From contig NC_019678.1 in the NCBI RefSeq assembly GCF_000316665.1, positions 5,704,001-5,768,000 of the forward strand: DNA of 64,000 bases. Direction: 5' to 3'. Positions within the stretch are counted from its first letter, which is position 1. The number at the start of each line of letters is the position of its first letter. The DNA comes from Rivularia sp. PCC 7116 (GTDB taxonomy: Bacteria; Cyanobacteriota; Cyanobacteriia; Cyanobacteriales; Nostocaceae). Below are positions 1-64,000 of this stretch, piece by piece. The notes beneath the pieces were generated by a model. That model was given only the letters and a program-made list of their open reading frames with translations, ran no database searches and was not told the origin of the DNA. The position numbers were made by a program, and so were the translations under genes.

Positions 1-361
1 GAACTAGATACCATTTGCCACCGAGTAATTCAAATACATTAGTTGCTAAAGATTGGGCTTCCATTCTCGAACCTTTGATGACTTGCATCACATTTTCAAC
101 TAGTACGACATAGGCAATATTTTCCCGAATTTCTATCGAAATAACATCTGTATTTATTTCAATATAAGGAGTATTTTGAAAAATTTTTACCCAAGAATTA
201 TAAACTTGCTTCCAGCTACGAAGTATATTCCATCCTGGGTGTACGCAAAGAACTCCAGTTCCTTGCGACCATATTTCACTCATTGCATTAATATCTTTCT
301 TCTCGAAGGCTCGATAGAAAGCTTCGTTTGCTGCTAATATTTCAGAACGCTGTTCGGTCAT
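1..361 (-). CDS. SnoaL-like (NTF2-fold, DUF4440-type) protein, 3' end outside window
   Basis: The reading frame opens at an ATG at 361 and stays open leftward to the window edge (about 120 residues), so the C-terminus is missing. The translation begins MTEQRSEILAANEAFYRAF and contains W-S-x-G-x-G-V-x-C-V-H-P-G-W, then an alternating strand region ending in a GG-K-W-Y motif. This pattern is typical of NTF2-fold SnoaL-like proteins, small cone-shaped proteins of varied function (cytosolic, often ligand-binding or isomerase-like). The gene follows the kinase remnant by 79 bp on the same strand, so they could share a transcript. The specific function is unknown. Confidence 0.7.
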   Translation of the reverse strand, partial: MTEQRSEILAANEAFYRAFEKKDINAMSEIWSQGTGVLCVHPGWNILRSWKQVYNSWVKIFQNTPYIEINTDVISIEIRENIAYVVLVENVMQVIKGSRMEAQSLATNVFELLGGKWYLV

Positions 362-440
362 TGTTAAATAGGGAATAGGGAGTAGGTAGTAGAGGTTTTA
401 TTAAGTACTATATTCAGGATATTGAAATTATTCACAATAA

Positions 441-1907
441 TTAATTGTTGCTTTTGACATCACCAATAGTTTGTAATAATTGCTTTGCAGTGTAGGGTTT
501 TGATAAAAAAGCTTTGATGCCAACTTCGGTAATTGTATTTACTTTGTCGTTGGAGATTAGTCCGCTGACAGCAATAATTTTTACTTGAGGATTAATTTTT
601 TGCAAAGTGCGGATTGTTGTTAATCCATCCATCATTGGCATGATAATATCCGTTAATACAACAGATATTTCATTTCTATGTTCGGCATATAAAGCAATTG
701 CCTCGATACCATCGCTGGCTGTGATTGCTTTATAATTATAGCTTTCTAATGATTTTTTTGTAATATCTCGAATAGAATCTTCGTCATCTACGACTAAAAT
801 TAATTCCCCTTCACCTAATGGGAAATCTCTTTCTACTTCTTCTTGAATTTCTTTTATTTCTTGTGCGGGTAAATATACCTGAAAATTACTTCCTTTGTTT
901 ATATGACTTTGTACATTAATAAATCCATTGTGACTGTTAACAATACCTAGTACTGTAGAAAGACCTAATCCCGTACCTTTTCCCAGTTCTTTAGTTGTAA
1001 AAAATGGCTCAAAAACTCTATCTAAAACTTCCGGAGAAATACCAATTCCCGTATCAGCAACGGAAATCATTATATAAGAACCAACTTTTGCATCGAGATG
1101 CATTTGGGCATAGTTTTCATCTACTATAAAATTGGCAGCACAAATAGATAATTTACCTCCGTTGGGCATGGCATCGCGAGCATTAACACATAAATTCATC
1201 ATCACTTGATGCAGTTGAGTTGCATCTCCTTTAATCATCCACAGATTTTGTGGTATTTCCTCCGATACTTGAATTGTTTTCGGGAATGTTTCTTTAATAA
1301 CTTGCTTGATTTCATTTATTAAAGGCTCTGGTTGCACTAAAGTGCGATCGCCTTCGATTCCACGGGTAAAAGATAATACTTGTTTAACTAAGTTTGCCCC
1401 GCGTTTGGCATTATTAATTAATATTGGTAAAAGCCGCTTGCTCCGCTCGTCTTGAAGCTGTGATTCTAATAATTGTGCTGTCATCAAAATCGGCGCTAGT
1501 ACGTTGTTTAAATCGTGAGCAATACCGCTAGATAACGTACCAATACTTTCCAATCTTTGAGCGCGAAGAAATTGCGATTCTAATAATTTTTTTTGGGTTA
1601 TATCAGTATTTACAACCAAAATTGATTGTGCTTTGCCTTCATACTCTTTTAATAACGTCCACCGGCTTTCAACGATAATTTCCCTGCCTTTTGTGGTTTG
1701 ATAAAGTTCGCCTTCCCAAGAACCATTTTTAATTAAAGTATTAATAGCTGACTTGATTGCTGATACTTTTTTCTCTTGCCAAATTTCCGCTGTTTTTTTA
1801 CCAATCGCTTCATCTTTTGGACATTGATAAAGACGTTCGGCTGCTTTATTCCAATATAAAATTTTGTTATCTAAATCGCGTACAAAAATAGCGCTGGATG
1901 AAATTTT
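441..1907 (-). pseudogene. Headless PAS-histidine kinase-receiver remnant
   Basis: Continuous coding similarity runs from about 1898 down to 441: a PAS domain (1620-1898), a HisKA box with SGIAHDLNN, a HATPase with N box NLCVNARDAMPNGG, G1 DTGIGIS and G2 GKGTGLGLS, and a C-terminal receiver with Asp in DIIMPMMDG. No ATG or GTG start exists in the PAS part; the first usable start is a TTG at 1619, which would drop the PAS domain. The frame is blocked by a TAA at 1914-1916. It is closely similar in order and wording to the C-terminal half of the intact kinase at 4964-7774. I infer a gene that lost its 5' end in a deletion that also truncated its neighbour. A short HisKA-HATPase-receiver protein from 1619 cannot be excluded. 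Confidence 0.75.
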
Positions 1908-4900
1908 AGAGCATTACTAATTAAGTTTTGTAGCAATTGACGCATTTGCACTGCGTCAGCTTTAATGTTGGGCAGTTTACCAACTTCTATTAGCGCGTTT
2001 GTCTGCGCTATGGGTATTTCGAGATCGGATAATACTTCTCGCACAATCTTTGCGAGACTTACCTCTACAAAAGGTTGTGCCCTGGTAGTTATCCTCGAAA
2101 GTGTAAGTAAATCTTCAATTAAAACTTGCATTCTTTCGGCTGCATTCTGCATTCGCCGTAGATAATCGTATCCCTTATCCGTCAAGGAATCTTGACAGGT
2201 AGCTTTTAAGCGATCGCCAAATGCTGTAATTTTACGTAATGGTTCTTGTAAATCGTGGGAAGCGATAAAGGCAAATTGTTGTAATTCTTCGTTAGAACGG
2301 GCTAATTCTTCTCGCTGACGGGTTTCTTGTTCTAACAGTTTGGCTTGCGAAACAGCTATACCAATTTGGTCGGCTAATTGTTTTAATAATTCGGTTTCCC
2401 ATTCAGTCCATTCACGGGGACGATCGCATTGATGAGCAATTAATAATCCCCAAAGTTGGTTTTGGACTATTACGGAAACTACGAGGTTAGATTTAACACA
2501 AAATCTCTCTAGTAATTTTACATGGCAAGGTTGAATGTTAGCTTTTTTAATATCGGTAATAGCGCTAATTCTGCCTTGGCGATATTTTTCCATGTAGTCA
2601 CTGCCGAAGCAGGGGTCATCAATATTTTGCCCGCAAACTACGGGTAAGCCGGGAACTACTGCTTCCTTAACAGCTTTCATGGAACCATCGGCTAATAATT
2701 GGACAATTAATACACGGTCGGCATTAAGTAATTTTTGCACTTCCGTAACGCTAGTTTGAAGAATTTCATCGATGCGTAAGGAAGTACGAATCTTGAGAGT
2801 TATGTCAGAAAACAACTGCGAGCGCAAGTTTTGCCGAATTAATTCTTCTTGTACCCGTTTGCGCTCGGTGATGTCCATCATCGCGCCAATCATCCTTACC
2901 GGTAAGCCTTTATCGTCGCGAACGACATAACCACGATCAAATATATGGGCATAAGAACCATCCGCTTTGAGAAAACGATATTCGTTTGCCCAAAATGGTT
3001 GAGCGCTGTGAACAACAGCATGAATATCGGCAAAAATTCTCCGCCTATCTTCTGGATGTACGTGTTCGTACCACCAGTCAGTATTGCATTCTACAGACTC
3101 TACGGAATAACCAAACAAAGTTTCTACCGAATTATTCCACCAAACAGTATCTGCAAGTAAGTTCCAATCCCAAACTGCATCGTTTGTTGCTCTGGCTAGT
3201 ATTTGAAAACGTTGTTCGCTTTGTCTTAGTTGTTCTTCTGCTAATTTACGCTCGGTAATATCTGTATGAGAACCCGCCATCCGCACTACATCCCCAGCAG
3301 AATTCCATAATGCTTGACCTCGTTCTAAAATCCATTTGTAACTCCCATCTTTACACTGGAGACGATGCTCGCTTATATAAAAAGGGGTTTTTTGCTCGAA
3401 ATGATTTTGAAGATTTTGTACTAGTAAGTCTATATCCGCAGGATGCACGCGGCTCATCCATAGATCTAAATCATTACCAATCTCTTCATCTTTATAACCA
3501 AGAATTTCTTTGGAGCGAGTGGAATGAAAAACCTGGCTAGTTTTAATATTCCAATCCCAAATACCGTCATTGGTACCTCTTATTGCCAACTGCCAGCGCT
3601 GTTCGCTTTCTCTGAGCGCGTCTTCCATGCGTTGACGTTCAATAGCTGTAGCTAAAATATTCGCAATTGCTTGTAAAAAAAAGATGTCATCTCTACTAAA
3701 ACTGCGTTTTTTAGTAGTATGCGCCCCCAAAATCCCAAAAGGACGGTCTTTTCCGTGAATAATTACCGATAATCCGCTAACTACGTTGTGATCGAGCAAT
3801 AATTGTGGTCCGCTAAACCGCGTTTCTTTTGTTAAATCTTCCACAATTACTGATTCTTGCGAAGTAATCGTATAGCCTGCTTGCGAGTTTTCAGCAGCAT
3901 TTACCGTTGCGGTTCCTACAAGCCCAGAATGCCAGCCAATACCCGAGCGCAGTAGAAACTCATTACTATCGGGTAATAATTCTAAAATTTTGCAGTATTC
4001 CACCTCAAGGGATTGAGCAATGGTAGTAACAGCTTGCTGCATCAAACTATTTAAATCCATCCGAGCTAGTGCTGCTTGAGAAATTTCTGCCACCAATGCT
4101 TGTTGACTAGCATGAGCTTCTAAAGCTTGCTGCGCCGTCTTACGGGCAGTGATATCCATATCAATCCCCGACATTCGCATTGCTCTGCCAGAAGCATTAC
4201 GAAAAACCAAACCTTGAGAAGCCAACCAGCGAATACTACCGTTGGGTAAAACCACGCGAAATTCAATGCTATATTCTCCTCCCTGCTCAATCGCACTTTG
4301 TATCGTTTGATTGACTAAATCTCTATCTTGAAGATGAACAAAACTAATAAAACTTTCATAAGTTTCATCAAAGCTTAAACCTGCTTCACCAAATAGCGCT
4401 TTGATAGTATCTGACCAAGTTACTTTATTACTAGCAATATTCCAATCCCAAATTCCCATATGGGCAGCTTCTAATGCAATTCTTAATTGCGCTTCTTGCC
4501 ATTGTGCTTGTTCGGTTTGCTGCCTTAATTTTTTCATGGTTCTGCGAGCTTCGAGCAGGCGTAGCATTCGTTGACGCAATATCAACCATTGAATTGGCTT
4601 AGTTATATAATCTGTCGCGCCGACTTCAAAAGCTTTTTCAACAGAACTTTGCTCGTAAAGAGCAGTAATCATTAATATCGGTATATCTTGTCCATCAGGA
4701 AGTTGACGCAAACGCTCGCAACAGCTAAAACCATCCATTTGCGGCATCAAAGCATCTAGCAGAACCATATCCGGTTTTAACTGAGTATATGCACTCAATG
4801 CTTCCTCTCCATTACCCGCTTGGGCAACCGAATATCCCGCCGATTTGAGTAATTCGCGCAACTGCATCCGCGTTAATTCATCGTCATCTACAACCAGAAT

Positions 4901-4912
4901 TAGATTAGTCAT
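1871..4912 (-). CDS. Hybrid sensor kinase truncated inside the ATPase domain
   Basis: The 1013-residue protein has an N-terminal receiver (phospho-acceptor Asp53 in LLDALMP), PAS (about 140-265), GAF (270-425), two PAS (430-690), a second GAF (695-860) and a HisKA box with ASHDLQEPLRK near residue 890. It ends just after the HATPase N box (NLISNALKFH) with eight unrelated residues and a stop. The D, F and G boxes are missing, so it should not bind ATP productively. The break coincides exactly with the start of the PAS frame of the following remnant. It may act only through its receiver and sensory domains or be a decaying pseudogene. It lies 51 bp downstream of the intact kinase on the same strand, suggesting co-transcription. 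Confidence 0.8.
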   Translation of the reverse strand: MTNLILVVDDDELTRMQLRELLKSAGYSVAQAGNGEEALSAYTQLKPDMVLLDALMPQMDGFSCCERLRQLPDGQDIPILMITALYEQSSVEKAFEVGATDYITKPIQWLILRQRMLRLLEARRTMKKLRQQTEQAQWQEAQLRIALEAAHMGIWDWNIASNKVTWSDTIKALFGEAGLSFDETYESFISFVHLQDRDLVNQTIQSAIEQGGEYSIEFRVVLPNGSIRWLASQGLVFRNASGRAMRMSGIDMDITARKTAQQALEAHASQQALVAEISQAALARMDLNSLMQQAVTTIAQSLEVEYCKILELLPDSNEFLLRSGIGWHSGLVGTATVNAAENSQAGYTITSQESVIVEDLTKETRFSGPQLLLDHNVVSGLSVIIHGKDRPFGILGAHTTKKRSFSRDDIFFLQAIANILATAIERQRMEDALRESEQRWQLAIRGTNDGIWDWNIKTSQVFHSTRSKEILGYKDEEIGNDLDLWMSRVHPADIDLLVQNLQNHFEQKTPFYISEHRLQCKDGSYKWILERGQALWNSAGDVVRMAGSHTDITERKLAEEQLRQSEQRFQILARATNDAVWDWNLLADTVWWNNSVETLFGYSVESVECNTDWWYEHVHPEDRRRIFADIHAVVHSAQPFWANEYRFLKADGSYAHIFDRGYVVRDDKGLPVRMIGAMMDITERKRVQEELIRQNLRSQLFSDITLKIRTSLRIDEILQTSVTEVQKLLNADRVLIVQLLADGSMKAVKEAVVPGLPVVCGQNIDDPCFGSDYMEKYRQGRISAITDIKKANIQPCHVKLLERFCVKSNLVVSVIVQNQLWGLLIAHQCDRPREWTEWETELLKQLADQIGIAVSQAKLLEQETRQREELARSNEELQQFAFIASHDLQEPLRKITAFGDRLKATCQDSLTDKGYDYLRRMQNAAERMQVLIEDLLTLSRITTRAQPFVEVSLAKIVREVLSDLEIPIAQTNALIEVGKLPNIKADAVQMRQLLQNLISNALKFHPALFLYAI

Positions 4913-4963
4913 GTTTTAGCTGCGAACACTTAACAGTTACCAATTATCAATTACCAATTTTCT

Positions 4964-7774
4964 TTATCTTAAAACTGAATGTAAAGCTGTTAACAACTCT
5001 CGTGCAGTATATGGTTTGGGTAAAAAAGCTGTATATTTAGAAGTCTTATCGAAAGGTACTTGTTCGCTTGTTGCTAATCCGCTAACAGCAATCATAGGTA
5101 AACAAGGATTTATTTTATACAATGTATTAATTGTCGCCGCACCATCCATAATAGGCATCATCATATCAATGATTGCCGCACTAATTTTATTTTTGTGTTG
5201 AGCATAAAGTGCTAATGCTTCAATTCCATCGTTAGCAGTCATTACTCTATAATTATGCTGTTCTAAAGAAGTAAAAGTAATATCTCTAACTGACGCTTCG
5301 TCATCAACCACTAAAATTAATTCTCCGTTTCCGAAAGGTGTTTCTAGATTTTTGATTTGTTGATTTGCATCGGTGTTAGCTGCTGGCAAATAAATTTGAA
5401 AATCCGTACCTTTACCTACAGTGCTAGACACGTTGATAAATCCATTATGACCTTTAATAATTCCTATGACTGTAGATAATCCCAATCCAGTACCTTTACC
5501 AAATTGTTTTGTTGTGAAAAATGGCTCAAAAATTCGATCTAATAATTTTTGAGGAATACCAACCCCCGTATCCGAAACATTGATCGCTACATAGGAGCCA
5601 ATTTGTGCTTCAAGATGCATTTGGGCATAATTATCATCAATTCCAATATTTTCGATAGAAATTTTTAATTTACCCCCGTCGGGCATAGCATCGCGAGCAT
5701 TCAAACATAAGTTTAATAATACTTGATGTAATTGCGTACTATCGCCCCATATTTGCCACAAACCTTCTGGAATTGACTCTTGAAACAAAATTGATTTCGG
5801 AAAAGTTGTTTCGACAATTTGCTTCATTTCCCAAACCAATTCTTGAACCGCAATTACAGTGCGATCGCCTTCTATTCCTCTAGCGAATGATAATACTTGT
5901 TTTACCAGATTAGCTCCGCGTTTAGCATTATTTTCTACAATGTCGAGCATAGAAATTTCTTGTTCGGTGCGATTTTTATTCTTTAGCAGCTGCGCTGACA
6001 TTAAAATCGGCGATAGCACATTATTCAAATCATGAGCAATACCGCTTGCTAGAGTTCCTATACTTTCCATGCGTTGAGCGCGTAAAAATTGCTTTTCTAA
6101 TTCTTTCTTCTGGGTAATATCCGTATCAACTGTTAAGATAGATTTAGGTTTTTGATGCTCGTCTTTAACTAAAGTCCAACGACTTTCAACAATAATTTCG
6201 TCACCAGATTTACCAACTTTTTTTAGTTCACCTTGCCAGGAACCATCCTGTAATACCGTACTATAAATATCTTGCTGCTGACTGCCTTCTTGTTCGGGTT
6301 GTAGAAGCTCATAAGCATTTTTACCAATGGCTTCTTGTTCCATCCAACCATAAATTCTTTCCGCGCTTTTATTCCACAGTAAAATTGTGTGAGATAAATC
6401 TCGCATGATAATAGCGTCCGTTGCAATATCTAATAATGCTGCTTGTTCTCGTAGTTGATGTTCGGTATGTTTGCGAGTTGTAATATTTTCAAACATATAT
6501 AGCCGTGCAAAATTTTCATTCGTTTGATTCAGAATTGCTCGCGAGAAACAGCGGATAGTCCGCCCATCTGGCAAGAAAATTTCATCCTCGCAAACACATT
6601 TTTCCGTAGGTTCGGGTTGGCATAATTTTATAAATGCACAAACTTCAGATGTCAATTTACGGCATTCTTCTACAATATTTTGATGTTGCAATGCGCCACA
6701 TTCTACTAGTTCTTTTAAATGCTCTATACCCCAGATTTCATAAAAACGTTGGTTTGCATACAAAATATTTCCAGTTTGATTTTCTACCACATAAAAAGCT
6801 AGCGGTGACACGGTTGTCATCGAACTTAAAAGTGTTTGTTTCCAACGTAATTTTACTTCTACTTCCCTGCGCTTGCTTATATCATCAACTAAATAAGCAA
6901 ATCTTTGATGTTCCGAGCAATTAACAATCGCTGAAACCTTAGCTTTAAGCCACCTGCTACCATCCTGATTATCAAAAGGATACTCAAAAGTTACAGAAGA
7001 TTGAGTACTTTCTGTTTGATGATAATAATCAATCCATTGATTAATCAAATGTGACGGAATTCCCATATCGCTAACAAAGCGATTTTCCATTGCTTCGGTT
7101 GTTAAACCTAAAAAATTCGCCGCCGCATTATTGCCAGAAATATGTAGAATATCATTTTCTCGCACTTCTACAATTCCCATCATCATCGGCGCATTATCAA
7201 AAAAACTTTTGATAATATTTTCGCTTTCATCTAAAGCTTCTTTTGCTTGTTCGTACTCCGTTTTAATACCAGCGAGCTTCTTAGAAGCAATTCGTATTTC
7301 TAATTGCTTGATTATTAAACGACTAATTGCTTGGAGTGACTCTATTTGTTCGGGAGTAATCGAACGCGGTACTGTATCTATAACGCATAAAGTCCCAATG
7401 ATTTGTTTGCTGTCAGATGCAACTAGTGGTATACCTGCATAAAATCTTACCTTTGGCTCTGAAACCACCACATGATTGTTCGCAAAGCGCTCTGAAGCTA
7501 AGGTATCGGGAATAATTAAAGTTTCACCAAGATTAACGCACAAAGAACCGAAGCCTATATCTCTTGACATTTCTGGCAAGCTCAATCCTATCTTCGCCTT
7601 AAACCACTGCCTATTCGCATCAACCAGATTAATCAAAGCAATTGGAGTTTGGGCAATTTGCTTTGCCAGAAATACTAAATCATCAAAAGCTTGTTCTGGC
7701 GAGCTATCAAGAATATCATACTCGTATAAAGCTTTTAATCTTAACGCCTCATTTTTTGAACCCGTCATATTCAT
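4964..7774 (-). CDS. GAF-PAS hybrid histidine kinase with C-terminal receiver
   Basis: The 936-residue cytoplasmic sensor kinase has an N-terminal GAF domain (about 20-165), three PAS regions (185-310, 310-435, 440-560), HisKA with SGIAHDLNN (His near 585), a complete HATPase (N box NLCLNARDAMPDGG, DTGVGIP, GKGTGLGLS) and a receiver (VVDDEAS, DMMMPIMDG). It has no membrane segments, so a soluble signal or partner protein is expected. The class with HDLNNVL in the H box is common in cyanobacteria and often acts in phosphorelays. All key residues are intact. It is first in a leftward kinase cluster. The ligand and the output regulator are not visible here. Confidence 0.9.
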   Translation of the reverse strand: MNMTGSKNEALRLKALYEYDILDSSPEQAFDDLVFLAKQIAQTPIALINLVDANRQWFKAKIGLSLPEMSRDIGFGSLCVNLGETLIIPDTLASERFANNHVVVSEPKVRFYAGIPLVASDSKQIIGTLCVIDTVPRSITPEQIESLQAISRLIIKQLEIRIASKKLAGIKTEYEQAKEALDESENIIKSFFDNAPMMMGIVEVRENDILHISGNNAAANFLGLTTEAMENRFVSDMGIPSHLINQWIDYYHQTESTQSSVTFEYPFDNQDGSRWLKAKVSAIVNCSEHQRFAYLVDDISKRREVEVKLRWKQTLLSSMTTVSPLAFYVVENQTGNILYANQRFYEIWGIEHLKELVECGALQHQNIVEECRKLTSEVCAFIKLCQPEPTEKCVCEDEIFLPDGRTIRCFSRAILNQTNENFARLYMFENITTRKHTEHQLREQAALLDIATDAIIMRDLSHTILLWNKSAERIYGWMEQEAIGKNAYELLQPEQEGSQQQDIYSTVLQDGSWQGELKKVGKSGDEIIVESRWTLVKDEHQKPKSILTVDTDITQKKELEKQFLRAQRMESIGTLASGIAHDLNNVLSPILMSAQLLKNKNRTEQEISMLDIVENNAKRGANLVKQVLSFARGIEGDRTVIAVQELVWEMKQIVETTFPKSILFQESIPEGLWQIWGDSTQLHQVLLNLCLNARDAMPDGGKLKISIENIGIDDNYAQMHLEAQIGSYVAINVSDTGVGIPQKLLDRIFEPFFTTKQFGKGTGLGLSTVIGIIKGHNGFINVSSTVGKGTDFQIYLPAANTDANQQIKNLETPFGNGELILVVDDEASVRDITFTSLEQHNYRVMTANDGIEALALYAQHKNKISAAIIDMMMPIMDGAATINTLYKINPCLPMIAVSGLATSEQVPFDKTSKYTAFLPKPYTARELLTALHSVLR

Positions 7775-8353
7775 TCAATACTTCCTGCTATTACTGAATT
7801 TCCTTTACATTCGGAAAAGTAAACTGCTATTCAAACTTCATTAATAGGGAAAGATTTTTATGGAGGTAGGACTTACGTACTCGTAACGAGAAATAAGGCT
7901 TTGCGATTATTACCTCGCTCTGCTAAGGCGCAGCAAACAATGATGTAAACAAGTAGTCAGTGCCTAAGCCCTCAGAGGAATTGTGACTCGTACTAATAAC
8001 AACCAGAATAAATTTCAAGCACGATAAATTTTTTCATTAAAAAGCGATTCTAATGATGCCTACCCAGCCAAAAATATTTTTATATAGTTTATCTACACAA
8101 GCTCGCCGACAATTTCCTCACATTTTTATAGTAATATGACTTAAACTCAATCGAAAATCATTGTAGTATTTAAGTATATCTACGCTATACATATAGATTG
8201 TAAATGCTTTGTGCTTTTTTTGCTATCAAATAATAATCAAATAATAATCGTAGGTCATTGATTAATAATTTTTAAATCTGTAAATTTATAATTTATGTCT
8301 ATATCGTGTCTCGAAATATAAGACAATACTTTTAGTTATCATCAAAAAATGTA
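7775..8353. other. Intergenic region between divergent kinase and moaE genes
   Basis: This 579-bp AT-rich spacer must hold the promoters of both the leftward kinase cluster and moaE. It contains a copy of the dispersed motif AGGACTTACG near 7867 and a GC-rich stretch with GCTAAGGCGCAGC near 7922. No open frame with a convincing protein and no clear regulator site was seen. Confidence 0.4.
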
Positions 8354-8842
8354 ATGAATTCGCTTCCTTCAACTACCTTAACTTCCATAGTTAAACCTAG
8401 AGCGGAAGACAACTTCGCTATTAATTTTGCTCCTCTTTCCCTTCCAGAAGTTTATAACTTAGCCGATCATCCAGCCAACGGTGCAATTGTAGTTATGAGT
8501 GGAACAGTTCGCAATCAAACCGATGGCGTACCAGTAATTTCCTTGGAATATCAAGCTTACGAACCAATGGCACTACGAGTGTTTTATCAAATCGCAGATG
8601 ATATTCGCAAAAAGTGGGCGGATACAAATCGCGTGGTAATTCATCATCGCACCGGACACTTACAAATCGGTGAAATTAGTGTTTTAGTTGCAGTAGGCTG
8701 CCCCCATCGTTCGGAAGCTTTCGATGCTTGTCGCTATGCTATTGATACTCTTAAGCATAATGCCCCTATTTGGAAAAAAGAACATAATCGCGACGGTTCG
8801 AGTAATTGGGTAAGTATTGGTGCTTGTGAAGTAGACGAATGA
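8354..8842 (+). CDS. moaE: Molybdopterin synthase catalytic subunit MoaE
   Basis: The 162-residue protein matches MoaE, the large subunit of molybdopterin synthase, which converts cyclic pyranopterin monophosphate to molybdopterin using thiocarboxylated MoaD in the cytoplasm. Visible hallmarks are SGTVRNQTDG, LEYQAYEPMA, HRTGHLQIGE, VGCPHRSEAF and the active-site lysine region APIWKKE followed by W near the C-terminus. Length is normal, with a roughly 20-residue N-terminal extension common in cyanobacteria. The start is an ATG after an AT-rich leader. No moaD or other molybdenum-cofactor gene is adjacent. The product would serve nitrate reductase and other molybdoenzymes. Confidence 0.93.
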   Translation: MNSLPSTTLTSIVKPRAEDNFAINFAPLSLPEVYNLADHPANGAIVVMSGTVRNQTDGVPVISLEYQAYEPMALRVFYQIADDIRKKWADTNRVVIHHRTGHLQIGEISVLVAVGCPHRSEAFDACRYAIDTLKHNAPIWKKEHNRDGSSNWVSIGACEVDE

Positions 8843-9014
8843 GTTGCTCGGGGCAAAGGGAGATAACTGCTAACTGATTCAAAAAAATTATTATTTCATT
8901 GTATTTATTAACAAAAATCCAATAATTATATTGAGCTTTGTTACTATGTATTACTTCTAAAGAATTATTCCTTTAGACTTGCTTTTGATAGAAAATTTTT
9001 TGTATAAACGCGCC

Positions 9015-9335
9015 ATGCATTCAGCAAATTTTATTTGTCATGATTTTTTTGTCATGCTTTCTTTTTTGGCTTGTATTACAGGTTTAATATTATTGTCAGC
9101 TAAAGAGCAGTTTGAAACCGAAATGCAGCAAACCGAAAAAATTCTTTTTAGAATGAGTTTTTCCTACTGGTTGGTGTATTGTGTTGCTTTCGGTATCGAG
9201 AAGATTTTTTTACCGAAGGGAGAAGCTGTGATAATGAGTTTGAGAATGACTACAGCTTTGTCATACTTCCTAACATTTTCTTGTATTCTGTGCTTGCCAT
9301 TGCACAAATTTGCCATGCGACAAATTCAAGATTAG
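9015..9335 (+). CDS. Small multi-pass membrane protein, unknown
   Basis: From the ATG at 9015 the frame gives about 106 residues with three hydrophobic stretches: FFVMLSFLACITGLILL, SYWLVYCVAFGIE and LSYFLTFSCILCLPL, separated by a short acidic/polar segment containing KEQFETEMQQTEK. It is likely an inner-membrane protein. A TTG at 8979 would add 12 residues; I prefer the ATG because it begins nearer the first hydrophobic segment. I do not recognise the family. It is flanked by moaE and the convergent DUF2103 gene. Confidence 0.5.
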   Translation: MHSANFICHDFFVMLSFLACITGLILLSAKEQFETEMQQTEKILFRMSFSYWLVYCVAFGIEKIFLPKGEAVIMSLRMTTALSYFLTFSCILCLPLHKFAMRQIQD

Positions 9336-9383
9336 ATCGTGAATAAAAATTAAAACTACTGCTCGGCAACTAACAATTAGCAA

Positions 9384-9683
9384 CTATTTTTTCATGGCAA
9401 CTAAAATAGCATCTTGTAGTTGATTCTGTTCTAAAGTTGTCAGGATAAATACTTCTTGAACGGTTTTACCGTGACGTGCGATAATTTTAAACCCACCTCT
9501 AATCGGAACCGATACTCGTAATTGCATATGAGGAGAGTGACCCCTTACACGACGGATTTCTCCTGGCGTTATAGTTTGAATACTATCTTGATTGCAGAGA
9601 CGTTCAAGAATCGGGATGAGACCGTTGATATGAGTAGAGTGATTCCAAACAAGTCTACCGGATTTCGAGGTGGGTTTAGCCAT
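9384..9683 (-). CDS. DUF2103 protein, partner gene of clpS
   Basis: This 99-residue protein (from the ATG at 9683, MAKPTSKSGR) contains NHSTHINGL and a conserved basic core GEIRRVRGHSP followed by GGFKIIARHGKTVQEVF. That fits DUF2103, a small cyanobacterial family proposed to bind metal or nucleic acid, with no established function. The start at 9683 lies 4 bp after the clpS stop, so the two genes are probably translated from one message. Upstream in-frame codons to 9701 overlap clpS and are not needed. Confidence 0.75.
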   Translation of the reverse strand: MAKPTSKSGRLVWNHSTHINGLIPILERLCNQDSIQTITPGEIRRVRGHSPHMQLRVSVPIRGGFKIIARHGKTVQEVFILTTLEQNQLQDAILVAMKK

Positions 9684-9687
9684 TTTT

Positions 9688-10014
9688 TTACGCCGCCTCA
9701 AGAGGAGCCATTGTCAAACCAGCTCTGCGTAATTGCTGGTGATATAGTTCGGCAGGTTCTTGAGGTCCTACCCAAACAATTGCTTGTCCCTCGTGATGTA
9801 TCTGATTGGTGAGTTCCCAAGCGCGATCGCTACTCATTCCGGGAATATATTTCATCAAACATTCGGCAACGTGTCCAAAAGTATTGAAGTCATCGTTAAG
9901 GACAATCACTTTAAAATTAGGATATGTTTTGCGCGTAACTTGACCAGAACGCTCTGGTGCTATAGTTGGTGCGTTAGCCATCCCATAATAATGACTTGAT
10001 ACTTTAGTAACCAT
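9688..10014 (-). CDS. clpS: ATP-dependent Clp protease adaptor ClpS
   Basis: The 108-residue protein carries the ClpS core: KVIVLNDDFNTFGHVAECL, the helix with W-E-L-T-N-Q-I-H-H-E-G and the loop AIVWVGPQEPAELYHQQL leading to RRAGL. ClpS binds the N-terminal domain of ClpC/ClpA and delivers N-end-rule substrates to ClpP. The ATG at 10014 has a purine-rich AAGGCGAG about six bases upstream; a second ATG at 9981 (MANAPTIAPERSG) gives a more usual N-terminus but lacks a visible ribosome site. It is followed closely by DUF2103. Confidence 0.92.
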   Translation of the reverse strand: MVTKVSSHYYGMANAPTIAPERSGQVTRKTYPNFKVIVLNDDFNTFGHVAECLMKYIPGMSSDRAWELTNQIHHEGQAIVWVGPQEPAELYHQQLRRAGLTMAPLEAA

Positions 10015-10228
10015 AAAAAACTCGCCTTATTATTTTCATAAAAATACATTCCAAATAATTAGTTTAATGCATTGTTAGCAATGAGTGGTTATCAGTTACC
10101 AATTATCAATTACCAATTTTTGACCCAGAGGATATAGATCGTCAACTATTATGCTAATAATCATCAGTTACTGCCTACCCCTAATTGGCGGCAATCTTCA
10201 TCGAAAATAGTAGCTGTTCGCCGGTAAA

Positions 10229-10251
10229 TGACGATCCACACCCTCCGGGTG
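10229..10251. repeat. Dispersed short repeat with CACCC-GGGTG hairpin
   Basis: TGACGATCCACACC at 10228-10241 runs into the small palindrome CACCCTCCGGGTG (10239-10251). The palindrome recurs at 33819-33831, and the GGTGTGGATCGTCA piece recurs inverted near 33743. It appears to be a dispersed intergenic repeat of unknown function. Confidence 0.5.
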
Positions 10252-10272
10252 AATAACTGGTAACTGCCTTAA

Positions 10273-12285
10273 TTATTTCCAATCATTCCAGTTTTCATTG
10301 AAAATTGAAGTATCGGGGAAAGCAGTGGGGTTGTTGTTTTGCTTTAACAAGCGCTGTAACTTAATTAGCTGAGGTTCTATCCTAGGTAATTCATCCACCA
10401 ATTCGTAGGGTGCGATATTATTCTTGAGTGCAAAAGCTGCTGTAGTTCCCGCAGCCGCTCCCGCAGACCATTCAAAAGAATGTACGCGATAAGCAGCAGC
10501 AGCAATATGACTAGTTGCAATACTTTTACCAGCTATTAACAAGTTATCAATTTTCTGAGGAATCATCGCTCTAAGTGCAATTTGGAATGGATAAGCTTGT
10601 CCTGCACCGCGTCTTTCACCTTCACGCTCGGTATTTCCCGGCGCTTCTGGAGGACTTTTTGTCATGCAGGGATGAAAATCAATTGCATAATGTCCAATAC
10701 CAACCGCATCAGGGAAAACAGTAGAACGAGTCCGCCGCGCTACATCTTCCGGACGCTTCTTACCGGTAAGCACTGATGTAGCTTCTAAACCCGCTAAAGA
10801 AGCTTTTAGCCGACGATACATTCTTGCAGGTAAAATATTGCGGTAATATTCGTCAGTGTAGTCGCGGCGAGAAATATCAATTTCCTCGATAGTAAAACCT
10901 TGGGGATGGGCATAGCTAGGACGACCAATAATCCGCCTTCCTTCACGCATATAAGGATATTTAGATAATCCGTGTGCCGTTCCCATAGGGGAATTTAAAC
11001 CTTTCAAATAGCGATGGTTTGGATGAAGTTTCTTGACACCGTCACCAAGTTGAGAATCCGTAGTTCCCCTTACCAACCAGTAAAAGTACCCTTGGGAAAT
11101 TTCCTCACCTTTACGTAAAGCTTCGGTTCTGAGTCCTCCCATCCAGCCACCAGCCTCTAACTGTCCGCTGGCTTGAAGCTGTCCGCGAGTATAAATCAGA
11201 TTGTCTTTAGAGGTTCCCGGACGATAATCGTTACCCCAAGTCCAGTTTTGCATGGAAATGTCCCCAGGCGTGGGAGCGGTAAAGTTAATACCACCAAACT
11301 TCATCGCTTCGCCCTTTTTAGGACTCCAAATACGACGATAGGTATGCACTAACTCGAAGCTAGCTAGACGTTTTAATTCATAGCTGTAGTAGGGAGCATA
11401 TTGCTGATAAAAACTTGGCTCCTCGTGTTCTTGAGAGTCCTTCGTAGTCTCCATTGCAAAGGTATAAGTAAAACCTTGGGTGCAGTAAGGATCGTTTGTC
11501 ACACTAGAAGAAGAAGGCTCCAAATAAGAACGCTTATCAATGCCAAGACGATAAGGGACATCTGCAAGTCCGACAATTTCGCCAGTTTCGCTAGCATCTA
11601 CTACGTACCAGTTGGGAGCATCATCCTTTTGTTGTTTGGGAACAAACCGGATAATAGATTTACTAAAACGCGAAGAATCTTCATAAGTATAAGCATCTTC
11701 GATGGTTTGAGATAAAGTAAAAGTATTGATCGGAGGGGCACCACTCGCCGGTTTGTGTTGAATAGCATAAGCGCTACCAATTATTTTTCCACCATCATTT
11801 TTTTCAATCTCTTTGATAACAGTGTTAGGAAACCATTGCAGTTTACCTTTACCTTTTCTTTGGGCATCTTTGAGCATCTTAGCCAATACTCTATGACCAT
11901 CTTTAGGAAGAAAACAAGAATCAGAAACCCAACAGTCACCAGGGTTTAGTTCACCATAAGTTTGACGAATACGTTTTCGCAATTCTAAATAACCGCGAGA
12001 ATAGAATAGCTTTTGGCGTTGAGTCGGGCGCTCATCTAGTGCCGACGTTCCTTGAGAAGAAATTTGTCCTCCCATCCAGTCAGTTATTTCTGTTAAGCAA
12101 ACTTCTTTTCCTGCAAGTAAACTTTCATAAGCCGTTGCTATGCCAGATAGTCCACCACCTACAACCAAGATGTCACATTTTATAGTTTTATCTGGGTTTC
12201 TTGATGGTGCAGCAACAACAGATAATGGGGTTAAAAATGAAATAAAACTACAGCAAAGAGTAAGTAAAGATAGCGGGCGTTTCAT
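10273..12285 (-). CDS. Exported FAD-dependent oxidoreductase (FAD_oxidored family)
   Basis: From the ATG at 12285 the protein has 670 residues. It starts with a classical signal peptide (MKRPLSLLTLCCSFISFL, cleavage near VVAAP) and then a dinucleotide-binding fold DILVVGGGLSG with the acidic end of strand two in CLTEITDWMGGQ. The C-terminal part has LLIAGKSIATSHIAAAAYR, typical of the FAD-closing motif of PF12831 proteins. These are secreted flavoproteins found near polysaccharide genes; the substrate is unknown. An upstream GTG at 12333 would put 16 polar residues before the signal peptide and is less likely. The gene stands alone. Confidence 0.82.
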   Translation of the reverse strand: MKRPLSLLTLCCSFISFLTPLSVVAAPSRNPDKTIKCDILVVGGGLSGIATAYESLLAGKEVCLTEITDWMGGQISSQGTSALDERPTQRQKLFYSRGYLELRKRIRQTYGELNPGDCWVSDSCFLPKDGHRVLAKMLKDAQRKGKGKLQWFPNTVIKEIEKNDGGKIIGSAYAIQHKPASGAPPINTFTLSQTIEDAYTYEDSSRFSKSIIRFVPKQQKDDAPNWYVVDASETGEIVGLADVPYRLGIDKRSYLEPSSSSVTNDPYCTQGFTYTFAMETTKDSQEHEEPSFYQQYAPYYSYELKRLASFELVHTYRRIWSPKKGEAMKFGGINFTAPTPGDISMQNWTWGNDYRPGTSKDNLIYTRGQLQASGQLEAGGWMGGLRTEALRKGEEISQGYFYWLVRGTTDSQLGDGVKKLHPNHRYLKGLNSPMGTAHGLSKYPYMREGRRIIGRPSYAHPQGFTIEEIDISRRDYTDEYYRNILPARMYRRLKASLAGLEATSVLTGKKRPEDVARRTRSTVFPDAVGIGHYAIDFHPCMTKSPPEAPGNTEREGERRGAGQAYPFQIALRAMIPQKIDNLLIAGKSIATSHIAAAAYRVHSFEWSAGAAAGTTAAFALKNNIAPYELVDELPRIEPQLIKLQRLLKQNNNPTAFPDTSIFNENWNDWK

Positions 12286-13734
12286 TATTATTAAGTTCCG
12301 TTCAACTCCTGTAACAGTTTTAGACGCTACCATTGTGGAAATGTTTACCGCAAGCGTTTTAAGAAGGATAAATAGTAACTTAAGTTACATAAATGGTAAT
12401 TATTTTCCGTAAACCTATAGACAAAATCTATGTATTTATAATGCAGAATAACTCTTATTATCGGATAAGAGTGTTTGTAAGAAAACATTCTAGCGCCTTT
12501 TATTTTTGTCTCTAGAGAACCTAATATAATTTTGACTGTTACGCGAAAAATATTAATATAATTATTTAATTTACTTTTTACGAGGTGATATAGATTTTTA
12601 ATAGTAATTGTCTAATTTATAAATATTAGACAAGTCAATTTTTCATTCAAAAATTATTTATATTCATAGATTTTTATACTTAATTAAATATTAAATATAG
12701 ATGCTAGTTTTTTATTGTGAATACCATAGCGTACAATAATTTTTCAGTCTATAAGCTTGTAAAAACAGAAGCAAGGCTTATTCCTTTACACCATTAAAGA
12801 GGATATAATATTTTTTTCAGAACTATTATGCGTGCTGTTAATATGTTTATATATAGTATAATAATTGAGATAAACTGTCTTTTTTATGAAACGAAATAAA
12901 CATCTATTAATAAAGTTAAATAAATTCAAAACAGATTATTTAATTATAAAAACAAACACTTTTATATTTTTGTTTTTAGTTGTTGATGAACATATTTAAA
13001 ATATTTTATTGTGTATTGTAGTTAGTAATTTCTTCTCCCAGCTGAAATTCCTAATATTCTCTGCTTGGTTTGGTTATGAAATTAAACCAAGCAATTACTT
13101 GTATTAAAACGCTAAAAATAAAAATAAAAATTACTTAGATAAGATTTACGCAGGTAGTATATTTTTCTTGTAGCGGAGTTAAAACGCAGTCGAACAGAGC
13201 GCGTGAGATGAGACTTTTTCACCAAGTATGTCTGCTCGAAGGGCTTACATTTTCTTATTGCTTCATTGCCCAAGTCCTACCGCACAGGGTGAATATAATT
13301 CGTAATATCTCCTTACCCTAACGGGTCAGCAAGCTGAACGGAGACGCTTAGTCTAACGACTCACTTCGTGAACGCTAACGTAATTCGTAATTCATACCCC
13401 ATAACTAAATTTAGGGGCTTCTACAAAACCTAAAACGACATCCACGGATAAATCCGCAGGCTTCAAACCATTAATGTTTTCCTGGTGACTGTTTTTCTAG
13501 AAACAAGCAAGCAACTGCAATTTTAACCGTTCAATCTTACCCACTTGCCTATCTTTATTAGAACAATAAAAAATTAATACTTCAAAATACTTGACAACTT
13601 GAGAAATAGAATATAAATGTATTCAAGTTGACATCACCAGCATTAAAACGGAAAAAATGTGGTAACTCGGAAACACTACACATAAGACGAAGCGTCTGTT
13701 TTTCAACAGAAACAATAAATGTGTTAATAGATAT
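12286..13734. other. Long AT-rich non-coding region
   Basis: About 1.45 kb without a credible gene. The part from 12420 to 13130 is very AT-rich with many TATA-like tracts. The part from 13180 to 13400 holds dispersed-repeat pieces (GTCCTACCGCACAGGGTGAA; ACGCTTAGTCTAACGACTC). The end carries the probable promoter of the M23 peptidase gene. It could contain an untranslated RNA, but nothing specific can be shown. Confidence 0.5.
13591..13617 (+). promoter_or_regulatory. Probable sigma-70 promoter of the M23 peptidase gene
   Basis: TTGACA (13591-13596) is followed after 15 bases by TATAAA (13612-13617), about 115 bp upstream of the start at 13735. The spacing is slightly short, so the assignment is tentative. 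A roughly 110-base leader would result. Confidence 0.4.
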
Positions 13735-14670
13735 ATGAATAATGAGGTCAGCTTAGTTAATCCTATTAAGGGGCAACTCCATTCAATTTTGAAAGGTGTA
13801 AAAGCAAAATTTGGTTTCAAAATAGCGCTAGGTGTTGCCAGCGCTATTCCAATCGCCCTTACAAATGTTGCAGCAGAAGCCGCACAAGTTCAACTAAATC
13901 CACCATCCCCCAAACTAGGAGACACAATATCGGTAATTGTAACTCCCGATAATCCCTCCAATGGTCGTAATTTAAAAGTTACTAGCAACGGAAAAACTTA
14001 TCCAGTATTTCCAATCGCACCAAATCAGTATCGTGCATTTATACCTACGACTCCATTACAGAAATCTGGAAGAAAGGTGATTCGTGTTTCGGGTGATGGA
14101 ACAACACGAAACTTAGCCGTATGGTTGAAATGGCGTAGATTTCCAACTCAAAGAATTACCTTGCGTGGTGGTAAAGGTGGTTTAAAAGCTACACAACTCG
14201 AACTTGATAGAGTAAAAGCTTTCAAAGCACTTGTTACACCAACAAAATATTGGAACGGTGCTTTCCGCAGACCAAATAATTCACGTATAAGCACAATCTA
14301 TGGTGTTCGTCGCTACTATAATGGTAAATTTGCAAATAACTACTATCACCGTGGCGTTGATTACGCAGGCGGTTATGGTTCGCCCATAGTTGCACCTGCT
14401 GCTGGGCGAGTTGCTTTAGTAGGTAGAGAATCCCAAGGTTTTAAAGTACACGGTAATGTAGTCGGTATCGACCACGGACAAGGAGTGACTAGCATCTTTA
14501 TGCACTTGAATCGGATTAACGTCAAAGAAGGTGACATGGTAAAACCGGGACAACTGATTGGCGGCATCGGTTCTACTGGTGCTTCTACGGGTCCTCATTT
14601 ACACTGGGGTGTGTACGTTAACGGACAAGCTGTAGACCCAGTGCCCTGGCGATTCAGTGCAATTAAATAA
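13735..14670 (+). CDS. Exported M23 (LytM-type) peptidoglycan endopeptidase
   Basis: The 311-residue protein has a hydrophobic signal region (residues 28-48, ALGVASAIPIALTNVAAEA), an Ig-like strand-rich segment (50-150) and a C-terminal M23 domain. The zinc ligands are seen as HRGVD (about residue 205) and HLHW (about 288-290), with the GRVALVGRESQGFKVHGNVV and GHGQ-like loop between. It would act in the periplasm on peptide cross-links or as an activator of amidases. The motifs are complete, so it is probably active. The next gene, a ComFB-like protein, follows 100 bp downstream. Confidence 0.9.
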   Translation: MNNEVSLVNPIKGQLHSILKGVKAKFGFKIALGVASAIPIALTNVAAEAAQVQLNPPSPKLGDTISVIVTPDNPSNGRNLKVTSNGKTYPVFPIAPNQYRAFIPTTPLQKSGRKVIRVSGDGTTRNLAVWLKWRRFPTQRITLRGGKGGLKATQLELDRVKAFKALVTPTKYWNGAFRRPNNSRISTIYGVRRYYNGKFANNYYHRGVDYAGGYGSPIVAPAAGRVALVGRESQGFKVHGNVVGIDHGQGVTSIFMHLNRINVKEGDMVKPGQLIGGIGSTGASTGPHLHWGVYVNGQAVDPVPWRFSAIK

Positions 14671-14784
14671 AGGGGATGTTATTCCTTACTTTTGTCAGTA
14701 AAATGTGTATTATTTACCCAGAACGGGGAAAAGTAATAAATTAAACTGGTACCGTCCTACCTTACTTGGGTGGCTGATATTAAA

Positions 14785-15333
14785 ATGAGCGTTATGAGTA
14801 TCGAAAAAATTGTAGAACAAGCTCTCCAGGATGGTTATTTAACACCAGCAATGGAAGCCGAAGTTGGGCGCATCTGCGACAATGCCTCCGAACTCTCTAT
14901 AGAAGAGTACATGGCACTTGATAGATTAATGGGGGCATTGTTAACCGGTGAGGTAGTGGCGGTACCTCGCAAACAGTTTATAAACGTTATGGAAGAATTG
15001 GTGTTAACGGAGGCGATCGCACGAGTAGCAGAAATTGAAGCTACTAGCGATAAATCCCTTGACGTAGGGGATATAGCTGCCTATGCACTGAATCGTTTAC
15101 CACCTCTTTATGCCACCACAGAAGAAGGTGCGACTTACCAGCGGCAAAGGGCGAAAGCAGAACTTCAAGAGTTTATTTCCCAGCAAGTCGGAGAAGCAAT
15201 TTCTCGTTATTTAGATAGACCTGATTTCTACCCCGAACGTCAAGCTATTGGTAAAAACACGGGCAACGAGGTATTGCGTCAAGTTAGCACCTTACTTCAG
15301 GCTTACGCTCCAAACTTTGAACAAAAGAGTTGA
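14785..15333 (+). CDS. ComFB-family protein, CdgR-like cyclic dinucleotide receptor
   Basis: The acidic helical protein of about 182 residues (MSVMSIEKIVEQALQDGYL) contains ALLTGEVVAVPRKQFINVM and AYALNRLPPLYATTEEGA, the latter typical of late-competence ComFB domains. From memory, the Anabaena homologue CdgR (alr3277) is a c-di-GMP receptor affecting cell size, and it lies near sigG (alr3280) as here; this is family knowledge, not shown by the sequence. Start candidates are GTG 14770, ATG 14785 and ATG 14794; none has a clear ribosome site. It is cytosolic with no membrane segment. Confidence 0.78.
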   Translation: MSVMSIEKIVEQALQDGYLTPAMEAEVGRICDNASELSIEEYMALDRLMGALLTGEVVAVPRKQFINVMEELVLTEAIARVAEIEATSDKSLDVGDIAAYALNRLPPLYATTEEGATYQRQRAKAELQEFISQQVGEAISRYLDRPDFYPERQAIGKNTGNEVLRQVSTLLQAYAPNFEQKS

Positions 15334-15441
15334 TGATTTGGAGTTAAGTAGGTAACAGGTAATGGGTAACAGGTAAATTACTTTTTCGTGGTACGAAACT
15401 GATAATTGTTAATTACACCTCTTACCCCATTTCCCCGTAAA

Positions 15442-16119
15442 TCACTTACGCACTTGTACTGGTACTCCTAAGCTTATTTGTTCGTATAGCAAGCGAACAT
15501 CGGGATTACGCATCCTTAAGCAACCGTGAGATACCGGGCTTCCTACTAATTCCGAATCCGGTGTACCGTGAAAGCCAATTTCGTTATGCCCATCAGACCA
15601 AAAACCAATCCAACGTTCTCCTAAAGGACTATTTGGTCCTGGTGCAAATACTTTACCGGTAATAGGATGTTGCCATGCAGGAAACTGCTGCATATGCATC
15701 ACCTTAAAAGTACCTACAGGTGTTTCCCAACCTTTTTTCCCCACACCAATCGGGTAGCTGGCGACAACCGTATTTTGACGATACATATAAACTCGGCGAT
15801 CGCTTAAATCAACTACAAGTTTTTTCTGAGGAGATGCATTTAGCCCTTTCCCTCTCTGATTTTGAGGAGAAGTTAATGCCGCAGGTCTGTTTGATGATGA
15901 TTTCGGTATGGAATAGGATTTTAAATTATTTCCTAAACTTACCAAATGTCGAACTTGCTTTTGTAAAAAATCTACAGGTTCATTTTTGTTAAACCCCTCG
16001 GACTTTGTCGCAGTCTCAGGTACTGAAGTACTGATTCTCCAGTGAAGTGTTAAGGATAAAATTGCTGTGATAAAGCATAGCAACATTACTATACGCGCTA
16101 AAGGATCGTTTCGTACCAT
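15442..16119 (-). CDS. L,D-transpeptidase (YkuD) with membrane anchor
   Basis: The 225-residue protein starts with a basic N-terminus and one hydrophobic helix (IVMLLCFITAILSLTLHW), then a Ser/Gly-rich linker and a YkuD domain. The catalytic motif is HGT...SPVSHGCLRMRNPD, with the nucleophilic Cys in SHGCLRM and His in IGFHGTP. Such enzymes make 3-3 cross-links or attach proteins to peptidoglycan in the periplasm. The strand VVDLSDRRVYMYRQ is the usual domain entry. It is transcribed convergently to the ComFB-like gene. Confidence 0.92.
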   Translation of the reverse strand: MVRNDPLARIVMLLCFITAILSLTLHWRISTSVPETATKSEGFNKNEPVDFLQKQVRHLVSLGNNLKSYSIPKSSSNRPAALTSPQNQRGKGLNASPQKKLVVDLSDRRVYMYRQNTVVASYPIGVGKKGWETPVGTFKVMHMQQFPAWQHPITGKVFAPGPNSPLGERWIGFWSDGHNEIGFHGTPDSELVGSPVSHGCLRMRNPDVRLLYEQISLGVPVQVRK

Positions 16120-16382
16120 TTTTTTGTCTCCCGAAAGACTCCCATACAGGTCAAATCTTTTTTAAATAATCTTTTAATTAATCATAAATGTTGTTGCTCT
16201 CATCAAACATTTACAAACTCTTCTAGGTTTATTTACGAATTTACCGTCGATATGCAGGCAAACTAGGGCTATCCCGGTATTACTATTACTTGTACAACAA
16301 AAAAACTTTGCGGCATAGGTTAATATCCGGAACTATTACAGTGCAATTACCAATCATTAACTTGGTGAGTAGGAGATAGATT

Positions 16383-16535
16383 ATGTTAGAGAAATTATTA
16401 CTCGCAGCAAGTATTACATTTTCACTGAATATGTTCTTGCAGGTTCAAGCGCCACTTTATTCCGATTCTGAGAGTATATATCCTCCTATTACGGATACAG
16501 CACCTCAGATTTTAGTAAAGATGCGACAAAAATAA
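16383..16535 (+). CDS. Small secreted peptide, 50 residues, unknown
   Basis: An ATG at 16383, preceded by GTAGGAGATAGATT with a good ribosome site, opens a 50-codon frame. The product has a signal-like start (MLEKLLLAASITFSLNMFL, then QVQA) and a short acidic, proline-bearing mature part ending ILVKMRQK. It may be a small exported protein. No homologue is recognised, and the frame is too short for statistics; the ribosome site and signal peptide are the only support. Confidence 0.4.
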   Translation: MLEKLLLAASITFSLNMFLQVQAPLYSDSESIYPPITDTAPQILVKMRQK

Positions 16536-17077
16536 AATAAAGGAAAATTACAATAAACTTATGACTGTATAAAATTCTGTAGTTTATTCAACAAAAACTT
16601 AAAAGTAATACTTGTTTATCAATTTTTTTATCGGAATTTTATGAAAAACATGATTTGTCTTTCCTTATATAAAAATAATAAAAAGTTATTCAAAATTGGT
16701 TGATATTTTCTTAAAGGGATAATTTTTTTTAGTTAATTATCGCATCTGTAGGGATAACTGATATTAGAGGCTTGGATCGCACAAACGAAAGATTTAGTAT
16801 ATCGATATACAAATTTACCCATTTTCAAAATTCCATAAAAATAGACAATTATGTAAAGTGGCACTATTAAGTATTCTTGTTGACATTTAGCAATATTAGG
16901 CTTTAAAGCTAGCTACTTCGAGTAGAACAGCTATGATGATTAGCCGATTGCTCACCGTAATCTTACTGAACTTGACCTGAAATATTTGTTCCAGTTATAA
17001 ATCCGTCACTTTTACCGGGAACTAACCGCACGTCTTCAGGTCTAATAGATAGGGATGATTTAAAGCCAGTAAGATAT
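16536..17077. other. AT-rich leader region of the sigG-type gene
   Basis: 542 bp without a credible gene. It must hold the promoter of the downstream ECF sigma gene, but no clear -35/-10 pair or autoregulatory ECF box could be assigned by eye. Confidence 0.35.
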
Positions 17078-17734
17078 ATGAGTCAATCGATTACTGCATC
17101 TTGGTCTACACTCGATGCCAGACTGCCGGAAACACCAGTAGAAGTTGATAAACTTTCAAACCATGACCTGATTCTGCGCTGTCAGGCTGGAGTTCGCCCC
17201 GAACGTACTGCTTTTGCTGAACTGATGCGTCGCTATCAATCACAAGTTGATAGAGTTTTATATCACTTAGCGCCTGATTGGGCCGATCGAGCAGATTTAG
17301 CTCAGGAAGTCTGGATACGAGTTTTCCGCAATATTAGTCGATTACAAGACCCCTGTAAATTTCGAGGTTGGCTGAGTCGTATTGCTACTAACTTGTTCTA
17401 CGACGAGTTACGTAAACGCAAGCGAGTTGTTAGTCCCCTATCACTTGATGCTCCCCGTACTTTAGACGACGGAGAAATGGATTGGGAAATTGCTGGCGAT
17501 ACTCCCGGACCCGAAGAAGAACTGACAACAAGAGAATTTTACGAGCAATTACGCCTAGCAATCGCAGATTTACCCGAAGTTTTTCGTACCACTATTGTGT
17601 TGCGAGAAATTGAAGGACTGGCATATGAAGAAATTGCCGAAATGACCGGTGTTTCTTTAGGTACAGTTAAATCAAGGATTGCTAGAGCTAGATCCCGACT
17701 GCAAACTCAACTACAAAATTATGTAGAGTCTTAA
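17078..17734 (+). CDS. sigG: ECF (group 4) RNA polymerase sigma factor, SigG type
   Basis: The 218-residue protein has sigma region 2 (FAELMRRYQSQVDRVLYHLA then DLAQEVWIRVFRNISRL and FRGWLSRIATNLFYDELRKR) and region 4 (LPEVFRTTIVLREIEGLAYE with the helix-turn-helix GVSLGTVKSRIARARSRL). Regions 1 and 3 are absent, as expected for an ECF factor. Wording and neighbourhood (ComFB/CdgR-like gene upstream, anti-sigma gene downstream) fit SigG of heterocystous cyanobacteria. It would direct a stress regulon, probably released from the membrane anti-sigma protein encoded next. Confidence 0.88.
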   Translation: MSQSITASWSTLDARLPETPVEVDKLSNHDLILRCQAGVRPERTAFAELMRRYQSQVDRVLYHLAPDWADRADLAQEVWIRVFRNISRLQDPCKFRGWLSRIATNLFYDELRKRKRVVSPLSLDAPRTLDDGEMDWEIAGDTPGPEEELTTREFYEQLRLAIADLPEVFRTTIVLREIEGLAYEEIAEMTGVSLGTVKSRIARARSRLQTQLQNYVES

Positions 17735-18082
17735 GTAGCAACGTTCATCCTCACATGATGCGGTAGCTTCGTATTATTAACTAATACCCGATATTAAGTA
17801 CCATTCATATACGTAACCCGCTTTGCTGCGGGAAAGTCTTGAGTTCGAGTGAATATTAAATTTAGATTTGCATCAATTCCAATTCTTTTGTTTTAAATAG
17901 GCGAAGAAGGCGATACTGGCAAATTTGATATTGAAATATTATTACTGTCTGAGCTTAATGACTGAATAATTGACTACTTATTAAGAAACATATTGTGTGT
18001 CTGCTGTTGGGAGAAAAATAAGAGTAAATTCTCAAGCTTGCCCGATGTATATACCCGTGTATTAATTGGTAATAATGTTAAG
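17735..18082. other. Spacer between sigma and anti-sigma genes
   Basis: 348 bp with no credible gene. It holds the phrase GAAAGTCTTGAGTTCGAGTGAATA (17832-17855), which resembles GAAAGATTCGAGTTCGAGTAAATA at 49807-49830, a short dispersed repeat. The spacer is unusually long for a sigma/anti-sigma pair. Confidence 0.4.
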
Positions 18083-18691
18083 ATGAATACAGAACATCAC
18101 TTTGACGATTCCCGCTTGCAAAATCAACAAGAATTGCGGGATGGGAACGACCCCAATACCAATAAATTATTAACGGGTGCTAAGAATATGATGAAGCGCG
18201 ATCGCTTCGAGTTATTGAGTGCTTACCTTGATGGTGAGGTAACAGCCGCAGAACGAAAGCAAGTAGAAGAATGGCTGGCAAATGACCCCTCAGTCCAAAG
18301 TTTGCACAAACGACTTTTATCACTACGGCAAGGCTTGCGGAATCTTCCACTACCGCAATCAGAAAAATCAATAGAAGAAACAGTTGATAGTGTCATGACG
18401 CGGTTGCGCCGTCGTACTAGAATGCTTTGGATGTTTGGAGGTGCTACTGTTGCAGCTTGTTTTATTGGTTCCCTAGCGAGTCTAATTCCTAACAGCGAAC
18501 CGGGACTGCGATTTGCTACAAATCCTTTAGAACAAACACAGCAAAGTTCTTCTGAAGAAGTTGCATCTTTACCGATGGTTACTTTGAACAAGCCTTTAGT
18601 ACAAATACCAAAAGCGGCTGAAACTTTTCCTCAAGAGGAAGTAAATCAGAGGCAACCCACAGGTTTTGATTCTGAAAATTTCATTAATTAA
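18083..18691 (+). CDS. Membrane anti-sigma factor paired with the SigG-type sigma
   Basis: From the ATG at 18083 the protein has about 202 residues. The segment MKRDRFELLSAYLDGEVTAA, then RKQVEEWLANDPSVQ, is the N-terminal anti-sigma (RsgI/RskA-like) domain; one membrane helix follows (MLWMFGGATVAACFIGSLAS). The C-terminal periplasmic tail is short and Gln/Ser-rich. The classical zinc HxxxCxxC is not present, so it is a non-zinc ASD type. It lies 348 bp downstream of the sigma gene, same strand. An upstream GTG at 17993 is possible but gives a Cys-rich extension unlike the family. Confidence 0.78.
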   Translation: MNTEHHFDDSRLQNQQELRDGNDPNTNKLLTGAKNMMKRDRFELLSAYLDGEVTAAERKQVEEWLANDPSVQSLHKRLLSLRQGLRNLPLPQSEKSIEETVDSVMTRLRRRTRMLWMFGGATVAACFIGSLASLIPNSEPGLRFATNPLEQTQQSSSEEVASLPMVTLNKPLVQIPKAAETFPQEEVNQRQPTGFDSENFIN

Positions 18692-18754
18692 ATAATTCAC
18701 AGGTTAAGGATTATAAATTTTAATTCGTAACTCCTAATTTTTAATTCTTAACTC

Positions 18755-19183
18755 TTAACTATTTACCTTTTTTCCACTCCACAAACCATCAGTTTGTGGG
18801 GTGCCTTTTAGTTGGCGGACTTTAGCAAAATCCATGATATAAACCCAAGCTAAACCAAGGGAATTATTTTCTACATCGAATATTTCAACTTGGATTCGAT
18901 TATAAAGATTTTCATTATGCGGTCTTTGAGGACGATAATCTTCAAGATAATCGAGGCTAGTCAAAATTTCTGAATCGGTAAACGAAAGTAAATACCCATA
19001 AACTACATTATCCCCTGGAGTCATTGCTGGATAACCTTGAGGAAGCGCATATAGTTCACCGCTAACCCAAGCTTTTTTTGCATCCACAACTTTATGGGAA
19101 CAATATGATTGATAGTATGCTTCACCGGGTTTGAGAGTTCCGTAAACGAATACCCGTAATAAGTCAGAGTTTTTTGTACGCAT
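18755..19183 (-). CDS. Gamma-glutamylcyclotransferase-like (AIG2 fold) protein
   Basis: The 142-residue protein shows the fold's N-terminal strand and loop VFVYGTLKPGE, a G-E-L-Y-x-L-P-x-G-Y-P-A segment, and LDYLEDYRP, which places an acidic residue where the catalytic Glu lies. Family members convert gamma-glutamyl amines or peptides to 5-oxoproline, but many bacterial members have no assigned substrate. It is cytosolic and of normal length. It is convergent with the anti-sigma gene. Confidence 0.82.
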   Translation of the reverse strand: MRTKNSDLLRVFVYGTLKPGEAYYQSYCSHKVVDAKKAWVSGELYALPQGYPAMTPGDNVVYGYLLSFTDSEILTSLDYLEDYRPQRPHNENLYNRIQVEIFDVENNSLGLAWVYIMDFAKVRQLKGTPQTDGLWSGKKVNS

Positions 19184-19409
19184 ATTGTTAAGACTTAGTG
19201 TTTGGTTGTTAAAAATATGGCATATCGGCGAAGAGAATAATTAGTTAGGAGTCGCAAGTGAAATGCAAATCCTAAATTACCTTCGCACAACTGTTCAACC
19301 GTTATTCCCTAATCGTGACTCGCTACTTTAAGAATAGACTCACCATCTCCCCAGCAGCATTTACAATAGGTCTTCAGACACAATTACAGTTGCATTAGGA
19401 GTATTTTCG

Positions 19410-21977
19410 GTGGACACCCGATACAACCCAGCAGAAATTGAGCTTCATTGGCAAAATAAATGGGCCGAAATGGGTTTAGATAAAACCCTTAAAGATAGTA
19501 GCAAGCCAAAATTCTACGCGCTATCGATGTTTCCTTACCCCTCGGGTAACCTGCATATGGGTCACGTTCGTAACTATACGATTACAGATGTAATTGCCCG
19601 TCTCAAACGAATGCAAGGTTATCGGGTGCTCCATCCGATGGGTTGGGATGCTTTTGGCTTACCGGCGGAAAATGCTGCGATTAAACGAGGAGTACCACCT
19701 TCAAAGTGGACTTATCAAAACATTGAGCAAATGCGCGGGCAATTAAAACGTCTGGGCTTATCTATTGATTGGGATTGCGAAGTTGCAACTTGTTCGGCTG
19801 ATTATTATAAGTGGACGCAGTGGATATTTTTGCAGTTTTTCCAAGCAGGTTTAGCTTATCAAAAGGAAGCAGCAGTAAATTGGGACCCCATAGATCAAAC
19901 TGTATTGGCGAACGAGCAGGTTGATAGTGAAGGTCGTTCGTGGCGTAGTGGTGCCATAGTTGAGCGTAAACTTTTACGGCAGTGGTTCTTCAAAATTACT
20001 GATTACGCCGAAGAATTACTAACAGATTTGGATAAGTTGTCGGGATGGCCAGATCGGGTTAAAACAATGCAGGCTAACTGGATTGGTAAATCTACGGGAG
20101 CTTATTTGGAATTTCCGATTGTAGGAATGGATCAGAAAATCGGCGTGTATACAACACGTCCCGATACTGTATATGGTGTGAGCTATGTAGTGTTAGCACC
20201 AGAGCATCCTTTAACTAAGCAGGTAACGACACCGGAACAAAAAGCAGCAGTTGAAGCTTTTGTTCAAGAAGTTGGAAATCAAAGCGAATTAGAACGTACT
20301 GCCGAAGATAAGCCCAAACGCGGTATGAGTACTGGTGGCAAAGCAATCAATCCCTTTACTGGGGAAGAGATTCCCATCTGGATTGCCGATTACGTGCTTT
20401 ACGAATACGGTACCGGGGCTGTCATGGGTGTACCCGCTCACGATGTACGAGATTTTAAGTTTGCTGGAGAAAAGAATTTACCTATCAAGTTTGTTGTTGC
20501 ACCTACCGATAATAGTGTAGAGACAGAAAAAGCCTATACCGAACCCGGTATTTTGGTAAACTCCAGCCAGTTTGACGGAATGCAGTCAACTGAAGCCAAG
20601 CAAGCAATTGTGGAATATGCCCAAAAGCAAGGTTTTGGTCAAGCACGGGTACAATATCGCTTGCGGGATTGGTTGATTTCTCGTCAGCGATATTGGGGGG
20701 CACCGATTCCTATCGTTCACTGTTCCGACTGTGGAGCGGTACCGGTACCGGATAAAGATTTACCTATAGAATTGCCCGAAAATGTCGAATTTTCAGGACG
20801 AGGTGGTTCGCCCTTGGCGCAATTGGAAAGTTGGGTAAATGTAGATTGTCCCAGTTGCGGTAAGCCAGCGAAGCGGGAAACCGATACGATGGATACTTTT
20901 ATTGATTCGTCTTGGTATTACTTGCGGTTTACCGATGCTAAGAATGATAACCAGGTGTTTGATTCGGCTAAAGTAAATGACTGGATGCCTGTTAATCAAT
21001 ATGTTGGCGGTATCGAACACGCAATTTTGCACTTATTGTATTCCCGCTTCTTTACTAAAGTATTGCGGGATAGAGGTTTACTTAATTTTGATGAACCATT
21101 TCAACACCTGTTAACTCAAGGTATGGTACAAGGTTTAACCTATACCAATCCGAATAAGGCTGGTAAAGATAAGTGGGTTGCTTCTAATTTGGTAGATGCT
21201 GCTAATCCTCGCGATCCTGAAACCGGCGAACCTCTGCAACAAGTTTACGCTACCATGTCCAAATCTAAAGGTAATGGTGTTGCGCCCGAAGATGTAATTG
21301 CGAAATATGGTGTTGATACGGCGCGGATGTTTGTTCTATTCAAAGCGCCCCCCGAAAAAGATTTGGAATGGGATGAAGCTGATGTTGAAGGACAATTCCG
21401 CTTTCTTAACCGAGTCTGGCGCTTGGTAACTGATTTTGCAAATAATCCCCAATCATCAAAGAAATCTAAACAAAATAATCCCAAATCCAAAATTGAAAAA
21501 GATTTACGTAGAGCAATTCATACTGCAATCAAAGAAGTCGGCGAAGATGTAGACAGCGATTATCAATTTAACACTGCTATTTCTGAATTGATGAAGTTAA
21601 GTAATGCCTTGAATGATGCTAAGTGCAAAGATTCACCAATTTATGCAGAAGGCATTAATACTTTAGTTTCGATGCTGGCTCCCTTTGCTCCTCACATAGC
21701 TGAAGAATTATGGCATTTGTTGGGTAATCATAATTCAGTACATACTGCAAACTGGTCTAAACACGATCCCGAAGCTTTAATTGCTGATGAAATAACTTTG
21801 GTGATTCAAATCAATGGCAAGAAACGCGGCGATTTACAAGTTCCAGCACAATTGGATAAAGCAGGATTAGAAAAGTACGCTCGCTCTTCAGAAGTCGCTC
21901 AACGCCATACCGAGAATAAAACCATTAAGAAAGTGATTGTAGTACCCGGCAAGTTGGTAAATTTCGTTATCACTTAA
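19410..21977 (+). CDS. leuS: Leucyl-tRNA synthetase
   Basis: The 855-residue class I synthetase charges tRNA-Leu. Seen are the HIGH-type motif ([13 protein letters not shown], about residues 44-55), the CP1 editing domain with the threonine-rich loop [19 protein letters not shown], two zinc-like CxxC pairs ([15 protein letters not shown]), the KMSKS-type motif MSKSKGNG near 616-620 and a C-terminal anticodon region. Length is normal. The start is a GTG at 19410 preceded by AGGAG, and the next residues [10 protein letters not shown] agree with other LeuRS N-termini. A strong hairpin terminator follows the stop. Confidence 0.97.
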
Positions 21978-22013
21978 ATTTTATTTCACTTGTGCAGGTT
22001 TACTAATTGACAC

Positions 22014-22040
22014 AACCGGGGCTAAACTCCCCGGTTTTCT
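22014..22040 (+). terminator. Rho-independent terminator of leuS
   Basis: AACCGGGG (22014-22021) pairs with CCCCGGTT (22029-22036) around a seven-base loop and is followed by a T-rich tail, 37 bp after the leuS stop. Confidence 0.85.
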
Positions 22041-22583
22041 ATTTAAGTTCATTTTTTGATTGTTTATGCTTCATACGTTACATGGAAAAGCGCCTGACAG
22101 TTTTGCCTACCAAGCGCCTTATCTGTATAAAGTTATACCATTCCACTTGTTTGATGCAACATTTGAACTCGACATTATCCCCTTAGAGCTAGGGATTGCG
22201 AGAATAAGCTTATAGCAAACGTGTTGTGAAGTGGTATCACTCCTTGCACAAATATAGAATATCTTTTAAGACCATTATCAGGGAATTGACTGAGTGACAG
22301 TTTGTCAACTGACATAGTAAAAAACAACTCAGCATTATCAACAGTCACTGAGAATCTGGGATAAGAGTTTACAAAGTATTTACAAGGTAAAATCACTACG
22401 AAGATGGTATTGCTTGTTTCCAAGGAATGAAAAGATTGGAAAGGAGGATACAAGGAGATTATGAACTAAAAATCCATACCACCCGATTACTTCGTTACCT
22501 CATCACCTCATCATCCTTGCTCATTCTTGACTATTCCTTTTGGCGCAATTCACCATGCTCCATGCCCAAATCTAAAATTTAAA
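22041..22583. other. Non-coding spacer leuS to uridylyltransferase gene
   Basis: 540 bp with no credible gene on either strand. The only long frame (22175-22453 minus) has no family pattern. The last 80 bp are low-complexity (TACCTCATCACCTCATCATC). The start of the next gene is taken at the first ATG matching its family. Confidence 0.4.
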
Positions 22584-23459
22584 ATGAAGAATCAAATTAA
22601 AAAAGCTGTAATTCCTGCTGCTGGTTTTGGTACTCGTTTATTTCCAGCAACGAAAGTTGTAAAAAAGGAATTGTTTCCGGTAATTGATAAGGATGGTAGA
22701 GCTAAACCGGTAATTCAGTCGATTGTAGAGGAAGCTGTGAATGCGGGGATAGAAGAAATTGGAATTGTAACGCAACCGGATGATAGAGATGTTTTTGAAA
22801 GTTATTTTAACAACTCACCACAATCTAAACTTTTTAACAAGCTTTCACAGCAAAATCAGGAATATTGTAAATATCTTCAGGATTTAGGTAGTAAAATTAC
22901 ATTTTTAGCACAGGACAAACAAGAAGGTTACGGACATGCAGTTTTTTGTGCCAAGGAATGGGTGGGTAATGAACCTTTTTTGTTAATGTTAGGAGACCAT
23001 ATCTATTCGTCTGATGCCGAAAAATCCTGTGCTTTTCAAGTTTTACGGGCTTACGAACAAGTTAGTCACAGTGTTATTGGATTGAATTCTTTACCAGAGG
23101 AAATGATTCATAAGGCTGGATGTATTACGGGAGTTTGGCAAGAAAAAAAATCGATTTTAAAAGTTACGCAAGTTTTTGAAAAGCCTACTATTGAATATGC
23201 CCGGAAAAATTTACGAGTGGAAGGAATGGCTGACAATGAATTTTTATGTATATTTGGCTTATATGCGCTAACGCCGAAAATATTTGATTTTTTAGAGGAG
23301 CATATTAATACTGATTTTCGAGAGAAGGGCGAGTTTCAGTTGACATCTTGCTTAGAAAAACTAAGGCAAGCTGAGGGAATGACTGGTTTGGTTGTTGATG
23401 GCAAAACTTTTGATATTGGAATGCCAAATGTTTATCGGCAGACAATGATTGATTTTTAA
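22584..23459 (+). CDS. UTP-glucose-1-phosphate uridylyltransferase-like protein
   Basis: From the ATG at 22584 the protein has 291 residues and begins KKAVIPAAGFGTRLFPATKV, the nucleotidyltransferase signature G-x-G-T-R...P-x-T-K of GalU-like enzymes. KELFPVIDKDG and PVIQSIVEEA, EGYGHAVFCAK, MLGDH and the VDGKTFDIG motif are also present. It would make UDP-glucose from UTP and glucose-1-phosphate for glycan or glycolipid synthesis. The family is related to dTDP-glucose and CDP-glucose pyrophosphorylases, so substrate choice is inferred. The upstream in-frame codons from 22527 are low-complexity and not used. Confidence 0.85.
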   Translation: MKNQIKKAVIPAAGFGTRLFPATKVVKKELFPVIDKDGRAKPVIQSIVEEAVNAGIEEIGIVTQPDDRDVFESYFNNSPQSKLFNKLSQQNQEYCKYLQDLGSKITFLAQDKQEGYGHAVFCAKEWVGNEPFLLMLGDHIYSSDAEKSCAFQVLRAYEQVSHSVIGLNSLPEEMIHKAGCITGVWQEKKSILKVTQVFEKPTIEYARKNLRVEGMADNEFLCIFGLYALTPKIFDFLEEHINTDFREKGEFQLTSCLEKLRQAEGMTGLVVDGKTFDIGMPNVYRQTMIDF

Positions 23460-23844
23460 AACAGTGAACAGTTAACAGTCAGCAGTTAACAGTCAGCAGT
23501 TAATAGTAAAGAGGAAAAAATAATATGTTTGTAGATTCTTAGGAATGGCCGCAACTGGCACATTTCTGCTGTAGGGTGCTGTGACACTTAATTTGATTTT
23601 TAACGTAATAATCAGGGTTTTAGTGTCACGCACCACCCAAGTTGTGTGACGCGCAGCCTTAGTCCTGATTCTATTAAATCTGACTTCTTACACCATTCTC
23701 AATTCGGCTCAAAGAAACCCAGTTTCTTGTTGGTTAGATAAGGAAATAATACTGTTTTCACAATTATAAACCGGATTCCTGAAATTGGTGCAAGATGTAA
23801 ATTTTATCTGACTTCTAATTGTTTACACAACTCACAGCTCACTG
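23460..23844. repeat. Repeat-rich spacer with heptamer tandem repeats
   Basis: 23467-23508 holds alternating heptamers AGTTAAC and AGTCAGC (STRR type). A palindrome AAGAAAC-CCA-GTTTCTT lies at 23712-23728. The phrase CACGCACCACCC follows at about 23629. No gene is visible. Confidence 0.6.
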
Positions 23845-24684
23845 TTAACTGATAAACATTTCTTCAGACATTATTCCTTCAGCTACTTTAGTAACTGAAC
23901 CCGTCATTTGGATCGAAAAATCTTCACTAATTTCAATTAAAATATTTCCTCCTGGCATATGTACAGTAATTGAGCGATCGCATAAATCAAGACGATGTGC
24001 AACCGCTGCTGCTGCGCTGCTACTGCTTCCCGATGCTAATGTGTAACCAGCACCTCTTTCCCAAATTTCTAATTGAATGTTTTCTCTATCAAGTACTTTC
24101 ATAAATTGTACGTTGATGCGATTTGGGAAATATTTGTGGTTTTCGATTAAATAACCATACTTCTTTGCTAACTCTGGCGTAATTTCAGGTAAAGGAATTA
24201 CACAATGAGGATTGCCAATAGTGGCAGCGCAAAATGTAAAGGTTTTATTGTCAACTGTAATATTTTCGGAAATTACTTCTCTAGGTTCTCCCGTGACGGG
24301 TATTTTATCGCTGTCAAAACTGACTTTACCCATTTCAACACGGACGGTTTTACCGTTTTCTAGAACTGAAGATTTAACTAAACCACCTAATGTTTCAATA
24401 ATAAATTGTTCTTCTTTAACTAGTTTGGTATCCCACAAATAACGGGAGAAAATTCTCAATCCATTTCCGCTTTTCTCTGCTTCGCTACCGTCAGGATTAT
24501 ATATTTTTAATAAAAATTGTCCTTTCTCGGATGTTAATGGCCCATACAGAATACCATCAGAACCAATACCAAAGTTTCTATTACAGATTGTTTGAATTTG
24601 TTCGGTAGTGAAAGATTTAGAAACATCCTTTGGATTAATCACTATGTAATCATTGCCAATTGCATGATACTTAAAATATTTCAT
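23845..24684 (-). CDS. DapF-fold protein lacking both catalytic cysteines
   Basis: The 279-residue protein is clearly of the diaminopimelate epimerase fold: HAIGNDYIVIN, RNFGIGSDGIL, YNPDGSEAEKSGNGLR, GNPHCV, PNRINVQFM, WERGAGYTLASG and MTGSVTKVAEG. In true DapF the two acid/base residues are Cys in NxDGS(x4)CGNG and in ERGAGxTxACGTG. Here both are Ser (AGC and TCG codons read directly). Ligand-binding Asn, Glu and Arg positions are kept. It may be an altered isomerase, a binding protein or inactive. It follows the S66 peptidase gene by 26 bp, so both probably share one message. Confidence 0.88.
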   Translation of the reverse strand: MKYFKYHAIGNDYIVINPKDVSKSFTTEQIQTICNRNFGIGSDGILYGPLTSEKGQFLLKIYNPDGSEAEKSGNGLRIFSRYLWDTKLVKEEQFIIETLGGLVKSSVLENGKTVRVEMGKVSFDSDKIPVTGEPREVISENITVDNKTFTFCAATIGNPHCVIPLPEITPELAKKYGYLIENHKYFPNRINVQFMKVLDRENIQLEIWERGAGYTLASGSSSSAAAAVAHRLDLCDRSITVHMPGGNILIEISEDFSIQMTGSVTKVAEGIMSEEMFIS

Positions 24685-24710
24685 ATAATTATTTACCTTA
24701 TTAATGCAAA

Positions 24711-25730
24711 TTAACTAACAGCCGCTTCTAACATTTTTATCGTTCCACTATTCGCATCAATTTCTACTTTTACACCTATAGGAAGTGTAAATTTATCCCT
24801 GATATGACCAATCATTGAACCATACCATGCTGGAATCCTCAAGGGGCGAATATGTTCTTGTAATACCTGCATTAAAGTTAATGAAGGTTCGTCTCCCATG
24901 CTACATCTAGTGCATTGTCCAAATACAAAGCCGGATAGCTGATTCAGAATTCTGGCGTTTTTTAATTGAACTAACATCCTATCTACGCGGTAAACATCTT
25001 CACCGATATCTTCTATGAATAAAATACTATTTTTCCATGTTGGTAAATAAGACGAACCCAACATGGAATTTATCACTGACAAATTTCCACCCATAAATTT
25101 ACCTCTTGCTTTACCTGGTGTAATTATTTCGCGTTGAAGTTTAGTAACTAAAGTATTATTCATTGTCACGGCTTGACCATAGAATAATATACTTTTTACA
25201 TATTTCAAAGTAAAATTATTCCAAGTAGAAGTAGCTACTGGGCCATGAAAAGTTATAAGTCCGCTACGGGCGGTAATTGCTAATAACAAAGATGTAATAT
25301 CGCTGTACCCCATAATAATTTTAGGATTAGCGCGAATAGAATTATAATTAAGTAATGGCAGAATACGATTTCCACCCCATCCACCACGCATTGCAATTAT
25401 TGCCTTAACAGTTTTATCGGTAAACATAGCATTAACATCACGAGCGCGATTTCTATCTTGCCCCGCTAAATAACCGTATCTATCTAAAATATGTCTACCT
25501 GCTTTAACTTTTAAACCTAGTGAAGTAAATATTTTTCTTGCTTCTTCAACGTCTGCGGAATCAATGATACCAGCAGGACTAATTAATCCGACTGTATCGC
25601 CAATTTTTAAACGTGGTGGTTTAATAATCGCATCAGGAGATATGTTAGCTTGAACGGTGAATAGTGGTATTTGGGTAGAGATAGTTGCTAAACCCAAAGT
25701 GGTAATAAATTTTCGGCGATTGATATTCAT
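24711..25730 (-). CDS. Tat-exported S66 L,D-carboxypeptidase (LdcA-like)
   Basis: The 339-residue protein begins MNINRRKFITTLGLATIS, a twin-arginine signal. The S66 core follows: GDTVGLISPAG, ARDVNAMFTDK, AMRGGWGGNRILP, the Ser motif MGYSDITSL, the Glu region ILFIEDIGEDVYRVDRML and the His region GHIRDKFTLPIG, so the Ser-Glu-His triad is intact. LdcA enzymes remove D-Ala from murein tetrapeptides; relatives (MccF) cleave peptide-nucleotide antibiotics. A Tat signal places it in the periplasm, unlike the cytosolic recycling enzyme of E. coli. It lies between the small membrane protein and the DapF-like gene on one strand. Confidence 0.88.
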   Translation of the reverse strand: MNINRRKFITTLGLATISTQIPLFTVQANISPDAIIKPPRLKIGDTVGLISPAGIIDSADVEEARKIFTSLGLKVKAGRHILDRYGYLAGQDRNRARDVNAMFTDKTVKAIIAMRGGWGGNRILPLLNYNSIRANPKIIMGYSDITSLLLAITARSGLITFHGPVATSTWNNFTLKYVKSILFYGQAVTMNNTLVTKLQREIITPGKARGKFMGGNLSVINSMLGSSYLPTWKNSILFIEDIGEDVYRVDRMLVQLKNARILNQLSGFVFGQCTRCSMGDEPSLTLMQVLQEHIRPLRIPAWYGSMIGHIRDKFTLPIGVKVEIDANSGTIKMLEAAVS

Positions 25731-25769
25731 AATGGAAGTATATTATCATTAACTCCCATATTTCAGGTT

Positions 25770-26255
25770 TTACTTTGAGATACAGCTATTTTGAGAACTA
25801 ACAGAAAAACTAGTCGAAGCTGTTAAGGAAGAAAAATTAAATGTAGCGATCGCACTGGTAATACCCAGGAGTGAAATTGAGATAAATATAATCAGAAAAA
25901 CCGGAAGTATATCTTTGACAATTAATTTAACATAGCGTTCTGTTAATACTGAACTGCCCATAACACCTACAGAGCCAAAGCTTACCAAAATAATTAATCT
26001 ACAGAATAAATTAATCCAATCTTCCAAGATTGAATTTTGATTTATTTGACATAAAGGTGATTTTCTATCTAAAGCTAAATTAATATACTCTTTTTTTAAT
26101 GGTGTGAATATATTTTTGCTATCTTCGATGAGAAAACCATCATAATTTTTATATTTAACTATATTTCCTGTACTTTGTGCAAATGTTTGTTTAGTATTTA
26201 TCGTCATTGCGAATACTAAGGATGCTGCTACTACAGCTATTTTACGATAATTCAT
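25770..26255 (-). CDS. Small exported/membrane protein of the M50-S66 cassette
   Basis: The 161-residue protein has a signal peptide (KIAVVAASLVFAMTINTK, cleavage after FAQ), a polar segment of about 70 residues and two membrane helices (FCRLIILVSFGSVGVMGSSV; ILPVFLIIFISISLLGITSA), ending in a Ser-rich tail. No family is recognised. It sits 39 bp upstream of the S66 gene and 89 bp downstream of an M50 protease gene. Its last third recurs as a decayed fragment at 27235-27355, so it was part of a duplicated unit. It is a candidate substrate or regulator of the M50 proteases. Confidence 0.65.
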   Translation of the reverse strand: MNYRKIAVVAASLVFAMTINTKQTFAQSTGNIVKYKNYDGFLIEDSKNIFTPLKKEYINLALDRKSPLCQINQNSILEDWINLFCRLIILVSFGSVGVMGSSVLTERYVKLIVKDILPVFLIIFISISLLGITSAIATFNFSSLTASTSFSVSSQNSCISK

Positions 26256-26344
26256 CAGCTTGTAAGAATTGAGTAAGCTTTTAAGGAATTGTCGAACAAT
26301 TAAAAATTGATAAGTAATTTTTAATTTAAAAATGCAATTTGAGT

Positions 26345-26938
26345 TTATAGAAAACTTCTGATAATTAATTCGGACAACATAACTAAACCTTCAGCGAAGC
26401 CGGGAACTAAAAATATAATTATTAAACCGAACATCCCGATTGGACTATCTTGAAATGGCTTAAAACTAGGAAAAAAGCTACAGAATATATGAAATCCATC
26501 CAGGGGAGGAATGGGTAGTATATTTAAGAAAAATAAAGTCAAATTAACTCTAGCAGCCAAATGAAGAAATTCCGTACTGACTATTTCTGAATTATAAAAA
26601 CTTAATAACAGTCCAATTAATATAAATCCCAAAGCTAAATTACATAAAGGACCTGCTACAGATACTAAAAAATCACTGATTCTACCATTACGAAATTTAT
26701 TAGGATTTATAGGCATTTGTCCCCAAGATATGCCTGCTATACATAGAAAAATTATTGATTGCCATCCCATATGAACTACGGGATTTAAAGTAATATGTCC
26801 TGCTTTCTTTGGTGTATTGTCTCCTTGAGCCATCGCTACAACACCATGACAAAGTTCGTGTAAGGTTATTGAAATTATCAGAATTGCAATATATCTAAAG
26901 AAAAAAACCGGATTTTGGATAAGCGTATTAATAAACAT
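26345..26938 (-). CDS. M50 site-2 protease-like, copy B
   Basis: The 197-residue integral membrane protein carries the zinc motif HELCH near its N-terminus, the GHITLNPVVHMGWQSIIF segment and the second zinc-ligand motif LPIPPLDGFHIF. This matches the compact cyanobacterial/Firmicute M50B group (YwhC/FpaP type), which cleaves within the membrane or of which many have no known substrate. It is a close paralogue of the gene at 27405-28016 with the same layout. It overlaps no gene; the small membrane protein follows by 89 bp. Confidence 0.9.
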   Translation of the reverse strand: MFINTLIQNPVFFFRYIAILIISITLHELCHGVVAMAQGDNTPKKAGHITLNPVVHMGWQSIIFLCIAGISWGQMPINPNKFRNGRISDFLVSVAGPLCNLALGFILIGLLLSFYNSEIVSTEFLHLAARVNLTLFFLNILPIPPLDGFHIFCSFFPSFKPFQDSPIGMFGLIIIFLVPGFAEGLVMLSELIIRSFL

Positions 26939-27208
26939 ATAATTTCATTTTTGTTGTCTTTAACATCAAGCAATTCACAGTATAGATATGTCTAACAAGC
27001 AAAGTACAGTCATAAAAATACATGTTATTTGTACTTTTATGCATGAATATACGTACTTTTATGAACAGCTATTTTTTCTGTGCTTATGATGTTTTACGAC
27101 GGTTTTTATTTCTTATGCAGTTGAAGCGTTAAGACGATGTTTGTTTGGAAACCATGGTTGAAACCGCAACTACACCGTTGATTGTCAGCAGACGAATAAA
27201 AAAAAATT

Positions 27209-27235
27209 CTAGGTTGGCTTTCGTTGCTCAACCCA
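27209..27235. repeat. Dispersed hairpin repeat
   Basis: AGGTTGGCTTTCGTTGCTCAACCC can fold with GGTTG pairing to CAACC. It resembles a common short intergenic cyanobacterial repeat and lies next to the decayed gene copy. Confidence 0.45.
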
Positions 27236-27355
27236 AAACTTCCATGTTTCAAATTTTACTTTAAAATGCAGCTATTACACTTACAAGACTTAGAAATGAA
27301 ATTAATACAAGTACAATTAGAAAAACCGGAAGCATATTTTTAAGAATTAAGCGTA
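27235..27355 (-). pseudogene. Decayed second copy of the small membrane protein gene
   Basis: AACTTCCATGTTTCAAATTT (27236 on) and GCAGCTATT match 25753 onward (AACTCCCATATTTCAGGTTT, ACAGCTATT). TTAGAAAAACCGGAAGCATA (27316 on) matches TCAGAAAAACCGGAAGTATA near 25890. About 70 bases between the two blocks are missing relative to the intact gene. The fragment lies directly after the M50 copy A gene, just as the intact gene follows copy B. It therefore marks an ancient tandem duplication of the M50-plus-membrane-protein unit. Confidence 0.75.
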
Positions 27356-27404
27356 AGTTGTATAAATATTACTGCGTTCGTAAAATCGGATTTTAATACT
27401 TCGC

Positions 27405-28016
27405 TTAAAACGCTAATGTCAATCTCAAAAAATTTGTAATTATTAAATCTACAATCGTGATTAATCCCGCACCAAAACCAGGAATTAGAAATACAATCAT
27501 TAAACCAAATGCTCCCATTTGACTACGTTCCAACTGCTTTAATTCTGGAAAAATATTACTAAATATATGAAAACCATCTAGTGGAGGGATGGGTAATAAA
27601 TTAAATATAAATTGAGCTAAATTAATTCTAGCTGCGAGATAAAGAAAATCTTTACTAATAAATCCTGAATTGTAAAAAAGAGATAGTAATGCAATAAATA
27701 TAAACCCTAAAGCTAAATTACATAAAGGCCCTGCTGCGGATACTAAAATATCGCTGAATTTACCATTACGAAATTTATAGGGATTTACAGGCATTTGTCC
27801 CCAAGACATACCAACAAGACATAGAAAAATTATTGATTCAACTCCCATATGAACCACGGGATTCAAAGTTATATGTCCTAATTTTTTAGGAGTGTCATCT
27901 CCTTGACTCAACGCCGCAAAACCATGAGCCAATTCGTGTAAACATATTGAGATAATAACAATTACAATATATCTAAAGAAAAAAGCTGGATGAGTAACAA
28001 GTGTAGTGAGAAACAT
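27405..28016 (-). CDS. M50 site-2 protease-like, copy A
   Basis: The 203-residue membrane protein has HELAH, GHITLNPVVHMGVESIIF and LPIPPLDGFHIF, the two zinc-binding motifs of intramembrane metalloproteases, and four to five hydrophobic segments. It is strongly similar to copy B throughout, with differences scattered, so the duplication is not recent. It is the most upstream member of the leftward cassette ending with the DapF-like gene. Its substrate is unknown. Confidence 0.9.
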   Translation of the reverse strand: MFLTTLVTHPAFFFRYIVIVIISICLHELAHGFAALSQGDDTPKKLGHITLNPVVHMGVESIIFLCLVGMSWGQMPVNPYKFRNGKFSDILVSAAGPLCNLALGFIFIALLSLFYNSGFISKDFLYLAARINLAQFIFNLLPIPPLDGFHIFSNIFPELKQLERSQMGAFGLMIVFLIPGFGAGLITIVDLIITNFLRLTLAF

Positions 28017-28760
28017 ATATTTTTAACTGTGATAGATGCTAGACTAAAAGATTTTATTTCTTGACAGAAAAATCAAAAAGCAAGTTTGATTAAAAGCTTT
28101 AACTGATTAGTGATATATGTATTATTGAGCAGCTTTTATTACTCAGTCAGCGGTTGATATACTGAAATAATCTATTCATCAGTAAACGATGCATTAGTTA
28201 CAATGCTTATTCTCTGTAGTTAATTGCACTAAATAATTCAAGGCGATCGCCAATCATTTTAAAATTGTTTTCATGAAGTTGTCAGATTCTGAGGAAATAC
28301 CTCAATTTATTTATCGGTAATAATTCTGAATCTATATAGGTTAAATTGTGATGATATTGGAAGATATTTAGGGAGATTAGTTAAATGACGGCGATTACGT
28401 GCAAACAAGCATAAATTCTCGGATTTTGATTAATTTTTAACAGTTGATAATTTAAAAAAACTTGTGGTAGCATAATTTACCCATATCCAATGCAAAAACG
28501 CTGAAGGCAAAAGGTAAAAGTAGAAATTCTTCCCATTACTTTTACCTCTTGCCTTTTACTTTTTTGAGGAAGTCAAAAATAAATTTATCAGTTACCAGTT
28601 ACTAATGTGATGGGTATCAATTTTTTCTACCCCCTCTTCCCCCTCTCCCCCCTCCCAATTTTTATACGCCAAAACTAATGAAAACGAGTACTAGAGTTTC
28701 CCTTGGGGCACTTAAATCGTTACAGTACAGATATAAAATCGGAAATTATCGGGGATAGCT
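28017..28760. other. Non-coding spacer with a long hairpin
   Basis: 744 bp between divergent genes. A strong hairpin lies at 28506-28553: GGCAAAAGGTAAAAGTA pairs with TACTTTTACCTCTTGCC, followed by a T-rich run, so it could terminate a rightward transcript. No gene is visible upstream of it. A HIP1 site lies at 28243. A C-rich low-complexity tract (CCCCCTCTTCCCCCTCTCCC) is at 28631-28650. Confidence 0.5.
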
Positions 28761-29126
28761 ATGGCACGCCAGCGATTTATTATAGAAATGGGAATGGGTA
28801 TAGATCAACACGGGCAAGAACCAACCGTGGCAGCCAAAAGAGCGGTGAGAAACGCGATCGCTAACAATGCTTTAATCGGAGTGTTTGAAGTTGCTGGTTT
28901 AAGCGATCCGAATGAAATGATTGTAGAAGTGCAGATTGCTCTACCATATCCGGAGCAAGTAAGGGAAGAGGAAGTTTTAGCAGTATTGCCTTTTGGACGC
29001 AAAAGCCTTACCCTGCAATCTGGGGGAATGATGGTTGAAGGAAAAGCTATTGAAGTATTGCAAGATAAAAATGACGAAATGTTGATTGCTGTCGCTGCGG
29101 TTACAGTTTTGATTGAAAATAATTAA
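28761..29126 (+). CDS. Lin0512-family protein
   Basis: The 121-residue cytosolic protein begins MARQRFIIEMGMGIDQHGQ and has PTVAAKRAVRNAIANNALIG and LPFGRKSLTLQSGGMMVEGK. These match the Lin0512 family, small conserved proteins of unknown biochemical function found in bacteria and plants. The ATG at 28761 is preceded by a GGGGATAGCT element about five bases away. The SnoaL-like gene follows 67 bp later on the same strand and may be co-transcribed. Confidence 0.82.
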   Translation: MARQRFIIEMGMGIDQHGQEPTVAAKRAVRNAIANNALIGVFEVAGLSDPNEMIVEVQIALPYPEQVREEEVLAVLPFGRKSLTLQSGGMMVEGKAIEVLQDKNDEMLIAVAAVTVLIENN

Positions 29127-29193
29127 TTAGCTGTTAATCTTTGCAACTACATAGATAACTTTAACCTTTGAATTTTGACCTTTAACCTACCCT

Positions 29194-29580
29194 ATGTCAC
29201 CAGAACAAATCGAATCTATTGTCAACTCTTATCTAGAAAATATGTCAGCTATGAATGCCCAAGGTTGGGTAGAAAATTTTGCTGAAGATGCTTTGAGTTA
29301 CGATCCAGTCGGGGAACCACCAACTGTAATTCATGAAGGATTTCAAGAATTTATCGGACAATTACAAGCTGTGTTTGCACAACTTGAAGTCACAAAAGAG
29401 CATATTTTTATTGCCGGAAATGAAGCTGCTGTCAAATGGACAATGCGAGGAGTTAGTAAAACGCAGAAGACTGTCAGCGTTGAAGGTATTACAGTTTTAG
29501 AAATTAACGATGCTGGTAAGATTCAAACTACTCGCGCTTACTGGAATCCGAAAACGATAATAGCTCAATTACGTTCTTAA
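29194..29580 (+). CDS. SnoaL-like / NTF2-fold protein
   Basis: The 128-residue protein has the NTF2-like layout: an N-terminal helix with YLENMSAMNAQGWVENFAED, a proline-bearing loop DPVGEPPTV, then four strands ending TRAYWNPKTII. It lacks signals for export. Such proteins are often isomerase-like or small-molecule binding; the ligand is not deducible. Its stop overlaps by four bases the stop of the convergent small gene downstream. Confidence 0.78.
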   Translation: MSPEQIESIVNSYLENMSAMNAQGWVENFAEDALSYDPVGEPPTVIHEGFQEFIGQLQAVFAQLEVTKEHIFIAGNEAAVKWTMRGVSKTQKTVSVEGITVLEINDAGKIQTTRAYWNPKTIIAQLRS

Positions 29581-29834
29581 CGTCCGCGCTGTAAATCGTA
29601 AATTACCTTTTCTAAATACCAGCGTTCCGATTTACCGGGATGCTGACGCTTTGCTGAGTTAATCAATCTATCGGCTGTATTATGATGTACGAGATTTAAT
29701 AATTTACGTCGAAGAGCTTTACATCCCCTATCGGATGTACGAGCATGATATCTATTACTTCCGCCATTACGTTTTTTGTGGACTAATAAAGTTAATATTA
29801 TCGCGATAATTATAAATATTAATGCAATTGGCAT
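29577..29834 (-). CDS. Small membrane-anchored basic protein
   Basis: The 85-residue protein has one N-terminal helix (IALIFIIIAIILTLLVHKK) followed by a basic domain with SDRGCKALRRKLLNLVHHN, ADRLINSAKRQHPGKS and W-Y-L-E-K-V-I-Y-D-L-Q-R. The last part looks like a conserved cyanobacterial motif of unknown role. Stops of this gene and the convergent SnoaL-like gene overlap by four bases. Confidence 0.6.
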   Translation of the reverse strand: MPIALIFIIIAIILTLLVHKKRNGGSNRYHARTSDRGCKALRRKLLNLVHHNTADRLINSAKRQHPGKSERWYLEKVIYDLQRGR

Positions 29835-30023
29835 ACACTCACCCCATACAAGCAGCCAGTTAGATACAAGATATATATATAATTCCCTTGAGTTGGCGTT
29901 ATTATATCAGTCGATTAAATATTATTTTTCTAAGGTAAAATATTAAAATATAAATATTAGAGTAGGGAAAACCTCTGGCAGTAAGTTCTGTAAAACGATA
30001 AATATGCACTGCTGGGAACTGCT

Positions 30024-30362
30024 ATGTCTCAAAATAATAGAGAAGCACTTCGTATTGAAGAACTGTACAAATTAAAGCCAGTACACTTTGCTGACTTAAT
30101 AAGAGCTGCACAACTAGTTTACGATCCTGGTAAAGGAGTTAGTGGTATTGAAAGAGAAATTGATTGGAATGAATTTGGTATTCCCGATGGCGTTGCCGCA
30201 AACCTGCAATTACTCGGTAAGGAATTTCAGTACTCTTCCCCTCATGCACCTGTAGACGAAATTTGGAAACAATTAACTCCCGAAACTCGTATCTGGTTTG
30301 TCGAGAATAAAGAAAGATTATGGATTATTGAGGAATCTTTCCCCGCTTTGGATGAAGATTAA
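30024..30362 (+). CDS. Conserved cyanobacterial hypothetical protein
   Basis: The 112-residue soluble protein contains LYKLKPVHFADLIRAAQLVY, EFGIPDGVAANL and the C-terminal TPETRIWFVENKERLWIIEE. The codon use and good start (GCTATG after a purine stretch) indicate a real gene. I believe it is a widespread cyanobacterial family without an assigned function; nothing in the sequence gives a biochemical hint. It stands alone upstream of the Yfr2-like RNA genes. Confidence 0.65.
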   Translation: MSQNNREALRIEELYKLKPVHFADLIRAAQLVYDPGKGVSGIEREIDWNEFGIPDGVAANLQLLGKEFQYSSPHAPVDEIWKQLTPETRIWFVENKERLWIIEESFPALDED

Positions 30363-30442
30363 AGAAATGAAGAGATAAAGTTAGGAGTTGAAAGTTATCA
30401 AACCTCAAATAATAGCTGGTAACTGTTAACTGTAACTAAAAA

Positions 30443-30511
30443 TACAAAAAGCGTTTGGGAGTGTTGCCGTGTTTCCACCCCAAACGCTTTCTGTTTATCA
30501 CTTGCTCCTCA
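30443..30511 (-). ncRNA. yfr2: Yfr2-like small RNA, copy 1
   Basis: On the minus strand a TTGACA (30539-30544) and TATGGT (30518-30523) precede GTGTGTGAGGAGC, then a long hairpin whose arms are AAGCGTTTGGGG and CCCAAACGCTT around the loop region GTGGAAACACGGCAACACT, then a T run. From memory, this is the layout of the Yfr2 family: a GGAAACA-type loop within a terminator-like stem and an upstream GUGUGAGGAG stretch complementary to the CUCCUCACAC core of Yfr1. The start is an estimate. A second copy lies about 320 bp away. Confidence 0.75.
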
Positions 30512-30656
30512 CACACAACCATAGGTTAGCACTACTTCTGTCAATGCACAAGTGTGTGGGGTGACAGTTTGCACAGCGAACATTAATTAATTACCGGTTA
30601 AGAAGAGAAACTTTTCAGTTACAGCAAGGATTTTAGAATTATTTGTGGAAATTTAA

Positions 30657-30686
30657 AAACCCAGTTTTTTCAAAAAAAACCGGGTT
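30657..30686. repeat. AACCC-GGGTT hairpin between the sRNA genes
   Basis: AACCCAGTTTTTT pairs with AAAAAACCGGGTT. Similar hairpins occur at 38726-38751 and 49422-49450. They belong to a dispersed family that can serve as terminators. Confidence 0.55.
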
Positions 30687-30764
30687 GCTCAATATCTCGA
30701 ATTCTGGTGAATTATGAGAAGTACGTGGTTATTACAATGCTGGCTCAAAAAATCTAACAACTAG

Positions 30765-30832
30765 AAAGCAAAAAGCGCTCGGGAGTGTTGCCGTGTTTCC
30801 ACCCCAAGCGCTTTTCACTTTGCTCCTCACAC
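30765..30832 (-). ncRNA. yfr2: Yfr2-like small RNA, copy 2
   Basis: It shares with copy 1 the block AGTGCTAATCTATAGTTGTG (promoter -10 TATAGT at 30838-30843), GTGTGTGAGGAGC and a hairpin with the identical loop region GGGGTGGAAACACGGCAACA. The stem base differs with compensating changes (AAGCGCTTGGGG with CCCGAGCGCTT), with one mismatch, supporting a conserved RNA fold. A T-rich tail ends the hairpin. It lies downstream of purH on the same strand but has its own promoter-like sequence. Confidence 0.75.
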
Positions 30833-30931
30833 ACACAACTATAGATTAGCACTAGCTGGATGAAATGAAAAGCATCTCAGACAACATTTTGTAAAAATCA
30901 GTAATTTTTATGGTATAATGCTGTATAATTT

Positions 30932-32473
30932 TTAGTGCAAGAAATGCCTATTACCGGTTAAAATCATAGACAAGCCTAATTCATTTGCAGCCTTTATAGA
31001 ATCTTGGTCGCGCAGGCTTCCACCCGGTTGAATAATACCAGTAATTCCCGCAGATGCTGCGGTTCTAACTGAATCATCGAATGGGAAAAATCCGTCGCTA
31101 GCAAGAAATCCGCCTTTAGTTTTCTCTCCAGCTTCTTCTAAAGCAATTTTGACTGCGCCGACTCGGTTCATTTGTCCCGCCCCTACCCCTAGGGTAGTGA
31201 GTTCTTTACTAACTACAATTGCGTTGGACTTAACATGCTTGCAAACTTTCCAAGCAAACAGTAATTCTTCTATTTCTTTCTGGCTGGGTTTTTTATCAGT
31301 GACTATTTGCCATTTATTGCTGTCGGCTATAATATCGTCTGCTGCTTGCATCAGGAAACCACCGGCAATGACTTTGATAGTTTCTTTGGCTCCGCTTTGT
31401 AAATCTGGCAGTATTAATACCCGCAGCTTGGATTTAGCGGCGATAATTTCCTTTGCATCATCTTCACAGCCCGGTGCAACTACGCATTCTAAAAATGTCT
31501 TGGTTAATTCTGCAGCAGTAGCAGCATCGATTGGTTGATTTAAAGCCACAATACCCCCAAAAGCAGAAATTGAATCGGCATTGAAGGCTTTTTGATAAGC
31601 TTCTACCAAAGTATTACCCAAAGCTACACCACAGGGATTAGTATGCTTGAGAACTACAGCTGCGGGAGTATCAGTAAATTCGGTGATGATGCGTCTAGCA
31701 GCTTCTAAATCAACTAAATTGTTGTAACTGAGTTCCTTGCCTTGTAATTTAGTCGCAGCAGCCCATCCGCTAGTCGTTCCCGTTTGATACCAAGCAGCAG
31801 TTTGATGGGGATTTTCGCCGTAGCGCAAGGATTGTACTTGTTTACCTGTAATCGTGAATTGTTGAGGAGTTTCTTGATTGCCAGAAATTTGATTGCTTAA
31901 ATAAGCCGAAATTGCTTGGTCGTATTCAGAAGTATGTAAAAATCCTTTTAAAGCGGCTCTTTGACGAAATTCTAAAGACGCTTCGCCTTTATTTTGACGT
32001 AAATCTTGTAAATATTCTTCATACTGTGCCGGATTGCATAGTACTGTAAGATGAGCAAAGTTTTTTGCAGATGCTCTTAACATTGCTGGGCCACCGATAT
32101 CAATTTGTTCGACAGCTTCGGGTAAAGTAACTCCGTCTTTAGCTATAGTTTCCTCAAAAGGGTAAAGATTTACAACTACCAAATCAATCGGACGAATTTG
32201 ATTGTCTTGTAAATCCGCCACATCTTGAGAATTATCTCTTCGCGCTAAAATACCGCCATGAATTCGCGGATGTAAAGTCTTTACTCGTCCACCCAAAATT
32301 TCCGGCGAACCGGTATAATCGGCAACTTTAGTAACAGTTAATCCGGCATCTTTTAAAACTTTAGCGGTGCCTCCACTGCTGATAAATTCAAAGTTAAACT
32401 CTTCTTGCAAGCTTCGAGCAAAATCGACTAAGCCTGTTTTGTTAGATACACTCAGCAGTGCTAGACGCGCCAT
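30932..32473 (-). CDS. purH: Bifunctional AICAR transformylase / IMP cyclohydrolase PurH
   Basis: This protein of about 513 residues performs the last two steps of purine synthesis: formylation of AICAR with 10-formyl-THF and ring closure to IMP. Visible are the MGS-like cyclohydrolase domain (MARLALLSVSNKTGLVDFA, SSGGTAKVL, LGGRVKTLHPRIHGGILARR, DLVVVNLYPFE, IDIGGPAMLRASAKN) and the transformylase part (LRYGENPHQTAAWY, VVLKHTNPCGVALG, SISAFGGIVALN, SDGFFPFDDSV, GITGIIQPGGSLRD, GNRHFLH end). I take the ATG at 32473; an ATG six bases upstream adds two residues. Length is normal. Confidence 0.97.
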   Translation of the reverse strand: MARLALLSVSNKTGLVDFARSLQEEFNFEFISSGGTAKVLKDAGLTVTKVADYTGSPEILGGRVKTLHPRIHGGILARRDNSQDVADLQDNQIRPIDLVVVNLYPFEETIAKDGVTLPEAVEQIDIGGPAMLRASAKNFAHLTVLCNPAQYEEYLQDLRQNKGEASLEFRQRAALKGFLHTSEYDQAISAYLSNQISGNQETPQQFTITGKQVQSLRYGENPHQTAAWYQTGTTSGWAAATKLQGKELSYNNLVDLEAARRIITEFTDTPAAVVLKHTNPCGVALGNTLVEAYQKAFNADSISAFGGIVALNQPIDAATAAELTKTFLECVVAPGCEDDAKEIIAAKSKLRVLILPDLQSGAKETIKVIAGGFLMQAADDIIADSNKWQIVTDKKPSQKEIEELLFAWKVCKHVKSNAIVVSKELTTLGVGAGQMNRVGAVKIALEEAGEKTKGGFLASDGFFPFDDSVRTAASAGITGIIQPGGSLRDQDSIKAANELGLSMILTGNRHFLH

Positions 32474-32688
32474 AATCAATAACTTTCCTGGAATCTTAAT
32501 TTATTAGCAGGGCAAAGAATATTTTAAGACTAAGAGGGGGTTAAAGGTCAAAGGTTACAGGTTAAAGGTTAAAAATCAATAAGTTCTAACTCTTCACTCG
32601 CTACTTGCTACTCACTACTTCCTATTCCCTACGATCTCACCCAACAAGTAATATTAGGAGAGCAAACCGGATTTCTTTCTATTGAATA

Positions 32689-33324
32689 ATGGCTAAGGCT
32701 TTAGATTTTATCGACGTACCACCCAATAGTGGAGATGCGACTAAAGGATTAATTGTCATCTTACACGGCTGGGGTGCAAATGCAGAAGATGTAGCATCAA
32801 TAGTACCTTTTTTACAATTACCGGGGTATCATTTTGTATTTCCTAATGCACCTTTTCCCCATCCTCACTCACCCATAGGCAGAGCATGGTATGACCTAAG
32901 TCAAGATAATATGTATGAAGGGTTAACTGAAAGCCGGGAATTGCTAATTGATTGCTTGCAGTCTTTAGAAAATAGTACGGGCATACCTTTGAAGCAAACA
33001 ATTTTGAGTGGTTTTTCTCAGGGAGGGGCGATGACTTTAGATGTAGGATTAAAGCTGCCCTGTTGTGGTTTAATTTCTATGAGTGGGTATTTACATTCAA
33101 ATATTCAAAATATTGAAACCCCTGCTACAAATATTCTACCGCCAGTGTTAATTATGCACGGGAAACAAGATGCAGTTGTGCCTTTACAAGCTGCAACAAA
33201 ATCCCGAGATGTACTAGAATCCCTTGCAGTTCCTTTAGAGTATTATGAATTTGAGGGAGGACATCAAATTAGTTCTCAAATGCTGGATGTCGCACGTACT
33301 TTCATTCTCAGCAACCTTACTTAA
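32689..33324 (+). CDS. Alpha/beta hydrolase of the carboxylesterase/phospholipase type
   Basis: The 211-residue cytosolic protein has the oxyanion segment LHGWGANAEDV, the nucleophile elbow GFSQGGAMTL, the acid HGKQDAVVP and the His in EGGHQI, a complete Ser-Asp-His triad. It resembles small serine esterases (YpfH/EstB-like) and acyl-protein thioesterases, so hydrolysis of short esters or thioesters is likely. Length is typical. It is divergent from purH across a 215-bp spacer containing low-complexity TACTT repeats. Confidence 0.88.
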   Translation: MAKALDFIDVPPNSGDATKGLIVILHGWGANAEDVASIVPFLQLPGYHFVFPNAPFPHPHSPIGRAWYDLSQDNMYEGLTESRELLIDCLQSLENSTGIPLKQTILSGFSQGGAMTLDVGLKLPCCGLISMSGYLHSNIQNIETPATNILPPVLIMHGKQDAVVPLQAATKSRDVLESLAVPLEYYEFEGGHQISSQMLDVARTFILSNLT

Positions 33325-33478
33325 TTAAGGTTACAAAAGCTTTACAAAGTACGGTGAATTCCCGGAAGAAAATTCACGTAATTCGCGTCTACTAATGAGT
33401 AAGATAGATCGGGTGGATGCGTTAAGCGCAAATAAACCCATGCTGGATGGTGTTGCTACTTATGGGAGGGGCTAACAG

Positions 33479-33691
33479 ATGAAGACTTTGACCATTTCTA
33501 AAACCAATATCGCCACTATGACTTCACAGGAAGTGGATAAATTGGCTATACGTTTGGAACAAGACGATTACAGTAATGCTTTTGAAGGTTTGGAAGATTG
33601 GCATTTACTGCGTGCGATCGCGTTTCAACGTCCCGAGTTAGTAGAATCCTACATCCACCTTTTGGATTTGGAAGCCTACGACGAAGCGTAA
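33479..33691 (+). CDS. DUF2555 small protein
   Basis: The 70-residue protein has LAIRLEQDDYSNAFEGLEDW, HLLRAIAFQRPELVESYI and ends LDLEAYDEA, a pattern of the cyanobacterial DUF2555 family. No function is known. It is preceded by GGGAGGGGCTAACAG, giving a strong ribosome site. It lies just upstream of coaBC, separated by an STRR-rich 170-bp spacer. Confidence 0.82.
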   Translation: MKTLTISKTNIATMTSQEVDKLAIRLEQDDYSNAFEGLEDWHLLRAIAFQRPELVESYIHLLDLEAYDEA

Positions 33692-33818
33692 TCAGTTGTC
33701 AGTTAACAATTAACAGTTAACAGTTATCAGTCGTTTGCTCAAAAGGTGTGGATCGTCAGTTCTCATATTCCGTAAGGCTTTGGTATATATAAGTTTTAGG
33801 ATGTTTATTGATTATCTG

Positions 33819-33831
33819 CACCCTCCGGGTG
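33819..33831. repeat. Second copy of the CACCC-GGGTG repeat
   Basis: CACCCTCCGGGTG is identical to 10239-10251. The upstream piece GGTGTGGATCGTCA at about 33743 is the reverse complement of 10228-10241, so the repeat halves occur in different relative orientation. Confidence 0.5.
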
Positions 33832-33864
33832 AAAATTGATAAATTGTTGATTGTTAACTGATAA

Positions 33865-35052
33865 ATGAAAAGGGTGTTGATTGGTGTTTGTGGCGGCATC
33901 GCTGCTTATAAAATTTGTGAAGTTGTTTCTACTTTGTTTAAATCTGGAGTGGAAGTACGCACAATTGTGACAAACTCCGCACAGCACTTTATTACACCTT
34001 TAACTTTCTCTACTCTTTCTCGTCAGTCTGCTTATACTGACGAGAATTTTTGGTATTCGGGTAATTCTCGCCCTTTACATATCGAGTTGGGAGAATGGGC
34101 AGATATTTTGTTAATTGCTCCATTGACAGCGAATACTTTGGCAAAGTTAGCTTATGGAATAGCTGACAATCTTTTATTAAATACTGTTTTAGCTTCAACT
34201 TGTCCCATTTTGCTGGCTCCAGCGATGAATACCGATATGTGGGAGCAGCAAACGGTACAAGAGAATTGGCAGAAGGTTTTAAATTTAAGTCGCTTTCACG
34301 GTTTAGATACTGCATCGGGTTTATTAGCTTGCGACAGGGTTGGTGCGGGAAGAATGGCTGAACCTAGGGAGATTGTTGCTTACGTACAGTCGTTGTTGCA
34401 AACTGGGGGAAAGCAAGATTTTTCTGGTAAGAAAGTCTTAATTAGTGCTGGAGGTACGCGAGAATATTTAGATCCGGTGAGGTTTATCGGCAATCCGGCT
34501 ACGGGAAAAATGGGGTTGGCTTTAGCACATGCGGCTCTACATCGCGGTGCGGATGTGACTTTGGTACGCGGTGCGGCAAGTTGGGATTTTCCTTTGGGAG
34601 TTAAGGGTATAACGGTAGATACTGCTGAGGAAATGCGTTTGCAAATGTTACGGTGCTTGCCAGATGCGGATATCATTATTATGTCGGCTGCTGTTGCGGA
34701 TGTGAAACCGAAGGAATATAGTTCGCAGAAGTTACCGAAAAAGGCGCTTCCGGAAGCTTTAATTTTGGAGAATGTACTCGATATTATTGCTGAATTAGCA
34801 AGTCATAAACGCGATAATCAAAAGTTGATTGGTTTCGCTGCTCAAACTGGGGATATTGTGACTCCAGCTAGGGATAAATTGCAAAGGAAGAATTTAGATG
34901 CAATTGTTGCTAATCCCATTGATGAAATTGGTAGCGGATTTGGTAGCGATACAAATAAGGCTATATATATAGATAGGAAAGGGAAAGAAGTTGAGATTCC
35001 GATGTGTTCTAAGTTGGAAATGGCGCATCGGGTATTAGAGTTAGGAGTTTAG
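33865..35052 (+). CDS. coaBC: Bifunctional CoaBC (coenzyme A biosynthesis)
   Basis: The 395-residue protein joins an N-terminal phosphopantothenoylcysteine decarboxylase ([18 protein letters not shown] region [25 protein letters not shown], and the Cys of [14 protein letters not shown]) with a C-terminal phosphopantothenate-cysteine ligase ([49 protein letters not shown]). All motifs are intact. It supplies 4'-phosphopantetheine for CoA in the cytoplasm. Length is normal and the ATG at 33865 begins directly with the first strand. Confidence 0.96.
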
Positions 35053-35075
35053 AGACGGGGCGCAGTGCTTAACTT

Positions 35076-35177
35076 GTTCCCAGTCTCTGGCTGGGAACCC
35101 CTAGTAGGAGGCTCTGCCTCCAATACATCTGTTGAGGCAGAGCCTCATGATATGCATTACAAGGCAGAGCCTTGTAA
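35076..35177. repeat. Cluster of three hairpin repeats
   Basis: Three palindromes follow coaBC: GTTCCCAG-TCTCTGG-CTGGGAAC (35076-35098), GAGGCTCTGCCTC with GAGGCAGAGCCTC (35108-35146) and the near-perfect TTACAAGGCAGAGCCTTGTAA (35157-35177). These are GGCAGAGCC-type repeats seen widely in cyanobacterial intergenic DNA. They could also end the coaBC transcript. Confidence 0.7.
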
Positions 35178-35838
35178 CGAGAGTTTAATCTTACTTCTTT
35201 TATTTTTTTCAGCGCTTCCAAATTGTATTGAAATTTTGATATTTTAATAATTATCCGATGAATGAGTATTTTGATTTTATTTTTGGAAGTTTATATCTAT
35301 CAAATAACATCATGTATCATTTTTAATCAGGCATAAAAAAATATTTATTAATTCGGAATATCTCTAAATTTAACAAAATGGTGCGCTAGACTGAAGCCAT
35401 AATAAACATTAAATTACCCTACAAAATGCTGTTATCAGTCGCTTGACAAAAATTAATGCTTGAAGTAACATGCCCGATATACTGAAAATACTCATGTTAA
35501 TTGAAAATAAAGATTAAAATAAATATGAAGCTATTTTTGGTTTCTTTTCTAACATCAAAAAGTCGTTAATATCTCACATAAATTTTTTGTGAAATTTGTG
35601 TCTACCCATCATCATTTATTTGTGAGATTAAAAAAAGCAAAATATTCTCTGGGAGTGGTTTGTCATATCACCATTACGTTTAGTATGTTTATTTCTGAGT
35701 GATGAATCTATTCGGAATTATTTTGTAAACTCTTTGCTTCTTTCTCTATAAAAACCACGTCTAATCGTATATTTATTGTTCACTATCCTGAAACCTAAGT
35801 TAACTTTGGGTAAGTTAGAAAGCGGTAGTCTAATAACT
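35178..35838. other. AT-rich spacer upstream of the kinase-FGE gene
   Basis: 660 bp without a credible gene. In-frame codons from 35776 precede the kinase start but do not look like family sequence. The region is AT-rich with no assignable operator. Confidence 0.4.
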
Positions 35839-37665
35839 ATGAAAATCTGCCAGAATCCTAACTGTTCTAATCCTTTTAATTCAAACGGTAATCGGTTTTG
35901 TGTTGGTTGCGGTGCCGATAATTTCGGCGACTTATTAAGAAACCGTTACCGCGTCAAAAGGTTATTGGGTACGGGTGGTTTTGGTAGAACTTATGAAGCC
36001 CAAGATTTAGATCGACTTGATGCTGCTTGCGTTGTGAAGCAGTTTATCAGGGAATCACAAGGAACTACAGCCCGTGCTAAAGCAGCGCAATTGTTTCGTC
36101 AGGAAGCCAAACGTTTGTTTGAGTTAGGGGAAAATCATTCACAGATTCCCCGATTGGTGGCTTATTTTGAGCAAGGTAGCTGCATGTATTTAGTGCAGGA
36201 GTTTATTGATGGGGATAATTTACATCAACAGTTGCTGCGAAAAGCTTTTAATGAAACTGAAATTTGGCAAGTTTTAACTGATTTACTGCCGGTGTTGGAA
36301 TTTATTCATCAACGCCAGGTAATTCATCGCGATATAAAACCGGAAAATATCATCCGTCGAATTGGTGATGGTAAATTGGTTTTGATTGACTTTGGTGGTG
36401 CAAAACAGGTTACCCAAAATAATTTAGCCCAGAAGGGTACGGGTATTTATACTCTAGGTTATGCACCAGCCGAACAAATGGCGGGTTATGCTTGTGCTGC
36501 TAGCGATTTGTATGCTTTGGGTGCTACCTGCGTGCGGCTGTTAACTGGTTGTTTGGTTAAGCAAGATGAGTATGGAAATCTTTACGATCCAATTTACGAT
36601 CCAATTAATGGAAAATGGTTGTGGCGAGAATATTTGATAAATAATGGCATTACTATCAGTCACAAGCTGACGCGAATCCTCGATAAATTACTCAAGCATT
36701 TTGTGCGGGAAAGGTATCAATCGGCTGCTGATGTGCTGTTAGATGTGAAGGATACTTTATATGATGCCATTCCTTTACCCGTTATAAACAATAATTCCGT
36801 TTCCGTGGTTTCGCAACAAAATCAAGCTGATTCCCAACATAGCTTTCAATTTGAGACAATTACCGTAGATAAATATGCCAAAGTAGTTAATCGCGATCGC
36901 AACCAGGCAGAGTATTTTTTCCAAGAGTTGGATAACCGCGCAAAGCTAGAAATGGTATACCTTTGCGGCGGCACGTTTATGATGGGTTCCTCGGAATACG
37001 AAGGATATGATAGCGAACATCCGCAACATTTTGTGACAATCAAGCCTTTATTTATGAGTAAATTTGCGATTACTCAAGCACAATGGTTAGCAGTAGCCAA
37101 ACTTCCTCAAATTAAACAGTATTTAAATCCAGAGCCTTCATATTTTAAAGGTGATTCCCACCCGGTAGAGCAAATATCTTGGAATGAAGCGATAGAATTT
37201 TGCGCTCGTTTGTCCCAATATTCCGGAAGACAGTACCGTTTACCCAGCGAAGCTGAATGGGAATACGCTTGTCGAGCCAATACAATTACACCTTTTCATT
37301 TCGGGGATACCATCACTTCCGATTTGGTAAACCACGACGGTAACTATACTTATGCATCGGCACCCAAAGGAAAATACCGACAAGGTACGACTCCTGTAGG
37401 AAGTTTTCTGCCGAATGCTTTTGGTTTGTACGATATGCACGGTAACGTCTGGGAATGGTGCGCCGATCCCTGGCATGATGATTATCATCAGGCTCCCAAT
37501 GATGGTAGAGTTTGGCTGGAAAATGGGGATAATAATTTACGAGTCATGCGCGGTGGCTCCTGGTTTAACGTACCTCGGTTTTGTCGTAGTGCTTTGCGGT
37601 ATAAAGGTGAAACGAGTTTGCGGGATGTTTTTATTGGGTTGAGAGTTGTGAGTGATGCGGCTTAA
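35839..37665 (+). CDS. Ser/Thr protein kinase fused to an FGE-sulfatase (C-type-lectin fold) domain
   Basis: The 608-residue protein starts with a zinc ribbon (CQNPNC...CVGCG), then a Hanks-type kinase (LLGTGGFGRTYEAQD, lysine in VVKQF, HRDIKPENI, DFGGAKQ, YAPAEQMAG). The C-terminal part is formylglycine-generating-enzyme-like: MVYLCGGTFMMGSSEYEGYD, RLPSEAEWEYACRA, NAFGLYDMHGNVWEWC, RVMRGGSWFNVPRFCRSALR, FIGLRVV. The pair of active-site Cys of true FGE is not obvious, so it is more likely a binding module. Such C-termini are also the variable part of diversity-generating retroelement targets. The start at 35839 begins the zinc ribbon. Confidence 0.9.
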   Translation: MKICQNPNCSNPFNSNGNRFCVGCGADNFGDLLRNRYRVKRLLGTGGFGRTYEAQDLDRLDAACVVKQFIRESQGTTARAKAAQLFRQEAKRLFELGENHSQIPRLVAYFEQGSCMYLVQEFIDGDNLHQQLLRKAFNETEIWQVLTDLLPVLEFIHQRQVIHRDIKPENIIRRIGDGKLVLIDFGGAKQVTQNNLAQKGTGIYTLGYAPAEQMAGYACAASDLYALGATCVRLLTGCLVKQDEYGNLYDPIYDPINGKWLWREYLINNGITISHKLTRILDKLLKHFVRERYQSAADVLLDVKDTLYDAIPLPVINNNSVSVVSQQNQADSQHSFQFETITVDKYAKVVNRDRNQAEYFFQELDNRAKLEMVYLCGGTFMMGSSEYEGYDSEHPQHFVTIKPLFMSKFAITQAQWLAVAKLPQIKQYLNPEPSYFKGDSHPVEQISWNEAIEFCARLSQYSGRQYRLPSEAEWEYACRANTITPFHFGDTITSDLVNHDGNYTYASAPKGKYRQGTTPVGSFLPNAFGLYDMHGNVWEWCADPWHDDYHQAPNDGRVWLENGDNNLRVMRGGSWFNVPRFCRSALRYKGETSLRDVFIGLRVVSDAA

Positions 37666-37722
37666 GTTTAAGGATTATTGGGCGGGCAGGGATGCCTACC
37701 CCACAAGAGAAAAGCCCGCAGA

Positions 37723-38517
37723 CTATAAGCCTGGGGCTAATACTACGAAGCCCACCTTACGGTGGGCTTTTAACTTACGGCGAGCAACACCGCGATTGTA
37801 ATAAGCAATATCCGATTGCGGATTTAGCTGGATGGCTTTAGTAAAGTCTGCTATAGCTGTTTGATAATCTTCTAACCGACTGCGAGCAATACCTCGGTTG
37901 TAGTAGGTAATATCTATTTTGGGATTAATTTGTATAGCTTTGCTAAAATCAGCGATCGCTGTTTGATAATCTCTTAATTTAAGACGAGCATTACCGCGCT
38001 CGTTATAAGCTTTGAAATCGTTGGGATTAAACTGTATGACTTTAGTAAAATCGGCTATTGCTCCTTGATTATCCTGTAGCTGATGAAGAGCAACACCCCG
38101 ATTATAGTAAGCTTCGGTATCGTTAGGATTAAACTGTATGACTTTGGTAAAGTCAGCTATTGCTCCTTGATTATCTTGTAGCTGTGCGCGAGCAACACCC
38201 CGATTGTAGTAAGCAGGCGCTAGTTGAGGATTTATCTGTATGACTTTAGTTAAATCAGCTATTGCTCCCTGATAGTCTCCTTTCTCTAAACGCTTATTAC
38301 CGTTTTTAAAGTATTCTAGAGCGTCTTGAGGATTTGCTTGAGCTAGCTGTAATTTAGATTCTGGTTTTAGTTGGTTAGTGGAAGGTAAACCTGTGGCATT
38401 AGCCTTGGAGCTACAAAAAATTACTCCTAATGCCAAAACAATTGCTGCTGTTTTTGATATTTGCACCTTGAAATCCTGATAACTACAAATGTTGATTAAA
38501 AATTTGTTTAAAGTCAA
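37723..38517 (-). CDS. Exported TPR-repeat protein
   Basis: The 264-residue protein has a hydrophobic N-terminal signal (AAIVLALGVIFCSSKANA) and five to six tetratricopeptide repeats of 34 residues, each with the words YYNRG(V/I)A and QGAIADFTK(V/A)IQ(F/L/I)NP. Repeats two and three are nearly identical, showing recent internal duplication. TPR arrays bind partner proteins; here probably in the periplasm. The last 16 residues (after RRKL) are encoded by a terminator-type hairpin and are probably not original, so the array was likely longer. Confidence 0.82.
   Translation of the reverse strand: MTLNKFLINICSYQDFKVQISKTAAIVLALGVIFCSSKANATGLPSTNQLKPESKLQLAQANPQDALEYFKNGNKRLEKGDYQGAIADLTKVIQINPQLAPAYYNRGVARAQLQDNQGAIADFTKVIQFNPNDTEAYYNRGVALHQLQDNQGAIADFTKVIQFNPNDFKAYNERGNARLKLRDYQTAIADFSKAIQINPKIDITYYNRGIARSRLEDYQTAIADFTKAIQLNPQSDIAYYNRGVARRKLKAHRKVGFVVLAPGL
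37748..37771 (+). terminator. Hairpin terminator, overlapping the TPR gene end
   Basis: AAGCCCACC (37748-37756) pairs with GGTGGGCTT (37761-37769) around TTAC and is followed by TTTT on the plus strand, 83 bp after the kinase-FGE stop. The same bases encode the last residues of the convergent TPR frame. Confidence 0.75.
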
Positions 38518-38852
38518 TCTTAACTGACTCTAATTAGGATTGTTATACGTACTATTGCTGATTATTCTATCAATGCATAAATTTTATATAGTATTAACTC
38601 TGGATGGTGAATAGTTGCACTTTAGGGTTTCCAACAATCAGCTTTAAAGTGCAAATCAATATATTTTTATTTTTGAGGTGTTAAGTGTATTTGATCTAAA
38701 TATTGCAAAAAAATAATATACTAAAAACCCGGTTATTTCAAAAACCGGGTTAACAAAATTTCAATAAACATCTATTTACAAACTTCTAATCTTAAGCATT
38801 ATATTCACAAAGCGCCGTGCTTTTGATATAGATGTGAATTTTACAGCTAAGC
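38518..38852. other. Spacer with AACCCGGTT hairpin
   Basis: Contains the hairpin AACCCGGT-ACCGGGTT at 38726-38751, followed on the minus strand by a TTTTTAG run. It probably terminates the leftward gene at 38853-39398. Otherwise AT-rich with no gene. Confidence 0.6.
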
Positions 38853-39398
38853 TTAACGACGGCGACAGTTTAATGTGTAAGTATACTTAAGAAAACTTCT
38901 ACCCATGTTAATTTTTTTTCTAGACCAAGTGAACTTTCTAGCAGACTTATTAGAGCTTCTTGCCGATACGTATACGATAGCGTTTCTTGTGGGTACAAGA
39001 TAAGAACGTTCTCCGGGCTTGAAAGTATAGTTACGAGTTTTCCATTTAGATGAATTACGAGGAATATATTCTAATTTTACATTGAGGTAAGCAGGGCAAT
39101 TGTTATTTAAGTAAAATTGGTATGCTCCAGCATCTAATCTTCTTTGGTCTATTTCTCTTCCTGTTTTTCTGATACCGGAGTTTTTATTCGTAATGTCTAA
39201 ATCTTTGATACCCCAACCTGCATAAGCAGGACTAACCATACTAGAACATATTGCTCCGAAAGCGATACCTAAAGCTCCTGTTTTGAGAATCACTTTTTTA
39301 AATTTACTAACCATTTCTTTATCCTTCTTGACTTGATTGTTTTCCTGTTGCTTGACAGTATTATTAGAGGCGATTGCTTTCTTATTTTGACCAGACAT
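38853..39398 (-). CDS. Exported basic protein, unknown
   Basis: The protein has 181 residues from the ATG at 39398 or 153 from the ATG at 39314; both have ribosome sites (AGGA and AAGGAT). The shorter form begins MVSKFKKVILKTGALGIAFG and has a clean signal peptide ending PAYAG, so I favour it functionally. The mature part is basic, with one Cys pair (NNCPAYLNVKLEYIP and TLNCRRR) and many aromatic residues, suggesting a small disulfide-bonded beta protein. I do not recognise the family. Confidence 0.6.
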   Translation of the reverse strand: MSGQNKKAIASNNTVKQQENNQVKKDKEMVSKFKKVILKTGALGIAFGAICSSMVSPAYAGWGIKDLDITNKNSGIRKTGREIDQRRLDAGAYQFYLNNNCPAYLNVKLEYIPRNSSKWKTRNYTFKPGERSYLVPTRNAIVYVSARSSNKSARKFTWSRKKINMGRSFLKYTYTLNCRRR

Positions 39399-40109
39399 AT
39401 CGTTTTTTCCTATGATGTTTAATCTGCTATCAACCTCTACGATGGCTTTTAGCTTTTATGCACTTACTTACCGAAAATATTTAATAAATCTGTGAAATCC
39501 CGATATTTCATGACTCTATAATTGAAATCATCGACAATGGACGTATCAATAAGATTCCATGCAATACCGATAAGACTTACGCAACTAGAAGTGGCGTTGC
39601 ACAATTGAACTATGAATTCATTTTGACTTTGCAGTTGCTGCCCCTTAAATCCCGTAATTTTGGGGGAATTTAAATTATTTTTCTCCCCCAGAACTGAGGG
39701 TTGGGGGTTGGTAACTGTTATCTAATTTCTACTATTCAAATTTCTAATCAGCAACGCCGAAATTGTCATTACTGCCGGAACCTTAGCGAAGTGAATAATG
39801 ACGCTGCTTATAAGGGCAGTTCTATCTGGATTAACTTAAATAATTCAAAATTTTAATAATTTACGTCTTCACAAGGGTTTATTTTTTGCAATACCCCTAT
39901 ATATAGGCGCGCCTATTCCTATAATAAGAATACCCTACTATAAAAGAAAAAAAACAGTCAATGCCCTGGATATAAATTTCGTCCCAGACAATCATCGTTA
40001 TAAATTATTAATAGCCGTTCCAATCGATTTCCATAGGTGAAGGCGGTGGGATAACAGTTATCTGTAAAGCTGATAACTGAAAACTGATAACTGTAAAAAG
40101 GTTGCGTAT
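39399..40109. other. Non-coding spacer with 14-bp palindrome
   Basis: 711 bp lacking a gene. It contains the perfect palindrome ATAGGCGCGCCTAT (39903-39916) next to CCCCTATAT, which could be a regulator site upstream of the protease gene. Dispersed-repeat pieces (GACTTACGCAACTAG near 39572) and an STRR-like tract at 40050-40098 are also present. Confidence 0.4.
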
Positions 40110-41597
40110 ATGTTAAATTCATCAGAAACAGGAATTATAGCTGCGATTGTAGTAATTGCCTTTGGAATTTTGGCATGGGGTTTTATTCGTGCAAAACCTT
40201 ATGGTAAATTGGGCATTCTAGCTTGGTTCCAGTCGGTTGTGTTGATAACCCCTTGGCTGCTGTATTTCGGTTTGCTTAGTGCGGGGATTTATATCAACAT
40301 TGCAGGTATATTATTTCTAGCGATCGCCTTTGCTGGTTTATATATTGCCATTGGCAGGCAGTTACGGGCGATGGGGCAAGAAGAAATGATTAAGAAGAAA
40401 GCATCCGAAAGAATCGCTGAGGAAGCATCGCAAGAAAAAGCTGACCCATTAATTGCAGGTAATACACCATCACAACCGGAAATAATTCCGATTCCGGAAG
40501 AAGATTTGAGTACTATTAGGAGTATTTTCGGCATCGATACATATTTTGCAACCGAAACTATTGCTTATCAAGAAGGAGCTATTTTTAAAGGTAATTTAAG
40601 AGGAGAGCCAGAAGAGGTTCACAACCGTTTGAGTGCGAGTTTAAAAGAAAAGGTGGGCGATCAATATCGCTTATTTTTACTAGAAAATCCTGAAGGTAGA
40701 CCTACAGTAATTGTTTTACCGAGCCGCAACGATCCTCGTTCAATGAGTCCGGGACAGAAAGCCTTTGCAGGTATCCTGTTATTAGCAAGTATCGCTACAA
40801 GTTTAGAAGCGGGAGGAATTTTATTAGGTTTTGATTTCTTTTCTAATCCAGCAAGATATCAAGAATCTTTACCTATTACATTAGGTTTTTTCACGGTTTT
40901 ATTAGCTCACGAGGTGGGACACCGGGTAATTGCCGATCGTCACGGAGTCAAATTGAGTTTGCCTTACCTGCTGCCTTCAGTGCAAATTGGTTCTTTCGGC
41001 GCAATTACCCGTTTTGAATCATTGCTGCCCAATCGTAAAGCCTTGTTCGATATTGCTTTAGCAGGTCCAGCCGTTGGAGGAATTGTTTCGTTTCTAATGT
41101 TGATTTTGGGATTGTTGCTTTCTCATGAAGGTAGTTTCTTTCAATTACCAAACGAGTTTTTTCAAGGTTCTATTTTAGTCGGAATTTTAGCGCGAGTTTT
41201 CCTAGGCAATACTTTGCAATCATCTTTGGTAGACGTAAATCCTTTAGTGATAATTGGCTGGTTGGGTTTAGTGGTTAGTGCTTTTAACTTGATGCCAGCA
41301 GGACAGTTAGATGGCGGTAGAATAGTGCAAGCAATTTATGGACGTAAAATAGCCGGACGCACTACATTCGCAACTTTAATTATTTTAGGATTAGTAGGCT
41401 TGGGTAATGCTTTAGCTTTATATTGGGCAATTGTGATTTTGTTTTTACAAAGAGACTTAGAGCGTCCGAGCTTAAACGAAATCACCGAACCCGATGATAC
41501 ACGGGCTGTATTAGGACTTGTAGCTTTATTCTTAATGGTTGCAACTTTGATTCCTTTGAGTCCCGGTTTGGCTGGTAAGTTGGGAATTGGCGGATAA
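40110..41597 (+). CDS. Site-2 protease family membrane protein (EGY-like M50)
   Basis: The 495-residue protein has two N-terminal helices, a charged soluble segment (about 90-220, containing STIRSIFGIDTYFATETIAY), and a multi-pass C-terminal domain with the zinc motif HEVGHR and the second motif LMPAGQLDGGR. The layout and the FGIDTYF wording match EGY proteins of chloroplasts and cyanobacterial homologues, which are intramembrane metalloproteases of the thylakoid or plasma membrane. Active-site residues are intact. No obvious substrate gene is adjacent. Confidence 0.9.
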   Translation: MLNSSETGIIAAIVVIAFGILAWGFIRAKPYGKLGILAWFQSVVLITPWLLYFGLLSAGIYINIAGILFLAIAFAGLYIAIGRQLRAMGQEEMIKKKASERIAEEASQEKADPLIAGNTPSQPEIIPIPEEDLSTIRSIFGIDTYFATETIAYQEGAIFKGNLRGEPEEVHNRLSASLKEKVGDQYRLFLLENPEGRPTVIVLPSRNDPRSMSPGQKAFAGILLLASIATSLEAGGILLGFDFFSNPARYQESLPITLGFFTVLLAHEVGHRVIADRHGVKLSLPYLLPSVQIGSFGAITRFESLLPNRKALFDIALAGPAVGGIVSFLMLILGLLLSHEGSFFQLPNEFFQGSILVGILARVFLGNTLQSSLVDVNPLVIIGWLGLVVSAFNLMPAGQLDGGRIVQAIYGRKIAGRTTFATLIILGLVGLGNALALYWAIVILFLQRDLERPSLNEITEPDDTRAVLGLVALFLMVATLIPLSPGLAGKLGIGG

Positions 41598-41818
41598 GGT
41601 AATGGGGAGATTGGGAGGATAAGGTTATAAGGAGATTTACCCTAAAAACTTGTCTGCGCTATCTCCTGCCCTTTTTTATTTCTATCTTACTTTTAGATTA
41701 CCTATAAAAGTTTCTCCTCTCCCCCAAGAAATTCCGTCATCATAATTTTATACTTTAATCACTAATCAAGTAAAATTATCCCTAGACAATATTCTCTTTG
41801 CTTAAACCACCCTCTACT

Positions 41819-42760
41819 ATGCTCTCACGGAAGCCCAGACCTTCGTTTATTCGTTTTGTTGGTATAGCAACTATTGGGTTCGGGCTATGTTTTATTACAG
41901 AAAAATCGGTGTTGGCTGATGAATTAGGTTACCTCGGTCCCACCGGAACCTACTCCGAACAAGCAACTAAAGTTTATCAATCGCAAACACCTGGCTTTGA
42001 GAAAGTTGTTCCCTACAAAACTATTACTGCTGTCACGACTGCGATTAAAAGTAGTGAGGTGAAAAGGGGACTAATTCCTATCGAAAACTCGGACAGTGGC
42101 TTTGTCGCTGAAACCTACCGTCTCATCTTTGAGAAAATCGACCCCGAATGGCGGATAATTGATGAGGTAACGATTCCAATTACCTCTAGTCTGCTTGTAA
42201 AAACCGGTACCAAAGCTAGCAATATCAAACAAATTATCTCCCATCCCAATGCTTTACGGGGAGTAGCAACCTATTTAAAACAAAATTTTCCTGAAGTCCC
42301 TTTGATTGAGGTAAATTCTACCGCAGCAGCTGCGAAACTAGTATCTAATGGTGACGGTACAACTGCTGCTGTTGCTTCACCTAATGCTGCCAAAGTTTAC
42401 GGACTTCAAACTATCGCTACTAATATCCAAGATAATAACTACGAGACAAATTTTTGGATAATTGCGCGGTCAAATTTAGCTTCATTCGACCCCAATTCCA
42501 ACCATTTGATTATTTCAATCAAAGCACCTTCCGGCTCGCGAATCTTTTCAGAAACTATCGCAAAACTACAAAAGGCTGGCTTTTATGTAGTGAATGTCAA
42601 TTCAATACCCCTTGGTGAAAGTATTCACAGCTATCGCTATTTAATTAGATTTGAATCAAAATCCCAAAATTTCAACAATCTCAAACAAGTAAAAACATTA
42701 CTCAAAGCAATGCAAAACTCGGACGGAGAAGTAATTCTTCTCGGTGCTTATCAACGCTAA
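41819..42760 (+). CDS. Exported prephenate-dehydratase-like protein
   Basis: From the ATG at 41819 the 313-residue protein begins with a basic start and a hydrophobic signal (FVGIATIGFGLCFITEKSVLA). It then shows the full prephenate dehydratase fold: GYLGPTGTYSEQAT, KRGLIPIENSDSGFVAETY, ISHPNALRG, STAAAAKLV, AAVASPNAAKVYGL, and a C-terminal ACT-like domain (SGSRIFSETIAKLQKAGFYV). The catalytic Thr-Arg-Phe motif reads T-N-F here (NNYETNFWI), so activity is uncertain. Cytosolic PheA enzymes normally lack a signal. It converges with an exported chorismate mutase 29 bp away, which suggests a joint periplasmic role. Confidence 0.85.
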   Translation: MLSRKPRPSFIRFVGIATIGFGLCFITEKSVLADELGYLGPTGTYSEQATKVYQSQTPGFEKVVPYKTITAVTTAIKSSEVKRGLIPIENSDSGFVAETYRLIFEKIDPEWRIIDEVTIPITSSLLVKTGTKASNIKQIISHPNALRGVATYLKQNFPEVPLIEVNSTAAAAKLVSNGDGTTAAVASPNAAKVYGLQTIATNIQDNNYETNFWIIARSNLASFDPNSNHLIISIKAPSGSRIFSETIAKLQKAGFYVVNVNSIPLGESIHSYRYLIRFESKSQNFNNLKQVKTLLKAMQNSDGEVILLGAYQR

Positions 42761-42789
42761 AGCTCTCACTTAAATCCTATAAGTAAGCT

Positions 42790-43431
42790 TTATTTGATTG
42801 GATTTACAACGGAATAAATTACCTTAGACAATAAATCAATAAAAAGCTCGCGATCGCTACTGGGATAAATTCCATCTAAATCAGCTAATGATTTTCTTAG
42901 TCCATCTTGTATTTGCTCAAAAGTAATGGAATTGGAACCCCGGATTAATCCAAAGCTATTCACAATCGCTTCATCAATTTGGTCGATGCGCTGTCTAATT
43001 TGGTTTAGCGAAAGTTTTGCTGTTGTACTTTCATTTTTCCATAAATCAAACCAGTACTGCTGGATTTGACGGGAAACATCCATCACAATTTGAGAGTAAA
43101 GTTGCATTTCCCTCACAGGAAGTTTGTTTTTTTTGGCAATAGTACCAATATTGTCCAAAACTGCTATTTCGCGTACTCCATCATAAATAGGTTTTTTCTG
43201 AGGATATTTATTAGCTGCGACTTCTTTCATCAAGCGCTCTCGCTCATAAATTAAGCACCATAATCGATTAGCTGGAGAAAATTGTTTTGAGTTACAACTT
43301 TTTACAGGATTCTCCCCAAAAACCACAGTTGCTTTTTGATAATTGATTGGTACGCTTATTACTTGGGGATGAATGATAAAAGCTATCAGCAAAAATACCA
43401 GGATCGCCACAAGCGAAAAATATTTTCTCAT
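42790..43431 (-). CDS. Exported AroQ-gamma-type chorismate mutase
   Basis: From the ATG at 43431 the 213-residue protein has a signal/anchor helix (YFSLVAILVFLLIAFIIH) and an all-helical domain. RLMKEVAANK, the PIYDGVREIAVLD stretch and LYSQIVMDVSRQIQQYWFDL align in pattern with secreted AroQ-gamma mutases such as the M. tuberculosis enzyme (Arg and Lys in the first helix, Arg after PIxD, Gln/Ile in the later helix). These convert chorismate to prephenate outside the cytoplasm. The in-frame ATG at 43479 adds residues encoded by a dispersed repeat, so it is not chosen. Downstream partner: the prephenate-dehydratase-like gene, convergent. Confidence 0.78.
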   Translation of the reverse strand: MRKYFSLVAILVFLLIAFIIHPQVISVPINYQKATVVFGENPVKSCNSKQFSPANRLWCLIYERERLMKEVAANKYPQKKPIYDGVREIAVLDNIGTIAKKNKLPVREMQLYSQIVMDVSRQIQQYWFDLWKNESTTAKLSLNQIRQRIDQIDEAIVNSFGLIRGSNSITFEQIQDGLRKSLADLDGIYPSSDRELFIDLLSKVIYSVVNPIK

Positions 43432-43526
43432 TCCGCGATGACACACCATAACTAATTTTGCGGATATCATATCATTCATCTTGATTCTAAAAAAAAGAAC
43501 CTCTCCCCCTCCCTTGTCCCCTGCTT

Positions 43527-44921
43527 CTAACTCTTCGAGTTAGCTAAAAGATTCGGATATTTCGCTGGTGATGAAAATAATTCCTGTAAACCAGAAATAC
43601 GCTGTTGCGATGGTTGTTCGCTTAGATTCCACAGGGTTTCGTAGAAGAAGAAAGAAACTCCGGCAAAGTTGCGATCGCGCACTTGTTTTACTTGAGCTTC
43701 GATTTGTTCTACTGGTACGTGTTTATTTTTCAAGCCGGAAAGAATGCCAATACTTGTGGGAATATGCTTTTTAGCGGCGATTACTTCGGGTTGCTGCAAT
43801 TCCTTGATAAACACGTTCATGTCGTTGCGGTAAATTTGAACTATCAAATCTTCTATCAACCCCATACGCTCCCATCTTTGCCAATCTGCTAAAAAGTATT
43901 CGTAGGAAAAACGTTGGGGATTTGGTGATACGGAAACAATACAGTTTTTATCGACGGCTTTAATGGCGAAAAATACCTCTTTCATGAAGTCGGTAATTTT
44001 ATCTGCACGCCATTTTAGCCATTCTGGATTTTTATTATCTCTAGGAGGTGCTTTACCGTTATGTTCTTTTTTGTATAGCGCTACAGTATATCTATCGTAT
44101 CCATATTCCGATGGTAAGCCGAAATGGTCGTCAAATTGAATCCCATCAATATCGTAATTTTGCACCATTTCTACGATTAAATCTTTGATAAATCCCTGCA
44201 CGTCGGGACGAAACGGATTTAACCAAACTCGATCGTGAACACCTTCTTTTTTGATTTTGCTACCGTCAACTTTACTTGTAAGCCATTGAGGACGACGTTT
44301 TGCTAATTGGGAATCGGCAGGAGCCATAAAGCCAAATTCAAACCAAGGAATTACTTTTAAACCCCTCTCATGTCCTTCACTAACCGCTTCTGTAAGCATA
44401 TCGCGCCTTCTCAATCCCGGCTCTGGATCTACGCTACGTCCGATAACTCTTCTGGCAACTCTACTAGGATACAAAGTGTAACCCCAGTTCCACACCGCAG
44501 GATATACAACGTTAAAATTTAATTCTTTGAGGCGCGTTAAAGCATCTTTTAGCTTTTCACTTGAAAATAAAACATCGCTGTCAATGTTAGTTAACCATAC
44601 TCCCCGTAATTCAGTTGGTTGCTGACGATTGGTAACAGTTTGCGGTTGAGGAGGTTTAATAGTCGGTAGCTGCCCAGGTGTAGTCTTCGGCAATCGATTG
44701 GGGTTACTCGTTGGTACGGGTGGTATCACAGTTGGCACATTTTGGTTGACAACTGTTGGTTGCTGACGGGTTTTAATAATTACTTGAGCCGGTGCTGGGA
44801 CAGAAAACATTACCCCAGCCATCAGCGACAGAGTAAAAATAGCTGCAAGAAACGCCGGTTTTTGTCTGCGCTGCTGACTCAACGAAAACTGGCTAATACA
44901 CCACTTAACAAATTTTTTCAT
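43527..44921 (-). CDS. Exported glycoside-hydrolase-like (GHL10/DUF187) protein
   Basis: The 464-residue protein starts with a signal peptide (AAIFTLSLMAGVMFSVPAP), a Pro/Thr/Gln-rich linker (about 55-105), then the GHL10 TIM barrel: RGVWLTNIDSDVLFSSEKL, NFNVVYPAVWNWGYTLYPS, GLKVIPWFEFGF, DGIQFDDHFGLP, CIVSVSPNP, and GVSFFFYETLW. Family members act on polysaccharides, possibly peptidoglycan; catalysis is not biochemically well defined. It lies 95 bp upstream of the chorismate-mutase gene on the same strand and could be co-transcribed. Confidence 0.87.
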   Translation of the reverse strand: MKKFVKWCISQFSLSQQRRQKPAFLAAIFTLSLMAGVMFSVPAPAQVIIKTRQQPTVVNQNVPTVIPPVPTSNPNRLPKTTPGQLPTIKPPQPQTVTNRQQPTELRGVWLTNIDSDVLFSSEKLKDALTRLKELNFNVVYPAVWNWGYTLYPSRVARRVIGRSVDPEPGLRRRDMLTEAVSEGHERGLKVIPWFEFGFMAPADSQLAKRRPQWLTSKVDGSKIKKEGVHDRVWLNPFRPDVQGFIKDLIVEMVQNYDIDGIQFDDHFGLPSEYGYDRYTVALYKKEHNGKAPPRDNKNPEWLKWRADKITDFMKEVFFAIKAVDKNCIVSVSPNPQRFSYEYFLADWQRWERMGLIEDLIVQIYRNDMNVFIKELQQPEVIAAKKHIPTSIGILSGLKNKHVPVEQIEAQVKQVRDRNFAGVSFFFYETLWNLSEQPSQQRISGLQELFSSPAKYPNLLANSKS

Positions 44922-44992
44922 AATTATACTGAGTACAAAACTTCACAACTTTGATGACTTGCATAACTCTTAGGATGTTGCACGGATTTGGA

Positions 44993-45041
44993 ATTGGGTA
45001 TTGGGTATTGGGCATTGGGTATTGGGCATTGGGCATTGGGA
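44993..45041. repeat. Heptamer tandem repeat ATTGGGY x7
   Basis: Seven consecutive 7-base units ATTGGGT/ATTGGGC/ATTGGGA form an STRR of the kind known from heterocystous cyanobacteria. The region from 44922 to 45328 has no other feature apart from a C-rich low-complexity tract (CCCTCTTCCCCCTCTCCC near 45073). Confidence 0.85.
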
Positions 45042-45328
45042 ATAGCTTACGAAGTAATGGGGAGAAAATAACTCCCTCTTCCCCCTCTCCCGTCTCCCCA
45101 TCCTCTTCGTAATTTTACCGATACATGATACTTAGTAATTTAAAATGCGGGGTGTGGCACTACATCCTCAATAATTACCTTATGAGTATACTTAGGTAGT
45201 TGAAGCAAAAAAGTGATTCAATTTACTTGTACGTATCATCCTTTAGCCGATGTTTATTGGGTGATTATACTGATAAGTTGAATATCTATGTTTGGATCTT
45301 TCTATTAAGAGAAACGAGTGAATTACCA

Positions 45329-45835
45329 ATGATAAGCTTGATTGATTCTCAGAACAGTACGACAAATGATATGGCGGTTGTTCAAAGGTTGGCAAGAGCG
45401 ATTAGCCTTGCTGCTGCACCGAATGCACTTTCCAATGGAGAGTTTTCGCTGCTTTTGGCGTGCTGCAATTCTGCGAACAAGCAAGAAGAAATCCTCAGCG
45501 TTTTAAGAGAATTTTCAACGGTGAATATCAGAAAGGTAATTCTTTCATCAAAGGCACAAACGCTTTACTCTAATATTGTTTCCGTATTGGGTTCTACTCA
45601 ACCTGATGCTTTGGTTGTCAGGGGTTTAGAGTCTGTAGAATCAATTAATGAACTGATTATTTCCACAAATTTAATGCGAGATGAATTTGGGAAACAGTTT
45701 AAGTTTCCTTTGGTACTGTTCATTAACGAAGATATTTTACGTAAGTTGGTTCGGTTAGCGCCCGATTTGAAAGACTGGGCTGCTAGTACTTTTAGGTTTC
45801 AAAATTATTCCCAAAGAGAGTTGATCGGCTTTTAG
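45329..45835 (+). CDS. Truncated leader domain of a large NTPase-type protein
   Basis: From the ATG at 45329 the frame gives 168 residues: MISLIDSQNSTTNDMAVVQ, ARAISLAAAPNALSNGEFSL, VLREFSTVNIRKVIL, and KFPLVLFINEDILRKLVRLA with PDLKDWAASTFRF. The last block resembles the N-terminal leader of large cyanobacterial P-loop/TPR or WD40 proteins, where it precedes the NTPase domain. Here a stop follows 11 residues later, so only the leader is kept. It may be a stand-alone adaptor or a truncated gene. A GTG/TTG at 45200 would add 43 unlike residues. Confidence 0.55.
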   Translation: MISLIDSQNSTTNDMAVVQRLARAISLAAAPNALSNGEFSLLLACCNSANKQEEILSVLREFSTVNIRKVILSSKAQTLYSNIVSVLGSTQPDALVVRGLESVESINELIISTNLMRDEFGKQFKFPLVLFINEDILRKLVRLAPDLKDWAASTFRFQNYSQRELIGF

Positions 45836-45997
45836 GGAGTAAGTAATTATAAGTATATAGATTTTGTGGTAGCTGCGGAAAATACTGAATAATTGTTCTG
45901 AGTAAATATTCTTAAACTTATGAGAGTCAGCTTGATTTTTACTCTACGATAAAGAATTGAAGCAATTTCAGAGTTTTACAGATTGTTCCTAGCACAG

Positions 45998-46041
45998 CGC
46001 CTTATCTTTTCACCCTATACGAAAGATAAGGCGTTTTTATT
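45998..46041 (+). terminator. Rho-independent terminator
   Basis: CGCCTTATCTTT (45998-46009) pairs with AAAGATAAGGCG (46022-46033), followed by TTTTTATTT. It lies about 160 bp after the truncated NTPase-leader gene and ends a rightward transcript. Confidence 0.85.
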
Positions 46042-46364
46042 TGTGGACTTAAGGATAAATTAGCATTAACAGTTGTCATTTGAGCTGAATACATACCTAA
46101 CCTCAGCCCCTTCCCTGCAAGGAAAGTTGCTGTTCGCTGATATCATCAGTTGCAAAAAACCGGTTTGTAGCATGTCTGGTTGATAGCTTTTGACCGCTGT
46201 GGATGATCGCAAAACCCTGAGATTGCTTCGTTTCACTTTGTTCCACTCGCAATGACATATCGCAACTAATTTAGCGGACACGATATTATTTCTGATTTCA
46301 CAACGAGATAGTAATACTTTAACCACAAGAAACTTGCTGTTCGGTCAGTTTTCACCCAAAAAAA
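46042..46364. repeat. Dispersed-repeat-rich stretch
   Basis: Contains CACTCGCAATGACATATCGC and ACTAATTTAGCGGACACGAT (46244-46282), which recur in altered form just upstream of the chorismate-mutase start (43431-43475). The minus-strand frame across it encodes repeat-derived residues only and is not a gene. Confidence 0.5.
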
Positions 46365-46520
46365 TAAGAGTGGAAGGATGCATACCACAAGCAATCACTT
46401 CCACTCTTACGTTTGCTGCTGAAGCGCTTCGGAATACGTACAAACATTGCCTTGATTTTGGGGGCTGTTTTTGGGTCAACGCAATATCTGTACGCGGTTG
46501 GTATTCCTAATGCAGCAAAC
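46365..46520. other. Large structured inverted repeats, possible RNA or MITE remnant
   Basis: A first hairpin pairs AAGAGTGGAAG (46367-46377) with CTTCCACTCTT (46398-46408). A second, nested one pairs GTTTGCTGC (46411-46419) with GCAGCAAAC (46512-46520), GGAATAC (46431-46437) with GTATTCC (46501-46507) and CGTAC (46437-46441) with GTACG (46490-46494), plus ATTGC with GCAAT. No protein is encoded. It could be a structured RNA or a decayed terminal-repeat element. Confidence 0.55.
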
Positions 46521-46634
46521 TAAACTTAATTTTTTTTAAATTTTTTGTTGACAATTATTTAATTCTTTTGTTAGGATGAATATCCTTCAAATAAAGAAGC
46601 ATCCTTAAAAGAACGAATAATTTATTGGTAGAAA

Positions 46635-46667
46635 GTGTATCACCTTGTCGTTATTAAAGTGATACAC
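46635..46667. repeat. Perfect 9-bp stem hairpin
   Basis: GTGTATCAC (46635-46643) pairs perfectly with GTGATACAC (46659-46667) with a 15-base loop. It is not followed by a T run, so it is more likely a regulator site or repeat than a terminator. Confidence 0.5.
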
Positions 46668-46901
46668 CCTGATAACAACACCCTTGAAGTCGTTTATCTT
46701 GATTAAAGATAACTGAGTTAATTGTAAGTTGGTTGCCATTCTGGCAGGTTTTATAATTTGTTTTGAAAAACAAGCAAGAAAATAGTTAGTTGCTTGATTT
46801 GTAGCGGATTTCTACTTGATAGGCTTAGAATTTATGGCTAATTCCAATTTCACTGCTGTTCAGCTTTCCATAGCTGAGTCAATATTGAAGCTGGAAAAGC
46901 G

Positions 46902-47184
46902 CTAGGGCGTGTTTTCAAAGTACTCCTCACCCTATAAGGGACTTCCAATAAAAAAAATAATCAATCGCTTTGGTGAGTAGGGGGAGCAGGGGAAGCAGGG
47001 GGAGAAAAATCTGATAAACGTATTAGACGCATGGATTGAGTAATTTAATTTTTGGATGTCCTTAAGGGTGAGGCTATACCTACAAAGTCTGCCTACGCGG
47101 ACTAGAAATAGCCCTTTGGGAGCTTTGTAGCTGTAGCTCCAGGCTTTAGCCCCAGAGCGGTTGGGGTTTGAAAACACGCCCTAG
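46902..47184. mobile_element. MITE-like non-autonomous element, 283 bp
   Basis: CTAGGGCGTGTTTTCAAA (46902-46919) and TTTGAAAACACGCCCTAG (47167-47184) are perfect 18-bp inverted ends. Each end carries TA within CTAG, consistent with a TA (or CTAG) target duplication as in IS630/Tc1 or some IS5-group elements. The interior has no transposase motif; the only frame is short and unlike any protein. It is therefore a MITE mobilised in trans. Confidence 0.8.
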
Positions 47185-47405
47185 TAGTGGTCTGTCCGAT
47201 TAATTTTGATCGGCTTTTATCGTTCGTAGTTGCGCTGTCTTCGCCAAACATTCAGGATTTTAGCCTTTAAATACAAACAATGTTTTACCTGCATACAAAA
47301 AAACACGCATATCGATGGTAAGTCCTCGAAAGCGTGGATAAATAACCCTTTATTTTTTTCTTTTAAAACCTAGCTTTAAAACTATTAGCTTACTTTAACT
47401 AATTA

Positions 47406-48092
47406 CTACTTACGTAACATTGAAGACAAAGGTGTCTGTTTACGAATATCCATCATATCAGCCAAGGAATCTTTACCTTTTTGATTTGGCTCAAAATTGT
47501 GTTCTGGTGGTAAAACAGTTACCACAGGTTTTGGCTTAGGCTTTTGTGGAGGCATAGCCATTATAGGAGTTCTTCTCGCACCGTTAGAGGCACGAGCAGG
47601 TGTTTTTCTTTTCGGTAGCCGTGCTTCAATTACTTGATAGCGTCGCTGTGCCAAACGTATTTCATGACGATTAACAACCTGTTTCTTAACTTTCTGCTTT
47701 TGCTTCGGACGGTTAAGAACTCTTAAAATTACTAAGCACCCACTAGCACAACTAAAAGCTATTGCGGCTACCATCCATAGAGGTATAGGGTTTTGATTGC
47801 TGTTTTCTGCCACAGGAGCTTTCGGAGGAATTACCTCAGCCTGTAATGTTGTTTCCGAGCCTTTGCGCTTGATGCTTTCATCAACATAGCCCAAACTATA
47901 AATTGATATGGCACCCCCTCCCAAAAACATCAATAACAAACCAGCTAAGAATAGCCAGGGATAATGTACAAATAAGTATACCGCTACATTCTTGACCCTA
48001 TTTACTTTGCTTTCCGGTTCGTTATTGTCTGAAATGGGTGCGGACTCTTTGACTTCAGACGACTCCTGTTGTACGCTCTGAGTGTTTTCCAT
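47406..48092 (-). CDS. Two-helix membrane protein with basic Pro-rich tail, unknown
   Basis: From the ATG at 48092 the 228-residue protein has a polar acidic N-terminus, one helix (WLFLAGLLLMFLGGGAISIY), a short loop, a second helix (PLWMVAAIAFSCASGCLVIL) and a basic tail of about 100 residues rich in Lys, Arg and Pro (PKQKQKVKKQVV; PPQKPKPKPVVTVLPP). It is probably a plasma-membrane protein with a long cytosolic tail. No family recognised. It follows ddl by 139 bp on the same strand and may be co-transcribed. Confidence 0.65.
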   Translation of the reverse strand: MENTQSVQQESSEVKESAPISDNNEPESKVNRVKNVAVYLFVHYPWLFLAGLLLMFLGGGAISIYSLGYVDESIKRKGSETTLQAEVIPPKAPVAENSNQNPIPLWMVAAIAFSCASGCLVILRVLNRPKQKQKVKKQVVNRHEIRLAQRRYQVIEARLPKRKTPARASNGARRTPIMAMPPQKPKPKPVVTVLPPEHNFEPNQKGKDSLADMMDIRKQTPLSSMLRK

Positions 48093-48230
48093 GACCTTTT
48101 TCAGATTTGTACTTCTCAAAGTATTGATTGTACTTGAGTAAGAAGGTTTCACGTATCCGTAGTATTTATGTCAATTCAAGTAGTATTTTTTGGAATTTTA
48201 CGCTACTTATTATGTTAATTCTGGCGTTTA

Positions 48231-49316
48231 TTAAGTACTTAAAGATACTTCTGGTTTTTCCGAACCTGAATTAATTTCTATGGCTAACTGTACAAGCTTG
48301 TCAACTAGTTCGGGGAAGGTAACGCCGCTGCTTGCCCACAGTTGCGGATACATACTTGTCGCCGTAAAACCTGGCAAAGTATTGATTTCATTGATTAAAA
48401 TCTCACCAGTAGCTTCAACATAGAAGAAATCTACTCGTGCTAAACCAGCGCAGTCAAGAGTCGTAAATGCCTGTATTGCCTTTTCTTGTATTTGTTCTAT
48501 TACTCCATTAGCCAATGGTGCGGGAATAAGTAAATATGCTTTGCCGGAGGTATATTTTGTTTCGTAATCATAAAAGTCACTTTCGTAAGTGATTTCACCA
48601 ACTGTTGAAGCTTTGGGGCTATCATTTCCCAAAACAGCGCATTCAACTTCTCTTGCAGTTACTCCTGCTTCTACAATAATTCTACGGTCGTAACTAGCTG
48701 CACTATCCAAAGCAGCTTCTAATTCCGAGCGCGATCGCACTTTCGCAATACCGACGGATGAGCCGAGGTTAGCGGGTTTAACGAAACAAGGATAACCCAA
48801 AGTTTGTTCGATGTCATCGCAAAGTTTGGGGAAGATACAGGGATTTGACCAAACTTGCTCCCTAGTTAATGCCATATACTTAACTTGTGGCAATCCTGCT
48901 TGAGCAAATATGGATTTCATGCCAATTTTATCCATACCCGCAGCGGAACCCAGTACCCCAGAACCAACGAAGGGGACTTGCATCAAGCTTAGCAATCCTT
49001 GAATAGTACCATCTTCCCCATTTGGGCCGTGAAGAATGGGGAACCATACATCTACAGTTTCTGCTTCTGCGGGAAACTGCCAAAGTTTAGGTTGAGAATT
49101 TTCACAAGATAAAGCTTCTCCGGATGATAAAACCTGGCGAGCAAGATCGCAACCTTGCCAAGAACCATCTTTTTTAATATAAAAAGGCAATAATTCGTAT
49201 TTATTCGCGTTTTCTTCGGCGGTTAAAGCTCCTGCAATTGCTTTAGCTGAAACAATAGAAACTTCATGTTCTCCAGAACGACCACCAAATAGTAAACCTA
49301 CCCGTAATTTTGTCAT
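48231..49316 (-). CDS. ddl: D-alanine-D-alanine ligase
   Basis: The 361-residue ATP-grasp enzyme joins two D-Ala for peptidoglycan precursors. Seen are [108 protein letters not shown] and [18 protein letters not shown]. The YDYETKY loop is the D-Ala-D-Ala form rather than the D-lactate form. Length is normal and the start ATG directly precedes the first strand. Confidence 0.96.
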
Positions 49317-49841
49317 CTTGAATACTTAATAAAATAACTAATTGCGACCTAGATTATCACAACCCATAAAAATTGCTAAATATTTTTTACTACGCAATCT
49401 TTAAATATCAATTAAAACATCAAAAACCCAGCCACAAAGACCGGGTTTTTGAAGGTTTCATATAAGGATAGGGGCCATAGTTCCCCTGTTAAATATAGTT
49501 AGCAAGCAATAAGTCGCTCATCTAAGATAGGATACTAATATTAAGATGTCAATTCCGGAAAGTTTAAAAGTTTTTGAAAAAGTTTTTTTCGGATAGTTAT
49601 TGTACGCTAGAACACATTCTAATATCTTAATTTCTTATGGAATTGGCTTTCAACCCGTTCTAATGGTAATTGGTAGGTTGAATTAGAGACAGGGAAAGAT
49701 TTCATAATTAATTAATTAATTGAAATTATGTCGTAATTCAACCAAGCACCTTATAATTCAACCTGAAATTACCCAACATAGATTTCTGGGTGAAGCGCTT
49801 GTAGTGAAAGATTCGAGTTCGAGTAAATAATGTCATAATTA
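49317..49841. other. Spacer with hairpin terminator-type repeat
   Basis: AAAAACCC (49422-49429) pairs with GGGTTTTT (49443-49450), symmetrical, so it could stop transcripts in both directions. ATTAATTAATTAATTG near 49706 is low-complexity. A phrase GAAAGATTCGAGTTCGAGTA (49807) repeats one at 17832. No gene. Confidence 0.5.
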
Positions 49842-50105
49842 ATGTATACCTGTCATAAGTGCGAATATACAACTACGCGGGATATTGCAGCTAACCAGGA
49901 AGTCATAATCCTGAAAATTTCTGCGTTAGGGAAAGCAAGTCGAAAATCTTCGTGGACTGGATGCGAGGCAAGTATCGGAAAAGATGCTCCAGTTGGCACG
50001 GGAATAAAAAAAGAGCAGCGAGGTGATGGAATCCCTATCCTCAAAGTAGTTGTTAGCGAAGCTTTTCTAAAAGAAGTGCGTCGTCAAGCTGCTTGGGGTG
50101 GGTAA
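49842..50105 (+). pseudogene. C-terminal remnant of an IS200/IS605 TnpB-type transposon protein
   Basis: The 87-residue frame starts inside the TnpB zinc-finger: CHKCEYTTTRDIAANQEV resembles the CxxC and the RDxxAA(x)N motif at the C-terminus of TnpB/OrfB. The rest has a tail with IKKEQRGDGIPI. The nuclease domain and the first Cys pair are missing, so it is not functional. It lies 40 bp before a nested palindrome that could be the old element end. Whether any TnpB function remains is doubtful. Confidence 0.7.
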
Positions 50106-50138
50106 GATTTCAAGGCGTTGCTAATTAAAAATATGAAT

Positions 50139-50176
50139 AGCCCCGAACCCCCAATTTTGGGGTATTTAGGGGGCTA
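50139..50176. repeat. Nested palindrome after the TnpB remnant
   Basis: TAGCCCC (50139-50145) pairs with GGGGCTA (50170-50176), and inside it CCCCAATTTTGGGG forms a second stem. It may be the hairpin end of the decayed IS200/IS605 element or a dispersed repeat. Confidence 0.5.
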
Positions 50177-50262
50177 GTAAATATGAGAAAGATAAATTCA
50201 TATTTCAATTGGGCAATGCCGATTTCAAGCTAGCTGTTGTCGTGTGAGACGCGATTAGATAT

Positions 50263-51678
50263 ATGAATAACAAAATAGGCATTACTATTGCTTTCATATT
50301 TTTTTCACTATCATTTACCTTCGTAGGAATTTTATCTGCCAAACATAAGACAAACACTACTGAAGATTATTTGTTAGCTAGTCGAAATGTAAATCCTTGG
50401 TTGACTGCTTTATCAGCAATGTCTACCGGGCAAAGTGGTTTGTTGTTTACCGGGCAAGTTGGTTATGCCTATATGAAAGGAATTTCTGCAATTTGGCTAG
50501 TAATTGGCTGGGCTATCGGCGATTATCTTGCTTGGTGGTGGGTGTTTAGAAAATTACGATTGGTTTCTGAAGATACGAATTCGGAAACGGTTTCGGATTT
50601 TCTAAGTCAAGAAAAAAGTGGTTTTCCCTGGATTAAGTTAATAACAGCTTTAATTATTATTGCTTTTTTAGCCTCTTATGCTGCCGCACAGTTGGTAGCA
50701 AGTAGTAAAACTCTGCATACGGTATTTGGTTGGAATTATTCTTTGGGAGCAATTGTTGGTGCCGTAATTGTAGTGATTTACTGTTTTTCTGGAGGGATTC
50801 GCGCCGATATTTGGACGGATGCAATTCAGTCTGTGGTAATGATTGTTTCTTTGATTTTGCTATTGGTAACGCTTCTTGCTCATGGTGGCGGAATCGATAA
50901 TATTTGGACGCAATTACAAGGGATTGATTCTAACTTAGTTCAAGTATTTCCTTCTAATTTAGCTTGGGGTTTTACTGCCTTTTTTATGGGTTGGTTAGCG
51001 GCTGGGTTTGGTGCTATCGGGCAACCTCACATTTTAACTAGGGCAATGGCAATAGATTCGGCAGACAATATTGGATTTGCCCGCAATTTTAAGACTGTAT
51101 GCGGTTTAGTAACTTCTTTTAGTGCTATTTTTATCGGACTCGCAGGCAGAGTGTTTTTACCGCAACTGGCAACAGGAGGCGATCCAGAATTGGCGCTGCT
51201 GTACTTATCTGCCGACTTATTACCACCCGTTTTAGTAGGATTAATGCTAGCGGGTTTATTTGCGGCGATTGTTTCCACTGCTGATTCTCAAATCCTGTGT
51301 TGTTCGGCGGCACTAACCCAAGATATTTTTCCCGGAATCGCTAAATCCCATAAGTTTGCAATGCTAGGGACTTTAACCATTACTGCAATTGTTTTAATTA
51401 TTGCTCTATCCGAACATCAAAGCGTTTTTTCTTTAACTATTTTTGCATGGTCAGCCTTAGCTGCGGGATTGGGGCCATTATTAGTAATTCGGGCTTTGCA
51501 AAAACCAGTTGATACTCCCGTAGCTCTGGCGATGATATTCGCTGGAACTGCTACTGTGTTGATTTGGAATTTGGGTTTAAATTTATCCAGCGCACTTTAT
51601 GAAGTCTTACCTGGTATGGCTGCGGGTTTTTTAGTTTACGCTTTGGCTTGGTTGTTTTATCGGAAGTTGAGGAGATAA
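50263..51678 (+). CDS. Sodium:solute symporter (SSS/PutP family)
   Basis: The 471-residue protein has 12-13 hydrophobic helices. SSS hallmarks include TEDYLLASRNVNPWLTALSA, STGQSGLLFTGQVGYAY, FSGGIRADIWTDAIQSVVM and GFGAIGQPHILTRAMA with LLPPVLVGLMLAGLFAAIVS. The sequence resembles PutP/proline-type members, but the substrate (amino acid, solute) cannot be told from sequence. It imports its substrate with Na+ across the plasma membrane. The VapC gene converges on it with a 6-bp gap. Confidence 0.9.
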   Translation: MNNKIGITIAFIFFSLSFTFVGILSAKHKTNTTEDYLLASRNVNPWLTALSAMSTGQSGLLFTGQVGYAYMKGISAIWLVIGWAIGDYLAWWWVFRKLRLVSEDTNSETVSDFLSQEKSGFPWIKLITALIIIAFLASYAAAQLVASSKTLHTVFGWNYSLGAIVGAVIVVIYCFSGGIRADIWTDAIQSVVMIVSLILLLVTLLAHGGGIDNIWTQLQGIDSNLVQVFPSNLAWGFTAFFMGWLAAGFGAIGQPHILTRAMAIDSADNIGFARNFKTVCGLVTSFSAIFIGLAGRVFLPQLATGGDPELALLYLSADLLPPVLVGLMLAGLFAAIVSTADSQILCCSAALTQDIFPGIAKSHKFAMLGTLTITAIVLIIALSEHQSVFSLTIFAWSALAAGLGPLLVIRALQKPVDTPVALAMIFAGTATVLIWNLGLNLSSALYEVLPGMAAGFLVYALAWLFYRKLRR

Positions 51679-51684
51679 TGTATC

Positions 51685-52125
51685 TTACGTATTGTCTTCG
51701 GTTACGGCTATTGTCCAATCTTCAAACTGTAAATCGGGTACGCGAGAAAAATCTCTTTGATTCCTAGTTACCAAAATTGCATCATTGGAAATGACAATTG
51801 ACGCAATTCGTAAATCTTGCGTACCTATACGAATTTTTTGACGCAAAAATTGAGAATAGCAATTAGCAGCTTCTTGGGTAAAACCAATTAAATTAATGCT
51901 ACCAAAGAAGTTGTATGTCGCTTGCAGTCTGGAATATGCTGTTACCAGTTTATCCGCAGAATCAGCTTTCCTAACTACATTAAATCTTCCCCGAACTTGC
52001 TCTTCAAATGTAATAATTGTCACAGCTATTTTTTCAGGAGAGATTGTACTAATGCGTTTAGTAATATTAGGATGATTGTTTTGGAAAAGTGACACTGAAT
52101 CGGTATCTAATATCCACAAACTCAC
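51685..52125 (-). CDS. vapC: PIN-domain toxin, VapC-like
   Basis: The 146-residue protein has PIN-domain acids: WILDTDSVSLF (Asp7), TFEEQVRGRF, GTQDLRIASI and VTRNQRDFSRVP. VapC toxins are Mg-dependent RNases that cut tRNA or rRNA. The start overlaps the end of the upstream gene by 4 bases (ATGA), the usual toxin-antitoxin coupling. It belongs to the type with EEQ..GR(F/W) found often in cyanobacteria. Confidence 0.88.
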   Translation of the reverse strand: MSLWILDTDSVSLFQNNHPNITKRISTISPEKIAVTIITFEEQVRGRFNVVRKADSADKLVTAYSRLQATYNFFGSINLIGFTQEAANCYSQFLRQKIRIGTQDLRIASIVISNDAILVTRNQRDFSRVPDLQFEDWTIAVTEDNT

Positions 52126-52502
52126 GATTTATCTCCTTCTTCTGCATCTAATTTGCGATAATACTCTTCCATTTCTGCATCAAGTTCTCTACGATACTCT
52201 TCAATATCTGCTAAAACCTCATCAAACATAGGGTCATCCTTAAACATCCCCGCAAATTTCATCCAAGGATGCTCTTTAGTTATAGGTTTTTCTGTTTCTT
52301 GAATAACTATCTCTACATTTTGCAATCGATTTTTCATCAATTCGTGTAAATTATTGATTGCTTCTTCTTTTGTTGTCGCAAATACCTGACAATCTGGTAA
52401 ACCCCAAACTGTTGCTTGATATCCATTTTCTTTGGCTTCAATTAATATTGAATAATTTAGTTTTTGAGTTTCAGTCGTATTTTTGATTAAGTTAGTAGTC
52501 AT
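52122..52502 (-). CDS. Antitoxin with HicB-like N-terminal fold
   Basis: The 126-residue protein begins with a HicB-like strand-helix unit (NYSILIEAKENGYQATVWGL, PDCQVFATTKEEAINNLHEL) and ends in an acidic neutralising tail (HPWMKFAGMFKDDPMFDEVL, then EEYRREL). It lacks a classical DNA-binding domain of AbrB or RHH type, so autoregulation is unclear. It is placed directly upstream of the VapC-like toxin and overlaps it, so it is the cognate antitoxin by position. Confidence 0.8.
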   Translation of the reverse strand: MTTNLIKNTTETQKLNYSILIEAKENGYQATVWGLPDCQVFATTKEEAINNLHELMKNRLQNVEIVIQETEKPITKEHPWMKFAGMFKDDPMFDEVLADIEEYRRELDAEMEEYYRKLDAEEGDKS

Positions 52503-52761
52503 ATTTAAGTATTCTTAAGGTGTACTGCGCGGAGTCATATCTCTATATTCATTTTAATATCCATTGTTCGCTGTAACGGACTATTTTAAAATTGTTGAAA
52601 CATACTAATAGTCTTCCCGAAGGGTACGAAGTGAAGCATTCAGCGAAGCTGCTATCTCTTTGTGCTCTGTATTGAAGAGGTATCGGATTCTTGAAAAGCC
52701 TATGTTTATATAAAAAAATTTCCCTTAACAAATTGTTATTAAGAGATGGGAGGCTTATATG
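52503..52761. repeat. Spacer with dispersed repeats
   Basis: Contains CTTCCCGAAGGGTACGAAGT and AAGCATTCAGCGAAGCTGCT, dispersed-repeat pieces found in many cyanobacterial intergenic regions. No gene. Confidence 0.4.
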
Positions 52762-52857
52762 TTAAAGCTTGTAAGCGAAATACCAGCCACAGGCGCAAGT
52801 CACGGGAATTGATAACCCCCACAGGAATGCACCTTTGACTGGAATTTCATCGTACAT
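52762..52857 (-). CDS. Possible 31-residue membrane peptide
   Basis: The ATG at 52857 overlaps the end of the remnant above and opens a 31-codon frame with a single membrane helix (GAFLWGLSIPVTCACGWYFA). There is no clear ribosome site. It could be a true small protein or a frame-shifted piece of a decayed larger gene. Confidence 0.25.
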   Translation of the reverse strand: MYDEIPVKGAFLWGLSIPVTCACGWYFAYKL

Positions 52858-53029
52858 GGCAGAAAAAATTGTTATCGGCAACATCCTTAGATTCAATAGT
52901 TTCTACGCTAGTATTTTCGCGATAATAGTCATAGTAATTAATAATCGCGGCAGTATTGCGATCGCCAGTAATAATAGCACTACTCTCAGCACTACCTCCA
53001 AGGCTGATGCTGCGATTCTCTTCTGTCAT
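52847..53029 (-). pseudogene. Leader remnant of an nSTAND/WD40-type protein
   Basis: The 60-residue frame MTEENRSISLGGSAESSAI, with ITGDRNTAAIINYYDYYREN and VETIESKDVADNNFFC, resembles the N-terminal GGSxxxSAIxTGDxN leader of large cyanobacterial NTPase/WD40 proteins, which usually continues into CPYRGL and a P-loop. Here it stops at CHVR, so the body of the gene is lost. Similarity is by pattern only. Confidence 0.5.
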
Positions 53030-53197
53030 CCGCTCCTCACTTATAGATTCTCCAAGGCTTTTACCGATTTTATAGCCCGCATTAATATATAGGTGTTATT
53101 GAAATCAACATATGCATCGTTCGGGTATTTTATCAGTTTGCATTGTTTATAAGTTAAAACGCATCTAAATTGAATAATCAAAATTGTCTAATTCTTG

Positions 53198-53289
53198 TGG
53201 GATGGGCATCCCTGCCCGTCCAAATATACAATTTAAATGCACAACAGCTTATCCTCAAATTGTAGGGAGACGTAGCAGTGCTACGTCTC
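53198..53289. repeat. Two dispersed hairpin repeats
   Basis: TTGTGGGATGGGCATCCCTG (53196-53215) is the reverse complement of a block at 37684-37706 with small changes. GAGACGTAGC (53267-53276) pairs with GCTACGTCTC (53280-53289) in a common cyanobacterial repeat hairpin located just after the miaB stop. Confidence 0.6.
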
Positions 53290-53303
53290 TACATCATTAT
53301 GAA

Positions 53304-54665
53304 TCAAACACCAACCATTTCCCTTACTTCCACAACTTCACCCGTCAAACTAAACGGACGCACAACAGTAATTTTCACCTTCACAATCTTCCCTTTCAAC
53401 TCGTTAATATCACCTGTAAAGAAAGTTAAACGATTTCCTCTTGTACGCCCCATCACTTGATTTTTATCTTTAGGGTTCTCATCTTCCACTAACACCTCTT
53501 CAATTCTTCCCATATAACGTTGCGAACGTTCGGCTGCTTTGGTTCCGACAAGATGATTTAACCTTTGCAATCTATCGCTTTTGACTTCTTCGCTTAATTG
53601 CTCCTCCCATTCTGCCGCAGGTGTATTTGGACGTGGGGAATATGCAGCTGTGTTCAACAAATCAAAACCAATATCTTCTGTTAGCTGCATCGTCTTCTGA
53701 AACTGTTCTTCCGTTTCTCCAGGGAAAGCCACAATTGCATCGGCACTAATTGAAGCATCTGGCATATATTCGCGAACTTTACCAATAATTCTCCGGTATT
53801 TTTCATGAGTATAACCCCTTGCCATGCGTTTCAAAACTTCGTTATCTCCCGATTGGAAGGGTATATGAAAATGCTCGCAAACCTTCGGTAATTCCGCACA
53901 AGCTTTAATTAATCTTTCTGTAAAATAACGGGGATGAGAAGTTGCAAATCTAATTCTTTCAATTCCCGGTACATCGTGGACATAATAAAGTAAATCAGTC
54001 AAAGTGTTCTGACGACGACCTTCTGGTGTAATTCCCGGTAAATCTCTACCGTATGCGTCAATATTTTGACCGAGTAAAGTAATTTCCTTATAGCCCTGCT
54101 TTGCTAATTCTTCAATTTCAGCACGAATTGCTTCCGGTGTCCGCGATTGCTCTACACCGCGCACTCCAGGAACCACACAATAAGTACAGCGTTCGTTACA
54201 ACCGTAAATTACATTCACCCAAGCAGTTACCTTACTATCCCGACGCGGCTTGGTGATATCTTCCATGATATGCACCGGTTCGGTAGCTACAACTTGAGAA
54301 CCACCGTAGACTTCGTGCAGCAAATCTTTCAAACGGTTGGCGTGTTGCGGTCCCATCACCAAATCTAATTCCGGAACCCTTCTTAATAAAGTTTCTCCTT
54401 CCTGCTGAGCCACACAACCCGCTACCACCAAAGTTATATCGGGATTTTCGCGCTTCCGTTTCGCTTGTCTGCCCAGATAAGAATATACCTTCTGTTCTGC
54501 ATTATCCCGGATAGAACAAGTATTACAAACAACTATCTCTGCATCGTACTGGTCTTCTGACCACTCAAAGCCCATGTCTTCTAGGATGCCAGCCATGCGT
54601 TCTGAATCCGCTTTGTTCATCTGGCAACCGTAAGTAATAATGTGGTATCGGCGTTTGGTGGTCAT
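53304..54665 (-). CDS. miaB: tRNA-2-methylthio-N6-dimethylallyladenosine synthase MiaB
   Basis: From the ATG at 54665 the 453-residue radical-SAM enzyme adds a methylthio group to i6A37 in tRNAs reading UNN codons. Seen are the N-terminal cluster-binding domain ([36 protein letters not shown]), the radical SAM motif [42 protein letters not shown] and a C-terminal TRAM region ([19 protein letters not shown]). All six cluster cysteines are present. The ATG 48 bases upstream adds 16 residues that are not family-like. Confidence 0.96.
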
Positions 54666-54803
54666 TGGTAATTTTTCGTTTGGGAATGTAGTATTTACTA
54701 ATTTCATTATCAATTTTACACAAAGTTTTTATATCAAGTATTGCGACTATATTGATATAAATTAAAATACTCTCAATAAATAAAATTATCTATAGCAAAA
54801 AAT

Positions 54804-55013
54804 ATGTACAAATTATTAGCCCCCATGTTGTTCGTATTAATCGGCTCGTTCTCAGTTGCAGCTAGCTATTTTAACTGGGATTGGTACTTTAACAATTATC
54901 GCGCTCGCTTTCTAGTCAAAATAATTGGTCGTCGCGGCGCACGTATATTTTACACGGTTTTAGGTTTATTCCTCGTTGGCTTGGGATTATCCATTTTACT
55001 GAGCAATATGTAA
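54804..55013 (+). CDS. Imm17-like small two-helix membrane protein
   Basis: The 69-residue protein has two membrane helices (LLAPMLFVLIGSFSVAASYF and VLGLFLVGLGLSILLSN) with NWDWYFNNYRARFLVKIIGR and GARIFYTVLG between. The FNWDWxFNN...GRxGARxFY pattern is what I recall for the Imm17 family, named as possible toxin immunity proteins although many have no toxin nearby. No toxin gene is evident in this window. It lies upstream of an RNA-ligase gene with an 86-bp gap. Confidence 0.6.
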   Translation: MYKLLAPMLFVLIGSFSVAASYFNWDWYFNNYRARFLVKIIGRRGARIFYTVLGLFLVGLGLSILLSNM

Positions 55014-55099
55014 ACTTGATTTATATATACTACAATAAACTACAAGATATGTTTGTTGTCAGCGATTTATTGCTAATTATCGCGCTTGTTGCTGAATAA

Positions 55100-56188
55100 A
55101 TGGATACCGAATACATCGCTTATGAGAAGATACCGGAAAATCCCAATCAATGGAATTTAACGGAGTCAGATTACCGAATTTTTAAGAAAAGTGATTGGGT
55201 GGTAACAGAGAAGATTCACGGTGCTAATTTTGGGATTGTGACGGATGGTTTGGAGGTTAGATTTGCCAAAAGAAAGCAATTCCTTGATTCAAAAGACAAT
55301 TTTTTTGGCTATCAGTTATTACAAGATAAATTAATTCTACAAGCAAAAGAAATATTTAAAATTCTGCAAGTCGAAAGAATAAACTTAAACAAAGTATTTA
55401 TTTACGGCGAATTATTTGGAGGAGAGTATCCACATCCAGAAGTAACTCCTGTTTGTGGAGTACAAGCAATACAAACGGGAGTATATTATTCTCCAAATAT
55501 AGAATATTGTGCTTTTGATATTGGCATTGTAGAAAATACAAGAAATAATCACAAAATTTACCTGGATTATGATATTGCGCTGCAACTATTTGCAAAAGTA
55601 GGAATGATGGCTGCAAAGCCTTTGTTTATAGGAAAATATGAAGAAGCTGCGGCATACAATATTGAATTTGAATCTACAATTCCGGCGATTCTAAATTTAC
55701 CGCAGCTACAGCAAAGTAATAAGGCGGAAGGGATTGTAATTAAGCCAGTTAAATCATTTTATATAGAAACTCGTAAAGGTAGAATTCGTCCAATTATTAA
55801 ATATAAAATCCCGGAATTCGCGGAAGATAGTCGCTATCATCAGGCACAAAAGTGGAATTATCAAAAGACTTTAAATCAAAATCAAAATCAACATCAAGAA
55901 TTAAGCTTTGAAGATGAATTATGTCAGGAAATGCTGGCTTTGGTGACTGCAACAAGGTTAGATAATGTCATTTCCAAATTAGGAAGAATCACAAATCAAG
56001 ATATAGATAAAATTCCGCAGCTAGTTGATTTATTGCAAAAAGACGTTTTAGAAAGCTTTTACGAAGAATATGAAAGTATTTTTAAGGATTTATCTGTGGA
56101 AAATCAAAAAAATATGATGGTCGAGTTACATAGAGCGTCGCTAAAGTTACTGAATGGCTATTTGATGTCATTGAAAAATGGTTTGTAG
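55100..56188 (+). CDS. Rnl2-type RNA ligase
   Basis: The 362-residue protein shows nucleotidyltransferase motifs: motif I EKIHGANFGI with Lys38 for AMP transfer, Ia-like VRFAKRKQFLDS, motif III YGELFGGEY, IIIa-like EYCAFDIGI, motif IV KAEGIVIKP and motif V RPIIKYK. Rnl2 enzymes seal nicks or repair breaks in RNA, as in T4 Rnl2 and trypanosome editing ligases. A C-terminal helical domain (residues 270-362) is typical. It has no polynucleotide kinase or other RNA-repair partner next to it. Its cellular RNA target is unknown. Confidence 0.88.
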   Translation: MDTEYIAYEKIPENPNQWNLTESDYRIFKKSDWVVTEKIHGANFGIVTDGLEVRFAKRKQFLDSKDNFFGYQLLQDKLILQAKEIFKILQVERINLNKVFIYGELFGGEYPHPEVTPVCGVQAIQTGVYYSPNIEYCAFDIGIVENTRNNHKIYLDYDIALQLFAKVGMMAAKPLFIGKYEEAAAYNIEFESTIPAILNLPQLQQSNKAEGIVIKPVKSFYIETRKGRIRPIIKYKIPEFAEDSRYHQAQKWNYQKTLNQNQNQHQELSFEDELCQEMLALVTATRLDNVISKLGRITNQDIDKIPQLVDLLQKDVLESFYEEYESIFKDLSVENQKNMMVELHRASLKLLNGYLMSLKNGL

Positions 56189-56241
56189 TTGCGCTTTAGT
56201 GCCAAAAATAATTGGCGCTAAAGCGCAACTACGAACCGATA

Positions 56242-57696
56242 TTACCCATCTTTCCAAGTACCGTGAAAACCGGGAGGAATCACGCTGGGTAAACTCAATT
56301 TACAAACGGGTGATTCATTTAATCTATCCGCATCAAATATCCACAATTCGCTACTGTCTAAATTACCATCGTAGACAACCGTTAAAATAAACCCACGAGC
56401 GTAAATGGGTTCGGAAGGATAAAGATTTTCGTCAAAGTTTGCTTCGGTAATAGTATCAGTTTGATTGTCAAAGCGAGCAATACTATTTAATATCTCCTTA
56501 CTAATATCCGTACCTTCCTTTACTGTAGAAAGATAAGTATATCTAGAAGATTTTCCGACATTTTTCTGCGGTACGATAGGAAATTCGCAATGTCTATCGA
56601 ATAATGTTTCTACATTGCTAACTTTAGCAGTCTGCGGATTTAAACTAACTCGCGATAACTTACTTTTTGAAGCAGTATAAGTCTCACCAGTGGGAACTTC
56701 TTTAAGAAATTGATTGGTTTGAAAATCGTCATAGCTAGCAATATCAACAACTACAGTACCATTATCGTCAATATAGCCATTAGAAAAATGCCATTGAAAC
56801 CAAGGCTCAGTCTCGCTACGACTGACAATATTTAAAGTTTCTCTGTTAATAACTATAATTTGAGTACCTTTGCTTGGCTGCCATTCCAAAGAATCGCTAA
56901 AGCAACTCAATCCCATTGCTGGCATTAATAAATTTAACCGCACTGGGGAAATAAAAAATATCAAATACTCTCCAGCTAAAACAAAATCGTGCAGTAAAGG
57001 TACACCATCTAATTGATGTGCAGCTTTCTTAATAATTCTTCCCGTAGCATCGCTTTTATAAATATTAAGTGTTGCGGTTAATCCAACAGAAATACCAAAA
57101 TTAAAAATTTCTCCTGTTTGATAATCAATCTTTGGATGTGCGGAATAAGCCAACCCATCATCCAAACCCCCTAAATCATCTTTTCCTAAAGTATCAAGGT
57201 TCTGTAAATCAAGCTTATGTGGGCTATCGCCTTCCCATAAAGCCAAAAGTTTATCCGGCAAAGCCAAAACCGAAGTATTTGCAGCATTTTTTATTGGCTT
57301 AAACCACTGATTCCAAACTGCACCCGGTGCTGTCATCCCATAATTACCGTAAAGCAATTTTCCTGCACTAGCTTCTTCCTTAAATCCCTCAGTTTTTACG
57401 TAACGGTAAACCGCTGAAGCATTTCCATTACCCCCCTTAGTCCCCCCTTGTAAAGGGGGGAGACTTGAGTTTGAATTAAAATGAACGGCAAGAATTGCAC
57501 CATCTCCATCAAACCAGTGCCCTACAGGAATACCACCACGCTCAAATCTTCCCGGCCCGTTGCGATAAAGAGTACCATTTAAACTTGCGGGTATTTCACC
57601 TTCAATTATTGAAAGTGGCGTTAAAGGAAATTCTGTCGCGGGCTTTTGAAAAGCTTTACCCCAAGCTTTTTTTGAGGATTTTTGAACTGTTTGCAT
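56242..57696 (-). CDS. Carotenoid oxygenase (RPE65/CCD family) with in-frame repeat insertion
   Basis: The 484-residue protein has the seven-bladed-propeller family landmarks: LNGTLYRNGPGRFERGG, HWFDGDGAI, HPKIDYQTGE, PLLHDFVLAGEYLIFF, FQWHFSNGY and the C-terminal FHGTWKD; the four iron-binding His can be placed in the HPKID, HDFV, HFSN and FHGTW segments. It would cleave carotenoids or apocarotenoids with O2. Residues about 75-93 (SSLPPLQGGTKGGNGN) are encoded by a dispersed C-rich/G-rich repeat (57431-57466) inserted in frame in a surface loop. The core is intact. Confidence 0.92.
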   Translation of the reverse strand: MQTVQKSSKKAWGKAFQKPATEFPLTPLSIIEGEIPASLNGTLYRNGPGRFERGGIPVGHWFDGDGAILAVHFNSNSSLPPLQGGTKGGNGNASAVYRYVKTEGFKEEASAGKLLYGNYGMTAPGAVWNQWFKPIKNAANTSVLALPDKLLALWEGDSPHKLDLQNLDTLGKDDLGGLDDGLAYSAHPKIDYQTGEIFNFGISVGLTATLNIYKSDATGRIIKKAAHQLDGVPLLHDFVLAGEYLIFFISPVRLNLLMPAMGLSCFSDSLEWQPSKGTQIIVINRETLNIVSRSETEPWFQWHFSNGYIDDNGTVVVDIASYDDFQTNQFLKEVPTGETYTASKSKLSRVSLNPQTAKVSNVETLFDRHCEFPIVPQKNVGKSSRYTYLSTVKEGTDISKEILNSIARFDNQTDTITEANFDENLYPSEPIYARGFILTVVYDGNLDSSELWIFDADRLNESPVCKLSLPSVIPPGFHGTWKDG

Positions 57697-58260
57697 TGTA
57701 AAGTAATTTTAAGCAGTTACAACAATTTTAATATTTAACTGTTCTCATTTACATTCTCAAAGCTTCCAAAACTTTTTATTCATTTCCTCTACGCTCTCCG
57801 CGTCTCTGCGGTTGTTTATATCTTATTATTTGAAAATCAAAACGAACTAATATGAGCGTAGATTATTAGTGTTTTTTTATTCATCTCTCTTCCGAAGAAG
57901 AAGCGAGTATTTTACCCTTTTATCAAGACGCTTTGCAAAAAGCTGTTTTATCAGATAATTCAAAATATATACAGACAAAAAAACCTCGGGTCTCAATCCG
58001 AGGTCAATTTAAGAAAACCAAATGTCTACCGTTGTTAAAGATATTGAAAATTTCAAATCTTATTAATTCACATCAAAGCCATATCAACCAGACTTTTGTG
58101 AACTTATGTAAATAATATTAATGAAATCATTACAAAATGTCAATCAGCCTTGACACTGAATTTTTTTGTATATATTGAATAAATTCTCAGTATATTACGG
58201 AGGGGGAAGAGAGGGAAGAAGGGGGAGAAATAAATTCAATCCTCATTACTAAATAGTAAT
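57697..58260. other. Spacer with terminator and dispersed repeats
   Basis: Includes CTCTACGCTCTCCGCGTCTC near 57787 (common cyanobacterial repeat) and a hairpin ACCTCGG (57983-57989) / CCGAGGT (57998-58004) with a T run on the minus strand, a likely terminator of the hydrolase gene. The plus frame at 57933 is not a gene. Confidence 0.55.
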
Positions 58261-58353
58261 TGCTCACTGCTCACTGTTCACTGCTCACTGCTCACTGCTC
58301 ACTGTTCACTGCTCACTGCTCACTGCTCACTGTTCACTGTTCACTGTTCACTG
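58261..58353. repeat. Heptamer tandem repeat TCACTGC/TCACTGT, about 13 units
   Basis: Repeated 7-base units form an STRR that reaches into the 3' end of the hydrolase gene, whose last codons (AGT GAA CAG TGA) come from the repeat. Confidence 0.85.
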
Positions 58354-59987
58354 ACAACTGTGTCTATGACTTTTGCAGCTTCGGGGGGAATTTCTGTAAC
58401 TAAACGAAATGGGAATTCTTCGGTGGAAGCAATTTGAGCGTAATCTGCTGTAAGAAACACTTTATACTCATCAGCTTCTGGAGTCAGTTGAGCAGCAAAG
58501 GCTAAAACAATGGCTTTGACGAATTTACGAATATCCGCAGCTTGTTCCCCAATTACTTCACCACCAGTCAAAGGAGTATTGGGTTTTCCTTCTTGGCTTA
58601 CGGTAGCCCTGGGATCTTTTACGCTCAGATGTGTTGCTCCAACTATACCAACCAACCATTTTGGTGAGGGAATTTTACGGAAACCGATTATCTGCTCGGT
58701 TAAAGCTGGGTTGGTTTTATCGGCAGAACTCGCTAAAACTAAGGTGGGAACTGCTACAGATTTTAATCCTGTTTCACCAAACATCAAAGAGCTTGTGGGA
58801 TTGAGAGCAACTATACTTTTTACTCGTTCGTCACGCAGCTGATAGCTATTTTCTGGTAATTCCTGAGCTATACATTGAAGCCCTTGCCCAAAGCTCAAAA
58901 TCGCTAAATTCCCCTGACAGCGTTTTCTAAGACTTTCTGGTTGCAAACGCGCTCCACCTATTGATAAAGCTGTTCCACCTCCGAAAGAATAACCCACCAC
59001 CATGACTTTATCGGTTGCGAGTTTTCCTTTGAGAGGATTATCAGCTGTTTTATTAATCTTTTCTAATTCATCTATTACAAAACTAATATCTTGAGGACGT
59101 TCTAAAAATTCTTGTGGTTTTAAAAGTCTGGTTTTACCGGCAATTGCAGCATTGGTATTCGCTTCGTTACTACCAGGATGTTCTACTGCTGCAACTACAA
59201 AACCATAAGATGCAAGGTGCAAGGCTAAATAGCGTAATTCATGGCGCACCGAACCCATACCGTGACTAAATATGATAACTGGCTTGTCTGCACTCGCAAT
59301 ATTTGACCAATATATATCAACGGGTAAGTCTCTATTTCTTTTGCGATCGTTCAAATTTAAATTGATTTCTTTAACTTCACCGCTTCCCGGTTGAGTGGCA
59401 TCAAAGGGTAATGAAAGTTCGGGTTCTCTACTCGCTAGCTGAGGTGCGATCGCACTCATAAACTGTTGAGTTTGCCAAAATGCTGTATTTAAATTTTTGA
59501 ATACTCTAAATGCTTGAGATAAATCAATTTCTAAACGTTTGCTTGGATAAGCAGCTATAGAAGAAAGCAAAGAAAATCCATTTGCTTCGCTAGCACCTAA
59601 AATCAAACTTTCTCTAAGGGCTTTTGCTCCCGCATCATCTTCTCTGTATATTACTGTTGCTAAATCTTCTAAAATTGTCGTCCCAATTTGAGTGCTAAGT
59701 AAATTACTCATTGTCGCAACATTAATTGGAACTTTTGTTCTTAATGCTCCCACAATTAAACTGCGCTGTTCTTCAGATAATTTATTAGTGTAAGATTTGA
59801 AACTCTGGGGAAAATCCCCCGTCTTGACTATGTTTTCTAATTCAGCAATTGAGATAGATTCTGCAAACGAACCGTAACGTACTACCACGGTTTCTGCTGC
59901 CTGTAATGGTTTATCTGCCAACTGTCCAATCATTAAAGTACAAAATAAACTTACAAATATCTTCAAACATCTCCCACTATATTTCAT
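58341..59987 (-). CDS. Exported alpha/beta hydrolase with DUF1400 N-terminus
   Basis: The 548-residue protein has a signal peptide (CLKIFVSLFCTLMIGQLAD), a DUF1400 region (about 30-190; VRYGSFAESISIAELENIV, LLSTQIGTTIL), and an alpha/beta hydrolase domain: VIFSHGMGSVRHELRYLALH, VVAAVEHPGSN, nucleophile VVGYSFGGGTALS, Asp in VLASSADKTN and His in VGATHLSVKDP. It resembles dienelactone/PAF-acetylhydrolase-type enzymes. The substrate is unknown; export suggests action in the periplasm or outside. Its stop lies in an STRR. Confidence 0.87.
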   Translation of the reverse strand: MKYSGRCLKIFVSLFCTLMIGQLADKPLQAAETVVVRYGSFAESISIAELENIVKTGDFPQSFKSYTNKLSEEQRSLIVGALRTKVPINVATMSNLLSTQIGTTILEDLATVIYREDDAGAKALRESLILGASEANGFSLLSSIAAYPSKRLEIDLSQAFRVFKNLNTAFWQTQQFMSAIAPQLASREPELSLPFDATQPGSGEVKEINLNLNDRKRNRDLPVDIYWSNIASADKPVIIFSHGMGSVRHELRYLALHLASYGFVVAAVEHPGSNEANTNAAIAGKTRLLKPQEFLERPQDISFVIDELEKINKTADNPLKGKLATDKVMVVGYSFGGGTALSIGGARLQPESLRKRCQGNLAILSFGQGLQCIAQELPENSYQLRDERVKSIVALNPTSSLMFGETGLKSVAVPTLVLASSADKTNPALTEQIIGFRKIPSPKWLVGIVGATHLSVKDPRATVSQEGKPNTPLTGGEVIGEQAADIRKFVKAIVLAFAAQLTPEADEYKVFLTADYAQIASTEEFPFRLVTEIPPEAAKVIDTVVSEQ

Positions 59988-60336
59988 TTATATTTGTACC
60001 CTTCTTGATATTTGCCTACGCAAAAATACTGACACAATACTGAAGTAATATAAGCGCGAGATTTTAGTTTTAGCTTATTAATTCTATGAGTGACAACAAA
60101 ATGAATAGCCTGCATTCCAACAAACAACAATAGAAATAATCTGACAATCTTGTTTCGTACCTATAAACAATGATTCAGGAAAAATTAACATCTTTAAATA
60201 TTGACATTTAAGCAATTGCTTAACTATAATTATTAAGCGATGACTTGAATTTAATTTGAGTAAATTTACGTATTCATTTATGAAGGTAATTTTATAAATG
60301 CTTTACATATAGATGAATTATCAATTTTAAGTTGAC
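59988..60336. other. Divergent promoter region
   Basis: 349 bp between the hydrolase gene and the arsR-type gene. It is AT-rich; imperfect inverted repeats (ATTGACATTTAAGCAATTGC at 60200-60219 includes TTGACA) could hold the ArsR operator, but this cannot be proved by eye. Confidence 0.35.
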
Positions 60337-60657
60337 ATGAGCAGACAATGCGCTAGTGCAGATGTTTTTCAAGTAATAGCAGATCCAACTAGAAGAGCAA
60401 TATTGGATTTATTGCTTACTGGAGAGCAGCCTGTAAAGCAGTTAGCCGAACCCTTCGCGATGAGTTTGCCAGCGATTTCTCAGCACTTACAAATTTTATG
60501 CGAAGCTGGCTTAGTAGAAATGCGTAAATCTGGTCGTCAGAGGTTATATAAGCTCAAGCCAGAACCGTTAAAACAAGTTTCGCTTTGGCTTACTAATTAC
60601 GAACAATTCTGGGAGCAAAAACTTGATGCTCTGGGTAATTATTTGGAGAAAGATTAA
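60337..60657 (+). CDS. ArsR-family transcriptional regulator
   Basis: The 106-residue winged-helix protein has the ArsR core: IADPTRRAILDLLLTGEQPV, the recognition helix in AFAMSLPAISQHLQILCEAG-like order (FAMSLPAISQHLQIL) and the wing VEMRKSGRQRLYKLKP. It lacks the metal-binding ELCVCDL motif, so it belongs to the non-metal ArsR group that is commonly paired with an AHSA1/START gene. The stop codon overlaps the start of the next gene (TAATG). It probably represses its own operon. Confidence 0.92.
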   Translation: MSRQCASADVFQVIADPTRRAILDLLLTGEQPVKQLAEPFAMSLPAISQHLQILCEAGLVEMRKSGRQRLYKLKPEPLKQVSLWLTNYEQFWEQKLDALGNYLEKD

Positions 60658-61160
60658 TGTTTGTAAAGTTAAATAAAGAGGTCTTTTATCCCCACCCTCC
60701 CGAAAAAGTTTGGCAGGTAATAACTAACAGTCGTGCTTTAGCCGCATGGTTAATGGAAAACGACTTTGAGCCGCGAGTCGGGTATAAATTTTGTTTTTAC
60801 AGTCAATCTTTACCGGGAATAGATACGAATATAAGGTGTGAAGTCATTGAAGTTGATGAACCAAAGCGGCTGGTTTATACCTGGCAAGATTGCATGATGA
60901 ATCAACCATCTACAGTTACTTGGACTTTGAAAGCTGTTGAAGGCGGTACGCAATTGCGTTTGCAACATCGAATTAGAGAAACTGCTGTTACTGGTGCAAG
61001 AAATCCAGTTTATTCTCAAATGCAATCTTTATCGAGCAAACCATTCCATAGTTTTATTCTTGAATCTTATTTAAATGGTGGATGGGAAGAAAAACTTTGT
61101 AATCAACTCCCGAAAATATTAAACCAAGGAAGATGGAAGAAGGAAGAGGCAAGAAGTTAA
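60657..61160 (+). CDS. SRPBCC/AHSA1-domain protein
   Basis: The 167-residue protein begins FVKLNKEVFYPHPPEKVWQV, then ALAAWLMENDFEPRVGYKF, EVIEVDEPKRLVYTWQD and TVTWTLKAVEGGTQLRLQHR, the usual AHSA1/START-like pattern of a ligand-binding cavity protein. Its start overlaps the stop of the ArsR gene, showing translational coupling. Such ArsR-AHSA1 pairs are common; the ligand is unknown. The last residues (GRWKKEEARS) look low-complexity. Confidence 0.88.
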   Translation: MFVKLNKEVFYPHPPEKVWQVITNSRALAAWLMENDFEPRVGYKFCFYSQSLPGIDTNIRCEVIEVDEPKRLVYTWQDCMMNQPSTVTWTLKAVEGGTQLRLQHRIRETAVTGARNPVYSQMQSLSSKPFHSFILESYLNGGWEEKLCNQLPKILNQGRWKKEEARS

Positions 61161-61189
61161 ATACTTGAAGGTATATTCAAATAAAATCT

Positions 61190-61831
61190 ATGCTGAAGTT
61201 TTACTACAATCCAATTTCTGTAAATGCTCGTCGAGTTTGGGTAGCTTTGCTCGAAAAGCAAATTCCCTTTGAGCTAATAAGAGTTAACCTTGATGGCGAT
61301 CAGTTTGACGACGATTTCCAAGCAATTAATCCCCTAGGGCGAATTCCTGCGATATTAGATAACGGATTGCGGGTTGTCGAGTCATTGGCAATTTTAGACT
61401 ATCTAGAAGCGAAGTATCCGACTCCATCGCTAATGCCTAGCGAACCTTCTGCAATTGCTATGGTTAGCACGATTAAAACAATTACTGTGGTTGAGCTTCA
61501 GCCTGCGACAATTCCTTTAAGTCGTTCGTTGGTAGGGCTTGAAGTTGAACCTCATAAGCTGGAATTAGCTCAACAGCGAGTAGCAATTATTTTGCAAATG
61601 TTTGAAGAGTTATTAGGAAAACAAACTTACTTTGCAGGAGAAGAATTTACACTCGCAGAAGTTGTAGCCGGAACATTAATTCCTTCCCTACGCTTAGAAA
61701 ACTACCCACATTTAAAAGCTTATACACAAAGACTTGCTAAACGAGACAGTTGGCAGCAGACTGAGGCTCTTCCCGAAACAATTGAAGCAGCTCTTCCCAA
61801 TATTCGAGAGATTTTGCAGCGCCGTTTCTAG
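61190..61831 (+). CDS. Glutathione S-transferase family protein
   Basis: The 213-residue protein has a thioredoxin-like N-terminal domain (LKFYYNPISVNARRVWVALL, NPLGRIPAILDNGLRVVES) and an all-helical C-terminal domain (GKQTYFAGEEFTLAEVVAGT). Ser/Asn near residue 10 suits a cyanobacterial GST (Ser or Tyr type). It would conjugate or reduce small electrophiles with glutathione. It lies 29 bp downstream of the AHSA1-type gene, so probably in the same operon. Confidence 0.9.
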   Translation: MLKFYYNPISVNARRVWVALLEKQIPFELIRVNLDGDQFDDDFQAINPLGRIPAILDNGLRVVESLAILDYLEAKYPTPSLMPSEPSAIAMVSTIKTITVVELQPATIPLSRSLVGLEVEPHKLELAQQRVAIILQMFEELLGKQTYFAGEEFTLAEVVAGTLIPSLRLENYPHLKAYTQRLAKRDSWQQTEALPETIEAALPNIREILQRRF

Positions 61832-61922
61832 CGATCGCCGTATAAACAAATCTATGAATATCTTGTGGAGTAAGCATCTTGCCTGTTCGAGTTTACCAAA
61901 TTTGTCAACTATAAATTTATAA

Positions 61923-62261
61923 ATGTCTCAACAAAATTTCATCGACACCAACAATAAAAAATGGGACAAACTCCCCTCTTTTCCGGCTACAGAAATACTC
62001 TCACTAGCTCAACCTGTTGCGGGAGGTTCAATTCATAAATTACACATGAGCGCCGGTACGGTGATTCCGGTTCATTCTCATCCCTGCGACGAGTATGTTT
62101 ATGTCTTGGAAGGAACTATTGAAACCGCAGGCAGAGAGTGTAACTCTGGAACATTCTGGTTTACTCCTGCTAATACTAAAAACGGCTCCCACATAGCGAT
62201 TACGGATGTAGAAATTCTGACTATTCGTCTGGGTGAAATGGGGAAATTTGAAAAGGATTAA
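61923..62261 (+). CDS. Cupin-domain protein
   Basis: The 112-residue single-domain cupin has motif 1 GTVIPVHSHPCDEYVYVLEGTI shortened here to HSHPCDEYVYVLEG and motif 2 FWFTPANTKNGSHIA, with His residues and one Glu as metal ligands. It resembles ChrR-like or quercetinase-type cupins of small-molecule operons. Ligands and reaction cannot be told. Spacing of 91 bp to the GST gene and 29 bp to the next gene suggests the same operon. Confidence 0.85.
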   Translation: MSQQNFIDTNNKKWDKLPSFPATEILSLAQPVAGGSIHKLHMSAGTVIPVHSHPCDEYVYVLEGTIETAGRECNSGTFWFTPANTKNGSHIAITDVEILTIRLGEMGKFEKD

Positions 62262-62290
62262 TTATAAAGACAGCAAAACAAAAAGTAAAC

Positions 62291-62701
62291 ATGGCGATAA
62301 TTGTGAGTTCAAATCAAGAATTTCTGCAAAATTTATACGATGCCTTTAATAACCGTGAAATTGAAACAATTATCTCGTTTATGCGCCCGGATGTGAAATG
62401 GGCGAACGGAGTGGAAGGCGGTTTTATTTACGGACGCAACGCAGTGCGCGAATACTGGTGCAATCAATTCAAGGATATTCAAGCGGAACTTGAGACGCTA
62501 ACATTCGAGACAGACGAAAATAATCGAAATGTTGTTACCGTTCATCAAGTCATCAAAGATTTACAAGGCAATTTACTTGCGGATACAACAGTTCACCAAA
62601 TCTTTACCATTGAGGATGGTTTGATTAGCCTTTACGAAATTGGCGAAACTGAAACAATCAAAGAAATGATTCAAAAGGCGAGAAACTCCGATCGAAAATA
62701 G
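62291..62701 (+). CDS. SnoaL-like (NTF2-fold) protein
   Basis: The 136-residue protein has NLYDAFNNREIETIISFMRP, DVKWANGVEGGFIYGRNAVR and the strands VHQVIKDLQGNLLADTTVHQ, an NTF2-fold ketosteroid-isomerase-like pattern. It is the last gene of the ArsR-AHSA1-GST-cupin run and the third SnoaL-like gene in the window. Function is inferred only at the fold level. Confidence 0.82.
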   Translation: MAIIVSSNQEFLQNLYDAFNNREIETIISFMRPDVKWANGVEGGFIYGRNAVREYWCNQFKDIQAELETLTFETDENNRNVVTVHQVIKDLQGNLLADTTVHQIFTIEDGLISLYEIGETETIKEMIQKARNSDRK

Positions 62702-62894
62702 TAATGCTTCGATTATCAGTTTTAGCAATCGCGTTTTATCAAATCTAGGATTATTGCGATGATCCACAGCTTCGCTGAGTGCTTCGCTTCGCTCGCAATG
62801 ACGATTTAAAGGGGTTAAAATCGCTGAAACGTGGAGAGTACTTGTGTGTACACTGTATCCTTAATAAGGAGAGGGAGTGAGGGTGAGGTTATGC
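62702..62894. repeat. Spacer with dispersed repeat
   Basis: Contains TTCGCTGAGTGCTTCGCTTC and GCTCGCAATGACGATTTA (62767-62808), the same repeat type as at 46244. No gene. Confidence 0.5.
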
Positions 62895-64000
62895 TTATTT
62901 CCCATACTTCCTCAACTGACGCTGAACTTGCTTTACTGCTGTATGGGCGTTCACCAAACCGCTACCGAAGAAGTATTGCTCAATTGAAACTCCATCAGGA
63001 ACTTTTCCAGAAAGTACTAGATATTTGTAAATCTCTTTTTCTCTATTAGAAAGAGAAAGTGCGTCGTAAGAAGCTGTGTGTTTGAGAATCGAAATGATAT
63101 CTTTGCGACTTAAACGGCGCTGTGGATCTTCTCCTTTCATCAAAGCTATGATTCCGGCGACAACTGGAGAAGAAAAAGAAGTTCCCTCAACTCGCACATA
63201 TTTGCCTCTCTTATCGAATGATGAACCCCAAGGAGATTTAGGTTGAATGAGAATACCTCGCCAAAAATTATCTGTTCCCGTGCCTCCAGTAGTGAGAATT
63301 GCACCGCGTAAGCCAATTTTTGCTCTCGTATCTCCACCGGGAGCAACCACTGTCAAACCATTTCCAAAGTTGCTGTAAGGTGCGCGATATCCATTGATAT
63401 TAGTCGCACCAACTGCAATTACTCCTTTTACCGCAGCCGGAAAACTAACTTCTAAATCTGTTTCGTTTCCAGCCGCAGCCACAAAAACGATATTAGAGTT
63501 TTTATTCTGGGCGCGGATAATTGAATTTTTGACTTCTGCTGTTGGTAAAAAACCACCAAAACTCATGTTTATCACATCTGCACCCCTTGCTACAGCGTAG
63601 TCAATGCCTTCCACAACGTCGTACATTTCTATTGATTGTTCAAAACCATATAGAGGGTGGAACAAAGTTTTACCAATAGTTACTGGCAATATGCTTGCTT
63701 GAGGAGCAACACCGGATAGCCCATTTATTTCTGGGGAATTTGCTGCAATTACACCAGCAACAAAAGTACCGTGAAATAAACCCGTAACTTCGTAGCGTAA
63801 ATAATCCCTGAGAATTTTTACAATATCTTTCCGACTCAAACCTATTTGTGGCTTATATCGTAAAAGCTTTCTTATTAAAGGGATGCCACCATACTTTTCT
63901 AATAAGCTATCGTCACTTAATCGATAGGAATCTTGGAAGATAGAGCCGAATGTAGAGAATTCTTTTTGGCTCATCTTAGTATCGGCATCATCGTCGGCGA
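62895..64000 (-). CDS. Subtilisin-like (S8) serine protease, 5' end outside window
   Basis: The frame is open from the window edge to 62895. It shows the His motif GLFHGTFVAGVIAAN, the oxyanion region FVAAAGNETDLEVSFPAAV, the Ser motif GTSFSSPVVAGIIALM and a C-terminal YFFGSGLVNAHTAV; the catalytic Asp motif must lie beyond 64000. The first visible residues (ADDDADTK) are upstream of the ATG at 63974, and that ATG is therefore not the true start. An insertion between Asp and His regions (PLIRKLLRYKPQIG, SRKDIVKILRDYLR) is longer than in simple subtilases. Likely exported; the substrate is unknown. Confidence 0.87.
   Translation of the reverse strand, partial: ADDDADTKMSQKEFSTFGSIFQDSYRLSDDSLLEKYGGIPLIRKLLRYKPQIGLSRKDIVKILRDYLRYEVTGLFHGTFVAGVIAANSPEINGLSGVAPQASILPVTIGKTLFHPLYGFEQSIEMYDVVEGIDYAVARGADVINMSFGGFLPTAEVKNSIIRAQNKNSNIVFVAAAGNETDLEVSFPAAVKGVIAVGATNINGYRAPYSNFGNGLTVVAPGGDTRAKIGLRGAILTTGGTGTDNFWRGILIQPKSPWGSSFDKRGKYVRVEGTSFSSPVVAGIIALMKGEDPQRRLSRKDIISILKHTASYDALSLSNREKEIYKYLVLSGKVPDGVSIEQYFFGSGLVNAHTAVKQVQRQLRKYGK

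Follow-up and report, generated by a model that had tools for sequence, protein, structure and literature searches.

Two adjacent genes in the analyzed stretch of the Rivularia sp. PCC 7116 genome (64,000 nucleotides, hereafter the window) encode a leader-bearing prephenate dehydratase (PDT)-like protein of the PheA type and an AroQ-type chorismate mutase (CM) with a hydrophobic N terminus that probably serves as an export signal. We tentatively read the pair as a laterally moving, extracytoplasmic module leading from chorismate through prephenate to phenylpyruvate, with a PheA-type protein as the partner of the mutase, although this reading falls somewhat short of an even chance. The open reading frames (ORFs), export-type leaders, AroQ residues, loss of phenylalanine (Phe) motifs, two loci with empty sites, and purifying selection are found by sequence, and the PDT and ACT folds of the PDT-like protein are predicted by a structural model. 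We infer the extracytoplasmic location, the mutase and dehydratase activities, the source of chorismate, and the fate of phenylpyruvate.

The PDT-like gene (41819 to 42760, plus strand) encodes a 313-amino-acid, putatively exported PheA-type protein with a leader at approximately residues 1 to 33, a PDT domain at residues 37 to 218, and an ACT-like fold at approximately residues 229 to 311; an alternative TTG at 41798 opens its longest ORF. The CM gene (42790 to 43431, minus strand) encodes a putatively exported AroQ-type, AroQ-gamma-like mutase of 213 amino acids. Its longest ORF starts at 43479, and DNA similarity to the congener G004 stops at the ATG at 43431. Both ORFs are intact and run as originally predicted. 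The genes do lie side by side, as had been proposed, but they are convergent, with stop codons 29 nt apart. They therefore do not form one transcript, and an operon was ruled out. Promoter and terminator scans returned sites no more numerous than in shuffled sequences, and a PHROGs search matched only families of unknown function.

The original prediction assigned signal peptides to both products, and a simple hydropathy scan is in keeping with export of both. The PDT-like protein has a Sec-type leader with a net charge of +4 in the n-region, a hydrophobic core at residues 17 to 26, and a V-L-A cleavage candidate at residue 33. The CM N terminus is very hydrophobic at residues 7 to 16 (mean Kyte-Doolittle value of 3.7) and carries a net charge of +2. 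Its cleavage candidates are weak, so the mutase may stay uncleaved and anchored in the membrane. The same scan identified leaders on a 65% identical relative in the genome G557 and on a 42% identical relative encoded by Deinococcus gobiensis plasmid P1; the PDT-like copy of G004 starts at a contig edge, which leaves its leader out of the comparison. The premise that the normal counterparts of these proteins are cytosolic agrees with the remainder of the host genome (8.73 Mb, three contigs). This genome contains another, leaderless PDT (its PDT match begins at residue 4), which we take to be the housekeeping PheA, and one AroH of the cytosolic type, while the window CM is the only CM_2 match. 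Because PheA and AroH are present as well, the pair is, by sequence, additional to a complete cytosolic route, and the idea that the window mutase is the sole CM of the cell was rejected.

The CM matches Pfam CM_2 with 40.6 bits (E value of 3e-10; cut-off of 27). Its residues R64, K75, D84, R87, E88, S120, and Q124 align with R28, K39, D48, R51, E52, S84, and Q88 of the Escherichia coli enzyme, which we take to be the catalytic AroQ residues. The catalytic set is thus complete in the alignment, and R146 is likewise retained. The AroQ-gamma pattern claimed for the mutase stands in part: like the AroQ-gamma CMs of the family, it has a hydrophobic N-terminal segment of the leader kind, the AroQ catalytic residues, and a similar length. 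In contrast to them, it scores below the curated cut-off of the AroQ-gamma profile TIGR01806 (55 bits against 74.15; E value of 8.1e-15) and lacks the conserved C-terminal disulfide cysteines. Of 30 relatives, 29 and 28 have a cysteine in the two columns concerned, where the window protein carries a phenylalanine and a gap; C46 and C59 are the sole cysteines that it contains. Structure prediction, which the original prediction had suggested as a check, gave a usable model for the PDT-like protein (pLDDT of 79) but a poor one for the CM (pLDDT of 53), with no PDB match for the latter at an E value of ≤0.001.

Pfam PDT was the sole match of the PDT-like protein at an E value of ≤1 (residues 37 to 218; E value of 7.7e-48; 163.1 bits against a cut-off of 25.2), and the PheC family, of the solute-binding-protein type, gave no match. 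On the NCBIfam prephenate dehydratase equivalog PRK11898, it reaches 166.7 bits, below the cut-off of 219. The identity to the PheA of the host is 33% over residues 36 to 232. Conservation was judged against 60 comparison PDTs, presumed to be ordinary, with residues numbered as in E. coli. The protein retains 40 of the 74 columns conserved at ≥85% and 13 of the 20 invariant ones, including E159, N160, S233, T278, and F280. The invariant columns lost are D171, Q215, C216, N276, R279, G309, and R331. The TRF motif reads TNF, which bears out the mutated motif noted in the original prediction, and the Q215 column holds a glycine. R279 of this motif is missing throughout the exported clade of four proteins described below, and Q215 and N276 are absent from the three cyanobacterial ones, although the exact N276 column varies with the alignment used. 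The 42% identical Deinococcus relative likewise retains the Glu-Asn, His-Pro, and Thr positions. D171 and C216 were dropped as decisive losses, since GqqA of Komagataeibacter europaeus lacks both and yet complements an E. coli pheA mutant (PMC8192741). In the fungal enzyme EqPdt, mutating the Thr of TRF abolished activity (PMC11980547), and this Thr (T278) is present in the PDT-like protein. From these motifs, catalysis by the protein is uncertain.

The AlphaFold2 model consists of PDT and ACT folds, in agreement with the fold originally proposed. PDT structures, GqqA among them, occupy the top 16 ranks and cover nearly the whole mature length; weaker matches include effector-binding domains, such as that of BenM. 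The original prediction also considered a Phe sensor acting through the ACT-like domain. This suggestion has lost ground: the GALV and ESRP motifs, named as ligand motifs (PMC10845154), read RIFS and NSIP in the PDT-like protein, which makes Phe feedback or Phe sensing through this domain unlikely.

The pair lies between an M50-family (site-2-protease type) peptidase gene (40110 to 41597, plus strand; PF02163, E value of 3.7e-19) and a glycosyl hydrolase-like (GHL10) gene (43527 to 44921, minus strand; PF02638, E value of 1.9e-95), both outside the proposed module. Elsewhere in the window, two similar short same-strand ORFs (26345 to 26938 and 27405 to 28016) both match Peptidase_M50 and are likely tandem paralogues. 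The flanks align with pair-free sites of congeners up to 41598 to 41617 and again from 43499 to 43528, with one short match from 43472, pointing to an inserted segment at 41618 to 43471 with approximate junctions. In G002 and G004, the M50 and GHL10 genes directly adjoin, with no pair between them; in G006, they are separated by a single 23S_rRNA_IVP gene (PF05635, E value of 1.3e-29). The same gene precedes the GHL10 gene in the closest congener, G005, where the site splits across two contigs. A 42-bp stretch of the window (43472 to 43513, plus strand; 81% identity to G005, E value of 5.8e-6) is likely the scar of the 3' end of this four-helix-bundle gene. The two flank genes are on different contigs in G007, both adjoin contig edges in G001, and the GHL10 gene was not found in the 84% complete genome of G003. 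As the pair is missing between the flank genes of G002, G004, and G006, a functional link with either of them is unlikely.

Besides its empty site on contig 27, G004 has a copy of the pair on contig 110, where the next neighbor is a tocopherol cyclase gene (PF14249, E value of 1e-165). The two copies of the pair are 85 to 86% identical, and DNA similarity (41878 to 43432) covers almost exactly the two coding regions. Adjacency of the two genes is thus conserved in a single congener, and there at another locus, so that the lack of any conserved neighborhood, named in the original prediction as a refuting outcome, was not observed. This pattern suggests a two-gene cassette that apparently moved between genomes, presumably laterally. 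A 98-bp remnant of the CM 3' end (74.5% identity) on G004 contig 388 (L036:1504-1601) seemingly marks a third former place. The junction sequences have no further copy in the window or in five compared loci, except for 26 bp of homologous flank in G006, and junction repeats were set aside as a transfer mechanism on these grounds.

Among 60 genomes, namely the host (G000) and 59 relatives, only G000 and G004 have the CM and a PDT-like protein that scores high. In the others, the best PDT match has an E value of 5.7e-26, the level of an ordinary PheA, one genome has no match at all, and the CM was not matched outside G000 and G004. Neither gene was found in six of the seven congeners (G001 to G003 and G005 to G007, with G003 at 84% completeness). 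In the whole family, Nostocaceae (217 genomes), there is one further carrier of the PDT-like protein, G557 (E value of 1.1e-132, 65% identity; next match, 3.2e-28), in which the gene lies approximately 660 kb from the AroQ-gamma CM gene of that genome. In a phylum sample of 386 genomes without G004 and G557, G000 alone scores high (next match, 4.1e-32, 33% identity). A single-sequence search with the CM in this sample returned itself and three weak matches (E values of 4.4e-5 to 9.9e-4). Such a search is insensitive, and the profile TIGR01806 finds more: 31 of the 217 family genomes exceed its cut-off, and 19 more, including G000 and G004, fall below it. All three family genomes with an exported-clade PDT have an AroQ-gamma-type CM, compared with 33 of 217 overall, a count that comprises the 31 genomes over the cut-off plus the two with linked genes and leaves out the 17 with weaker matches. 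Statistically, this co-occurrence is weak, because two of the three genomes share one linked pair.

Among 20 relatives on named genome contigs, the protein of Richelia sp. UBA3308 is 84% identical and the other 19 are 23 to 30% identical. On plasmids, 61 records matched the PDT-like protein, the closest being D. gobiensis P1 (42% identity), a plasmid on which no CM_2 match was found. There, the next protein after the PDT relative, encoded on the same strand, has a leader and carries the annotation tripartite tricarboxylate transporter substrate-binding protein (L048:7935-9866). PDT-like proteins with TLF instead of TRF occur in two alphaproteobacterial metagenome-assembled genomes (L071 and L072). 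A viral or phage origin was rejected: a pattern search hit 12 stretches of viral contigs, none of them a relative, and 17 phage records, 11 of which cover at least 80% of the query, are 23.8 to 33.3% identical, no nearer than ordinary PDTs.

A 66-row tree groups the window PDT-like protein with those of G004, G557, and D. gobiensis in one clade (100/100), whose stem has a length of 2.89. This exported clade falls outside a 37-row clade of PheA proteins from cyanobacteria of the same order (100/100), so that the window protein is no recent duplicate of the host PheA. Nearest to it is the PheA of five genomes elsewhere in the phylum, with modest support (87/82) and subject to a long-branch warning. 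Leader-bearing PDTs on Natronococcus and Variovorax plasmids were not counted as relatives, as they join weakly (82/22) or not at all, and PDT export may therefore have arisen more than once. The former, from Natronococcus sp. CG52 (NZ_CP099393.1; L049:3884-4777), combines an intact TRF with a twin-arginine-like leader (RRKFLNRTG, motif recognized by eye) and may be a haloarchaeal PDT that is exported independently of the others. The latter, from Variovorax boronicumulans (NZ_CP138497.1; L050:4007-4867), may be annotated with too late a start (4043), as an upstream in-frame ATG yields a signal-peptide-like leader; its E159 and N160 columns both read T.

Between the window and G004, dN/dS equals 0.18 for the PDT-like gene and 0.20 for the CM gene, against 0.10 to 0.18 for control genes and 0.17 to 0.18 for the flank genes, so that both genes are, judged by these ratios, under purifying selection. 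Their dS values (0.44 and 0.39) are lower than those of four control genes (0.70, 0.67, 0.84, and 0.59). This suits a transfer after the genomes split, and slower evolution of the pair is a possible alternative cause.

In the module that we tentatively favor, the AroQ-type mutase would convert chorismate that escapes from the cell itself or is released by lysed neighbors into prephenate, which the PheA-derived partner would most likely dehydrate and decarboxylate to phenylpyruvate without Phe feedback control, or else would only bind. The complete catalytic set of the CM, the core columns and PDT-ACT fold retained by its partner, purifying selection, adjacency kept at differing sites, the PDT/AroQ-gamma co-occurrence, and the presence of cytosolic-type AroH and PheA besides all speak for it. 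By analogy, an exported CM with a PheC-type dehydratase is described as an experimentally proven, Phe-insensitive combination (PMC10520331). The module reading is weakened by the losses of R279, Q215, and N276, the NCBIfam score below the cut-off, the convergent genes, the poor CM model, the restriction of adjacency to two genomes of one genus, and a co-occurrence resting on three genomes. The periplasmic chorismate-to-phenylpyruvate branch of the original prediction accordingly keeps T278, E159, and N160 in its favor and has the loss of R279, N276, and Q215 against it.

These same losses, together with the long stem of the exported clade, would suit the main rival, in which the PDT-like protein is a noncatalytic extracytoplasmic binder of prephenate or phenylpyruvate that, with the mutase, senses or captures chorismate. 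The PDT domain is stated to have a fold of the periplasmic-binding-protein type in work on PDT and GqqA (PMC8192741), weaker fold matches reach effector-binding domains such as BenM, and the Deinococcus relative adjoins an annotated transporter substrate-binding protein. However, the catalytic Thr and Glu-Asn pair persist even in that 42% identical relative, where they would be superfluous for a pure binder, and the pair in the window neighbors peptidase and glycosyl hydrolase-like genes rather than a transporter or receptor. We regard this rival as rather unlikely. A narrower version appears less probable still: in it, a PheA-type dehydratase, once exported, gave up allostery as well as ordinary catalysis and turned into an extracytoplasmic receptor for prephenate that moves between genomes with its own CM. 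PheC is thought to be derived from a solute-binding protein, so that such a receptor would represent the evolutionary reverse of PheC.

It is improbable that the two proteins are unrelated in action, with the exported PDT-like protein working alone and adjacency reflecting one shared transfer event. G557 and the Deinococcus plasmid do carry the PDT-like gene without a neighboring CM gene, and the convergent arrangement precludes cotranscription. Yet the stretch in common with G004 coincides almost exactly with the two genes, which show similar divergence (dS of 0.44 and 0.39), and G557 still carries an AroQ-gamma CM elsewhere. Very little speaks for a signal-quenching acyl-homoserine-lactone hydrolase, or another amide hydrolase, like the PDT-family acylase GqqA (PMC8192741). 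The model of the PDT-like protein does match GqqA (7am0, E value of 6.3e-20), but canonical PDTs fit it at least equally well and by sequence better, GqqA coming sixth and last. No particular resemblance to GqqA emerged, and in the alignment, GqqA retains Q215 and TRF, both altered in the PDT-like protein. GqqA does illustrate that a PDT-family protein can have an added role outside Phe synthesis (PMC8192741).

The preferred module can be compared with several described systems. The AroQ-gamma and PheC pair of Pseudomonas aeruginosa and the exported CM-CDT fusions, which contain PheC-type domains, likewise place CM and prephenate dehydratase steps beside the cytosolic enzymes, and they are described as free of Phe feedback, as the window pair would be (PMC10520331). 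Their dehydratase belongs to the solute-binding-protein lineage (PMC10520331), whereas the window encodes a leader-bearing PheA-type PDT-ACT protein, unfused, in a convergent gene. With PheA-type PDTs (PF00800 plus ACT), that protein shares the whole predicted fold, E159, N160, S233, T278, and F280; it differs in its leader, TNF for TRF, and the changed Q215, N276, GALV, and ESRP positions. The powdery mildew Erysiphe quercicola secretes a cooperating CM and PheA-type PDT, EqCmu and EqPdt, the latter unaffected by aromatic amino acids and carrying NSRP instead of ESRP (PMC11980547), where the window protein has NSIP. These proteins are fungal and TRF is intact in EqPdt (PMC11980547); the likeness is one of description rather than of compared sequences, and we suggest no role in a host for the cyanobacterial pair. 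They are the only similar case among the literature matches listed, which cover few subscription papers and describe neither an exported bacterial PheA-type PDT nor such a PDT/CM pair.

What bacteria gain by exporting chorismate mutase is described as unsettled, and the purpose of exporting the CM-CDT fusions has been called an enigma (PMC10520331). If the module reading is correct, the Rivularia pair would represent an independent extracytoplasmic pairing of both steps, beside PheC and the CM-CDT fusions, and would suggest that the combination itself, rather than the PheC lineage, is selected. The pair offers a natural test of whether export accompanies the loss of Phe control, and it hints at a little-known handling of leaked pathway intermediates outside the cytoplasm.
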